A stretch of 44,487 nt of DNA. It comes from Martelella mediterranea (GTDB lineage Bacteria; Pseudomonadota; Alphaproteobacteria; Rhizobiales; Rhizobiaceae). The notes beneath the pieces were generated by a model, which was given only the letters and a program-made list of their open reading frames with translations, was not told the DNA's origin and made no database searches. Each line of letters opens with the position of its first letter. The stretch's first letter is position 1. The stretch lies in NCBI GenBank assembly GCA_003001975.1, contig PVUG01000023.1:1-44487 (forward strand). Reading direction: 5' to 3'. Positions 1-44,487 of this stretch are shown here, in pieces. The position numbers and the translations under genes are program-made.

Positions 1-342
1 GGCGTCGGCTTCCTGAGCGCGGCAAGCCTTCTGGCTCAAATTCCCGAGCTGGGCTCAATGGGTCGCCGACAGGCGGCGGCCCTGGCGGGGACAGCGCCCC
101 ATCCCTGCGAAAGCGGCAATGCAAACGGACGCCGACGACAACGGGGCGGAAGGCCCCAGGTCAAGACAACCCTGTTCATGCCCGCCATGTGCGCCGCACA
201 GGGAAAGGGACAATTCGCACCCTTCTACAAACGCCTCATCCAAAATGGAAAACCACCCATCGTCGCAATCGCCGCGACAATGCGAAAAATCATCATAACC
301 ATCAACGCAAGGATAAGGGACTATCAACAACAACAGAGTTGA
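1..342 (+). CDS. IS110-family transposase, C-terminal part (cut by window edge)
   Basis: The reading frame is open from base 1 and ends with a stop at 340-342, giving 113 residues of the C-terminal domain. It starts with the helix-hairpin-helix-like GVGFLSAASLLAQIPELG, followed by ALAGTAP, an ESG motif, GRRRQRGGR and the late MRKI helix with a conserved N. This order (AP..SG...GGR...fY.RL...GK...A..A.MRK) is the Transposase_20 part of IS110-family DEDD recombinases, which use a bridge RNA. The S of the ESG motif is the expected serine of the active site. The N-terminal DEDD domain lies outside the window. A different fragment of an IS110-type gene occurs at the right edge, also on the plus strand. 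Confidence 0.88.
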   Translation, partial: GVGFLSAASLLAQIPELGSMGRRQAAALAGTAPHPCESGNANGRRRQRGGRPQVKTTLFMPAMCAAQGKGQFAPFYKRLIQNGKPPIVAIAATMRKIIITINARIRDYQQQQS

Positions 343-389
343 TGACGCGGAGAAGGAAGAAACCGCCTTGCGTCACATCCGCGCGTCAT
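342..389 (+). repeat. Inverted repeat just after the IS110 stop codon
   Basis: ATGACGCG at 342-349 is the exact reverse complement of CGCGTCAT at 382-389, leaving a 32-base loop. It begins at the last base of the transposase stop codon. It may be a transcript-end hairpin or part of the element's right end. No T-run follows, and the boundary of the element cannot be fixed from one copy. Confidence 0.45.
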
Positions 390-446
390 TCCAATAGCCC
401 TCCAGAACGCTCCGAACCAACACCTAAATTTTCCCCTTGCCCATCC

Positions 447-480
447 TTGACCACCTTATTACTAACTGGTAGGTAATAAG
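447..480 (+). promoter_or_regulatory. Promoter-proximal palindromic operator of the catabolic operon
   Basis: CTTATTAC (455-462) and GTAATAAG (473-480) form a perfect 8-bp inverted repeat around a 10-bp centre, in a locally AT-rich stretch. A TTGACC box at 447-452 could serve as a -35 element; no convincing -10 at normal spacing was found. The palindrome ends 21 bases before the first start codon of the operon. Its size and position fit a dimeric repressor site, and the operon's own TetR regulator at 7001 is the obvious candidate (inference). Confidence 0.5.
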
Positions 481-501
481 CAAGTTGATGGGAGGAAATC
501 T

Positions 502-1656
502 ATGTCTGATACCAATCGTATCGGGATCATCATGCATGGCGTCACAGGCCGCATGGGGATGAACCAGCATTTGATCCGTTCGGTTCTGGCCATTCGTGAT
601 TCCGGCGGGCTTCGGCTGAAGGACGGCTCGAAGGTGATGCCGGATCCGATCATTGTCGGCCGCAATGCCGCCAAGATCGAGGAACTGGCGAAGCGCCATG
701 GCGTCGCGCGTTATACGACCGATCTCGATGCCGCCCTTGCCGATCCCTACAACATCATTTTCTTTGATGCCGCGTCCACCAAGCTGCGGCCGACGCTGCT
801 GAAAAAGGCGATTGATGCGGGCAAGCATGTCTATTCCGAAAAGCCGGTTTCCGAAGGCCTTGAGGAAGCGGTCGCAATTGCCCGCTATGCCAAGGAAAAG
901 GGCGTCAAGAACGGTATCGTCCATGACAAGCTCGACCTGCCTGGCCTCGTCAAGCTGAAGCGCCTGCGCGACAACGGCTTTTTCGGCAGGATCCTCTCGG
1001 TCAAGGGTGAGTTCGGCTACTGGGTGTTCACCGGCGAGGACCAGCCGGCGCAGCGCCCGAGCTGGAACTACCGCGCGGCCGATGGCGGCGGCATGGTGTC
1101 CGACATGCTGTGCCACTGGCGCTATGTGCTCGACAATGTGGTGGCGCCGGTCAAATCCGTGTCCTGCACCACCGCAACCCACATCCCGACGCGCTATGAC
1201 GAAGAGGGCAAGGAATATCAGGCAACCGCCGATGACGCCGCCTATGCCACCTTCCAGCTCGAGGGCGATATCGTCGCCCATATCAATTCAAGCTGGTGCA
1301 CCCGTGTGCGCCGCGACGATCTGGTGACCTTCCAGATCGACGGCACCCATGGCTCCGCCGTTGCCGGCCTGCACAAATGCTACAGCCAGCACCGCGCCAA
1401 TACGCCGAAGCCGGTCTGGAACCCGGACGAGCCGCAGAAACTTAATTTCTTCGATGACTGGCAGGAAGTGCCGGACAACACCGTGTTCGACAACGGCTTC
1501 AAGGTGCAGTGGGAGCAGTTCCTGCGTCATGTTCTGGAAGATGGCCCCTGGGCCTACACCCTGACCGAGGGCGCCAAGGGCGTGCAGCTTGCCGAGGCCG
1601 GCTACCAAAGCGCGCGCGAACGCCGCTGGGTTGATCTCGAAGACCTGGGGATCTGA
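502..1656 (+). CDS. Gfo/Idh/MocA-family NAD(P)-dependent oxidoreductase
   Basis: A 384-residue protein with an N-terminal Rossmann fold (GVTGRMG, residues 13-19), the family EKP motif (113-115, the lysine being the usual catalytic residue) and a GGGMVSDMLCHW segment (195-206) with the Asp and His expected at the active site. Members oxidise or reduce sugars, inositols and sugar acids with NAD(P). The length fits the family. The start is set by a strong GGGAGGAAA ribosome site at 490-498. It is the first gene of an operon and its stop is 2 bases before the DUF993 gene. The substrate is not known. The partners (DUF993, a TIM-barrel isomerase, a carboxylate importer and an enolase-superfamily enzyme) suggest that it acts on a sugar acid or similar polyhydroxy acid. 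Confidence 0.88.
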   Translation: MSDTNRIGIIMHGVTGRMGMNQHLIRSVLAIRDSGGLRLKDGSKVMPDPIIVGRNAAKIEELAKRHGVARYTTDLDAALADPYNIIFFDAASTKLRPTLLKKAIDAGKHVYSEKPVSEGLEEAVAIARYAKEKGVKNGIVHDKLDLPGLVKLKRLRDNGFFGRILSVKGEFGYWVFTGEDQPAQRPSWNYRAADGGGMVSDMLCHWRYVLDNVVAPVKSVSCTTATHIPTRYDEEGKEYQATADDAAYATFQLEGDIVAHINSSWCTRVRRDDLVTFQIDGTHGSAVAGLHKCYSQHRANTPKPVWNPDEPQKLNFFDDWQEVPDNTVFDNGFKVQWEQFLRHVLEDGPWAYTLTEGAKGVQLAEAGYQSARERRWVDLEDLGI

Positions 1657-1658
1657 TC

Positions 1659-2816
1659 ATGACCGCCATCAAGCTTCCGACCGCGTCCGGCGGGATCGAG
1701 ACCTTCAGCTTTTCCGGCGCGCCCGTTGCTGGCGACAAGGGAGACTGGAACCGCAAGGTGTTTGCCGCCGCCCATGTGGTGGTCGATCCGCTTACCGACA
1801 ACAATCCCTGGTCCGATTGCAATGTCGACTGGGACAAAACGCTCGCCTTCCGTCACCATCTCTGGTCGCTCGGTTTCGGCGTGGCAGAAGCCATGGACAC
1901 CGCCCAGCGCGGCATGGGCATGGACTGGCCGACCTCGCTGGAACTGATCCAGCGCTCGGTGAAAGACGCACAGGCCGGCGGCCACTCGATCGCCTGCGGC
2001 GCGGGCACCGATCATCTCGATCCGGCCGACGCCAGGATCATCAATGATGTGATCGCGGCCTATGAAATGCAGTGCGAGGCGGTCGAGGCGACGGGCGGGC
2101 AGGTCATCCTGATGGCCTCGCGCGCGCTGTGCAAGGTCGCCAAAAGCGCCGACGATTATGCCCGTGTCTACGGCCGCATTCTCTCCGGCCTGAAACAGCC
2201 GGCCGTGCTGCACTGGCTCGGCGAGATGTTCGATCCGGCGCTCGAAGGCTACTGGGCCAGCACCGACCATATGGCGGCGATGGAAACCTGCCTGAAGGTG
2301 ATCGAGGACAATGCCGACAAGGTCGACGGCATCAAGATTTCGCTGCTGTCGGCGGAAAAGGAAATCGCCATGCGCCGCCGCCTGCCGGCAGGTGTCAAAA
2401 TGTATACCGGCGACGACTTCAACTATCCCGAACTGATTGCCGGCGACGATCAGGGCTACAGTCATGCGCTGCTCGGCATTTTCGATCCGATTGCGCCGGT
2501 GGCGGCCACCGGGCTTGCGGCCCTGGCAAAGGGCGACATGCAGCGCTGGGGCGCGGTGATGGAACCGACCGTTCCGCTGTCGCGCCATATCTTCAAGGCG
2601 CCAACGCGCTACTACAAGACCGGCGTGGTGTTCCTCGCCTATCTGATGGGCCATCAGGATCATTTCACCATGCTTGGCGGCCAGCAGAGCGCCCGTTCCG
2701 CACAGCATCTCGCGGACGTGGTCCGCCTTGCCGACAAGGCCGGGCTGATTGCCGATGCAGACATGGCCGCAACCCGCACGGCGCGGGTGATGGCAACTTA
2801 TGGCGTCGGAGTGTGA
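1659..2816 (+). CDS. DUF993-family protein, dihydrodipicolinate-synthase-like TIM barrel
   Basis: A 385-residue protein recognised as DUF993, a family of unknown reaction that resembles class I aldolases of the DapA/NanA superfamily. A lysine at residue 226, in DGIKIS, sits where these enzymes carry the Schiff-base lysine. A HWLGEMF segment (185-191) and a YTGDDFNYPEL segment (249-259) are strongly family-like. It follows the oxidoreductase gene by 2 bases and precedes the isomerase gene by 4 bases, so the three are surely co-translated. A retro-aldol or lyase step late in the pathway is the natural guess, but no substrate can be named from sequence. Confidence 0.85.
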   Translation: MTAIKLPTASGGIETFSFSGAPVAGDKGDWNRKVFAAAHVVVDPLTDNNPWSDCNVDWDKTLAFRHHLWSLGFGVAEAMDTAQRGMGMDWPTSLELIQRSVKDAQAGGHSIACGAGTDHLDPADARIINDVIAAYEMQCEAVEATGGQVILMASRALCKVAKSADDYARVYGRILSGLKQPAVLHWLGEMFDPALEGYWASTDHMAAMETCLKVIEDNADKVDGIKISLLSAEKEIAMRRRLPAGVKMYTGDDFNYPELIAGDDQGYSHALLGIFDPIAPVAATGLAALAKGDMQRWGAVMEPTVPLSRHIFKAPTRYYKTGVVFLAYLMGHQDHFTMLGGQQSARSAQHLADVVRLADKAGLIADADMAATRTARVMATYGVGV

Positions 2817-2820
2817 GCCC

Positions 2821-3648
2821 ATGGATACGATTACCCCCGAACGGCTTTCGCTGAACACCGCCACCACACGGCCGCAATGGACGCTGGACAAGGCGATTGA
2901 CGGCGCGGCCCGTCACGGCTTCGGCGGCGTTTCCCCCTGGCGCGACCAGTTGCAGGCACTCGGCGCGGAAAAGGCCGCACGCCAGATCCGCGATGCGGGC
3001 CTTGCCGTTTCCGGCCTTTGCCGCGGCGGCTGGTACACCGCCGAAGGCGCGCTGACGGACGCCGTTATCGACGACAACCGCAAGGCCGTGGATGAGGCGG
3101 CCACCATCGGCGCGGCCTGCCTGGTCATGGTCGTCGGCGGGCTTTCGCCCAGAAGCCGCGATCTTGCCGGTGCCCGCGCCATGATCGAGGACGGCCTTGC
3201 AAACACGCTAGACTATGCCCGAAGCGTCGGCGTGAAAATCGCCATCGAGCCGCTCCATCCCATGTATGCCGCCGACCGCGCGGCGGTGAACACCATGACC
3301 CAGGCGCTCGACATCTGCGACCGGCTCGGCGACGGCATCGGTGTTGCCGCCGACGTCTATCACATCTGGTGGGACCCGGCGGTGAAGGAGCAGATCGCGC
3401 GCGCAGGCAAGGACCGGCTGATGGCCTTTCATCTGTGCGACTGGCTGGTGCCGACGGCAGATATGCTCAACGACCGCGGCATGATGGGCGATGGCGTGAT
3501 CGACATTCCCGACCTGCGCCAGGCTGTCGAGGCGCAAGGTTTTTCAGGCCTCAATGAAGTGGAGATTTTTTCCGCAGAGAACTGGTGGAAACGCGACCCG
3601 GACGAGGTGATGGAGATGATTATCACGCGGGCCGCCAGTTCCTGCTGA
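2821..3648 (+). CDS. Sugar phosphate isomerase/epimerase-family TIM-barrel protein
   Basis: A 275-residue protein of the AP-endonuclease-2/xylose-isomerase-like TIM barrel family. Metal-binding residues are visible: E143 in AIEPLHP, D178 and H181 in DVYHIWWD, H204 in HLCDW, and E248 in NEVEIFS. The family includes IolE-type dehydratases and ketose epimerases, so isomerisation, epimerisation or dehydration of a keto-sugar is expected. The ATG at 2821 is preferred because GGAG lies at 2808-2811, just upstream; an in-frame ATG at 2800 would overlap the preceding gene and has no such site. It is the third gene of a closely packed trio with the oxidoreductase and the DUF993 protein. Confidence 0.82.
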   Translation: MDTITPERLSLNTATTRPQWTLDKAIDGAARHGFGGVSPWRDQLQALGAEKAARQIRDAGLAVSGLCRGGWYTAEGALTDAVIDDNRKAVDEAATIGAACLVMVVGGLSPRSRDLAGARAMIEDGLANTLDYARSVGVKIAIEPLHPMYAADRAAVNTMTQALDICDRLGDGIGVAADVYHIWWDPAVKEQIARAGKDRLMAFHLCDWLVPTADMLNDRGMMGDGVIDIPDLRQAVEAQGFSGLNEVEIFSAENWWKRDPDEVMEMIITRAASSC

Positions 3649-3747
3649 CAGAATACAGGCCTGACCGCGCAGGCAGGTGGCAGCACGCCGCAAATCGGGA
3701 AAGAGGAGTCCCGGGCGGCTGACCAGCCAGGAAACGAGCGCATTCGC

Positions 3748-3771
3748 CGCGCCGGCGACAAACCCGGCGCG
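3748..3771 (+). repeat. GC-rich hairpin in the leader of the binding-protein gene
   Basis: CGCGCCGG (3748-3755) pairs perfectly with CCGGCGCG (3764-3771) around an 8-base loop. No T-run follows. It lies 36 bases before the binding-protein start and may protect or stall the transcript, so that the transporter is expressed at a different level from the upstream enzymes. Confidence 0.5.
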
Positions 3772-3806
3772 TTCAACCGACCATCCGGTCGTCAAGGGAG
3801 GAGACT

Positions 3807-4817
3807 ATGAATACCAACGTTTTGAAGCTGGCCGTGTCCGCGGCCGCATTCGCCGCCGTTGCAGCAGGTAGCGCCGGCGCCGAGACCTGGCAGCCCGACC
3901 GCCCCATCAATATCATCGTGCCGTGGTCGGCCGGCGGCTCGACCGATCAGGTCACCCGCGTCGTCGCGCCGATCCTTGAAGAAGCGCTCGGCACCGAAGT
4001 CGTCGTCGTCAACCAGCCGGGCGCGTCCGGTTCGATCGGCACCAAGGCCGCCCTCGACGCTCCGCGCGACGGCTACACCTGGACGGCGAACGCGATTGCC
4101 AACAACGCCACCTACGCCGTTTCCGGCCTGCTCGACAGTTCGAATATCGATGATTACCGGATTTATCTTCATGTCGCCAATGCGCCGCTGATCTCCGTCA
4201 ACGCCAATGCCCCCTACGAGGATTTCGGTGCATTGCTGGATGCCATGAAGACCGGTGATGTGACCGTCAGCACGGCCGGCGTGACCTCTTCCGGCGGCAC
4301 GGCCTACTCGACCATCAAGGATGCGCTGGATGGCGAGATGACGGCCCGCATGGTCGCCTATGACGGCGGCAATCCGGCGGTTATCGCGGCTGCTTCCGGC
4401 GAGGTCGATATGACCACCCAGCTGGCGGTGGAACAGACGGAAATGATCAAGGCCGGACGCCTGCGTCCGCTGGCGGTTCTCTCCGACACCGCGCTTGAAA
4501 TCGAAGGTCTTGACCCGATCCCGCCGATTACCGAATGGCTCGATATTGACGTCGCGCCCGACTATTTCGGCGTTTTCATCCCGGCAGGTGCACCGCAGGA
4601 AGTCTATGACACGGTCGACGCCGTCTGGGCCGACAAGGTGATGAATGCGGATGCGCTGAAACACTATGCCAACCAGCGTGGCGCGATGTTCGCACCCAGC
4701 TTTGGCGATGAAGCCCGCGCCCGTGCCGTGCCGGTGGCGACCATGGAAGCCTGCGCGATGAAGGAACGCGGCGAAGCCGTCAAGGACCCGTCCGAAGTCG
4801 GCCTGACCTGCAAATAA
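3807..4817 (+). CDS. Tripartite tricarboxylate transporter substrate-binding protein (TctC/Bug family)
   Basis: A 336-residue periplasmic protein. Residues 1-24 form a signal peptide with likely cleavage after SAGA. The mature part opens with WQPDRPINIIVPWSAGGSTD, the hallmark of Bug proteins, whose early Trp and GGxxD region contacts the carboxylate ligand. Bug proteins deliver di- and tricarboxylates, sugar acids or aromatic acids to a TctAB membrane pair. A GGGAGGAG ribosome site lies just upstream of the ATG. The tctB- and tctA-type genes follow directly. The binding protein is therefore the best handle on the operon's substrate, most likely a negatively charged organic acid. Confidence 0.9.
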   Translation: MNTNVLKLAVSAAAFAAVAAGSAGAETWQPDRPINIIVPWSAGGSTDQVTRVVAPILEEALGTEVVVVNQPGASGSIGTKAALDAPRDGYTWTANAIANNATYAVSGLLDSSNIDDYRIYLHVANAPLISVNANAPYEDFGALLDAMKTGDVTVSTAGVTSSGGTAYSTIKDALDGEMTARMVAYDGGNPAVIAAASGEVDMTTQLAVEQTEMIKAGRLRPLAVLSDTALEIEGLDPIPPITEWLDIDVAPDYFGVFIPAGAPQEVYDTVDAVWADKVMNADALKHYANQRGAMFAPSFGDEARARAVPVATMEACAMKERGEAVKDPSEVGLTCK

Positions 4818-4837
4818 TCGCAGTATGCGAATACCCT

Positions 4838-4869
4838 GCCCCGCCTCTTTTTCAAACAGGAGCCGGGGC
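4838..4869 (+). repeat. Intercistronic hairpin between binding protein and TctB
   Basis: GCCCCG-c-CTC (4838-4847) pairs with GAG-c-CGGGGC (4860-4869) with one C-C mismatch and a 12-base loop. There is no T-run after it, so it is probably not a full terminator. Such hairpins after binding-protein genes commonly stabilise the upstream message and reduce permease expression (known for ABC and TTT operons; inference here). Confidence 0.5.
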
Positions 4870-4953
4870 GGGATGACATGCAGACCCATTTCGCGCGGGA
4901 ACGCAAAATGCGCTTCTGCCCGAACATTCTCAATTCATTGAGGGGCGCGCCCC

Positions 4954-5454
4954 ATGCTGAAGATCAAAACAGTCGATCTCGCCGTTTCGACCATTCTGCT
5001 GGCCATTGGCATCGCCGAATTTATCGGCGGCTTCACAATGGACCGGCTGGAAGTGCGCCAGATCCATCCGGCCAGCATTCCGGGTCTCCTGCCCATGGTA
5101 CTGGGCCTTGCCATTGCGATTGTCGCCGCCCTGCAGCTCATCGGGCTTTATCGCCGGGGTGACGCCGAGATCGAAGGGGTTGCCGGCGGTCTGGTCACCG
5201 TCAAGGAACTGGCACGCCTCGCACTGCTGATCGCAATCTGCGCATTTTACGCATTGTTTCTGGTCGGGCGCGTGCATTTCTGGGTGGCGAGCAGCCTGTT
5301 CATTACCGGTTTCATGCTGATTTTCGAGCTTTCGCTGCGCATGACGAAGCGAAAACTCGCGATCACCATCACCCGAGCCGTCGTGATTGCCGTTGTCTTC
5401 GGTGGCGCTGTTTCATTCCTCTTTGAAGATCTGTTTCTGGTGCGCCTGCCATGA
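4954..5454 (+). CDS. Tripartite tricarboxylate transporter small membrane subunit (TctB family)
   Basis: A 166-residue integral membrane protein with about four hydrophobic segments: roughly residues 8-26, 43-64, 85-107 and 126-155. Size, topology and position between a Bug protein and TctA identify it as the small TctB subunit of a tripartite tricarboxylate transporter in the inner membrane. The ribosome site GAGGGG is at about 4940-4945. Its stop overlaps the start of the TctA-type gene (ATGA at 5451-5454), so the two subunits are translationally coupled. Confidence 0.85.
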   Translation: MLKIKTVDLAVSTILLAIGIAEFIGGFTMDRLEVRQIHPASIPGLLPMVLGLAIAIVAALQLIGLYRRGDAEIEGVAGGLVTVKELARLALLIAICAFYALFLVGRVHFWVASSLFITGFMLIFELSLRMTKRKLAITITRAVVIAVVFGGAVSFLFEDLFLVRLP

Positions 5455-6989
5455 CCTCAGTTATCGACGCGCTGCTCTCCGCTTTTGCAAACCTTTCAAC
5501 GCCGATGATGCTGTTCAATGTCGTCTGGGCGACGCTGCTCGGCATTTTCGTCGGCGCGCTTCCCGGGTTGACGGCCACGATGGGCGTTGCCCTTCTGACC
5601 ACGCTGACCTATTCGCTCGATCGCGATGCGGCCATTCTGGTGCTGATCTGCATGTATGTCGGCGCGATCTACGGCGGCTCGCGCAGCGCCATCCTGCTCA
5701 ATATTCCCGGAACGCCGGCAAGTGCGGCCACCGCGCTCGACGGCTTTCCGCTGGTGCGCAAGGGCAAGGGCAGCCTTGCCATGGCGATTGCCACGCTCGG
5801 CTCCATGCTCGGCACGCTGGTCGGCATCATCATGCTGATTGCAATTGCGCCGCCGCTGGCCGAAGCCGCCTTCGGGTTCGGCTCCTATGAATTCTTCTGG
5901 CTGGCGCTGTTCGGCATCATCATCTCCGGCCAGTTGACCCATTCCGGCGAACCGCTGAAAGGCTATATGGCCGGTCTCATCGGCCTTTCGGTCGCCATGA
6001 TCGGCTCGGAAGGCATTCATTCCTATGTCCGCTTCAATTTCGACATTCAGCAGCTGAATGGCGGGATCGATCTCATACCGGCGATGGTCGGCGCGTTCGG
6101 TTTTGCCGAAGTGCTGTTCGCCATGACCCTGCCGGAAGCGCAGATGGTCGAGAAAAAATCGGTGCGCGCACCCCTCAGGGAACTTGGCACAAGCGTCTGG
6201 CGCTACAAGCGCACGGTTCTTGAAAGCGGCGTGATCGGCACGCTGGTCGGCATCATTCCCGGCGTCGGCGAGGATATCGGCGCCTGGGGCTCCTATGCCG
6301 CCGCCAAACGCCATTCGAAAGAGCGAGACGAATTCGGCAAGGGCAGTCAGGAAGGCCTGATTGCAGCAGAAACCGGCAACTCCGCGGTCGTGCCCGGCTC
6401 GCTGATCCCAACGCTGACGCTTGGTGTCCCCGGCTCCGCATCGGCCGCCGTTCTGATTGCCGCTCTTTTCCTGCATGGCGTACGCCCCGGCCCGATGATC
6501 ATGTTCGACCAGCCGGAGATGATCTACACCATCGCCGTGATGCTGATCTTCGCGACGCTTGCCATGGGCATATTCGGCATGGCGCTGACGCCCGTTTTCG
6601 TTCGCGTGCTGAAGGTGCCGCGCACCATACTGATGCCGATGGTGTTCTGCCTCTGCGTCATCGGCCCCTATGCGCTGACCCAGCGGATATTCGATATCTG
6701 GGTCATGTTCGCCTTCGGTGTCGGCGGTTATATCCTCCGCCGCCTCAACTACCCGATGGCGCCGCTGGTGCTCGGCATCATTCTCGGCGCCCTTCTCGAC
6801 AAGAGCCTGCGCCGTGGCCTGATCCTTTCGAACGGAGACTTCACCGCCTTCTTCACCCGCCCCGTTTCCGCCGGTTTCGCAATCCTGATTGCATTGATTA
6901 TCCTGTTTTCCATCCCGCCTTTCCGCCGTCTGTTTCAGTTCAAACGGCGCAACGGCGATGCTAACAGGGTTGAATCGGAAACAGAGTAA
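5451..6989 (+). CDS. Tripartite tricarboxylate transporter large permease (TctA family)
   Basis: A 512-residue multi-span inner-membrane protein. It carries the two TctA signature loops, GALPGLTATMG near residue 40 and GIIPGVGEDIGAW near residue 268, which form the duplicated transport site of the family. The length matches typical TctA proteins of about 500 residues. It works with the TctB partner and the Bug binding protein upstream to import a carboxylate, driven by the ion gradient. The TetR-family gene starts 11 bases after its stop, which suggests that it belongs to the same transcript. Confidence 0.93.
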   Translation: MTSVIDALLSAFANLSTPMMLFNVVWATLLGIFVGALPGLTATMGVALLTTLTYSLDRDAAILVLICMYVGAIYGGSRSAILLNIPGTPASAATALDGFPLVRKGKGSLAMAIATLGSMLGTLVGIIMLIAIAPPLAEAAFGFGSYEFFWLALFGIIISGQLTHSGEPLKGYMAGLIGLSVAMIGSEGIHSYVRFNFDIQQLNGGIDLIPAMVGAFGFAEVLFAMTLPEAQMVEKKSVRAPLRELGTSVWRYKRTVLESGVIGTLVGIIPGVGEDIGAWGSYAAAKRHSKERDEFGKGSQEGLIAAETGNSAVVPGSLIPTLTLGVPGSASAAVLIAALFLHGVRPGPMIMFDQPEMIYTIAVMLIFATLAMGIFGMALTPVFVRVLKVPRTILMPMVFCLCVIGPYALTQRIFDIWVMFAFGVGGYILRRLNYPMAPLVLGIILGALLDKSLRRGLILSNGDFTAFFTRPVSAGFAILIALIILFSIPPFRRLFQFKRRNGDANRVESETE

Positions 6990-7000
6990 GGAGACGGCGC

Positions 7001-7669
7001 GTGGCAAGAGGCGGCAAAACGGCGGCAACGAAAACAAGACGTGGCGTTCGCGATGCTGAAGCCTCGCGCGCAGCCATCTTGCAGGCCGCCCTCGATGAGT
7101 TTTCCTCCGTCGGCTATGACGGCGCCCGCGTCGACCGCATTGCCGCCGAGGCAGGCCTGTCGAAGCCGATGCTCTATGGTTATTTCGGCGACAAGGACGA
7201 GCTTTACAAAGCGGCGCTGCGCGAAGCCTATGTGCAGATCCGCGCCGGTGAGGAACAGCTGCATCTCGAGGAGCTGACGCCGGAACAGGCCATCGGGGCG
7301 CTGGTCATGTTCACCATGACCCATTTCCGCACCCGGCCGTGGTTCATCACCATGCTCAACACCGAAAACCTGCGTCACGGCTCCTCCGTCAGCGCCATCG
7401 GCGACCGGCGCGAAATTCAGTCGAAGCTTCTGGTCAAGCTGTCCGACGTGCTCGAACGCGGCTGGAAGGACGGCGTTTTCCGGCGTCGGGCGAAGCCGCT
7501 GGACGTCTACATGCTGATTGCGTCGCTCTGCTATTTTCCGGTTTCCAACCGCTTCACGCTGGCGGAAGTCTTCGGCTTTGACGGCAGCGAGGAAAACCTC
7601 AACGCCCATGCGCATCGCGCGACGGAAGCCGTGATCTGCTGGCTGAAGCAGAAGGGCGAGGCAACGTGA
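7001..7669 (+). CDS. TetR/AcrR-family transcriptional regulator
   Basis: A 222-residue protein with an N-terminal TetR helix-turn-helix (about residues 20-68), including the family-typical FSSVGYDGARVDRIAAEAG and the YGYFGDKDELY recognition region. The rest is an all-alpha ligand and dimer domain. The start is a GTG with an AAGGAG site overlapping the TctA-type stop. As a regulator inside the operon it probably senses the imported acid or a pathway intermediate and represses the operon. The 26-bp palindrome at 455-480 is the best candidate target. Confidence 0.88.
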   Translation: MARGGKTAATKTRRGVRDAEASRAAILQAALDEFSSVGYDGARVDRIAAEAGLSKPMLYGYFGDKDELYKAALREAYVQIRAGEEQLHLEELTPEQAIGALVMFTMTHFRTRPWFITMLNTENLRHGSSVSAIGDRREIQSKLLVKLSDVLERGWKDGVFRRRAKPLDVYMLIASLCYFPVSNRFTLAEVFGFDGSEENLNAHAHRATEAVICWLKQKGEAT

Positions 7670-7700
7670 CAACACACTTTCAGGCCTCGGGGAGACACCA

Positions 7701-9059
7701 ATGAGCGAAACACCGCGTTTCAGAATCGAAACCATATCCTTTGCCACACGCCCGGTCAGCTTTCGCCTGCCCTTCCACTTCGGCAATACCGTGGTGACCC
7801 ATACGGATCAGGGCTTCGTGTCGCTGGCAATCACCGTCAACAGCCACCGCGCGGAGGGGCGCTCCGCCCAGCTTCTGGTGCCGCGCTGGTTCGACAAGCG
7901 CACGACGCGCAGCAATGACCAGACCGTCGCCGATCTGCGCCTTTCGATGGAACTGGCCTGCAAGGCGGCCGAGACGATCGACGGCGAAACGCTCGCAGGC
8001 GCGACCGCGCGTTTGCGCGCTGCCGTGGAAGCCGCCATGCCGGCGGGCACGCCGCGCCTTGCCGCCCATTTCGGCCCTGCACTTGTCGAAATGGCGCTGA
8101 TCGATGCGCTCTGTCTTGCCACCGGGCTCAATTTTGCCCAGGCCGCGCGACAGGACATCTTCGGCGTTGCCACCATGGAGGCGCCGGATATCACGGCGCA
8201 GGCAATCACGGCTGCGCTTTCCGCCATCACGCCGCTGCCGGCAATTGCGCCGCGCCAGACCGTTGGTTTCGATGCGCCGCTGACAGAGGCCGAGATCGGG
8301 GATGACGCCGCGGAAGACGGCCTCCCGGTCAGTCTCGAAGCGATCATCCGCACAACCGGTATCCGCGCTTTCAAGATCAAGCTGAAGGGCGATCCGCAGG
8401 TCGATATCGACAGGCTTGCGGCAATTGCCCGGCTGATCGGCGGCATGGACGACCTGCGGGTAACCCTCGACGCCAACGAGCAATATTCGCCCGACCGGTT
8501 CGCCACCTTCATCGATCTGCTGCTAGCCGATGATGCGCTCGACCCCTTCCGGCAGGCTATCGCGTTCATCGAGCAGCCGTTTGCGCGCGAAACCGCGCTG
8601 ACGCTCGACATCACCCATGAGCTTGGTCGTTTTCCACTGATCATCGACGAGAGCGACGACCATGACGGCGCCTTTGCGACCGCGCTGCAACGCGGCTGGT
8701 CGGGTACCTCGATCAAGAGCTGCAAGGGCGTCCTGCGCGCCCTGCTCAACTACGCCCGCGTACAGGCCGGGCGCACGCAAGGCAAACGGCTGTTCATCTC
8801 GGCCGAAGATCTGACCTGCCAGCCCGGTCTCTGCTGGCAGCAGGATACACTCGTGGCGGCCACGCTCGGCTGCAGGGATGTCGAACGCAACGGCCACCAT
8901 TTCGGCGGTGGCCTGCAGGGCTATGACGATCTCGAAAAGGCCCGGCTTCTGGCCGCGCATCCGGACATTTACCGAAAGACGGACGGCCATATCGGCTTAT
9001 GCATCGAAGACGGCACCATTGCCATCGGTTCGCTGTTTCATCCCGGTTTCGGCCGATAA
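7701..9059 (+). CDS. Enolase-superfamily enzyme (mandelate racemase/muconate lactonizing group)
   Basis: A 452-residue protein with the enolase-superfamily barrel. The second-strand KxK motif is KIKLK (225-229), metal ligands are D257 in LDANE, E291 in IEQP and D316 in IDES, and a lysine at 339 (SIKSCKG) is the opposite acid/base. This Lys-Lys arrangement is that of the muconate lactonizing group rather than the His-Asp mandelate racemases. The reaction starts with proton removal next to a carboxylate, giving dehydration, epimerisation or cycloisomerisation. The protein is longer than most members because of an insert of about 60 residues before the KxK strand. The carboxylate importer upstream supplies a suitable type of substrate. 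Identity beyond the superfamily is not certain. Confidence 0.8.
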   Translation: MSETPRFRIETISFATRPVSFRLPFHFGNTVVTHTDQGFVSLAITVNSHRAEGRSAQLLVPRWFDKRTTRSNDQTVADLRLSMELACKAAETIDGETLAGATARLRAAVEAAMPAGTPRLAAHFGPALVEMALIDALCLATGLNFAQAARQDIFGVATMEAPDITAQAITAALSAITPLPAIAPRQTVGFDAPLTEAEIGDDAAEDGLPVSLEAIIRTTGIRAFKIKLKGDPQVDIDRLAAIARLIGGMDDLRVTLDANEQYSPDRFATFIDLLLADDALDPFRQAIAFIEQPFARETALTLDITHELGRFPLIIDESDDHDGAFATALQRGWSGTSIKSCKGVLRALLNYARVQAGRTQGKRLFISAEDLTCQPGLCWQQDTLVAATLGCRDVERNGHHFGGGLQGYDDLEKARLLAAHPDIYRKTDGHIGLCIEDGTIAIGSLFHPGFGR

Positions 9060-9078
9060 TACCGATTCTGCTCATTAT

Positions 9079-9112
9079 TGAGGCGCTGGTCTGGAGCCTT
9101 GCGTTTTTTGCA
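9079..9112 (+). terminator. Possible weak terminator after the catabolic operon
   Basis: GAGGC and GCCTT can form a short stem (one G-T pair), followed a few bases later by TTTTTT at 9104-9109. The stem is only 5 bp, so this is tentative. Confidence 0.3.
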
Positions 9113-9214
9113 TAGGGGCATTGCTTTTGCCCTACTGCCTCACCGCGAAGCGTAAGCGTATATACAGATCATCGAAAGCGAACACGAAGCCTCAAGCCAA
9201 CAAGGAGACCGGAA

Positions 9215-9358
9215 ATGAGCATGACCCGTTCGTTCAACAACTGGCTCAAATACCGCGAAACGGTTACCGAGCTTGGCCGTATGAGCAACCGCGAACTGCA
9301 CGACCTCGGCATCAACCGCGAAGACATTCGCCGCGTTGCCCGCAAGGCCGCATTCTAA
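9215..9358 (+). CDS. Small DUF1127-domain protein
   Basis: A 47-residue basic protein that begins MSMTRSFNNWLKYRET and ends with the DUF1127 core RELHDLGINREDIRRVAR, where the arginine-rich helix and the LxDIGI-like motif are family hallmarks. The ribosome site AAGGAG lies 8 bases upstream. In Rhodobacter sphaeroides a protein of this type (CcaF1) is co-transcribed with CcsR small RNAs and takes part in their processing. Here the same arrangement is seen: three CCUCCUCC-loop hairpins begin about 50 bases after the stop. TATATA at 9159-9164 could be a -10 box; no convincing -35 was found. DUF1127 proteins are often stress-responsive and RNA-linked. Confidence 0.92.
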   Translation: MSMTRSFNNWLKYRETVTELGRMSNRELHDLGINREDIRRVARKAAF

Positions 9359-9367
9359 GGAATTCCC

Positions 9368-9385
9368 CGGCTCGCAACCGAGCCG
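9368..9385 (+). repeat. Hairpin between the DUF1127 gene and the CCUCC RNAs
   Basis: CGGCTCG (9368-9374) and CGAGCCG (9379-9385) form a perfect 7-bp stem with a CAAC loop, 10 bases after the DUF1127 stop. It separates the coding part from the RNA part of the transcript and may guide RNA processing. Confidence 0.55.
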
Positions 9386-9401
9386 AGACAAAGTTGTCGG
9401 A

Positions 9402-9520
9402 GTTGCGCCCTCCTCCTCCCAGCGCACTTCGATTTCGACCGGCGATCCTCCTCCTCCCAATCGCTGGTCATTATGATGACGCCCACCGGATCCTCCTCCC
9501 CCGGTGGGCGTTTTCTTTTG
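9402..9520 (+). ncRNA. Tandem CcsR/cuckoo-type small RNAs with CCUCCUCC loops
   Basis: Three consecutive hairpins show anti-Shine-Dalgarno loops. Hairpin 1 has stem TGCGC/GCGCA (9404-9408, 9422-9426). Hairpin 2 has a 10-bp stem (9437-9446, 9460-9469, one G-T pair). Their 13-base loops are identical, CCTCCTCCTCCCA. Hairpin 3 has an 11-bp stem (9479-9489, 9501-9511) with TCCTCCTCCC in the loop, followed by a T-rich tail. This matches the alphaproteobacterial cuckoo family, including the R. sphaeroides CcsR RNAs, which are made from the 3' part of a DUF1127 mRNA and act in stress and C1 metabolism. Exact 5' ends cannot be read from sequence. Confidence 0.85.
9479..9520 (+). terminator. Rho-independent terminator, third CCUCC hairpin
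   Basis: An 11-bp perfect stem, ACGCCCACCGG (9479-9489) with CCGGTGGGCGT (9501-9511), is followed by TTTTCTTTT. It ends the DUF1127-small RNA transcript, and its loop carries the third CCTCCTCCC motif. Confidence 0.88.
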
Positions 9521-9603
9521 TCCGGCAGAAATCGCCGGTCAGCGCGCCAAGCCCTGCCGAATTGCATCATGACAATCCGCGCGAAACGTCCTTGGTGATC
9601 CGG

Positions 9604-10395
9604 TTACCTGCCGGATGTCGCCTGAATGAACTCGACCTCGCGATCCGGCCGGACAATGGCTGCGGTCAGACGATCCGTTGCATAAGCGCCCGTGTCGATG
9701 GAGACGACCCCGTTCGCCATCTGCGGAACCGGCACGACGGTGTGACCATGCACGATCCACAGACCGTCCCGGCGCGGCAACTGCCCGAAAGCCTGATGCC
9801 CCCAGGTAAGGTTGCGTCTGGGCTGCTCATCGAGCGGTTTGCGCGGATCGGCGCCGGCATGCACGACCGAAAGATTGCCGCTCGACCAGATCAGCGGCAA
9901 ATTCCGCAGCCATTCCAGCTGCGCCGTACCAAGACTTTCAACGACCGCATCCCTGAGGCGCCGCAGATCATGCTGGCCATAGGCCTCACCGGTCGTGCCC
10001 GGACCGAAACTCGCTACGGTCTGCAGCCCGCCATAGCGCAGCCAGCGCTCGCCTTTTTCCGTTGGCTCATCCAGAAAACCGAGAAACATCTCTTCGTGAT
10101 TGCCCGCAAGACAGACGATATCGCCAACATCGCGCTGTCGTTCGAACAGCATGTTGAGCACTTTGGCTGAGTTTTCGCCGCGATCGACATAGTCGCCGAC
10201 ATGGATAACAGGCATGCCCCGCGCCTGCCGTTCGAGCTTTTCCCAGAGGCGCGCAAGGTTTTCGGCACAGCCATGCACATCCCCGATCGCGACAAAGGCT
10301 TCCTCCGGCTTCGGCAGGCCGCCGCGAAAAGCCGGTGGCGGCTCCGGGCGAGGCTGGGGCGCGGGCGAAGAAAACAGGCGGCGGAGTGATTTCAT
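9604..10395 (-). CDS. Metallophosphoesterase, serine/threonine protein phosphatase-like
   Basis: A 263-residue cytoplasmic phosphoesterase with the full PPP-type metal motif series: GDVHG, GDYVDRG, GNHE, then VHAG and HGH towards the C-terminus, which ligate two metal ions. The small size and HGHTVVP ending are like bacterial PrpA/PphA-type protein phosphatases and Ap4A hydrolase relatives, so either protein or dinucleotide hydrolysis is possible. The ATG at 10395 is chosen because it follows an AGAGG site at about 12 bases. An upstream in-frame TTG at 10434 has a ribosome site too close to use. It is a single gene, convergent with the small-RNA transcript. Confidence 0.85.
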   Translation of the reverse strand: MKSLRRLFSSPAPQPRPEPPPAFRGGLPKPEEAFVAIGDVHGCAENLARLWEKLERQARGMPVIHVGDYVDRGENSAKVLNMLFERQRDVGDIVCLAGNHEEMFLGFLDEPTEKGERWLRYGGLQTVASFGPGTTGEAYGQHDLRRLRDAVVESLGTAQLEWLRNLPLIWSSGNLSVVHAGADPRKPLDEQPRRNLTWGHQAFGQLPRRDGLWIVHGHTVVPVPQMANGVVSIDTGAYATDRLTAAIVRPDREVEFIQATSGR

Positions 10396-10597
10396 CGGCA
10401 ATGCGAACCTCTGTTGAAACAAACAGCCGGACAATCGCTCCGGCCCTCACAAGATTAGGGCCCGTCAGGGTGCAGTTCAACACATCTTCGACATCCGCAC
10501 AAAAAACGAAATGTAGCCCGCAAGGGACGACCTCAGAGTGCTGACAAACCGAAAGGCGTGCAGTTTGTTGCCTCCGCCAGCCGTCCCCACGGGTGTC

Positions 10598-10620
10598 ATG
10601 CTCGGACGTGATCCGAGCAT
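10598..10620. repeat. REP-like palindrome
   Basis: ATGCTCGGA and TCCGAGCAT form a perfect 9-bp inverted repeat around a CGTGA loop. It belongs to the same palindrome family as the elements at 10680, 44039, 44160 and 44213. Confidence 0.75.
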
Positions 10621-10679
10621 CCATTCCACCCAACCCTTTGAAAAAAGGCTTCAGGAAAACGTACACCGTGTGGCCCTGG

Positions 10680-10702
10680 ATCCTCGGGTCAAGCCCGAGG
10701 AT
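10680..10702. repeat. REP-like palindrome
   Basis: ATCCTCGGG and CCCGAGGAT flank a TCAAG loop. The stem is the same as that of the palindrome at 44160-44182. On the minus strand it is preceded by TTGTTGACAAAGCTGCCCC, which is also found before the palindrome at 44039. Confidence 0.78.
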
Positions 10703-10737
10703 GACCCGGAGTAAGGGGCAGCTTTGTCAACAAACAG

Positions 10738-10766
10738 AGGCCGCCCGCAAGGGACGGCCTTCAATT
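10738..10766 (-). terminator. Candidate terminator of the arabinose operon
   Basis: On the minus strand AGGCCGTCC and GGGCGGCCT form a 9-bp stem (one G-T pair) with a short CTTGC loop, starting about 20 bases after the araD stop and followed by the moderately T-rich CTGTTTGTTG. Confidence 0.6.
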
Positions 10767-10784
10767 CAGACGCAGCGGAGCAGT

Positions 10785-11477
10785 CTATTCCGGCTGGCCG
10801 TAATAGGCCGTCGCGCCGTGCTTGCGCAGAAAATGCTTGTCGAGCAGTTCCTGCTCGATGGCCTGCAAGCCCGGATTGATCTGGATCGACATCAGCGCCA
10901 TTTCGGCAATGCACTCGACCGCCACGGCGACCTCGACGGCCTTGGCCACCGATTTGCCCCAGGTGAACGGCGCATGGCGATTGACGAGAACGCCCGGAAA
11001 ATCGAGCGGGTTCAGGCCCTTGAACCGTTCGAGGATGACATTGCCGGTTTCCCATTCATAGGCCGATGCGATTTCCTCCGGCGTCATCTTTCGCGTCACC
11101 GGGATTTCGCCGTAAAAATAATCGGCGTGGGTGGTGCCGAAATTGGGGATCGCCCGCCCCGCCTGGGCAAAGGCGGTCGCCTTGGTGGAGTGGGTGTGGA
11201 CCACGCCCCCGATGCCTTCAAAGGCCATCAGCAGGCAGCGATGCGTCGGCGTGTCGGAGGAGGGCCTCATATTGCCCTCCACGATTTCCCCGTCGAAATC
11301 GACGATCACCATGTTTTCCGGCGACAGCTCGTCATAATCGACGCCGGATGGCTTGATGGCGAAGACGCCCTTGTCGCGGTCAACGGCGCTGGCATTGCCG
11401 AAGGTCAGGTTGATCAGCCCGTGTCTTGGAAGCGCGATATTGGCCTCATAGGCTTCGCGCCGGATTTCGGTATACAT
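10785..11477 (-). CDS. araD: L-ribulose-5-phosphate 4-epimerase
   Basis: A 230-residue class II aldolase-family enzyme that converts L-ribulose 5-phosphate to D-xylulose 5-phosphate, the last step of the isomerase route for L-arabinose. The N-terminal LPRHGLINLTFGNASAVDR is typical of AraD. The metal site is visible as D75 in SSDTPTH, H94 and H96 in VVHTHS, and a later His in VNRHAPF. The length fits E. coli AraD (231). An AAAGGGC ribosome site precedes the ATG, and the gene follows araA by 13 bases. It is the last gene of the seven-gene minus-strand arabinose operon. Confidence 0.95.
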   Translation of the reverse strand: MYTEIRREAYEANIALPRHGLINLTFGNASAVDRDKGVFAIKPSGVDYDELSPENMVIVDFDGEIVEGNMRPSSDTPTHRCLLMAFEGIGGVVHTHSTKATAFAQAGRAIPNFGTTHADYFYGEIPVTRKMTPEEIASAYEWETGNVILERFKGLNPLDFPGVLVNRHAPFTWGKSVAKAVEVAVAVECIAEMALMSIQINPGLQAIEQELLDKHFLRKHGATAYYGQPE

Positions 11478-11490
11478 CTGATGCCCTTTC

Positions 11491-12999
11491 TCAAGCCTTG
11501 ATGCCGAGACCGAGATGCCAGTAGATCTCGTTGTTCCTGAGATCCTGCCGGAAACGGTCGAGCCTGGTGTCCTCGTTGATGACGGCCAGTTCGATCCCGG
11601 CCATGGTGGCGAAATCGTCCAGCATTTCCGTCGTCACGTCATTGCTGTAGGCGGTGTGATGGGCGCCGCCGGCAAGGATCCACGCCGAAAGCGCGGTCTT
11701 GAAGTCCGGCTTGCATTCCCACACGGCGCGCGCAACCGGCAGGTTGGGCAGGTCCGGATGAGAAACCGACGTCACCTCATTGACCAGCAGGCGGAAACGG
11801 TTACCCATATCCATCAGCGAAGCATTGAGCGCCGGGCCGAGCTTCGCGTTGAAGACCATGCGCACCGGATCGGCCTTGCCGCCAATGCCGAGCGGGTGGA
11901 TTTCGACCTTCGGCGTGCCATCGGCAATCGACGGGCAGACTTCCAGCATATGCGAACCCAGCACCTGCTCATGGCCCGGCGCCATATGATAGGTATAGTC
12001 CTCCATGAACGAAGTCGCGCCGCTGAGGCCATGGCCCATCACCTTCAGTGCCCGCACCAGCGCCACCGTCTTCCAGTCGCCCTCGCCGGCAAAGCCGTAA
12101 CCGGCCGCCATCATCCGCTGGGCAGCCATGCCCGGCAGGGTCTCCATGCCGTGAAGGTCCTCGAACGTATCGGTAAAGCCCTTGAAACCGCCGGCTTCCA
12201 TGAAGGCCTTGAGGCCGAGTTCCTGGCGGGCGGTGTTCAGCAGCGCATCATGGCGTTCGCCACCCTTTTTCAACACATCGACGACGTCATACTGGTTTTC
12301 GTATTCGGCAGCGAGTGCGGCAACGTCATCGTCGTCGAGCGTGTTCATCACATCGACGAGGTCCATGATGCCGTAGCCGTTGACGGCAAAGCCGAGCTTC
12401 ATCTCAGCGGCGACCTTGTCGCCCTCGGTCACCGCAACCTCGCGCATATTGTCGCCGAAGCGGCAGAACCGGCCGCCCTGCCAGTCGTCCCAGGCGCGCG
12501 CGGCGCGCATCCAGGCATCGATCCGCGCGTGAACCTCCGGGTCCGACCAGTGGCCGGAAACCACCTTGCGGCCAAGGCGCATGCGGGTGTGGATGAAGCC
12601 TGCCTCACGGTCGCCATGGGCCGACTGGTTGAGGTTCATGTAATCCATATCGATCGTGTCCCACGGCAGTTCGCGGGCATATTGCGTATGGAAATGCAGG
12701 AATGGCTTGTTGAGCATGGAAAGCCCGCGGATCCACATTTTCGAGGGCGAGAATGTGTGCATCCACAGGATCAGACCGCCGCATTCCGGATCGGAATTGG
12801 CGCGCACGGCAAGCTCGGCGGCTTCCGCCGGGCTTTTGACAACAGGCTGCGGCACGATTTCGAGCGGCAGATTGCCATCCTTGGAAAGCGCTGCGGCAAT
12901 GGCGTTGAACTGCGCGTCGACTTCCGCCAGCGCTTCAGGTCCGTAAAGGTGCTGCGAGCCGCACACGAACCAGATCTTGAGGGGCTTCAGGCCGATCAT
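11491..12999 (-). CDS. araA: L-arabinose isomerase
   Basis: A 502-residue enzyme that converts L-arabinose to L-ribulose in the cytoplasm with Mn2+. The family motifs are all present: VCGSQHLYG near the N-terminus, [20 protein letters not shown] (with an active-site Glu), [11 protein letters not shown] and GGAHHTAYS with its metal-binding histidine. The length matches E. coli AraA (500). The AAGGAAG site upstream sets the start. It lies between araD and araB in the same operon. The isomerase route differs from the non-phosphorylated (dehydratase) arabinose route used by several rhizobia. Confidence 0.97.
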
Positions 13000-13040
13000 G
13001 TTATTTCTTCCTTCTGCAAAAAACGTATGAGGCGGGCGCT

Positions 13041-14699
13041 TCAGCCCCGCACCTTTTCCCTGATGTCGATCAGATCCTTCATCACCTTCGACAGGTCACT
13101 GTCGCGGGTGATGCCGCCGAAACCGTCGTGAAGCGTCAGGTAGAGCCCGTAAAGCTCTTCATAGATCGTGACGTTTTCAGGGATGGGATCGTAGCGAATG
13201 TCCTTCAGACCGGTCATCGCGCGCGTCGTCTCGCCGATGGTCTCGTGCGATCCGCCAACGGCAGCGGCAGCCACCGCCGCCCCCAACGCGCAGGTCTGGG
13301 CCGAACGGGTGACCAGCATGGTGCGGTTCATCACATCGGCATAGATCTGCATCAGCATCGGGTTCTTTTCGGCAATGCCGCCGGCGCAGACGACCTTGTC
13401 GATCGGCACGCCGAAATCCGTCATCCGCTCGACAATCGCGCGCGCCCCGAAGGCCGTCGCCTCGACCAGGGCGCGATAGATTTCCGCACGGGTCGAATAG
13501 AGCGTCTGGCCGATGATCAGACCCGTCAGCCGCTGGTCGACGAGAATGGTGCGGTTGCCGTTGTTCCAGTCAAGCGCCAGAAGGCCGCTCTGGCCGGGCT
13601 TCATCGCGGTTGCTTGCTCGGTCAGTTCACGGTGCAGGTCCGGCCCGCCCTGGCAGACCCGCTCGACCCACCATTTGAAGATGTCGCCGACGGCCGACTG
13701 TCCGGCCTCGATCCCGAAAAAGCCCGGCAGGATCGACCCTTCGACAATGCCGCAGACGCCGGGAATGGTGTCGGACTTCGACAGGTCGACAATGGCGCAG
13801 TCGCAGGTCGAGGTGCCGATGACCTTGACCAGCATGCCTTCCTCGATGCCGCAGCCGATCGAGCCCAGATGATTGTCGAATGCGCCGGTGGCAATGGCGA
13901 TGCCCTCGGGAAGACCGAGCTTTTCCGCCCATTCGGGGCAAAGCGTGCCGGCCGGCACGGAAATGTCCTGCGCCGTATCATAAAGCCGGTCGCGCAGATC
14001 GGCGATGGCGGGATCGAGCTTGCCGAGGAACTCCTTGTCCGGCAGGCCGCCCCATTTGGGGTTGTAAAGCCCCTTGTGGCCGGCAGCGCAGACGCCGCGC
14101 TTGACGTCGGCCGGCGCCTTGACGCCGGCAAGCACGGAGGGAATCCAGTCGGCAAGCTCCACCCAGGATGCCGCCGCATCAAAAACGGAACGGTCGACAT
14201 TGAGGCAGTGCCAGATCTTCGACCACCACCATTCCGACGAATAGGTATCGCCGACCATGGCGAGATATTCCGGCCGCTCGTCCTTGCCGAGCGCCGTGAT
14301 CTTTTCCGCCTCGCGCCAGCTCGTGTGGTCCTTCCACAGCCAGCAATAGGCGTTGAGATTGTCGGTAAAGCGCGGGTCCATCGACAGCGCGCCGTTGTTC
14401 TCATCAACCGGCAGCGGGCTGGACCCGGTCGAATCCACACCGATGCCGATCACCTTTTGCGGATCGAAGGCCTCGTGCTTCGACGCCTCGGCGAGCGCCC
14501 CGCGCACGCTTTCCTCCAGCCCCTTCAGATAATCCGCCGGGCTTTGACGCGCGAGCAGCGGGTCGGAGGGGTCAAGCAGCACACCCTGATCGCCGCTTGG
14601 ATAATTGTAGACATGGGTGCCGTATTCAAAACCGTCGTCGCACCCGACGACGAGCGCGCGAACCGAATTGGTTCCATAGTCGATTCCGATGGAGAACAT
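13041..14699 (-). CDS. araB: Ribulokinase
   Basis: A 552-residue FGGY-family sugar kinase that phosphorylates L-ribulose to L-ribulose 5-phosphate. The ATP/sugar fold begins [15 protein letters not shown]. The C-terminal domain carries [12 protein letters not shown] and [17 protein letters not shown], both close to the AraB consensus. The length is near E. coli AraB (566). The ATG at 14699 is chosen for its AGAGGC ribosome site and because the kinase fold starts directly after it; upstream in-frame sequence has no family similarity. The gene lies between the ABC permease genes and araA. Confidence 0.96.
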
Positions 14700-14729
14700 G
14701 GTTGCCTCTTTTTTATTGTCTCGCCTCGC

Positions 14730-14760
14730 TCCCGGCACGGCTGTCTGACCCGCGCCGGGA
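14730..14760 (-). repeat. Intercistronic hairpin between permease and araB
   Basis: TCCCGGCACGG and CCGCGCCGGGA pair along 10 of 11 positions (one A-C mismatch). No T-run follows on the minus strand. It probably shapes mRNA stability between the transporter and enzyme halves of the operon. Confidence 0.5.
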
Positions 14761-14776
14761 ACTGGTGTTCCCTGGA

Positions 14777-15748
14777 TCAGGATGCCGCCGTCCGTTCGAC
14801 AGTCAGCTTGAGCAGTCCCTTTTGCAGCAGAATGAAAAGCAACAGCAAAATGCCGATTGCCATCTTGGTCCACCAGCTCGACAGCGTCCCGTCAAAGACG
14901 ATGTAGGTCTGGATAAGCCCCATGGTCAACACGCCGAAAAGCGTGCCGAAAACATAACCCGCGCCACCGGTCAGAATGGTGCCGCCGATAACGACGGTCG
15001 CAATCGCCGTCAGTTCCGTGCCGACGGTCGCCAGCGGATAGCCGGAGCCCGTGTAGATCGCGAAGACGATGCCGGCAAGGCCCGCCATCAGCCCGGAAAA
15101 GGCATAAATCATGATCGTGGTGCGACCGACCCTGGCCCCCATCAGCCTGGCCGTCTGGTCACCGCCACCGATGGCGAACACATTGGCGCCGAAGCGGGTC
15201 TTGTGGGCCACGAAATGGCCGAAGACGAAGGCTAAAAGCATGATCACACCAATCAGCGTCAGCCGCCCCTTGCCCGGCATCAACCAATAGGCCTTCTGCA
15301 GCATTTCGAAGAAGGCGTTGTCGATCGGCACCGAGTCGATGGTCAGCATATAGGCAAGGCCGCGGGCCAGGAACATGCCGGCCAGCGTCACGATGAAGGC
15401 CGGCATGCCAAGCGTATAGATCAGCCAGCCCATCGCCGCGCCAAAGGCCGTTGTCAGCACCAGAAGCATGGCGAAAACCACCATCGGGTGCAGCCCGGTG
15501 TCGCGCAGCATCACCGCGATGAAAACCCCTGAAAAGGCGATGACCGAGCCGACCGAAAGGTCGATGCCGCCCGACAGGATCACCACCGTCATGCCGACCG
15601 CAACAATGCCGAGATAGGCGTTGTCTGTCAGAAGGTTGCCGGCCACCCGGGTCGACAGCATGAACGGAAACTGGATGTAGCAGACCAGGTAGGCCAGGAT
15701 GAAAATCACGATGGTTGCAAACAGCGGATATAAACGCGGATTTTTCAT
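14777..15748 (-). CDS. yjfF: Sugar ABC transporter permease, YjfF type
   Basis: A 323-residue inner-membrane permease of the carbohydrate uptake transporter-2 family (RbsC/AraH-like), with about eight to ten hydrophobic helices and the cytoplasmic coupling loop GIDLSVGSVIAFSG that contacts the ATPase. It pairs with the second permease directly upstream (ATGA overlap at 15745-15748). The two-permease plus double-ATPase plus binding-protein layout matches YtfQRT-YjfF systems. Linkage to araBAD indicates that the cargo is L-arabinose or an arabinose-like pentose rather than galactofuranose (inference). Confidence 0.88.
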   Translation of the reverse strand: MKNPRLYPLFATIVIFILAYLVCYIQFPFMLSTRVAGNLLTDNAYLGIVAVGMTVVILSGGIDLSVGSVIAFSGVFIAVMLRDTGLHPMVVFAMLLVLTTAFGAAMGWLIYTLGMPAFIVTLAGMFLARGLAYMLTIDSVPIDNAFFEMLQKAYWLMPGKGRLTLIGVIMLLAFVFGHFVAHKTRFGANVFAIGGGDQTARLMGARVGRTTIMIYAFSGLMAGLAGIVFAIYTGSGYPLATVGTELTAIATVVIGGTILTGGAGYVFGTLFGVLTMGLIQTYIVFDGTLSSWWTKMAIGILLLLFILLQKGLLKLTVERTAAS

Positions 15749-16776
15749 TTGCCTGCCTCCTGCAGTCCGGCTTCACCGGCCTTGTCGCCCCGGCTGAAAA
15801 GGCTCTGCCTCAGAAATTTGAGGTTACCGGCGACATTGGGCGATTGCAGGACAAGGATGATGACAACGAGCGTCGCCTTGATGACGAGATTGTATTCCGA
15901 CGGGAAGCCCGCCAGCAAAATGCCGGTATCGATGGTCTGGATGATCAGCGCGCCGATGACCGACGCGGAAATCGAAAACCGCCCGCCCATCAGCGAATTG
16001 CCGCCGATCACGGTGGCGAGCACCGCATCGAGTTCCAGCCACAGGCCGGCATTGTTGGCATCGGCACCGCGAATATCGGCCGTGGTGATGATCCCGGCCA
16101 GAGCGGCGCACATTCCCGATGCCATGTAAACCGCAATCAGCAGAACCCGGGCGTTTACGCCGGCCAGCGCGCTGGCGCGACGGTTGATGCCGATCGATTC
16201 CACCAGCATGCCCAGCGCCGAGCGCCGCATGACGAAAATGACAAGAGCGGCCGTGATGATCCAGATCCATGTCGGAACCGGAATCCCGAGAATGTCGCCG
16301 GAACCGAGGAAGGCAAAGCCCGGCAGGTTGAAGGTCAGGATCCGGCCTTCGGTAATCAACTGGGCAATGCCGCGTCCGGAAATCATCAGGATCAGCGTGG
16401 CGACAATCGGCTGGATACCGATAAAGGCGACCAGAACGCCGTTGAAAAGCCCCGCGGCAAGCCCGGCCGCCAGCGCCATCAGAACAGCGGCCACCAGTCC
16501 GTATCCGGCGGCAATGGTTGCCGCGGCAACGGCTCCGGTAATGGCAATCACCGTGCCCACCGAAAGGTCGATCCCCTTGGTGGCGACGACCAGCGTCATG
16601 CCGATTGCCAGAAGTGCGACCGGCGCGCCGCGTTTGACCACATCGATCACGGGGCCGACAAACCGGCCATTGGCATAATCGATCTGCAGAAAGCTCGGGA
16701 ACACGATGCTGACCAGCGCCACCAGAACGACAAGCGTGATCAGTTGCGGAAGAACCCGTTTCAGACCTCCGGGCAT
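15745..16776 (-). CDS. ytfT: Sugar ABC transporter permease, YtfT type
   Basis: A 343-residue inner-membrane permease of the CUT2 family with the GIDLSVGTVIAITG coupling motif and multiple hydrophobic helices. It overlaps its neighbours by ATGA on both sides (the ATPase at 16776 and the YjfF-type permease at 15748), so the three membrane-complex genes are translationally coupled. It probably forms a heterodimeric pore with the YjfF-type protein. Confidence 0.9.
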   Translation of the reverse strand: MPGGLKRVLPQLITLVVLVALVSIVFPSFLQIDYANGRFVGPVIDVVKRGAPVALLAIGMTLVVATKGIDLSVGTVIAITGAVAAATIAAGYGLVAAVLMALAAGLAAGLFNGVLVAFIGIQPIVATLILMISGRGIAQLITEGRILTFNLPGFAFLGSGDILGIPVPTWIWIITAALVIFVMRRSALGMLVESIGINRRASALAGVNARVLLIAVYMASGMCAALAGIITTADIRGADANNAGLWLELDAVLATVIGGNSLMGGRFSISASVIGALIIQTIDTGILLAGFPSEYNLVIKATLVVIILVLQSPNVAGNLKFLRQSLFSRGDKAGEAGLQEAGK

Positions 16777-18296
16777 CAGACCGCCTCCTTTTCATTCGTC
16801 TTGTTCGAGCTGGCAATCGCCTTGACGATATTGTCCGTTGCGATCTCCGACCCGGTCAGTTCCGCGACATGGCGGCGGTCGCGCACGACGATCACCCGGT
16901 CGGACACCGCGATCAGTTCATCCAGCTCTGACGAAATGATCAGGATCGACATGCCTTCGGCTGTAATTTCACGCACCAGATGCAGAATTTCCGCATGGGC
17001 GCCGACATCGATCCCCCGTGTCGGCTCGTCGAGAATCAGAAACCGCGGGTTCATCGCCAGCCAGCGCGCCAGCACCACTTTTTGCTGGTTGCCGCCCGAA
17101 AGCTCGCCGACCGCCTTTTCAGGCCCCGACGTGCGAATATCCAGTTTCTCGATATAATCGGCCGCCAGCCGATCCTGTTCGGAGCGGGCAATCGGCCGCG
17201 CCCAGCCGCGCCGGGCCTGAAGCGCCAGCGCGATGTTTTCGCGGATCGACAGGTCGGCGATGATGCCGTCGGTCTTGCGGTCTTCCGGGGCAAAACCAAA
17301 ACCGGCCGCAATCGCATCGCGCGGACTGCCGATCTTCAGCGGACCGGAGGCATCCGCAATCTTGCCCGTCTGCGCCGTATGCACGCCGAAAATAAGCTCC
17401 GCCGTTTCAGTGCGGCCCGAGCCGAGAAGACCGGCGAGTGCAACCACTTCGCCCTTGTGCACCTCAAGATCGAACGGCTCGACAAAGCTCTTGCGGCCGA
17501 CGCCTTCGAAGGTGAGCAGCGGATCGGCGCTGACGCGGCCTTCGGTGGTCCGCCGGGTTCCGGCTTCCTCTTCTTCGTCCAGCGTGCGCCCGAGCATGTG
17601 CTCGATCAGCTTGACGCGGTCGAGTTCGGCCGTCACTTCCGTCGTGATCTTGCAGCCGTTGCGCAGCACCGTCAGCCTGTCCGTGATCTCGAACACCTGA
17701 TCGAGGAAGTGCGACACGAAAATGATCCCGAGCCCCTTGTCGCGCAGCTGCCGAACCACGCCGAACAGCATTTCCACCTCGCGCGTATCGAGACTGGCGG
17801 TCGGCTCATCGAGGATCAGCACCTTGCCCGACAGCGCGACGGCGCGGGCAATCGCAATGACCTGCTGAATGGCGACGGAATAGACGCCGAGATCGCGCCC
17901 GACGTCGATGTCGAGACCATAACCTTCCAGCATCGCCTCGGCATCGCGTTTCTGGGCGCGTGCATCGATAATGCCGAAACGGCGCTTTTCATGGCCGAAT
18001 GTCAGGTTCTGCGCCACGGTCAGATTGGGCAGCAGATTGACTTCCTGGTAGACTGTGCCGATCCCCAGTTCCTGCGCCTCGGATGTCGAGCGCGGCGAAA
18101 TCTGCTTACCTTCGAGCGTGATCGTGCCTTCGTCGCGGGTATAGGCCCCGGTCAGGCATTTGATCAGCGTCGATTTACCGGCGCCGTTTTCGCCGAGCAA
18201 TGCATGCACTTCGCCGGCGGCCAGCTCGAAGTCGACGCTGTCGAGGGCTTTCATGCCAACGAAAGTCTTGGTGAGATCTTGGATAGTGAGAAGCAT
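16776..18296 (-). CDS. ytfR: Sugar ABC transporter ATP-binding protein, YtfR type
   Basis: A 506-residue double ABC ATPase of the RbsA/MglA type. Domain 1 has Walker A GENGAGKST (35-43) and Walker B VLILDEPTASLD. Domain 2 has a degenerate Walker A (LLGSGRTE), the usual state in this family, a good LSGGNQQKVVLARW signature and FLILDEPTRGIDV. The ATG at 18296 is used because of an AAGGTGC ribosome site and because the domain starts there. It energises import through the two downstream permeases. Confidence 0.94.
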   Translation of the reverse strand: MLLTIQDLTKTFVGMKALDSVDFELAAGEVHALLGENGAGKSTLIKCLTGAYTRDEGTITLEGKQISPRSTSEAQELGIGTVYQEVNLLPNLTVAQNLTFGHEKRRFGIIDARAQKRDAEAMLEGYGLDIDVGRDLGVYSVAIQQVIAIARAVALSGKVLILDEPTASLDTREVEMLFGVVRQLRDKGLGIIFVSHFLDQVFEITDRLTVLRNGCKITTEVTAELDRVKLIEHMLGRTLDEEEEAGTRRTTEGRVSADPLLTFEGVGRKSFVEPFDLEVHKGEVVALAGLLGSGRTETAELIFGVHTAQTGKIADASGPLKIGSPRDAIAAGFGFAPEDRKTDGIIADLSIRENIALALQARRGWARPIARSEQDRLAADYIEKLDIRTSGPEKAVGELSGGNQQKVVLARWLAMNPRFLILDEPTRGIDVGAHAEILHLVREITAEGMSILIISSELDELIAVSDRVIVVRDRRHVAELTGSEIATDNIVKAIASSNKTNEKEAV

Positions 18297-18347
18297 TTCG
18301 AAGCACCTTGGCGCAATCCTTCGGCGCCGGGGCGCCGTCATGTAGAT

Positions 18348-18372
18348 GCGGCCGGGGCAAACCCCCGGCCGC
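18348..18372 (-). repeat. Intercistronic hairpin after the binding-protein gene
   Basis: A perfect 10-bp stem, GCGGCCGGGG with CCCCGGCCGC around a 5-base loop, starts 15 bases after the binding-protein stop. A second GGCGCC/GGCGCC hairpin lies at about 18323-18337. There is no T-run. It probably protects the abundant binding-protein message from 3' decay. Confidence 0.6.
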
Positions 18373-18387
18373 TTCCGGGAGGATCAA

Positions 18388-19338
18388 TCAGTAGCCAAGG
18401 CCCTTGCGGCGTTCATATTCAGCCGTCGGATCGTCAGCCTGCGTGTAGATCTTCGAATCCGTCTGGATGAATTTCTCCGGCATGGTGCCGTCGGCCCAAT
18501 AGGCTTCCAGAACATCAAAGGCGGGACCGGCCATGTTCGGCGTCAGTTCCACGGTGGCATTGGCTTCGCCATCGGCCATCGCCTTGAAGTAATCCGGAAC
18601 GCCGTCGATCGAGACCGTCAGGATATCCGTACCGGGTTTGAGACCGGCTTCCTTGATGGCCTGGATCGCGCCGACAGCCATGTCGTCATTGTGCGCGAAC
18701 AGGGCGCAGATGTTTTCGCCGCCGTTTTCAGCCTGAATGAAGCTTTCCATGACTTCCTTGCCGCCGGAACGGGTGAAGTCGCCGGTCTGGCTGCGGATGA
18801 TCGTGACATTCGGATGATCCGCGATTGCCTTTTCAAAGCCTTCCTTGCGTTCGATCGCAACGGACGAGCCGGTCGTGCCCTGAAGCTCGACAACATTGCA
18901 GTCCTTGCCATCGACCGTATCGACCAGCCATCCGCCGGCAACTTCGCCTTCATGAACGCTGTCGGCGCCGACAGCTGTCATGTAGAGATCGTCGGAAGCG
19001 TCAATCTGCCGGTCGAGCAGGATGACGGGAATGTCATAGTCCTTGGCTTCTTCCAGTGCACTGTCCCAGCCGGTCGCGACAACCGGGGCGAGCAGGATGG
19101 CATCGACGCCCTGCGCAACGAATGCGCGAATGGCCGCGATCTGGTTTTCCTGCTTCTGCTGGGCATCAGAGAATTTCAGATCGATGCCGCGCTCTTCGGC
19201 CTGCTGTTTGGTCAGTGTCGTTTCGGCAGCGCGCCAGCCCGATTCCGAGCCGATCTGCGAAAAGCCGACCGTCTGCGCAGAAGCGGCAGTGGCGGCAAGC
19301 GTGAATGCAGCAACACCTGCAAGAAGTATGGATTTCAT
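18388..19338 (-). CDS. ytfQ: Sugar ABC transporter periplasmic binding protein, YtfQ type
   Basis: A 316-residue periplasmic binding protein. The signal peptide is residues 1-22, with cleavage after TAASA. The mature protein begins TVGFSQIGSESGWR, as in YtfQ, and has the LacI-like sugar-binding motifs LLDRQID and IDGVPDYFKAM. The ATG at 19338 follows a GGGAGGA ribosome site at 9 bases; longer in-frame versions lack one and would bury the signal peptide. It is the first gene of the arabinose operon and divergent from the LysR regulator. E. coli YtfQ binds galactofuranose; the araBAD linkage here argues for L-arabinose. Confidence 0.92.
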   Translation of the reverse strand: MKSILLAGVAAFTLAATAASAQTVGFSQIGSESGWRAAETTLTKQQAEERGIDLKFSDAQQKQENQIAAIRAFVAQGVDAILLAPVVATGWDSALEEAKDYDIPVILLDRQIDASDDLYMTAVGADSVHEGEVAGGWLVDTVDGKDCNVVELQGTTGSSVAIERKEGFEKAIADHPNVTIIRSQTGDFTRSGGKEVMESFIQAENGGENICALFAHNDDMAVGAIQAIKEAGLKPGTDILTVSIDGVPDYFKAMADGEANATVELTPNMAGPAFDVLEAYWADGTMPEKFIQTDSKIYTQADDPTAEYERRKGLGY

Positions 19339-19631
19339 CTGTCTTGTCCTCCCTTTAAGAACGAACGGCAGGTCTTCCCGCCGTTCAGGCACCGGTCCCC
19401 GCCGGATGCGGAAACCCTGCCTTTCGGCCCTTGCGGCCGAAGCATCACAATGGCATGGATAACATGGTGTTCGACGTTTCCTCCCGGCGAAACCGTGTCG
19501 ACCAACGCGGAACCAGGGCGTGCTCTGCCCGACATTCCTGCGTTTAAAAGGCCTTGCGATGCGGGGAATTGTTACAATTTCCCGTCATACGTACAAATGA
19601 ATAATCGTGTTTCTGATATAGCAGAATTGGT
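19339..19631. promoter_or_regulatory. Divergent promoter region with palindromic operator
   Basis: The 293-base region between ytfQ (minus) and the LysR gene (plus) has no reading frame. Its notable site is AATTGT-T-ACAATT at 19567-19579, a perfect 13-base palindrome, with GGG (19563-19565) and CCC (19581-19583) adding outer symmetry. It contains the T-N11-A signature of LysR sites and sits 52 bases before the regulator start, as expected for an autorepression and activation site. Confidence 0.6.
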
Positions 19632-20636
19632 ATGGATGTTATGGCGCACAACCAACGCTATGGGAGCCAGGACGAGTTCATCCGGCGCGGTCTGCGGTTT
19701 TCGCAGATGCGCCTGATCGCCCTTCTCGACCGCAAAGGCCAGATTTCTTCCGCCGCCGCGCAACTGGGCATGACCCAGTCGGCGGCATCGCGTCTGTTGT
19801 CCGAACTGGAGCACACCGTCGGCGCCAAGCTCTACGAACGCCACGGCCGCGGCGTTGTCTTAAGCGAGGCCGGACAGGCGATGGCGCGCCAGGCGCTGAT
19901 CATTCTCAATCAGCTCGACCACGCGCATCAGGAAATCTCGCAGATTGTCGACGGCGCGCGCGGCCAGGTCCGCATCGGTGCGGTCACCGGCCCTGCCATG
20001 CAGCTCGTGCTGCCGGTCGTTCGCGAGCTGAGGGAAAACTACCCTGAAATCGAGCTTTCGGTTCTGGTCGACACCAGCGAGAAACTGGCCGAAGCGCTGT
20101 TTTCCCATGACCTCGACTTCTACATCGGCCGCCTTCCCGAGGACGTGGATGCGAAGTCCGTAACCATGCGTCCGCTCGGCGTCGAACCGATCGACATGAT
20201 CGCCAGGATGGACCATCCGCTTTGCGAACGCGACACGCTCTCGATTGGCGATTGCCTCGCATATGACTGGGTGCTGCAACCGGTCGGCACACCAATGCGC
20301 CGGTCGATCGAAGCGCATCTTCTGGCCAACGGTTTCACCCTGCCCCGCCATGTGTTTGTCACCACCTCACCGCTGCTGTCGCTTGCCATCATTTCGCAGA
20401 CCGACGCGGTGACCCCGGTGGCCCGTCCGGTCGCCGATTTCCTGCATGCCGACGGCACGCTGGGAGCGGCGATCCGCCGGTTGCCGGTGCGTGAGAATAT
20501 CGATGTCAGCTCCTATTCGATCATCCAGCGCATCACTGCCGTCCAGCCGCCCCCGGTGGAACGGGTGCTGACGCTGATCGACCGGCAGATCGCTCTGAGC
20601 CCGGACCAGTTTCCCGAAGACCTGGTCAACCGCTGA
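19632..20636 (+). CDS. gbpR: LysR-family sugar-responsive regulator, GbpR type
   Basis: A 334-residue LysR protein. Its N-terminal winged helix includes ISSAAAQLGMTQSAASRLLSELEHTVGAKLYERHGRGVVLSEAG in short order (residues about 36-80), and the C-terminal half is a substrate-binding fold. The RFSQMRLIALLDR opening and the LSELE signature resemble GbpR of Agrobacterium and Azospirillum, which controls the galactose/arabinose-binding protein ChvE/SbpA in response to L-arabinose, galactose and fucose. The divergent position next to an araBAD-ABC operon fits the same job. There is a second ATG at 19641; neither start has a strong ribosome site. Confidence 0.8.
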   Translation: MDVMAHNQRYGSQDEFIRRGLRFSQMRLIALLDRKGQISSAAAQLGMTQSAASRLLSELEHTVGAKLYERHGRGVVLSEAGQAMARQALIILNQLDHAHQEISQIVDGARGQVRIGAVTGPAMQLVLPVVRELRENYPEIELSVLVDTSEKLAEALFSHDLDFYIGRLPEDVDAKSVTMRPLGVEPIDMIARMDHPLCERDTLSIGDCLAYDWVLQPVGTPMRRSIEAHLLANGFTLPRHVFVTTSPLLSLAIISQTDAVTPVARPVADFLHADGTLGAAIRRLPVRENIDVSSYSIIQRITAVQPPPVERVLTLIDRQIALSPDQFPEDLVNR

Positions 20637-20760
20637 ACAGCACGATTGCCAGCCACTCCGCCCTGTGCCAACGCCGTTGATTGTCGCATAAACCTCACAT
20701 TTCCAACTGCGGAATAGATGATATTCGGCAATTGTCGGCTTGCGGCATCAATAGTAGAAA

Positions 20761-20782
20761 AGGCGAATCAGCATTTTCGCCT
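20761..20782 (+). repeat. Hairpin just upstream of the sapC ribosome site
   Basis: AGGCGAA (20761-20767) pairs with TTCGCCT (20776-20782) around an 8-base loop, 21 bases before the start codon. It could affect translation; no known riboswitch is recognised. Confidence 0.35.
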
Positions 20783-20803
20783 GCGGATGAAGGAAGAGTT
20801 TCG

Positions 20804-21580
20804 ATGAGCACGCAAAACCCCATGCCGCTGTTCTACCGGAAGCCACAGATCCTGCGTTTTGAAGAGCACAAGGGGCTTGGTCTTGTTGCCAAAAACGACT
20901 TCTCCTTTTCTTCAAACGCGACGGCAATCCCGCTTTCGGTAACGGAATTCATGCCGGCCGTACGCCATTATCCGATTGTTTTCATCGATGCCGGCGGCTC
21001 ACCGGCGCCGGTTGCGATCGTCGGCCTCAAACAGGGCCATAACCTGATGCTGGAAGCGGACGGAAGCTGGGCGCCGCATGCCTATGTGCCGGCCTATATC
21101 CGCCGCTATCCGTTCATTCTGGTCCAGGCCCCCAATGAAGACACGCGCTACCTTGCCTATGACAGCGAAAGCGGCCGCGTGAAGCCGCTTGCCGAGGTTC
21201 CGGATGCCGCACCGATCTTCAATGACGACGGCACGGCGAGCAAGGTGGTGGAGCCGATGCTGCAGCTTTGCGAGGCCTATCACCAGCACCGTGCGCAGGA
21301 CACGGCCTTCCTGAAGGCGCTTACGGACACCGATATTCTGGTTGCCCGCCATGTCGATATGGAATTTCCCGACAAGACCCGCTACCGGCTTGACGGTTTC
21401 AGCGTGATTGACCCGGAACGCTACCGAAACCTGCCGGCCCGCACGCTCAAACAGTGGACCGAAAAGGGCTGGACCGATGCCGCGGCCCTGCATCTTGCTT
21501 CCGCCCAGAACTGGGGCCTGCTGATGGAGCGCAACCGGCAGGTCTCTGCAAACGGCAAGGACGCGCCGTCACGGCATTAA
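20804..21580 (+). CDS. SapC-family protein of unknown function
   Basis: A 258-residue soluble protein recognised as SapC family, with PLFYRKPQILRFEEHKGLGL at the start and the FPFILV-like segment RYPFILVQ near residue 102. No signal peptide or membrane helix is seen. The family name comes from a putative S-layer link that is not established in alphaproteobacteria. The ATG at 20804 has an AAGGAAG site. The gene stands alone; its last 12 bases overlap the 3' end of the convergent dehydrogenase gene. Confidence 0.8.
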   Translation: MSTQNPMPLFYRKPQILRFEEHKGLGLVAKNDFSFSSNATAIPLSVTEFMPAVRHYPIVFIDAGGSPAPVAIVGLKQGHNLMLEADGSWAPHAYVPAYIRRYPFILVQAPNEDTRYLAYDSESGRVKPLAEVPDAAPIFNDDGTASKVVEPMLQLCEAYHQHRAQDTAFLKALTDTDILVARHVDMEFPDKTRYRLDGFSVIDPERYRNLPARTLKQWTEKGWTDAAALHLASAQNWGLLMERNRQVSANGKDAPSRH

Positions 21581-22333
21581 CTGACCGCCGTTGATATCGA
21601 TGATCTGCCCGGTGATATAGCCGGACATGGTCGGCGAGGCGAGGAAGACGAAGCTCCAGGCGCAGTCTTCCGGCACACCGAGGCGGCCAAGCGGGATCGC
21701 GTTCAGCGCCGCCTCAAGCACGGCATCCGGCGTATCGTCATGGAACGGGGTTTCGATGACACCCGGCGCAATGGCGTTGACGCGCACGCCGTCGGGCGCC
21801 ATTTCGCGGGCAAGCGCCCGTGTCAGCGAATGCACGGCCGCCTTGGCCGCGGCATAGATGCCCGAGCCCGGCGCGCCGCCATTGCGCCCGGCAATCGAAC
21901 CCAGATTGATGACCGAAGCCCGATCGCTTGCCTTCAGCGCCGGGGCCGCATGACCCACCAGCCTGAGCACCGACCGGGTGTTGAGATCGAAGACCTGATC
22001 GTAGACGGCTTCGTCGAAACCGGCAGACGGCGTGCGTCCGATTGCACCGGCATTGTTCACGAGGCAGTCGAGCCCGCCCATCATCGCCACAGACCGTGCG
22101 ACGATATCTTCCGCATCATTCGCCCGGGTCACATCACCGGAGACGAGATGCACGGTACCGCCCTCTTCGCGCAGCGCAGCCGCAAGGCTTTCAGCCGCGT
22201 CCCGGCGGGCATTGTAGTGGAGCGTCACCTCGGCGCCAACGCGAGAAAAGGCCGTCGCGGCAGCCGCCCCGATACCGGAGCTTGCACCGGTGATCAGGAC
22301 CTTCAGTCCCTCGAGATCATTGACAGGTATCAC
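21569..22333 (-). CDS. Short-chain dehydrogenase/reductase (SDR family)
   Basis: A 254-residue classical SDR with the NAD(P) motif TGASSGIG near residue 15, the NNAG motif, the catalytic Ser in GSIAG, and the YAAAK catalytic pair. The C-terminal INGGQLMP is typical of FabG-like and sugar-dehydrogenase-like SDRs. The start is a GTG preceded by AAGGGAGGG. It has no clear operon partner: the opgG gene lies upstream across an 89-base gap with a strong inverted repeat. The substrate cannot be predicted. Confidence 0.88.
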   Translation of the reverse strand: MIPVNDLEGLKVLITGASSGIGAAAATAFSRVGAEVTLHYNARRDAAESLAAALREEGGTVHLVSGDVTRANDAEDIVARSVAMMGGLDCLVNNAGAIGRTPSAGFDEAVYDQVFDLNTRSVLRLVGHAAPALKASDRASVINLGSIAGRNGGAPGSGIYAAAKAAVHSLTRALAREMAPDGVRVNAIAPGVIETPFHDDTPDAVLEAALNAIPLGRLGVPEDCAWSFVFLASPTMSGYITGQIIDINGGQLMP

Positions 22334-22362
22334 GCCGGGTCCCTCCCTTTCTGTTTCAATAC

Positions 22363-22414
22363 CGTCCGGCGCCCGTGCGACGGCGCGGCGATATTCCTTT
22401 CACCGCGCCGGACG
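22363..22414. repeat. Competing inverted repeats between SDR and opgG
   Basis: CGTCCGGCGC (22363-22372) and GCGCCGGACG (22405-22414) form a perfect 10-bp outer stem. An alternative stem pairs GGCGCGG (22382-22388) with CCGCGCC (22403-22409). The T-run GTTTTTT follows on the plus strand only, so as a terminator it would serve plus-strand transcription. For opgG on the minus strand it is a hairpin without a U tail. Confidence 0.5.
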
Positions 22415-22422
22415 ATGTTTTT

Positions 22423-24000
22423 TCAGTGCGGGGCGAACTGGGCCGGGTGGAGCTGGCCAAGCCAGGTCTCGGTCAGCGGCTCGCCATCTTCGGCCAGATA
22501 GGCGCGGACATCAACTGTATCGGCCGTGCCGTCGAATTTCAGGTCGTAGGTCAGCCGCCAATCGTCCGTGCCCACAATCTGCATCGCATAAGCGTTGAGA
22601 ACCTCAGCACCTTCGCCGACGGTGATTTCCGGCTCAACGTCGTCATCATCCGTCAGCCCCTCAACCGCGGGACCGGAAAAATCAACGACCACCTTCACCT
22701 GATCGCCCGGGCGCGGCTGGCCCGGCACACCGCCGCGGCCGATGCGGCTTGCCGTGGTTTCGGCAAGTCGCTCACTCGGCGGCGCGGTCTTTGCCCAGGT
22801 GAGCGTGTAGGAGAAATCGCGTTCGTCACCCGCCTTCGGCAAATCCTCCGGCAGCCAGTAGGCGACGATATTGTCGTAGATCTCGTCGTCGGAGGGCAGC
22901 TCGACAAGCTGAACCATGCCCTTGCCCCAGTTCCCCTCCGGCTCGATCCAGGCGGAAGCGCGGCGGTTATAGAACACGCCGTCATCCTGATAGTGATCGA
23001 AATTGCGGTCGCGCTGGATCAGGCCGAAGCCCTTCGGGTTTTCGTCGTAGAAGCTCGAGGTCACGACGCGCGGCGGGTTGTTGAGCGGCCGCCAGATCTG
23101 TTCGCCCGAACCAGCCAGAATTTCCAGCCCGTCGCTGTCGTGAACTTCCGGACGCCAGTCGAAGGCCATGTTGCGATGGGTTTCGGAATACCAGTACATC
23201 GAGGTCAGCGGCGCGATCCCGAGCCGTTCCACCGGTTCGCGGAAAAACAGCCGACTCTTGATGTTGAGCACCTGCCCCTCGCCGTCTTCGTTTTCCGCCT
23301 CGATACGATAGGCGCCGGCCACGCTCTTGCTGTCAAGCAGCGCGTAGATGACGACATTGTCGCCGGCTTTATCGTCCTCTTCGAGATAAAACGTCGTAAA
23401 GCGCGGAAATTCCTCCGGCCGCGAAAGCCCGGTGTCGACAGCCAAGGCGCGGGCGGAAAGCCCGTACTGCCCGTCCGGCCCGTCGGTGCGGAAATAGCTC
23501 GCGCCCAGGAATGAGATCCAGTCTGTCTTCAGATCGGGGCGCATGACGCGGAACCCGGCAAAGCCGGCGAAATCCTCCACCGCCTTGGCCGGGCTGTCAT
23601 CCGGCATGTCGAAATATTGGGCGTCATAGAGCACTTCACGCGCCTCGCCGTCCTCAACCACGTTGATCGTCACCGGTTCCTTGAAATAACGACCCTGGTG
23701 GAAGAACTGGATCGGCGCGTCGCCGACATCAACCGTATGGTCCTTGCGGAACACGATCTTCCAGTGGGCATCGTAATCGATGGCATCGAACAGTTCGGGC
23801 TGTTCCACAGGATAGGCTTCGAAAGGCTTTTGCGAGAGCGCCTTTGCCTCTTCGGCCAGGGTTTCGAAGGAAAACGGTTCGGCCGGGCCAAGCTCGGGTT
23901 TGAAATCCTGAGCGGAGGCTGTGGCAGAAAGGGTGGAGAGGGCAAGAACGGGAAGAAGAAGGAAGGAGAGACGGGAAGGCGGAACGGAACGGTTCGTCAT
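22423..24000 (-). CDS. opgG: Periplasmic glucan biosynthesis protein G (OpgG/MdoG)
   Basis: A 525-residue exported protein with a signal peptide (residues 1-30, cleavage near ATASA|QDF). It follows the OpgG layout: an N-terminal beta-sandwich with FSFETLAEEAKAL, the central GASYFRTDG and TSMYWYSE.HRNMAFDWRPEVHDSDGL segments, and a C-terminal Ig-like domain. OpgG acts in the periplasm in building osmoregulated periplasmic glucans from the chain made by OpgH. No opgH or opgC lies in this window. Rhizobiaceae usually make cyclic glucans with NdvB, so an OpgG gene alone here is notable. Confidence 0.9.
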   Translation of the reverse strand: MTNRSVPPSRLSFLLLPVLALSTLSATASAQDFKPELGPAEPFSFETLAEEAKALSQKPFEAYPVEQPELFDAIDYDAHWKIVFRKDHTVDVGDAPIQFFHQGRYFKEPVTINVVEDGEAREVLYDAQYFDMPDDSPAKAVEDFAGFAGFRVMRPDLKTDWISFLGASYFRTDGPDGQYGLSARALAVDTGLSRPEEFPRFTTFYLEEDDKAGDNVVIYALLDSKSVAGAYRIEAENEDGEGQVLNIKSRLFFREPVERLGIAPLTSMYWYSETHRNMAFDWRPEVHDSDGLEILAGSGEQIWRPLNNPPRVVTSSFYDENPKGFGLIQRDRNFDHYQDDGVFYNRRASAWIEPEGNWGKGMVQLVELPSDDEIYDNIVAYWLPEDLPKAGDERDFSYTLTWAKTAPPSERLAETTASRIGRGGVPGQPRPGDQVKVVVDFSGPAVEGLTDDDDVEPEITVGEGAEVLNAYAMQIVGTDDWRLTYDLKFDGTADTVDVRAYLAEDGEPLTETWLGQLHPAQFAPH

Positions 24001-24091
24001 AAGGGGGATACTCCGAGGGGGACCGAAAACACTCTGGATGCGTTAACGCGGTCGATCACCCGAAGTTCCCGTTTTCTGAAAAATATGCCGA

Positions 24092-24112
24092 AGCCCGTCT
24101 GAAAAACGGGCT
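24092..24112 (-). repeat. Hairpin in the opgG leader region
   Basis: AGCCCGT (24092-24098) and ACGGGCT (24106-24112) form a 7-bp stem about 90 bases upstream of opgG. It may be a transcript leader hairpin or a remnant of a terminator. Confidence 0.35.
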
Positions 24113-24156
24113 CGGATGAGTAACAAAACCGGAGCACGGAGGCGGAAGAAAGATTT

Positions 24157-24197
24157 ATAAAAAAACGAAGCCCGCCTCCGTGCGGAAGCGGGCTTCG
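24157..24197 (-). terminator. Rho-independent terminator of trxA
   Basis: On the minus strand GAAGCCCGC and GCGGGCTTC form a perfect 9-bp stem followed directly by GTTTTTTTA. It starts 26 bases after the trxA stop and closes the divL-tsaE-addBA-trxA transcript. Confidence 0.93.
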
Positions 24198-24222
24198 AAA
24201 CGTGAAACCAACCGCAGCCGGT

Positions 24223-24549
24223 TTAGCCGACGACGCCGGAAATCCAGGTTGAGAGCGCAGTCTTGGGGGCAGCACCGACCTTGACGTCGGCAAGCTCGCC
24301 GCCCTTGAACATGGCCAGCATCGGGATCGAACGGACACCGTACTGAACCGCCAGATCGGGATTGTCATCGACATTGACCTTGGCGATCTTGACCTTGCCG
24401 TTCATTTCCTCGGCGATTTCCTCGAGGCTCGGGCCGATCATCCGGCACGGGCCGCACCATTCGGCCCAGAAATCGACCACGACGGGTTCTTCGGATTCGA
24501 GCACTTCCTGCTTGAAGTTGGCAGTATTGACCTTGACTGTCGTCATCAT
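24223..24549 (-). CDS. trxA: Thioredoxin
   Basis: A 108-residue cytoplasmic disulfide reductase with the active site WCGPC (31-35), the cis-proline segment SIPM (P76) and the usual [13 protein letters not shown] strand. The length matches E. coli TrxA. Two ATG codons stand in tandem at the start; a GGAG site fits either. It follows addA by 111 bases and is closed by a strong terminator. The addBA-trxA order is widespread in Rhizobiales. Confidence 0.97.
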
Positions 24550-24660
24550 GAACTCCTTGGAGAAGGCGAAAAGTGCTCCCGGCGAACGAGATACTTTCGC
24601 ATTATCGTAGATTTGTCCTCCATGTGAGCACAGACGGTGAAAAAATCAATGCCGCCGCGC

Positions 24661-27600
24661 TCACTTTGTCGAAAGAGCCGCCAGCGCGGCCGAAAGTTCG
24701 TCCGGCGTCAGACGGCGCACCGCTGTCGTCTCGGTGTAGACCAGCAGGCACGAAACCGCCTTGCCCGGGTAGAGCGGCGCCAGAATTTCGCGATAGACCG
24801 CCATCTGCGCGGCGTGGCTCAAGGGCACGGGCTCACTTTCCTGCGGCGGGTTGCGGTTGGTCTTGAAATCGACCAGCACCACGGCGTCGTCTTCCACCGC
24901 CATCCGGTCGAGCCGGCCGGACACCGTAAAGGCGCCCGCCTCAAGCCTGACGGTTCCGGTGATGGAAACCTCGGCCCGGGCGTCGGCCGAAAACACCGAC
25001 GCCAGTTCAGGCACCGCCATCACCGCCATCACGCTTTTCCAGATGGCGTCGCTTTCTGCCTCGGGCAGGTGCGTTGCGGCGCGCGACAGATAGCGGCGGC
25101 AGGCATCCTCACGGTCACGGACATCGAAGCCGGGCAGCAATTGCAAAAGGCGGTGCACCAGCCGTCCACGCTCCAGCGCCAGACTGGCGGAGGCCGCGCC
25201 GAAAAGCGGCAAAGTGACGAGCGGCGGCGGGTCTTCCACCTCGAGGCCCGCCCGCGATGGACTGAGCGGCGGCGCGGGTCTTGCTTCTTCGCGAAATGGT
25301 TCGGTGAGCGCCGCCGGCAGAGGCAGACGCTCCTCCGCATCAGCCGCGTCATCGACAACGGGTTTGAAAACGCGCGGCGGAATTTTCTCCTGCCAGATCA
25401 GGCCTGACCAGCTTTCCCCGGAAGGTCCGGCGATTTCGACCGTTTGCGCGCGCCCCTTCTCATCCGTCGAGAGCGCCGACCAGACGAGCCTGTGCCAGCA
25501 ATCCGGCACTTCCGTCCTGCCGCGGTAGCCGGCGACAACCAGCCGGTCGGCGGCGCGCGTCATCGCCACATAGAGAAGGCGGCGGTATTCCTCCTTCGTC
25601 TCGTCCTCGCGCCGCGCGATATCGGCCAGCACGCTGCTATCGGCATCCTTCTTTGCGGCATGCCAGACGGGCAGCCCTTCCGCCATCACCCGAAAGCCCG
25701 AAAGATGGCTTGAGACAAAGGGACGGCCGCCGCTGTCGACCAGAAACACCACCGGCGCCTCCAGCCCCTTGGAGGCATGCACCGTCATGATCCGGACCTC
25801 GTCGCGGCCCTTGTCCTGCTCGCGCTTGACCTCGAGACCGCCCTCTTCCATCACATCGAGGAATGACTGCAGCCCCGGCAGGCCGGTATCTTCATGATCC
25901 TTCGCCGCATTCAGGAATTCGTCCAGAATATCCCCCGCCTCGCTGCCGAGCCGCGCGAGAAAGGCACGCCGCCCCCCTTCGCGCGCGAGGATATCGGCGT
26001 AGAAATCAAAGGCGGTGCGGCGGCGGGCGGCATTGATGATGCGCTCCAGCGTCGCCGCCGTCGCGGCCAGTGTCTCGTCACCAACCGCAGCCAGCCGGCG
26101 CAGCGACGACCAGACATGCTCGCCCGGTTTGCGGCGGGCGGCAATCGCAAACAGATCGTCTTCGCCAAGCCCCAGAAGCGGGCTCTTCAAAACGGCGGCC
26201 AGCGACAGATCGTCTTCCGGCAGCACGGCAAAGCGGCCGAGCGCCATCAGGTCCTTGACCGCAATGTGGTCGGCGAGCCTCAAGCGGTCGGCACCGGCAA
26301 CGGGAATGTCATAGGGCGATTTCAGCGCCCGTGTCAGTGCGTTGACGAAGGCGTCGCGCTTTCTGACCAGGACCAGAATGTCTCCGGCGCGCACCGGGCG
26401 TGTCCGATCCTTCTCGACGATCGTCTCGTGGCCGATCATCTGCGAAATGCGATGCGCGATGCGACGGGCGAGAATGGCAGCGGGGGCCTGTTCCGGCGTG
26501 GCATCGAAGGGGGCGGTCCAGTCCTCCTCGTTTTCCGTTTCGGCCGGCGCGATCATCTCCCAGGCCTCGACGCTGCCGGGATGGCCGAGGCGGTTGGAGA
26601 CATGCACCGTTTCATCACCTTCGGCCGAAAGCCCCTTTCGGTTTTCCGGCAGCGAAAACACGCAGTCGACGGCCGACAGCACCGAAGCGGTGGAACGGAA
26701 GGACAGCGGAAGCCCGAGCTTCGAAAAATCAGCCGCGATCGCCGACACCCGCTTTTGCGTCAGGCGGCCTTCAGCGGCGAAACGCTCCGGGCGGGCGCCC
26801 TGAAACGAATAGATCGACTGTTTCTCGTCGCCGACGGCAAACATGGTGCGCAGACCCGGCCGCGCGCCTTCGCCGGTGAAGAAATCCTCGCTTAACGCCC
26901 GTACCACATCCCATTGCAACGGCGCGGTGTCCTGCGCCTCGTCCACCAGAATATGGTCGATGCCCTGATCGAGCTTGTAGTGCACCCATGGGCCCGAATC
27001 CGAGCGCGCCAGAAGCGCTGCCGTACGGGCGATCAGGTCCTCGAAATCAAGCTTGCCGCGCCGCTGCTTGAGCGCTTCGTAGCGCGTGTCGAGCCGGTCT
27101 GCGAGAACAAGTGCGGCAAGCGTCTTTTCGAAAATGTAAAACCGGTTCAGCCGGTCACGAACGGCAAAGACCTGCTGGGCCGCGGCCAGAACCGCTTCGC
27201 CGAGTTCCGGCGCTCTGGTCCGCAGCGACTTGAACACAAGCGTCGAATCCGCCTTCGGCGTTCCGTCGGTCTTGAGAAAGGCGCTTTCCAGCGCCGAAAA
27301 CCGGGAGACGGCATCCCTCGCCTCAACGGCGGCCTGCAGCTGATCGGCAAAACCGGCGGCCCGCGACCCGCCGTCATCGCGCGCAATCCCGACCAGTGTC
27401 GAAAGGTCCTCAAGGCCTGCAAGCGGCCAGGCTTCGGCGGCAATGGTTTCCGCGTCCGCATCCTTGCCAAAACCATAGGCGGCGCGAAGTCGCGCCTCCA
27501 GCCCGTCCGTCCGGCGCGCCTCTTCGAGAAAAGGCCGCACGGCATGGCGGGCGCTGACGATTTCGCCGAGCAGCTTTTCCAGCCCGCTGTCGTCGGCAAT

Positions 27601-28185
27601 GTCCAGCACCGTCTGAAACGCATCCGACAGGGCGGGGTCCTCCCGGCTTGCCGTTGCCGTCAGCAGCTGGCGGCGGGCATCGGCCAGAAGCGTGGCGGCG
27701 GCAATATCGTCCAGAACCGAAAAATGCCCGGCAACATTGGCTTCCAGCGGAAAACGGTGCAGCAGGCTTTCGCAAAAGGCATGGATGGTCTGGATTTTCA
27801 GACCGCCCGGCGTTTCCAGCGCATGGGCAAAAAGCCGCCGCGCCACCGCAATTTTCAGCGCATCGGGCCGCGCACCCTCGATTTCGGCAATCTCATCGGC
27901 AAGTTCGGTTTCCGGCAGAACCGCCCATTCGGCAAGCCGGCCGAAAACGCGGTTCGACATCTCGGACGCCGCCGCCTTGGTATAGGTAAGACACAGGATC
28001 GCCGACGGGCGTGCGCCGGCAAGCAACAGCCGAACCACCCGCTGGGTCAGCACATGGGTCTTGCCGGAGCCGGCATTGGCCGAAACCCAGACCGTGCGGA
28101 CCGGGTCGGATGCCAGCCGCTGGCGGCCGGTGGTCCATGACAGCCAGTCTTCGGGGCTGGCGTTCATTCCCGGATCGTCAGTCAT
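24661..28185 (-). CDS. addA: Double-strand break repair helicase-nuclease AddA
   Basis: A 1174-residue UvrD-like superfamily 1 helicase fused to a C-terminal RecB-like nuclease. Walker A is SANAGSGKT (35-43) followed by LCLTYTKAAASEM. Motif II appears as HILVDEAQDT, and MTVHASKGLEAPVVFL is late in the helicase. The nuclease motif VDFKT has D1106 and K1108. AddAB resects broken DNA ends to allow RecA loading. The ATG at 28185 overlaps the addB stop by 8 bases, which shows tight coupling. Confidence 0.95.
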   Translation of the reverse strand: MTDDPGMNASPEDWLSWTTGRQRLASDPVRTVWVSANAGSGKTHVLTQRVVRLLLAGARPSAILCLTYTKAAASEMSNRVFGRLAEWAVLPETELADEIAEIEGARPDALKIAVARRLFAHALETPGGLKIQTIHAFCESLLHRFPLEANVAGHFSVLDDIAAATLLADARRQLLTATASREDPALSDAFQTVLDIADDSGLEKLLGEIVSARHAVRPFLEEARRTDGLEARLRAAYGFGKDADAETIAAEAWPLAGLEDLSTLVGIARDDGGSRAAGFADQLQAAVEARDAVSRFSALESAFLKTDGTPKADSTLVFKSLRTRAPELGEAVLAAAQQVFAVRDRLNRFYIFEKTLAALVLADRLDTRYEALKQRRGKLDFEDLIARTAALLARSDSGPWVHYKLDQGIDHILVDEAQDTAPLQWDVVRALSEDFFTGEGARPGLRTMFAVGDEKQSIYSFQGARPERFAAEGRLTQKRVSAIAADFSKLGLPLSFRSTASVLSAVDCVFSLPENRKGLSAEGDETVHVSNRLGHPGSVEAWEMIAPAETENEEDWTAPFDATPEQAPAAILARRIAHRISQMIGHETIVEKDRTRPVRAGDILVLVRKRDAFVNALTRALKSPYDIPVAGADRLRLADHIAVKDLMALGRFAVLPEDDLSLAAVLKSPLLGLGEDDLFAIAARRKPGEHVWSSLRRLAAVGDETLAATAATLERIINAARRRTAFDFYADILAREGGRRAFLARLGSEAGDILDEFLNAAKDHEDTGLPGLQSFLDVMEEGGLEVKREQDKGRDEVRIMTVHASKGLEAPVVFLVDSGGRPFVSSHLSGFRVMAEGLPVWHAAKKDADSSVLADIARREDETKEEYRRLLYVAMTRAADRLVVAGYRGRTEVPDCWHRLVWSALSTDEKGRAQTVEIAGPSGESWSGLIWQEKIPPRVFKPVVDDAADAEERLPLPAALTEPFREEARPAPPLSPSRAGLEVEDPPPLVTLPLFGAASASLALERGRLVHRLLQLLPGFDVRDREDACRRYLSRAATHLPEAESDAIWKSVMAVMAVPELASVFSADARAEVSITGTVRLEAGAFTVSGRLDRMAVEDDAVVLVDFKTNRNPPQESEPVPLSHAAQMAVYREILAPLYPGKAVSCLLVYTETTAVRRLTPDELSAALAALSTK

Positions 28186-31100
28186 CGCCGCCCTCCGCGT
28201 TGTCATCCGCCGTCGACCATTCGGCGACGCGGGCGAGATGGTCGTACTCGCCGCCGAAATCGCGCGCGCTTGCCGGAATGAGACGCGAGGCAAACGGCCG
28301 GGCGCCGGTCTTGAGCGCGGTGACGAACCGGGTGAACTCCCGGAGCGCGTCGCTTGCCAGTTCCTCCGCCGTAATCGCCGGCTCCTTTTTGGTTTCCGCC
28401 TTTTCCAGGGCGTCGACGCCGAACCGGTGCCCGGGCCTCAGCCGCACATATTTGAGACTTCGGGTTTCAAGAGCGGGCACATCCTTGAAGGCGCCCGCAG
28501 CAAGTGCCGCCGCTTCCAGCGGCAATTGCGGTTCGAGCAGCGTGCGGGCCTGATTGAGCGAGGGCGAAATGCCGGTCTTGTAATCGATGATTTCGGCCCG
28601 GCCGTCATCCAGAATGTCGATCCGGTCGGCAATGCCAGTCAGCCTGATATCGGCCAGCGGAATATCGAAACCGGCGCCCGCCTCCGTCAGCGTCCTGTCA
28701 ATCGGCGTTGACAGCCGTCTTGCCGCCTCGAATTTCAGGAGTTCCTGGGCCACGGATTTCAGGCGTGGCACCCAGCTCAGCGCCAGGTGCGGCGGCAGCT
28801 CGGTTTCGAGAAGAAGGCCGGCCAGCACATCCTCCATCGCCTGGTGTCCGGCTTCGCTTGCGGGGTCCGCGCCGGACTTGATGAAACGCTCGGCCAGTGC
28901 GTGATAGAGAATGCCGCGTTCCTTGACCGAAGGATCGTCATTGAACGGGGCGAGCGGATCGAGATTCAGAACCTTCTGGGCATAGATCGCATAGGGGTCG
29001 CGCCTGAGCCGTCCGATTTCGGAGAAGGAATAGCGTTTCGGCTGATCTTCGGCCGGCGGATAGGGTTCCGGACGGGCCGGGATGGCCGTGCGCGGCGCGT
29101 CGTCCAGGGCCGCAGCCCAGCCCAGCATCACATCGCCGCGCCGTTTCAGCGCTGTCTCGGTCTGCGGGCCGGCAAAGGCCAGCAGGCGTTGCAGCCAGCG
29201 GCTGGCAACGGTCGGGGCCGAGCCCTGTCGCAGCGCCCGCGAAAACACCAGATGCGGCGCACCGGCGGCCATGGTCAGGTCATGGGCCAGCTGGCCGACA
29301 CGTTTTTCCGGCGGTTCGAGGCCGATTTCCGCTTTCATGCCGCGCGACAGGAACGGGTTGTTTTTCGCCTGTGTCGGCCACACGCCTTCATTAAGCCCGC
29401 CAAGAACGATGGTATCGACATCCTGCAAACGCGCTTCCACCGCACCGAAGATGAACACGCGCGGATTGCCCATGGAGCGCGGCTTCACCGCCTCGGATGC
29501 CGTCAGGGCGGCGATGATGTCGATCCATTGCGGGCCGTCGGCCTCAATCGGGCTTTCCGATCCCATGGTCTCCGAAAGCACGGTGGCCAGCCGTTCGCCG
29601 GCCTCGCCGGACCAGAGTGCGGAAAGATCGCCCGCCTCGTCGGTGGCGACCGCCTCCAATGCGCGGCCGGTGCGCTCCGCCCAGCCGGAAAGCGCCACCG
29701 CTTCGGTCAGCGGCGGCTGGTCCGGTCCCCGGGCAACATGGGTTTCAATCAGCGGCGACAGCGCATCGTCAATGCGTGCGGCAAGGTCGCGGGCAGTCTC
29801 GGCCGCTCCCTTCGGCAATGCGGTGCGCCAGTGCGGCGGGTAGCGCTCGTCTTTCTGGCGATCCAGCGCCCCATCGAGAAAGGCCGGAAGGTGTCCGAGA
29901 TCGACGGTTTTTGTACCGCCGCGCAGCGCGATCAGCTCGAAAGCCGCACTTGCGGCACGCATTTTCCGGGCAGAAAGGCCAAACCGCGCCAGCGGATGTT
30001 TCAGAAGGGCCGCCAGCACGGCAGGATCGCCGGGTTTCAGCGCCGCCTCGAGCATCAGCGTCAGCAGCGTCCCCTGACCTGTCGTGGAAAGCGGCGTGCC
30101 GGCCGAGTCATCCGCCTCGATTGCAAAGCGATGAAGCTCTGCGGCAACGCGGCGGGCGAGATTGCGATCGGGCGTGATCAGGGCAGCCTGAGCCGGCCGG
30201 CCGTCTTCCCCCGGCTTTTCCAGCGCCAGCCGGAGCGCGCAGGCGATTGCCAGCGCCTCCTGCCGCTCATTGGCCGCCTCCATCAGCGAGACATCGGCAA
30301 AGGCTGCCTCCATGTCATCAGCGGCAATGTCCGTGCGCCAGCGCTCCCACCGGTCGGTCGCATCCGCCGGGGCGAAGGCGGCAGCCAGTATATGGCGGCG
30401 GTTGGCAAGCGGCGGTTCGGGCCGGGCAAGGGTGGCAAAATCGGCGCGCTTTCGCGGCAGGCGTTCGAGCAGCCGCGCCATCTCATATTGCGGATGGCTG
30501 CGGATCGAAGGATCGGGCATGGCGGGATCGGCGTCGGCCGCCGTCAGCGCCTGCCAATCCTCCTCCGGCATGTCGCAATCAAGCCCCGGCAGAACCACGA
30601 TCCCCTGCGGCAGATCGCAAACGGCGGCAATCAGGTCGGCAATTGCCGGAACCGAACCGGTGGAACCGGCGATAATCACCGGTGCGTTTCCGGTCATGGC
30701 CGATATCCGTTCGGCCTCACCGGACAGCAACGCATTGCGGCGGGCGATAGAGGATGAACGGCCAAGCTCGTCCAGTCGGCCCGGCCAGTAAAGCGCCGCG
30801 ATTTTCAGGAATTCGGCGGTCAGTTGCCACCAGACGGCATAGTTTTCCTGTTCCAGCGATGCCAGACGGTCCCAGTCGACCCGCTCGGTCTCCATTGCGT
30901 CGATGAGCTCGGCGAGATCGCGGGCGAGCCAGACGGCATCGGCCGGGCTTGCGGGCGCGACCAGCGGCGAACCGCCGTGAAGGCCGGCCAGTTCATCGGA
31001 AAGCCGGTTGCGCCATGGCAGGATCAGACCGGCAAGTTCCAGAAGCCGCGGCACCGGCTCGATCGGCGGCAGGCTTTCGGCACTTTCCGGCAGGTTTTCC

Positions 31101-31378
31101 TCGAAATAATGCTCGTCCTCATCGGTTTCGCCAAGCGCGCGGATTTCCGGCAGAATTGCCGCCGCACCGCCAAGAAGGCCCGAGAACTCGCCGCGCAGCA
31201 CACGCACGGCACGCCGGGTGGGCAGGAATATCTTCACATCGGCAAGGGCAAGCGGATCTTTGTCATGATAGCGAAAATCCGGCGTCAACCGGCCGGACAG
31301 AAGGTTTTCCGCCAGTGTTTGCAGAAACGGCACACCCGGCGGTATCGTCCACAATCCGGCATTTTTCGCCCCCGCCAT
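28178..31378 (-). CDS. addB: Double-strand break repair protein AddB
   Basis: A 1066-residue partner of AddA. The N-terminus (LWTIPPGVPFLQTLAENLL) corresponds to the position of the Walker A loop in Bacillus AddB, but GxxGxGKT is missing, as in other alphaproteobacterial AddB proteins. The C-terminal RecB-like nuclease is intact: GILYHALAERF supplies the His, and EIIDYKTG supplies D932 and K934. No cysteines occur in the last 280 residues, so the iron-sulfur staple of Bacillus AddB is absent (RRDPYAIYA stands where a Cys-Pro is usual). It overlaps addA and lies 117 bases after tsaE. Confidence 0.94.
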   Translation of the reverse strand: MAGAKNAGLWTIPPGVPFLQTLAENLLSGRLTPDFRYHDKDPLALADVKIFLPTRRAVRVLRGEFSGLLGGAAAILPEIRALGETDEDEHYFEENLPESAESLPPIEPVPRLLELAGLILPWRNRLSDELAGLHGGSPLVAPASPADAVWLARDLAELIDAMETERVDWDRLASLEQENYAVWWQLTAEFLKIAALYWPGRLDELGRSSSIARRNALLSGEAERISAMTGNAPVIIAGSTGSVPAIADLIAAVCDLPQGIVVLPGLDCDMPEEDWQALTAADADPAMPDPSIRSHPQYEMARLLERLPRKRADFATLARPEPPLANRRHILAAAFAPADATDRWERWRTDIAADDMEAAFADVSLMEAANERQEALAIACALRLALEKPGEDGRPAQAALITPDRNLARRVAAELHRFAIEADDSAGTPLSTTGQGTLLTLMLEAALKPGDPAVLAALLKHPLARFGLSARKMRAASAAFELIALRGGTKTVDLGHLPAFLDGALDRQKDERYPPHWRTALPKGAAETARDLAARIDDALSPLIETHVARGPDQPPLTEAVALSGWAERTGRALEAVATDEAGDLSALWSGEAGERLATVLSETMGSESPIEADGPQWIDIIAALTASEAVKPRSMGNPRVFIFGAVEARLQDVDTIVLGGLNEGVWPTQAKNNPFLSRGMKAEIGLEPPEKRVGQLAHDLTMAAGAPHLVFSRALRQGSAPTVASRWLQRLLAFAGPQTETALKRRGDVMLGWAAALDDAPRTAIPARPEPYPPAEDQPKRYSFSEIGRLRRDPYAIYAQKVLNLDPLAPFNDDPSVKERGILYHALAERFIKSGADPASEAGHQAMEDVLAGLLLETELPPHLALSWVPRLKSVAQELLKFEAARRLSTPIDRTLTEAGAGFDIPLADIRLTGIADRIDILDDGRAEIIDYKTGISPSLNQARTLLEPQLPLEAAALAAGAFKDVPALETRSLKYVRLRPGHRFGVDALEKAETKKEPAITAEELASDALREFTRFVTALKTGARPFASRLIPASARDFGGEYDHLARVAEWSTADDNAEGGDD

Positions 31379-31495
31379 TTCCGGCTCCGTTCCTTGTCCG
31401 ATTCACCCACGGTTTTACGGGCCAAACATGGGGTCTGCAAGCGCTGCGGCGCGCAGTTGTCGCCGCGGCCGGCATCCGCCTCTGCACGAAAAGCT

Positions 31496-31942
31496 TCAGG
31501 AAAACGCAGCAGCCAGTGCTTCAAGTCGCGTATCCGGACCGAAAAGCCGGACGCGGCGGCCATTGCCTTCCTCCTCGAAGGAAAGCGTCAGGGCATCGTC
31601 CGGTAATTCGCCCCGTTCCGGCCATTCGACAAGGCTGATCCCCTCGTCGAGCGCTTCGTCGAAACCGAGTTCGATCAGTTCGTCCGGGTCGGACAACCGG
31701 TAGAGGTCGAAATGATAAAGCGGCGGCGCGCCGTCATAGAGCTGGACCAGCGTGAAGGTCGGGCTTGGCACATCAAGGGCCGGTTCGCCGAGACGGGCGC
31801 GGATCAGCGCGCGGGCGAAGGTGGATTTGCCCATGCCAAGATCGCCGGACAGCGCCAGACAATCGCCGGTCCTCAAAAGCGGCGCCAGTTTTTCGGCAAA
31901 AGCAATGGTCGCGGCCTCGTCCGGCAGGAAACGGTCCATCAT
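31496..31942 (-). CDS. tsaE: tRNA threonylcarbamoyladenosine biosynthesis ATPase TsaE
   Basis: A 148-residue P-loop ATPase that helps TsaB-TsaD make the t6A37 modification of ANN-decoding tRNAs. Walker A is GDLGMGKST (33-41), followed by the family motifs PSPTF (59-63), HFDLYRL (77-83) and VEWPERG. The start overlaps the stop of the kinase gene upstream (ATGA). In related genomes genes for an AmgK-like kinase and a MurU-like nucleotidyltransferase often lie between tsaE and addB; here only 117 non-coding bases separate them. Confidence 0.93.
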   Translation of the reverse strand: MMDRFLPDEAATIAFAEKLAPLLRTGDCLALSGDLGMGKSTFARALIRARLGEPALDVPSPTFTLVQLYDGAPPLYHFDLYRLSDPDELIELGFDEALDEGISLVEWPERGELPDDALTLSFEEEGNGRRVRLFGPDTRLEALAAAFS

Positions 31943-34416
31943 TCCGCCGCGATGATTTCGGCTCCGCCCTTGTCTGCGGCAGCATCGGGAATGCGGCAGG
32001 AGACGGTGGTGCCCGCACCCGGCTCACTGTCGATGAAGACCTTGCCGTTATGCAGGCCGACGAAACTTTCGACAATGGCGAGGCCCAGACCGGCGCCGGC
32101 ATATTGCGCCTGACGACCGCCGGATTCAAACCGCGAAAACACGCTTTCCAATGCGTCATCGGCAATGCCCGGCCCGCTGTCGGTAACCGTGAAGACGAAA
32201 TCGCCCTTCTCGCGCCAGCATGACAGCGCGATGATCGAGCCGCGCGGGGCATATTTGACGGCATTGCCGAGGATTTTCAGCAGAACCTGTTTCAGGCGCT
32301 GGAAATCGGCGGTGATCGGCCCGAGCGCGGGCGGCGCGGTGATTTCCAGCGTCACGCCGGTTTCCTGCAGACGGCTTGAAATATCGTCCGCCACGGAATC
32401 GATCAGGTCGTCGAGCGACATATGGTCGAGCTCAAGCTGGAGAATGCCGGCATCGGCCGATTTCAGGTCGATCATGTCGTTGACGATGGTCATCAGCACC
32501 GAGGAGGAATTGGCTATGTGATCGACATAATTGCTCTGACGCGCCGTCAGCGCGCCGGTATCCGGCGCCTTCAGCAGTTCGGCAAAGCCCATGATCGAGG
32601 TCAGCGGCGTGCGCAGTTCGTGGCTGACATGTTCGAGGAAGGCGTTCTTCAGTTCCTCCGCCTTGCGCAGGGCGTCGTTCTTCTCCGTCAGCGCGCGCTC
32701 GACCTTGATCGAGTCGGTCTTGTTGACGAAGGTCAGCATGGTCTGCGCATTTGGCAGCGGCGTCACCGCATAATCGAGCACCAGGCCGGAGGCGAGATCG
32801 AGACGGCCCTGACGGGAGACGCGCTCATCGTCGAATGAGGTGATCATCCGCGCGAACAGCTTCCAGCCATCGGCGGCACCCGGATCATCCGCACAGGTCT
32901 GCATCAGCGCGCGGATATGGGTGCCGGGTTCGGCATCCTTGTCGGCGATGCGCCAGAGCGCCAGGAAGGCGGGATTGGACAGTTTCAGCCTGCCGTCCGG
33001 CCCGAACACCGCGACCCCTTCGGAGAGATGGTCGATGGTCTCGCCCTGAACCTTTACCAGCGTGTTGTAGCGGGTTTTCAGCGCTACCTGCTCGGTGTGG
33101 TTTTCAAACACCCAGGTGGTGCCGCCCCGCGGATGGGCGGAGGCGAACACGCTCAGCGTCTCGCCGCTCGGCAGATACCAGAGATCGGAATAGGGCTCGA
33201 CGGCGCGATAGACCGAAAGCGCCTTGTCTTTCCATTCGCGCCACAGATGCGGTTCCGGCAGCTTGCCATCGGCACGCAGACGCTCGAACAGCTCGCCATT
33301 GTCGGGGTGGGATTCCAGAAAGCCCATATCGAGCTTCCAGAGTTTCTCGAAGGCCTGATTGTAGAATTTCATCCGGCGGTCGGCATCAAAGATCGCAACC
33401 GCCGTATTCAGGTGATTGAGCGTATCGGCATGGCTTTCAAGCGTCTGCTCGAGCGCATCCTCGATGCTCTGCAGTTCGGAAACGTCCCTGGCAATGCCGG
33501 CAGACCCGTCGCCACTGGGCACTTCGCTCAGTTCGAAGAAGGTGCGGTTGCCGCCGGTCACCACCGGCTGACGGCCATCGAAACGCGTGCCGGAGCGTAC
33601 GGCCTCGTCGATCTTTTCCTGAACGGCAGCGCCCACCAGCCTGCGGTTTTCGGCAATGACGTCTTCGCGCTGACCGCCTTCCACGGCGTTTATATAGGCA
33701 CGGTTTGCCCAGATCAGCGCACCGTCCGCATCCCGCTGCCAGCAGGGCATGTCGACGGCTTCGAACAATGTCTCGAAGCGATCGAGCAGCGCCTTCTGGC
33801 GTTTGTGTTCGACCTTCAGTTCGGCAAGCTCGGCGCGAACGCTTTCCAGCGCGCCGAAGCGGACATGGGCGCGCCCGCCCGTGGTGCCGCCGATGACTTC
33901 CAGCACATAGCCATTGCGGGCCTCGGCCAGCATTTCAAACGCCTTGGCCGTCTTGCGCAGGGCGGAGATCGCGCTCACGAGCTGTCGCGTGCTGCCGGGC
34001 GAAAGCCAGCCGTCGAAATTCAGAAAAGCATCTTCATCTTCGGGCGCGCCGGCCTCTTTCGGCAGGGTACCGAGAAATTCCGGTTCGGCATCGGGCCCTT
34101 CCCAGAAAACGATTCGGCGATTGCGCTCGGCGTTGAGCGCCTTCAGATTGGCGATGCGTTCGCGGTGATTTTCCAGCTCAAGCGAAAGCCGCTGGTTTTC
34201 CGTCTCTGTGCGGCCGCGCAGGCGCATGAACCAGAGCGTGGAAAGCACGGTTGCCGCCAGAATGCCGCAAAAGGCAGACAGCACCATGACCTCACGCGAG
34301 GACAGCATGGGGGCATCAGGCGTCGCGGCAAAGGCGTTTGCCGCCGTCAGCGACAGTGCCGTGCCAGCTGCAAGCCATCGCGCAATGGCGCGCTTGCCGC
34401 ACCTTTTGCGAATCAT
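31939..34416 (-). CDS. divL: PAS-domain sensor histidine kinase, DivL-like
   Basis: An 825-residue membrane kinase. A hydrophobic signal-like stretch (about 10-30) and a membrane helix (about 42-64) are followed by a coiled coil (about 68-100), several PAS-like repeats (about 210-570), and a HisKA/HATPase core. The dimerisation motif HVSHELRTP carries H599, the N-box has N718, and DSGPGIADD and GAGLGLAIV form the ATP lid. In Caulobacter DivL, a cell-cycle regulator of CckA, a Tyr replaces this His; here the His is kept. The neighbourhood (tsaE, addBA, trxA) is that of rhizobial divL. The ATG at 34416 has GAGGG upstream; starts at 34449 or 34464 are possible. Confidence 0.78.
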   Translation of the reverse strand: MIRKRCGKRAIARWLAAGTALSLTAANAFAATPDAPMLSSREVMVLSAFCGILAATVLSTLWFMRLRGRTETENQRLSLELENHRERIANLKALNAERNRRIVFWEGPDAEPEFLGTLPKEAGAPEDEDAFLNFDGWLSPGSTRQLVSAISALRKTAKAFEMLAEARNGYVLEVIGGTTGGRAHVRFGALESVRAELAELKVEHKRQKALLDRFETLFEAVDMPCWQRDADGALIWANRAYINAVEGGQREDVIAENRRLVGAAVQEKIDEAVRSGTRFDGRQPVVTGGNRTFFELSEVPSGDGSAGIARDVSELQSIEDALEQTLESHADTLNHLNTAVAIFDADRRMKFYNQAFEKLWKLDMGFLESHPDNGELFERLRADGKLPEPHLWREWKDKALSVYRAVEPYSDLWYLPSGETLSVFASAHPRGGTTWVFENHTEQVALKTRYNTLVKVQGETIDHLSEGVAVFGPDGRLKLSNPAFLALWRIADKDAEPGTHIRALMQTCADDPGAADGWKLFARMITSFDDERVSRQGRLDLASGLVLDYAVTPLPNAQTMLTFVNKTDSIKVERALTEKNDALRKAEELKNAFLEHVSHELRTPLTSIMGFAELLKAPDTGALTARQSNYVDHIANSSSVLMTIVNDMIDLKSADAGILQLELDHMSLDDLIDSVADDISSRLQETGVTLEITAPPALGPITADFQRLKQVLLKILGNAVKYAPRGSIIALSCWREKGDFVFTVTDSGPGIADDALESVFSRFESGGRQAQYAGAGLGLAIVESFVGLHNGKVFIDSEPGAGTTVSCRIPDAAADKGGAEIIAAE

Positions 34417-34696
34417 CCGGCCCTCGTTGCTTTTGCCGCCCCGCTCCATTCGTCTCTTCCGCATCTGTCTTTCGGCGGGCTGCGCTCGATCAATTGCCGC
34501 AAAGCGCAAAGGCCGCCTTCAAGAGGCTGTTCACATGTCATGAAGACCCGGCCGTTGACAGACCGAATCGCCCCTTTCAAAACATAGACGCTTGACGAAT
34601 CCGCGAAAAGAGTCCCGCAGAAATAAACGCCCCGCGCCCGGCTGGAAGGGACGGGCCGAGATTAATGTGAACATGCTTTCGGAAGTGTTAAGGCCT

Positions 34697-35938
34697 TCAC
34701 GCTCCGGCCATGACCGGCGCCGCCCGTTCGCGCACAGTCAGATGGATCAGGGCCGAAATGACGCCAAGCGCAATCGCCATATACCAGATCAGATCATAAT
34801 TGCCGTAGCGGTCGAACCATATTCCGCCAAACCACACACCGGCAAAACCGCCGAGCTGATGGCTGAGGAAGACAAAGCCGAACAGCGTGCCCATGGCGCG
34901 CGGCCCGAACATCACGACGATCAGCGCGCTGGTCAGCGGCACGGTGGACAGCCACAGGCCGCCCATGACCAGACCGAAGATCAGCACCGAAGCCGGCGTC
35001 AGCGGCAGCCAGATGAACACCAGAATGACAACGGCCCTGAGCGCATAGATCCCCGCCAGCACATGCGGCTTGGCAAAGAAATTGCCCAGACGGGCGGCAA
35101 TCAGCGTGCCGAAGATATTGGCAAAGCCGGCAAGCGCCAGCGCCTTCAGGCCGAGCGCCCTGAGTTCGGGCGCCGAAAGCCCGGTGCCGGTGCAGAAATT
35201 CTGCACGTAATTGGGCAGGTGCGCGGTGATGAAGGCAAGGTGAAAGCCGCAGACGAAGAAACCGGCCGCCAGCATCACGAAACTCGTATGCCCGAAGGCA
35301 TGGCGGATGGTCTGCGGCAGATCGATGTCGCTTTGGGTTGCGGAAACCTTGCTCTTGACGTGCAGAAACGGGATCGCGAGCGCCATCGGCGTCAACAGCG
35401 CGGTGACGATCAAAAGCGTGGTGCGCCAGTCGAAGGAACTGATCAGCCAGGCCGTCAACAGTGGCAGCAACGCCTGACCGGCCGAGCCCATGGCCGATGC
35501 GACGCCGAGATAAAAGCCGCGCTTTTCGGCCGGGGCCGCACGCCCGACCACGGCCAGAACCGTGCCGAAGGCCGTGCCCGAAACGCCCATGCCGACCAGA
35601 ACGCCAGCCCCCATGTGCTGGGCAAAGGGCGTGGTGCCGAAAACACAGATCAGCATGCCGAGCCCATAGCACAGGAAACCGAGCCAGAGTGCCCGCCGGT
35701 CGCCGAACTTGTCGGCGAGCATGCCGAAAAACGGCTGCGCCAGGCCCCAGACGAGGTTTTGAATGGCAATTGACAGCGAGAAGATTTCAATCCGGCCGGC
35801 GAACAGATCATCCGACAAGGGCAGGACGACCCCGCCGAACACCGAGCGCACCCCGAAGGAAAGCGCCAGCACGAGCCCGCCTGCCAGCATGATGATCAGC
35901 ATGTCGCGGTCGATGCCGCGGTTTTCCGTCTGGTCCAT
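34697..35938 (-). CDS. Major facilitator superfamily transporter
   Basis: A 413-residue inner-membrane protein with 12 predicted hydrophobic helices in two six-helix halves. The MFS motif A loop is seen as GMLADKFGDRRAL between helices 2 and 3. The FGVRSVFGGVVLPL opening and the late FGFVFLSHQLGGFAGVW resemble oxalate/formate-antiporter and NarK-like carriers, so a small organic anion is a reasonable guess. The start has only a weak GGGA ribosome site. There is no operon partner; a palindrome CTGACGTCAG lies at 36015-36024, upstream of the gene. The substrate is unknown. Confidence 0.88.
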   Translation of the reverse strand: MDQTENRGIDRDMLIIMLAGGLVLALSFGVRSVFGGVVLPLSDDLFAGRIEIFSLSIAIQNLVWGLAQPFFGMLADKFGDRRALWLGFLCYGLGMLICVFGTTPFAQHMGAGVLVGMGVSGTAFGTVLAVVGRAAPAEKRGFYLGVASAMGSAGQALLPLLTAWLISSFDWRTTLLIVTALLTPMALAIPFLHVKSKVSATQSDIDLPQTIRHAFGHTSFVMLAAGFFVCGFHLAFITAHLPNYVQNFCTGTGLSAPELRALGLKALALAGFANIFGTLIAARLGNFFAKPHVLAGIYALRAVVILVFIWLPLTPASVLIFGLVMGGLWLSTVPLTSALIVVMFGPRAMGTLFGFVFLSHQLGGFAGVWFGGIWFDRYGNYDLIWYMAIALGVISALIHLTVRERAAPVMAGA

Positions 35939-36014
35939 TCAGATCTGTCCCGTATTTCCCCGTCCGGACACTTAGCAAAGATCAGGACGCGGGAATAACG
36001 AATATATCTGAACT

Positions 36015-36024
36015 CTGACGTCAG
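36015..36024. promoter_or_regulatory. Short palindrome upstream of the MFS gene
   Basis: CTGACGTCAG is a perfect 10-bp palindrome 77 bases upstream of the MFS start codon on the minus strand. It is short, so an operator role is only a possibility. Confidence 0.25.
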
Positions 36025-36066
36025 GACCCTTGATAGGACGTTTCATGTGGCAAAGCGGCGACGCCC

Positions 36067-37110
36067 TCAGGCGTCATCCGTCAGAACGATCTGGAGCTTG
36101 ACGTCTTCCGGCCGTTGTTCGACGGCGCGGTCGAAGGCTTCCACCGATTTTTCAAACGGCACCGTATCGGAAATCAGCGGTTTCAGGTCGACCTTGCCAC
36201 TGGCAATCAGGGCAATGGCCCGCTCATAGACATTGGCATAGCGAAACACCGTTTCGATGCGCGCTTCGCGCGCCTGCAGGCCAACGATATCGACAGGAAC
36301 CGGATCGATCGGCATACCGACGAAAACAACCGTGCCGCCCGGCGCCACAAGGCCGGAAACGCCGAGAATGGCCGATGGCGCACCGGAGCATTCGAACACG
36401 ACATCCGCACCCCAGCCGCCGGTCTTTTGCGCGACCGCTTCGGCCATCGATGTCTCGCCGAGATGAACGGTCTCGATGCCGTCATAGCGCCCGATGACAT
36501 CAAGCTTGGGCTGGCTGAAATCGGCAATGATGACCCTGGAGCAACCGCCGGCATGGGCGGCAAGCGCGGTCATCATGCCGATCGGGCCGGCGCCGGTCAC
36601 GACCGCGACATCGCCGGGCTTGATGCCAGCCCGCATTGCCGCCTGCATGCCGATAGCGAAGGGCTCGACCATCGCGCCTTCGGCAAAGGTGACGTGATCG
36701 GGCAGTTTGAAGGTGTAGGCCGCCGGGTGAACGACTTCCGGCGCGAGGCATCCATGCACCGGTGGCGTTGCCCAGAAACGGACAGCCGGATCGACATTGT
36801 AGATGCCGAGCTTTGCCGCTTTCGAATTCGGATCGGGAATGCCGGGTTCCATGCAGACCCGGTCGCCGGGTTTCAGGTGGCCCACATTGGCGCCCACTGC
36901 GATGACCGTGCCGGAGGCCTCATGGCCGAGCACCATCGGCGCATCAACCACGAAGGGGCCGATCTTGCCGTGGGTATAGTAATGCACATCCGATCCGCAA
37001 ATGCCGACGGTGTGCACGCAAATGCTGACATCGTCGGGACCGAGTGTCTGCTGCAGATCGATCTCCCTGAGGTTCAGTCGACCCTTTTCCTCCAGTACCA
37101 GCGCCTTCAT
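36067..37110 (-). CDS. Zinc-dependent polyol dehydrogenase, xylitol/sorbitol dehydrogenase type
   Basis: A 347-residue medium-chain dehydrogenase. Catalytic zinc ligands are visible as C38 in GICGSD, H63 and E64 in GHEASG, and E149 in VEPFAIG. The nucleotide fold has GAGPIGMM (173-180), and an Asp in IIADFS ends the second strand, which favours NAD over NADP. The four structural-zinc cysteines are missing from the 90-110 loop, as in some sorbitol and xylitol dehydrogenases. The ATG at 37110 has a GGAGG site 10 bases upstream. It is divergent from a SorC regulator and its HAD phosphatase, a layout seen in polyol use. Xylitol to D-xylulose is the best guess. Confidence 0.82.
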
Positions 37111-37287
37111 GCTATTTTGGCCTCCTCCGACACAACACATACTCCTTGCTAAGGCGCGGCAACACTCACCGCGTCGATGAAATTGACGTCTTTCACGGCC
37201 GCGATGACGCCATCAGACCGGTCTTCCGCAATGGCACCAGAACGGTCGATACCCGCCGGAATACCCCGTGACAAAAGCGTGTTATAC

Positions 37288-37350
37288 GCCATTTACATTT
37301 GTTTCAATAAAAACATAAATGTAAATTTACAAATGTCAAATTTGCATTTC
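37288..37350. promoter_or_regulatory. AT-rich operator array between dehydrogenase and SorC gene
   Basis: This 60-base AT-rich island has repeated half-sites. ATTTACATTT (37291-37300) is the exact inverse of AAATGTAAAT (37318-37327), and ACATTTGT (37295-37302) is the inverse of ACAAATGT (37329-37336). It ends just before the SorC start codon and covers the space where both divergent promoters must lie. It is probably the SorC regulator's own binding region. Confidence 0.65.
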
Positions 37351-37352
37351 AG

Positions 37353-38366
37353 ATGAAAACGGTTCATATGACGGACAGGTATGAAACGCGCGACGGGATG
37401 CGCCTGGTGGCAAGTGAAACGAGTGTGGAAACCGAGGCGTTTCTGGTCGAGGTCTGCTGGCATTATTTCATCAATGAAATGACCCAGTCCGAAGTGGCGG
37501 CACTGATGGGGGTCACCCGGCTGCGCGTGAACCAGGCCATCAGAAGCGCGCGCGCCGACGGGCTGGTGCGGGTCGATATCCAGTCGCCGCATGTCATGCG
37601 CCTGCGCCTGCAGAAAGACCTGAAGACCCGCTTCGGCCTTGCCGACGCCATCGTGGCGCCGGCCAATGCGGACAATCACGACTATCAGCGCCCCGCAGGC
37701 GCCGCCCTTGCCAACTATCTGGCAAAAGGATTGCGCGAGGCCCGCTGGCGGCGGATCGGGGTGTCCTGGGGCATGACGCTGACAAATGCGATGACCCATC
37801 TGCCGCGCATGCAATTGCCGGAAATCGAAATCATATCGATGATCGGCGGCACATCGCAGGGCGCATCGTTCAACACGTTCGGGATCGCCTCGGGTTTTGC
37901 CGACCGGCTGGGCGCCAGATATTCGCTGTTTGCCGCCCCGGTCTACCTCTCGCCCGGCACAGACAGGCAAGAGTTTCTCTCCGATGCCGTTTTCAGCGAG
38001 CATCTGGAAAAGCTGAAAACCCTCGATCTCGCCGTTCTGGTTGCCGGCGACCTGTCCGACAGGTCCGTTCTGATGAACACCGGACTGCCGTCCAGTGTCA
38101 CACCGGCGACCCTTTCCGAAAAAGGCGCGGTCGGCGATATCGTCGGCCATTTTATCGATCACAACGGCCGGGAGGTCGACCATTTCATCAACGACTGTGC
38201 CGTCGGCATCCGGCTCGATGCGCTTGAAAAGGTTCCCGAGCGGGTGCTTGCCGCAGCCGGTACACACAAGGTCGACGTCATCATCGCCGCCATCCGCCGC
38301 GGGCTCGTTACCACGCTTGTGACCGACGACATCACCGCCGAACGCATTCTGGCCAGGACCTCATGA
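37353..38366 (+). CDS. SorC/DeoR-type sugar-binding transcriptional regulator
   Basis: A 337-residue regulator with an N-terminal helix-turn-helix (TQSEVAALMGVTRLRVNQAI, residues 44-63) and a C-terminal SorC sugar-phosphate-binding domain. The latter is shown by IGVSWGMTLTNAM, IISMIGGTSQGASFNT and the late GIRLDALEKVP. SorC proteins such as EryD and SorC respond to phosphorylated polyols or sugars. It is divergent from the polyol dehydrogenase, and its stop overlaps the HAD phosphatase start by ATGA. A phosphorylated polyol is the likely inducer. Confidence 0.88.
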   Translation: MKTVHMTDRYETRDGMRLVASETSVETEAFLVEVCWHYFINEMTQSEVAALMGVTRLRVNQAIRSARADGLVRVDIQSPHVMRLRLQKDLKTRFGLADAIVAPANADNHDYQRPAGAALANYLAKGLREARWRRIGVSWGMTLTNAMTHLPRMQLPEIEIISMIGGTSQGASFNTFGIASGFADRLGARYSLFAAPVYLSPGTDRQEFLSDAVFSEHLEKLKTLDLAVLVAGDLSDRSVLMNTGLPSSVTPATLSEKGAVGDIVGHFIDHNGREVDHFINDCAVGIRLDALEKVPERVLAAAGTHKVDVIIAAIRRGLVTTLVTDDITAERILARTS

Positions 38367-39040
38367 ACAAAACAGTTATTTTCGATTTCGACGGTGTGCT
38401 CGCCAACAGCGAAATCATCGCGCTCGCCGAACTCCAGACCTCGCTCGAAGAATATGGAATAACGGTCGACTGGGATACGCTGGTCGAAAAGTTTCTCGGC
38501 GCCTCGATCAAACAGATCACCACCTTTGTCGAAAACAGCACGGGCAAGCCGGTTGAGCCCGCGTTTCAGAAGGACTGGTATGCCCGGCTGTTTGACCGCT
38601 ACGCCCGCGAACTTCAGCCGATGGCGGGTGCCGCGGACATGCTCGACAGCCTCGATGCGGCCGGCATCGGCTACTGCATCGCGTCCGGCGGCTCCTACAA
38701 ACGGCTGGGTGTGGCGCTTGAGTGTATCGGCTTTTCCGACCGTTTCCGCGGCCGCGCCTTCAGCGCGGAATCGGTCGAACACGGCAAGCCCGCGCCCGAC
38801 GTTTTTCTGTACGCCGCCGAGCAGAGCGGCGCGCAGGCCGGCGACTGTGTCGTGCTTGAAGATTCGATTGCCGGCGTCATTGCCGCCGGCCGCGCCGGAA
38901 TGCGTTGCGTCGGCTTTGTCGGCGGCGGTCACCTTGAAGGCGTAAGGCCGCTTCATGCCGAACGGCTTCAGAGCGCGGGCGCCGACACCGTGCTCACGGA
39001 CCTGTCCGGTTTCCGGCAAGCTGCGTTCGGCGCGGTCTGA
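38363..39040 (+). CDS. HAD-superfamily sugar/polyol phosphatase
   Basis: A 225-residue HAD subfamily IA hydrolase. Motif I is DFDG (D8 nucleophile, D10 acid/base), motif II is ASGG with its Ser, motif III is the Lys of HGKPAPDVF, and motif IV is LEDSIAG. The helical cap lies after motif I. The protein resembles beta-phosphoglucomutase-like and sugar-phosphate phosphatases. Translational coupling to the SorC regulator gene suggests that it may adjust the level of the inducing sugar phosphate or act in the same polyol pathway as the divergent dehydrogenase. Confidence 0.88.
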   Translation: MNKTVIFDFDGVLANSEIIALAELQTSLEEYGITVDWDTLVEKFLGASIKQITTFVENSTGKPVEPAFQKDWYARLFDRYARELQPMAGAADMLDSLDAAGIGYCIASGGSYKRLGVALECIGFSDRFRGRAFSAESVEHGKPAPDVFLYAAEQSGAQAGDCVVLEDSIAGVIAAGRAGMRCVGFVGGGHLEGVRPLHAERLQSAGADTVLTDLSGFRQAAFGAV

Positions 39041-39046
39041 AGCCTG

Positions 39047-39075
39047 TTGACAGGGGGCGCAAAGCCCGACAGAAT
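39047..39075 (+). promoter_or_regulatory. Sigma-70-type promoter of the thi operon
   Basis: A consensus -35 TTGACA (39047-39052) and a -10 CAGAAT (39070-39075, 4 of 6 matches) are separated by 17 bases. Transcription would start at about 39082, just at the first paired strand of the TPP aptamer, which supports the assignment. Confidence 0.7.
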
Positions 39076-39083
39076 CACGGAAA

Positions 39084-39169
39084 TTCCGAGGGGAGCATCA
39101 TCCGATGCTGAGATGGCAATGCGCCGGACCCTTGAACCTGATCCGGGTCATACCGGCGTAGGAACGGAA
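39084..39169 (+). promoter_or_regulatory. TPP (thiamine pyrophosphate) riboswitch
   Basis: The conserved aptamer elements appear in order. The P1 strand TTCCG (39084-39088) pairs with CGGAA (39165-39169). GGGGAGC is followed by CTGAGA (39108-39113, the pyrimidine-sensing arm). GACCCTTGAACCTGATCC includes the ACCTGATC core (39136-39143), then GGGTCATACCGGCGTAGGAA forms the pyrophosphate-sensing arm. The spacing between CTGAGA and ACCTGATC is normal. The aptamer is directly after a TTGACA promoter and about 130 bases before thiE. Binding of TPP is expected to lower expression of thiE and the TRAP genes. Confidence 0.96.
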
Positions 39170-39240
39170 AATGGTTGCCTTCCCTGTTTTCGCGCCCGCG
39201 CCGCTGCCCGGTCTTCGTGTATGATCGTGGAGCGCTTTCT

Positions 39241-39300
39241 ATGCCGTTGGACATTCGTAATATCTGCCCGCCGGGAACCATCGCCGGGGCACGGCCATGA
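39241..39300 (+). CDS. Candidate 19-residue leader peptide coupled to thiE
   Basis: A short frame starts at ATG 39241 after a good GGAG site (39230-39233) and ends with a TGA that overlaps the thiE start codon (ATGA at 39297-39300). The peptide begins MPLDIRNICPPG. It is in a different frame from thiE. The thiE site GGGG (39286-39289) can be paired by TGCCC (39265-39269) within this frame, so translating the leader would open it. It may be the point at which the riboswitch acts. No homologue is recognised, and chance cannot be excluded for such a short frame. Confidence 0.45.
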   Translation: MPLDIRNICPPGTIAGARP

Positions 39301-39959
39301 GAACGGTCGACTATCGCCTGAACGCCATTGTCGATGCCGGTCTGGTTGAGGCCGCGCCGCTGGCGGAGTTGGCGCGGCTTGCCGCCGAAAACGGCGCAAC
39401 GCTGATCCAGTATCGCGACAAATTCGCCAAAACCCGTCAGATGGTCGAACGCGCCGTTCAAATCCGCGCGGCGCTCGCGCCCACCGGTGTGCCCTTCGTC
39501 GTCAATGACCGGGTCGACGTGGCCCTTGCGGCCGACGCCGACGGGGTGCATCTGGGCAGCGACGACATGCCGGCGGAGATCGCCCGGAAGCTGCTTGGCC
39601 CGGACGCCATTATCGGGCTCACGGTCAAGAACGCCTCCGATGGCGCCAGGGCGGCGGCCGCACCGGTCGATTACGCCTGTATCGGCGGTGTTTTCCAGAC
39701 GCTTTCCAAGATCAATATGGATCCTCCGGTGGGCCTCAACGGCTTTCGTGCGCTGCGCCGCGGCCTCAAACGGGCGCGGCCCGACCTGCCGGTTGGCGCG
39801 ATTGCCGGTATCAAGCTTGAAGACGTGCCACGGCTGATGGCCGAAGGCGCCGACGGCATTGCGGTGATTTCCGCAATTTTCCACGCACCCGACGTTTCAG
39901 CCGCAACCCGTGAGCTCCGCCGGAGCGTAGACACGGCCATCGCGCACCCGGCACAATGA
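39297..39959 (+). CDS. thiE: Thiamine phosphate synthase
   Basis: A 220-residue TIM-barrel enzyme that joins hydroxymethylpyrimidine diphosphate and thiazole phosphate to thiamine phosphate. Family motifs are QYRDK (38-42), ND at 70-71, DGVHLG (82-87), the pyrophosphate loop GVFQTLSK (131-138), AIAGI (168-172) and VISAI (190-194). It departs from the consensus in places (QYRDK for QLREK, GGVFQTLSK for GPVFPTxTK), like other alphaproteobacterial second copies. It is preceded by a TPP riboswitch, and its stop overlaps the TRAP permease start by ATGA. No other thiamine gene is next to it. Confidence 0.92.
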   Translation: MRTVDYRLNAIVDAGLVEAAPLAELARLAAENGATLIQYRDKFAKTRQMVERAVQIRAALAPTGVPFVVNDRVDVALAADADGVHLGSDDMPAEIARKLLGPDAIIGLTVKNASDGARAAAAPVDYACIGGVFQTLSKINMDPPVGLNGFRALRRGLKRARPDLPVGAIAGIKLEDVPRLMAEGADGIAVISAIFHAPDVSAATRELRRSVDTAIAHPAQ

Positions 39960-41755
39960 CAAAAAAGCCCGGCACGCTGCACGCCCGGGCAGCACAGCTT
40001 GCCACGCGGCTGGAAACCGCACTCGCGATGATCGCCGCGGCCGTGCTGGCGGTGATGCTCGCCGTGGTGCTGACCAGCGTGGTTCTGCGCTATCTGTTTC
40101 ACACCGGACTGATCGGAACGGAAGATCTCGGCATCTGGCTGAATGTGGCGCTGATTGCCCTTGCCGCGCCGCTTGCGCTGTCCGGGCCGCTTGCCATGCG
40201 GCTTGATCTGCCTTTCGGCCCGTCTGCCAAAAAACTGGCCGGCATCATTGCCGATGCGTTCAGCCTGCTGGCGGCTCTTGTGCTGATTTTCGGCAGCACG
40301 CGCGTCGTGAACCTCATCGGCGGCACATCGCCGGCACTCGGCCTTCCCGAATGGGTACGGTTTGCGGTGACCGGCGCAGGCGGCGGTCTTCTCGCGATCA
40401 TTCTCGTTCTTCGCCGCATCGGCGAACGGCAGGTTCTGCCGCTTGCGGCATCGGCAATCCTTGCATCCGCAGTCTATTACGCCTGCCTGCATGTCACCGT
40501 CACAACCGCCCTGCCTGCAAGCATTGCAATCGCGATAGCGGCGGTAGTCGGCCTTGCCGCCGCCGCACCGCTTGCCCACGCCTTCATCGCGGCGGCGATG
40601 ATCGCCATTCCCTTCGGCGGCAATCTTGGAACGGAAACCATCGTCACCACGGCCGTTTCCGGCATGTCCCACTTTCTGTTGCTCGCCATTCCGTTCTTCC
40701 TGCTGACGGGGGCAGCCCTTTCCGCCTCGGGCGCGGCAAGGCACCTTGTGGCCTTCGCCGCCTCACTGGTCGGCCACCGGCGCGGCGGGCTGGCCCAGAC
40801 AGTGCTGGCCACCGGCACGCTGTTTTCCGGTGCCTCAGGCTCATCGGTCGCCAATGCCGTGTTTTCCGCCACCACCTTTCACCCGGAACTCGTGCGCCAT
40901 GGCTATCCGCCGGCCCGCTCCGGCGCGATCATTGCCGCCTCGTCGGTGCTCGACAACATCATCCCGCCGTCAATTGCCTTCCTGATCCTGGCGGCCGCCA
41001 CCGACCTTTCCGTGGGCGCACTGCTTCTCGGCGGGCTGTTTGCGGGGCTGGTGATGGCGGCGGCTCTCTCCATCGCCATTTACCTCACGACCCGCAATCT
41101 GCCCGGCAGCAAACCGGCGGCCAGGGGCGAACGCCGGCGTTCCCTGCTGGCAGCAGTCCCCGCTTTCGGGCTCGGCGTCATCGTGGTTGTCGGCATCCGC
41201 ATCGGCATCGTCACCACCACCGAGGCGGCGGCCCTTGCGGCCATCTATACACTTGCACTTGCGGCTTTTTCGAAAACGCGCCGGACAGCGCTTTTTTCGG
41301 TTTTCCGACAGACCGCGACCGAAGCTGCTGCCATCGGCCTTCTCATCGGTTCGGCCGGGCCGTTTGCCTTTCAGCTTGCCGTCGACGGCGTATCCGGCAT
41401 GATCGCCTCAACCGTTGCCGCTTTCGGCGGTTCTCCCGCCGCGGTTCTGGCCTTTTCCGTCATCGTTCTGCTTGGCGCCGGGCTGGTTCTCGATATCGGC
41501 GCGGCGATCCTGCTTTTAGGCCCCCTTCTGCTGCCGCTTGCCACCGGCTCGGGCATCGATCCGATCGCCTTCGGCGTGATCATCGTCACCACGCTGATGA
41601 TCGGCGGCCTGACGCCACCGGTCGGCATGCTGGTTCTGGTGGTGGCCGGCGTGACGGAGGTTCCCCCGGCAGCGCTTTTTCGCGCGGTGCTGCCCTATCT
41701 CGCCGCGCTTCTTGCGGCAATCGCCATTCTGTGCATCTGCACCCTGTTGATCTGA
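39956..41755 (+). CDS. TRAP transporter fused permease (DctQ-DctM), thiamine-regulated
   Basis: A 599-residue inner-membrane protein. Residues about 1-165 are a DctQ-type small subunit with four helices (RYLFHTGLIGTEDLGIWLNV is the typical segment). The rest is a DctM-type channel with the family motifs LFSGASGSSVANA, SSVLDNIIPPSIAFL and the late GGLTPPVGMLV. It uses a Na+ or proton gradient together with the periplasmic binding protein encoded next. The ATGA overlap with thiE places it in the TPP regulon. The cargo is therefore predicted to be thiamine or a thiamine-related compound, which is unusual for TRAP systems, which mostly carry carboxylates. Confidence 0.9.
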   Translation: MTKKPGTLHARAAQLATRLETALAMIAAAVLAVMLAVVLTSVVLRYLFHTGLIGTEDLGIWLNVALIALAAPLALSGPLAMRLDLPFGPSAKKLAGIIADAFSLLAALVLIFGSTRVVNLIGGTSPALGLPEWVRFAVTGAGGGLLAIILVLRRIGERQVLPLAASAILASAVYYACLHVTVTTALPASIAIAIAAVVGLAAAAPLAHAFIAAAMIAIPFGGNLGTETIVTTAVSGMSHFLLLAIPFFLLTGAALSASGAARHLVAFAASLVGHRRGGLAQTVLATGTLFSGASGSSVANAVFSATTFHPELVRHGYPPARSGAIIAASSVLDNIIPPSIAFLILAAATDLSVGALLLGGLFAGLVMAAALSIAIYLTTRNLPGSKPAARGERRRSLLAAVPAFGLGVIVVVGIRIGIVTTTEAAALAAIYTLALAAFSKTRRTALFSVFRQTATEAAAIGLLIGSAGPFAFQLAVDGVSGMIASTVAAFGGSPAAVLAFSVIVLLGAGLVLDIGAAILLLGPLLLPLATGSGIDPIAFGVIIVTTLMIGGLTPPVGMLVLVVAGVTEVPPAALFRAVLPYLAALLAAIAILCICTLLI

Positions 41756-41766
41756 GAGGAAACGTC

Positions 41767-42756
41767 ATGCAGCCCCTCACCCGTCGCCATTTCCTGAAAG
41801 CCGCTACGCTGACCGCGCTTTCGGCCCCGTATATCGCCCGCCCGGCCCTGGCGCAGACCACGGTGACCGTCGCCTCATTGCTCGGAGAGGACAAGCCGGA
41901 AACCAGGATCTGGCGTTATATCGCCGAAAAGGCCGAGGAACGACTGCCCGGGCGTTTTCGCTTCAACATCGTCGCCAATGGCGCGCTGGGCGGGGAGAAA
42001 CAGGTTGCCGACAGCATCCGCCTCGGTTCCGTGCAGGCGAGCCTTTCGACCGTTTCGGCGCTGTCATCATGGGTGCCGCAATTGCAGATCCTCGACCTGC
42101 CATTCCTGTTTCGCAGTCCCGAACACCTTGGCCGCGTGGTTGCAGGCCCCGTGGGTACGGAGCTGAAAAGCGCGCTTGCCGATGAGCGCTTCATCGTCGG
42201 CGGCTTTATCGACTACGGCGCCCGCCATCTTCTGACGAAAACGCCGGTAACCCGACCGGAAGGGCTTGAAGGCGTCACGATCAGGGTGATCAATAGTCCG
42301 CTTCACACCGGGTTGTGGAGCGCCTTTGGCGCGGTTCCCGTCGGCATCCCGATTACCGAGACCTATAACGCGCTGGCGACCGGGGTTGCGGATGCCATGG
42401 ACCTGACCAAATCCGCCTATGCCGGTTTCAAGCTTTACGAGGTCGTGCCGTGCCTGACCGAAACCGGACATATCCGCGCGTCCGGCGTGATCTATTTTTC
42501 ACAAGCGTTCTGGGACGGGCTCGACCCCGAGGCTCAAGCCGTTCTGGAGACAATTTCAGCCGAGGCCGCGCTCTATTTCAATGCGCTGATCGTGGAAGAC
42601 GAAACCGCGGCCATGGAAACCGCGCGCGAAAATGGCGGCACCGTGCTCCAGCCCGAGGACATGGACGCCTGGCGGGCGGGCGCCAGGAACGTCTGGGCCG
42701 ATTTCGCCCCGGCCGTCGGCGGCATGGAACGGATCGAAACGGTCGCAAACACCTGA
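41767..42756 (+). CDS. TRAP transporter substrate-binding protein (DctP family)
   Basis: A 329-residue exported binding protein. It has a twin-arginine signal (R6-R7 in RRHFLKA) with cleavage near residue 29 (ALA|QTT), so it is probably folded before export. The DctP fold is indicated by FRFNIVANGALGGEKQVADSI, the LDLPFLFR segment, the ligand-binding arginine of VTIRVIN (about residue 176), ITETYNALATGVADAMD and the long FSQAFWDGLDPEAQAVLE helix. A GAGAGGA site sets the start. It is 11 bases after the permease gene. In most TRAP binding proteins the Arg holds a carboxylate; its role here is open. Confidence 0.9.
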   Translation: MQPLTRRHFLKAATLTALSAPYIARPALAQTTVTVASLLGEDKPETRIWRYIAEKAEERLPGRFRFNIVANGALGGEKQVADSIRLGSVQASLSTVSALSSWVPQLQILDLPFLFRSPEHLGRVVAGPVGTELKSALADERFIVGGFIDYGARHLLTKTPVTRPEGLEGVTIRVINSPLHTGLWSAFGAVPVGIPITETYNALATGVADAMDLTKSAYAGFKLYEVVPCLTETGHIRASGVIYFSQAFWDGLDPEAQAVLETISAEAALYFNALIVEDETAAMETARENGGTVLQPEDMDAWRAGARNVWADFAPAVGGMERIETVANT

Positions 42757-42858
42757 CAGGCAGAGGTCAGAAATGATCTTCAAAAGTCTCAGACCTTGCG
42801 CCGGCGAAAACCCCGCAATACTCTCTCGCCAATGCGCCAATAGATAACGAGGTAATCC

Positions 42859-43956
42859 ATGTGCACGTCCCTGCTCTACACAGATCTTTCCGGCTCCGTT
42901 TACGCAGGACGCACACTGGAGCTGCCGGTGGAACTGCCTTATCTGGCGGCGTTCCTGCCCAGCGGCACACCGCTTTCGTCAAAGGCCGGCAATCATGCAC
43001 CGCTTACCTATGAGAGCCGCTACGACATTTTCGGCGTCGTGGTGCCCAATGGCAGCGTCGAGGACCTGAAAGTGGTGGAAGGCCTGAACGAGGCCGGGCT
43101 GAATTTCTCCCTGCTTGCCTTCGCCGACACGCATGGCCCCGATGACACGCAAGCCGAGGATGTGCCGGTGCTGTCGGCAATCGATCTCGGCGCATGGATG
43201 CTGGCACAGTTTTCCACCGTGGCGGAAGTCAGGGAAGCGCTTGAAAAGCAGACGGTTCTGGTCGATCCGCTGGCAGCCCTCGGCGGCGTTGTGCCGCCGT
43301 TCCACTACACGGTTCATGACCGGAGCGGCGCGTCCATCGTCATCGAATTCTTCGACGGCGAACGCCATATCTTCGACAATCCGCTGGGCGTGATGACCAA
43401 CAGCCCGCGTTTCGACTGGCACCTGACCAATCTCAACAACTATACCCATCTCAGCAATATCGACCATTCAAGCGCGACCTTGCTCGGACAGAATTTCATA
43501 CAGCCCGATTCCGGCATCGCCACGGTGACGCTGCCCGGTTCGGACACCGCCGTCGACCGGTTTGTCCGGGCCGTCTATTACGCCCATTTTTCAGAAAAGG
43601 CGGACGGACCCGAAGCGTCGCTGCGCCAGCTTGGCCATGTGATGAACAAGTTCGACCGGCCAAAGGGGGCCTCCGTCTATTCCAGCGCCAAGGCCAGCGC
43701 ACTGACGGAATCGGCCACCAGGCTGACCGGCCAGCAACCGGCGCAAAAACCGGAATTCATCACCGAATACACCTCCTGGATCACGCTGATCGATCTGGAA
43801 CGCAGCACAGTGATGCTGCGCACCTATAACAGCCTCGGCTATGCGTCCTTCGACCTTGCCGCGCTGAAGGCCGGCGCCACCGGCCCCAAGGTCGTCCCGC
43901 TCGAAGCCTTCGATCAGGGCAGCCCCGACGCCGACAAGATGCTGCTGGCACTTTAA
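42859..43956 (+). CDS. Choloylglycine hydrolase-family linear amide C-N hydrolase
   Basis: A 365-residue N-terminal nucleophile hydrolase. Cys2 becomes the free N-terminal nucleophile after Met removal (MCTS). The catalytic set of penicillin V acylase and bile-salt hydrolase is complete: R18 in YAGRTLE, N82 in GLNF, N181 in VMTNSPRFDW and R234 in VDRFVRA. No signal peptide is seen, so it is cytoplasmic. The gene starts 102 bases after the TRAP binding-protein gene with no terminator between, and a terminator follows it, so it may be part of the thiamine-regulated transcript. Possible substrates are N-acyl amines, acyl homoserine lactones or an imported amide. Confidence 0.85.
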   Translation: MCTSLLYTDLSGSVYAGRTLELPVELPYLAAFLPSGTPLSSKAGNHAPLTYESRYDIFGVVVPNGSVEDLKVVEGLNEAGLNFSLLAFADTHGPDDTQAEDVPVLSAIDLGAWMLAQFSTVAEVREALEKQTVLVDPLAALGGVVPPFHYTVHDRSGASIVIEFFDGERHIFDNPLGVMTNSPRFDWHLTNLNNYTHLSNIDHSSATLLGQNFIQPDSGIATVTLPGSDTAVDRFVRAVYYAHFSEKADGPEASLRQLGHVMNKFDRPKGASVYSSAKASALTESATRLTGQQPAQKPEFITEYTSWITLIDLERSTVMLRTYNSLGYASFDLAALKAGATGPKVVPLEAFDQGSPDADKMLLAL

Positions 43957-43972
43957 GGCGTTTCAAACAGAA

Positions 43973-44011
43973 AACGCCGCATCCCAGAAAGACGCGGCGT
44001 TCAATTTGTTG
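43973..44011 (+). terminator. Terminator after the amide hydrolase gene
   Basis: AACGCCGC (43973-43980) and GCGGCGTT (43994-44001) form a perfect 8-bp stem, starting 17 bases after the stop codon and followed by CAATTTGTTG. It closes the riboswitch operon or at least its last gene. Confidence 0.75.
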
Positions 44012-44038
44012 ACAAAGCTCGCCCCACCCTCATTCGTC

Positions 44039-44061
44039 ACCCTCGGGCTTGTCCCGAGGGT
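44039..44061. repeat. REP-like palindrome
   Basis: ACCCTCGGG and CCCGAGGGT surround a CTTGT loop. The stretch upstream, TTGTTGACAAAGCTCGCCCC (44007-44026), matches the one that precedes the palindrome at 10680-10702 on the minus strand. Confidence 0.75.
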
Positions 44062-44159
44062 CTAAGCACGCGTGAACGCGACAGGCGTATCTGGCGAAAA
44101 GTCATTTTAAAACAGACTATTACTGGCCACCAACGCCGCTTGTGCTGAGCGGTGGTTAG

Positions 44160-44182
44160 ATCCTCGGGACAAGCCCGAGGAT
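44160..44182. repeat. REP-like palindrome
   Basis: ATCCTCGGG and CCCGAGGAT surround an ACAAG loop; the stem is identical to that at 10680-10702. Confidence 0.78.
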
Positions 44183-44212
44183 TGTTTGTTGAAAACGGTC
44201 TATTGTTAAAGC

Positions 44213-44240
44213 GGGACTGCGGGCTTGTCCCCGCAGTCCC
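44213..44240. repeat. REP-like palindrome next to the IS110 element
   Basis: GGGACTGCGGG and CCCGCAGTCCC form an 11-bp perfect stem with a CTTGTC loop. It lies closest to the transposase gene. IS110-family elements often insert in or near such palindromes, so it may mark the target. Confidence 0.72.
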
Positions 44241-44246
44241 GGCGAC

Positions 44247-44381
44247 AGGCGACCGTCCGAGGATTGGGACAGCACCCCAGGTCATCAAGGCTCCCTGCCG
44301 CCTTTTGCTTCACCGCTTGGAGAGTTGATTGGGCATAAGACGCCCGCAAACAATCCTAAGCCCGCAAAGGATAGCAGGACA
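44247..44381 (+). ncRNA. Candidate IS110 bridge RNA region
   Basis: Just upstream of the transposase start three hairpins can be drawn: GTCC/GGAC at 44254-44269; TCAA-GG-CTCC with GGAG-AG-TTGA (44285-44328), which has a 2x2 internal loop and a 24-base terminal loop; and ATCCT/AGGAT (44353-44372). IS110 elements encode a bridge RNA in this left non-coding end, with internal loops that pair with target and donor DNA. The structure and position fit, but the loops cannot be matched to a target without the full element. Confidence 0.35.
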
Positions 44382-44487
44382 ATGGACATTTTGCACACTG
44401 CACCGCATCGATGCTTCGGCATTGATGTCGCCAAGGACAATCTCGTCGTCAGTGACGGCGGCGCCTGCGTGACCATTCCCAACAATC
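44382..44487 (+). CDS. IS110-family transposase, N-terminal part (cut by window edge)
   Basis: The first 35 codons of a transposase are present, running to the window end. The segment CFGIDVAKDNLVV is the start of the IS110 DEDD (RuvC-like) domain, in which the Asp of GIDVAKD is the first catalytic acid. An AGGA site at about 44368-44371 precedes the ATG. It cannot be decided whether this gene and the C-terminal part at 1-342 are copies of one element. Confidence 0.85.
   Translation, partial: MDILHTAPHRCFGIDVAKDNLVVSDGGACVTIPNN

Follow-up and report, generated by a model that had tools for sequence, protein, structure and literature searches.

What does a TRAP transporter carry when its genes stand behind a TPP riboswitch? 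The question is raised by a locus of Martelella mediterranea, in the 44,487-nucleotide stretch of DNA analysed here (contig PVUG01000023.1; hereafter the window), where a predicted TPP aptamer is followed by thiE and by the genes of a TRAP system. A first-pass annotation had proposed that TPP controls a TRAP system importing some thiamine compound, leaving thiamine, its pyrimidine or thiazole part and a breakdown product unranked as cargo. The proposal of TPP control is strengthened by the recurrence of the linkage in other genomes, and the cargo, while still a prediction, can be narrowed to the thiazole moiety, probably in its carboxylated form, carboxythiazole (cHET). We consider it likely, at a probability of roughly 60%, that the window operon serves thiamine salvage and that its TRAP transporter imports an acidic thiazole precursor, most likely cHET.

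The compounds previously listed for DctP binding assays (thiamine, HMP, HET and formyl-aminopyrimidine) did not include cHET. Passages of one study report that E. coli lacking thiG is fed by cHET at picomolar levels and by HET only at concentrations of at least 1e6 pM, that ThiE accepts cHET-P as a substrate, that cHET is measurable in lake water, and that cHET transport systems are of "unknown sequence identity" (PMC5899164). A pathway figure from 2025 has question marks for missing transporter annotations (excerpt of PMC12637900). Among the open-licence papers listed in searches on TRAP transporters and thiamine, thiazole or TPP riboswitches, the titles and abstract openings showed no link between a TRAP transporter and thiamine; an earlier annotation is possible, for instance in RegPrecise or among the regulon genes of a 2013 riboswitch survey (PMC3766115).

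A predicted TPP riboswitch precedes thiE and the TRAP genes

The features of the locus are collected in Table 1. The annotated TPP aptamer behind a TTGACA promoter was recovered by both searches: the aptamer exceeds the gathering score of the RF00059 covariance model (54.3 bits), and promoter-grade sites are expected at a mean of 0.1 in shuffled sequences by the same consensus scan. Position 39047 is correct as the -35 hexamer, and is not the start of the aptamer, which lies at 39079. The aptamer is predicted to bind TPP and to repress the genes downstream. Folding of the leader was no more stable than that of shuffled sequences, and one terminator-like hairpin (39213-39232) was found in the linker, as compared to 0.4 expected.

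The thiE product scores above the curated TIGR00693 cutoff of 145 bits; it shares 62% identity with its counterpart in the L041 salvage operon and 37% with the second thiE of the genome, which lies in thiMED. As annotated, the stop of thiE and the start of the fused DctQ-DctM gene (QM) overlap in an ATGA (39956-39959) and DctP follows after an 11-base spacer (41756-41766). DctQ, DctM and DctP are all present, with PF04290, PF06808 and PF03480 above their cutoffs, as are TIGR00786 (dctM; 276, cutoff 268) and TRAP_S1 (188, cutoff 50); TIGR00787 (dctP; 158) falls under its cutoff of 175. The solved structure closest to QM is 9pym, the isethionate TRAP permease DctMQ. The membrane domains of the operon are of TRAP type only, which sets it apart from ABC importers such as ThiBPQ and ThiXYZ. 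Terminator-like sites on the + strand within QM and DctP count against the salvage reading.

Table 1. Features of the TPP-thiE-TRAP locus in the window
Feature	Coordinates	Strand	Evidence
Predicted sigma-70-like promoter, TTGACA-17-CAGAAT	39047..39075	+	Consensus scan, 10/12 bases
TPP riboswitch aptamer RF00059	39079..39181	+	78.7 bits, E 5e-14
Linker from aptamer to thiE, 115 bases	39182..39296	+	Sequence
thiE, thiamine phosphate synthase	39297..39959	+	TIGR00693, 181 bits
QM, fused DctQ-DctM TRAP permease	39956..41755	+	PF04290, 55 bits; PF06808, 272 bits
DctP solute-binding protein	41767..42756	+	PF03480, 193 bits

The linkage of TPP aptamer and TRAP genes recurs in four layouts

The window genome (4.63 Mb, 99.89% complete) contains 5 TPP riboswitches and 28 DctP matches, so that one adjacent pair alone would not be astonishing. 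It is the recurrence of the link in other genomes, as expected of an importer for a thiamine moiety such as thiazole, that argues against chance juxtaposition. A TPP aptamer was found upstream of the orthologous QM-DctP pair at 9 of 11 loci in relatives (of the remaining two, one runs into a contig end and the other is a non-orthologue), at 22 of 80 loci found with a DctP profile, and at 20 of 43 further loci, the sets overlapping. Five loci at which a tblastn search with the window QM (E 1e-12) found no QM (L160 and L161, TPP-plus; L074, L088 and L145, TPP-minus) stay in the counts by their DctP, and one stretch of L049, read in a tentatively chosen frame, matched no Pfam family.

The DctP orthologues behind an aptamer fall into four layouts: TPP-thiE-QM-P, as in the window; TPP-QM-P, with the TRAP genes alone behind the switch; TPP-thiX-thiY-QM-P; and a salvage operon, TPP-thiX-thiY-thiM-thiE-thiD-QM-P, which is the commonest among TPP loci (15/22 and 17/20). 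The window operon looks like a remnant of this salvage operon. The expectation that the riboswitch-thiE-TRAP order would be found elsewhere was thus borne out in a wider form, as TPP precedes the orthologous TRAP genes whether thiE is present or not, and in many cases at the head of the salvage operon. Since several relatives have the TPP-TRAP operon without thiE, translational coupling to thiE, previously an argument alongside TPP control, is not key evidence. The salvage operon itself holds a pyrimidine importer, the kinases of both moieties and ThiE and is complete except for a thiazole importer; the TRAP system would be this missing part.

Riboswitch-linked TRAP genes accompany the absence of ThiG

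The window genome encodes thiC, thiM, thiD, thiBPQ and thiXY, and a search for ThiG in it found none. The earlier suggestion that known importer or biosynthesis genes might be absent therefore holds for ThiG and fails for thiBPQ, thiXY and thiC. ThiBPQ sits behind a TPP riboswitch, its ThiQ being the best match but under its cutoff. The closest solved match of ThiY is 3ix1, a FAMP-binding protein, so the pyrimidine half appears to be served by an importer already. A THI4-type thiazole synthase replacing ThiG was rejected for the window genome (G000), where the best PF01946 match reaches 31 bits over 46 positions; PF01946 matches occur in all 61 relatives, and among the matches listed only that in G058 is full-length (217 bits), the next best scoring 40 bits.

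Among 394 surveyed genomes, ThiG was found in 1 of 26 riboswitch-TRAP genomes versus 191 of 368 others (Fisher 4.6e-7, uncorrected for shared descent), whereas ThiC showed no link (9/26 versus 178/368, p 0.22). TPP-TRAP occurred in 8 of 19 genomes with ThiC and without ThiG, as compared to 0 of 24 with ThiG and without ThiC (p 5e-4, likewise uncorrected). Three loci whose regions end before the riboswitch site (L031 in G020, L155 in G334 and L159 in G470) are undecided in these statistics; G257, with 4.2 kb visible upstream of DctP, and G469, with 3.9 kb including ssuA and ssuD, were counted as TPP-minus. When TPP control and missing ThiG were compared across independent pairs of a quick DctP tree, only 2-3 pairs were available, about 1 agreeing and 0 opposing, and the test has no power. 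All 35 genomes queried for the ThiM family (PF02110), of which 34 have the riboswitch-TRAP arrangement, gave a match, many matches being partial at 80-120 bits; among relatives lacking a TRAP orthologue, 17 of 50 did. Missing thiazole synthesis combined with a retained kinase is what import of thiazole would call for; counting against it are the riboswitch-TRAP genomes that retain ThiG (G287, G063 and G074, the first two close kin) and the 17 of 26 that miss both ThiC and ThiG.

TPP control and thi neighbours would suit any B1-related cargo, and the transporter might instead carry a different anion related to thiamine. This could be thiamine monophosphate, one of the moieties in phosphorylated form, or a product of pyrimidine breakdown, for example the methanesulfonate that arises by sulfite cleavage of thiamine. 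The TRAP arginine can hold phosphates and sulfonates too (passages of PMC4646407 and PMC11668362), and a sulfonate ligand is plausible because the sister clade described below often adjoins SsuD-like monooxygenase genes. However, only thi genes and QM lie between aptamer and DctP in the riboswitch operons, with no phosphatase and no desulfonating enzyme; thiamine and pyrimidine have thiBPQ and thiXY in the genome; and the system tracks the absence of ThiG, not of ThiC. We regard such a cargo as unlikely.

The binding protein retains the acid-binding arginine

An AlphaFold2 model of DctP from 47 sequences including paralogues (pLDDT 92) has the DctP fold; a first model from 11 close sequences (pLDDT 64.6) was set aside. 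In a Foldseek comparison with the PDB, the model resembled an ordinary DctP and singled out no particular ligand. The pocket was taken as the positions named in the literature for relatives together with strongly conserved motifs. R173 and R153 are invariant among the DctP orthologues, R173 being present in all 106 labelled ones, and the R173 column is arginine in 22 of 23 DctP paralogues of the window genome. This near-universal conservation and the surrounding motif make R173 the probable equivalent of SiaP Arg147, SiaP itself lying outside the alignment. Leu213 replaces an asparagine that usually helps to hold the carboxylate, in the riboswitch and sister clades alike, and was counted against our reading.

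Passages of PMC4646407 describe the TRAP arginine as a carboxylate selectivity filter, and a DctP protein without it as the one reported with a non-acid ligand, ethanolamine. Thiamine, HMP, HET and FAMP carry no carboxylate and cHET does; cHET is favoured as the form of thiazole because DctP keeps this arginine. Uptake of the uncharged thiazole alcohol HET from degraded thiamine would draw on identical missing-part and ThiG evidence, ThiM carries the name hydroxyethylthiazole kinase, and freshwater medians in one study were ~2200-2500 pM for HET versus 320-370 pM for cHET (excerpt of PMC12637900). Yet HET offers R173 and R153 no acidic group, and the ethanolamine precedent comes from a protein without the arginine, which makes HET a highly improbable cargo.

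A sister TRAP clade shares almost all of the pocket

A sister clade from Agrobacterium, Pseudochrobactrum, Neorhizobium and others has DctP proteins of 62-66% identity with a near-identical pocket; with the threshold set at 70%, the clades differ at 6 positions. D149 and R237 of the window DctP correspond to N and W in the sister clade. It differs in its surroundings: no TPP aptamer was found upstream of its loci, genes for SsuA and an SsuD-like (alkanesulfonate-monooxygenase-like) protein adjoin 34 of 58 named TPP-minus loci, with the SsuD-like gene alone at 4 more, and ThiG accompanies TPP-minus copies in 8 of 21 cases (p 0.37, no link). The shared pocket and the SsuA and SsuD-like neighbours suggest a ligand common to both clades, perhaps a sulfonate.

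The near-identical pocket, these neighbours and the lack of a ThiG link in TPP-minus copies would fit a sulfonate or organic acid unrelated to thiamine, with the TPP position explained by hitch-hiking in an inherited operon. Against this, the TPP link persists through all four layouts, including the TRAP genes alone behind the switch, and TPP-linked copies take nested positions in the quick tree (L059, L092 and L028). Moreover, R. straminoryzae has one copy linked to thi genes (L090) and another linked to ssu genes (L070), which argues for distinct jobs. A cargo without relation to thiamine is, on balance, distinctly improbable.

Proposed salvage route and comparison with known systems

If the transporter imports cHET, low TPP would let the riboswitch permit expression of thiE, the fused permease and DctP. 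Periplasmic DctP would capture the acidic thiazole precursor, QM would move it inward, and ThiM, encoded elsewhere in the genome, would phosphorylate it. ThiE would then couple the phosphorylated thiazole to HMP-PP supplied by ThiC and ThiD, with loss of the carboxylate, to give thiamine phosphate and hence TPP, whose rise would shut the riboswitch. The thiazole half of B1 as cargo, the direction of transport, repression by TPP and the use of the cargo by ThiM and ThiE are all predicted from sequence. More tentatively, and at somewhat less than even odds, the TRAP system may be the missing high-affinity, TPP-repressed cHET importer that lets thiG-less alphaproteobacteria use the thiazole of their neighbours, with the ssuAD-linked sister clade perhaps obtaining sulfur by import of the same or a closely related organosulfur acid. 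The window QM and DctP thus offer a concrete candidate gene pair for cHET transport, widespread in rhizobia and Martelella-like bacteria. If the assignment is true, TRAP carriers extend to vitamin moieties, and thiazole auxotrophy and cross-feeding of soil and marine bacteria become readable from genomes.

Among known thiamine importers, ThiBPQ also occurs behind a TPP riboswitch in the window genome, but it is of ABC type and imports whole thiamine. ThiXYZ resembles the window system in its TPP-linked import of a thiamine moiety, and thiX and thiY share the TRAP operon in relatives; it belongs to the ABC family, and the pyrimidine half is the expected ligand of its ThiY. Predicted thiazole transporters such as ThiW are likewise assigned to thiazole uptake under thiamine riboswitches; unlike the window TRAP, they are unrelated single membrane proteins without a binding protein. 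ThiW occurs as a gene name in a passage of PMC6478431. The TRAP systems SiaPQM (sialic acid) and IsePQM (isethionate) share with the window system the DctP fold, the fused QM and the canonical arginine pair, whereas the window system follows a TPP riboswitch, neighbours thi genes, has Leu213 for the anion-site asparagine and is predicted to carry a vitamin moiety.

Organization of the riboswitch-thiE-TRAP locus

The first-pass annotation had described a promoter, a TPP aptamer, thiE, a DctQ-DctM fusion permease gene (QM) sharing ATGA with thiE, and a DctP gene (P). This layout was found to be correct; coordinates and the aptamer score are listed in the table. Between 39900 and 43000, we found a single promoter-like site (9/12, at 39928-39957), as compared to a shuffle mean of 0.4, and nine terminator-like sites, as compared to a shuffle mean of 3.5, four of them within QM or DctP and in + orientation.

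Features of the thiE-TRAP locus and of other parts of the window
Feature	Position	Strand	Remark
ar14 small RNA, alphaproteobacterial (RF02344)	9392-9516	+	106 bits
Promoter-like TTGACA-17-CAGAAT	39047-39075		ahead of TPP aptamer
TPP aptamer (RF00059)	39079-39181		78.7 bits
thiE	39297-39959		
DctQ-DctM fusion gene	39956-41755		ATGA common with thiE
DctP gene	41767-42756		
Choloylglycine hydrolase-family (PF02275) gene	42859-43956	+	downstream of DctP

Thiamine genes of the M. mediterranea genome

The window's genome (G000) contains five TPP riboswitches, including that of the window. The others precede thiC (locus L006), genes for an ABC permease and an NMT1/THI5-like binding protein (L007), thiM-thiE-thiD (L008) and thiB-thiP-thiQ (L009). 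ThiC, ThiM, ThiE, ThiD, ThiB and ThiP all scored over curated cutoffs; ThiQ was the best match for its protein, yet scored under its cutoff. The top solved-structure match of the L007 binding protein was 3ix1, a formyl-aminopyrimidine-binding protein. In this genome, ThiG had no match either at E 0.001 or in our ThiG search across 394 genomes, and full-length THI4 was not found; thus, the thiazole half of thiamine is apparently not synthesized. On its gene content, the organism should be able to synthesize the pyrimidine half and to import thiamine and pyrimidine, and it has a thiazole kinase and two ThiE proteins. The first-pass annotation had proposed checking whether genomes with this gene order lack thiamine transport or synthesis genes. 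In G000, this held for thiG, but not for thiC, thiBPQ and thiXY, which are present.

No adjoining ATPase gene was seen beside thiX and thiY, either at L007 or in TPP-thiX-thiY operons; the ATPase may be shared from another locus. The genome has a large TRAP repertoire, with 28 DctP-family matches.

Recurrence of riboswitch-TRAP loci

We searched 61 genomes, that of the window plus 60 relatives, with QM and obtained hits in 12 of them at E 1e-60. Outside the window's genome, a TPP aptamer lies upstream in 9 of the 11 QM loci; L031 ends at the contig end, and L032 is no orthologue (36% identity). Four of the nine are arranged as TPP-thiE-QM-P (L022-L025) and five as TPP-QM-P with no thiE match (L026-L030). 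We also scanned named genomes with the DctP alignment, keeping 80 of 195 loci, and searched these with a model made from 14 aptamers, the window's own and its relatives' among them. An upstream TPP aptamer was detected in 22 of the 80 at E 5.1e-17 or better, leaving out a 23rd match of 14 bits on the opposite strand. Fifteen of the 22 have the full operon, TPP-thiX-thiY-thiM-thiE-thiD-QM-P, four TPP-thiX-thiY-QM-P, two TPP-thiE-QM-P and one TPP-QM-P. The riboswitch-thiE-TRAP order, which the earlier annotation had suggested seeking elsewhere, thus recurs in L022-L025 and in two of the 22 loci.

In one full operon, L041, thiM, thiE and thiD scored over cutoffs for hydroxyethylthiazole kinase, thiamine phosphate synthase and HMP-P kinase, respectively. 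The window's thiE shares 62% identity with thiE of L041, as compared to 37% with thiE of the thiMED cluster in its own genome, and thiX and thiY of L007 are 62% and 69% identical to their L041 counterparts. From these identities to the full operon, the window locus resembles a salvage operon that has been broken up, with thiE and the TRAP genes left in place. On a quick DctP tree, the TPP label required five changes, implying more than one gain or loss of the TPP link, a point against the cargo proposed below. Rhizobium leguminosarum 3841 reportedly (a 2006 paper) grows on HMP plus thiazole via thiMED.

In two TPP-thiXYMED loci, L160 and L161, the DctP is a more remote one (54%), and tblastn with the window's QM detected no QM; their permease may have diverged or been displaced. 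Loci L039 and L066 group with Martelella and Pseudochrobactrum, and their record titles, 'Marinicella sp. W31' and 'Bacillus subtilis SK6B4', look wrong.

Co-occurrence with thiamine biosynthesis genes

Among 394 genomes of the family, a DctP orthologue (threshold E 1e-110) was present in 50, ThiG in 192 and ThiC in 187. We read the 49 orthologue regions besides the window, 43 of them scanned together for aptamers and the rest in separate scans, and scored 26 genomes as TPP-plus, 21 as TPP-minus and 3 as undecided. Without correction for kinship, ThiG occurred in 1/26 TPP-plus genomes versus 191/368 others (p 4.6e-7), ThiC in 9/26 versus 178/368 (p 0.22), and TPP-TRAP in 8/19 ThiC+ThiG- genomes versus 0/24 ThiC-ThiG+ genomes (p 5e-4). 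Both proteins were missing in 17 of the 26 TPP-plus genomes. TPP-minus copies showed no association with ThiG (8/21 with ThiG, p 0.37). In another sample, drawn from named genomes and overlapping the first, 50 of the 80 loci were covered, and ThiG was present in 2/22 TPP-plus and 10/27 TPP-minus genomes.

The 26 TPP-plus genomes represent 11 genera, in 10 of which no TPP-plus genome has ThiG (crude genus-level binomial, 0.007). In each of genera g79, g104 and g112, genomes that have ThiG but no TRAP stand alongside ThiG-minus TRAP genomes. Genus g118 has a single ThiG-plus TRAP genome, G440, and this is the one that lacks an aptamer. Genus g72 is mixed because G287 carries both ThiG and riboswitch-TRAP. 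An independent-pairs test yielded only 2-3 pairs. A ThiM-family match was present in all 35 genomes queried (34 riboswitch-TRAP and the undecided G020) and, in the 61-genome sample, in 11/11 genomes with an orthologue versus 17/50 others.

Predicted cargo of the TRAP transporter

The full operon has an importer and a kinase for the pyrimidine half of thiamine, but for the thiazole half only a kinase, unless the TRAP system is the importer. The ThiG pattern points in the same direction. Against a thiazole cargo, three riboswitch-TRAP genomes (G063, G074 and G287) retain ThiG; the thi proteins of the G287 operon and of L041, from G063, are 94-98% identical, so these two are close kin. Thiamine, HMP, the thiazole alcohol HET and the pyrimidine FAMP lack a carboxylate, whereas carboxythiazole (cHET) has one.

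DctP proteins recognize acids through a single arginine, which is reported in 96.8% of the family and described as a selectivity filter for carboxylates (PMC4646407), and which sometimes reads sulfonates or phosphates (PMC4646407; PMC11668362). R173 of the window's DctP is at this position, as in 22 of the 23 alignable G000 paralogues; a second arginine, R153, is matched in 12 of the 23. Across the 106 labelled orthologues, neither arginine varies. The usual arginine-assisting asparagine is replaced by Leu213 in TPP and sister clades alike, and thus the site is not a standard carboxylate site.

The sister clade weighs against a thiazole cargo as well. The 58 named loci without an aptamer are arranged as ssuA-ssuD-QM-P (34), ssuD-QM-P (4), QM-P alone (18) or with only DctP in view (2). 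The SsuD-like neighbour is near alkanesulfonate monooxygenase (354 bits to 1nqk; 412 bits against TIGR03565, under the cutoff of 518). At strongly conserved positions the two clades are nearly the same, with only 41, 59, 149, 189, 237 and 244 telling them apart (70% threshold). By this sequence comparison both may bind ligands of one class, and a choice of cargo from neighbourhood alone is the weaker for it. Rhizobium straminoryzae has both TPP/thi-linked (L090) and ssuAD-linked (L070) TRAP copies. The SsuA-like protein (L047:5133-5996; also L051 and L118) has no signal peptide by eye, with only a short in-frame upstream stretch, and may be a cytosolic protein of SsuA/THI5 fold rather than a periplasmic binding protein; it matches the desulfinase DszB weakly (E 0.095).

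According to passages of PMC5899164, picomolar cHET feeds thiG-lacking E. coli and marine algae, cHET-P is a ThiE substrate, ThiM is required in an alga, and cHET transport systems are of 'unknown sequence identity'. Dissolved cHET medians are given as about 320-370 pM (PMC12637900), and the B1-related transport genes tabulated in PMC10881298 include none for thiazole. Taken together, the window's riboswitch-TRAP arrangement is real and conserved, and the TRAP system is best read as an importer, under predicted TPP control, for the thiazole half of thiamine, with cHET as the probable cargo.

Comparison with known TRAP systems

Within the literature searched (titles and abstract starts), no published tie between a TRAP transporter and thiamine, thiazole or a TPP riboswitch was found; such loci may have been annotated earlier. 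TRAP and thiamine-related terms co-occur in unrelated contexts in passages of PMC9870897, and in the main text of a 2013 riboswitch-regulon survey (PMC3766115), its supplementary gene list aside, TRAP denotes only a different protein. An AlphaFold2 model of DctP (47 sequences, pLDDT 92) was compared with solved structures by Foldseek; among the best 50, the top matches were DctP proteins whose ligands include sugar acids, dicarboxylates and sialic acid (query TM 0.81-0.87). As modelled, the fold is an ordinary DctP fold. The machine itself is not of a new kind, and the novelty of this TRAP system lies in its predicted cargo and control.
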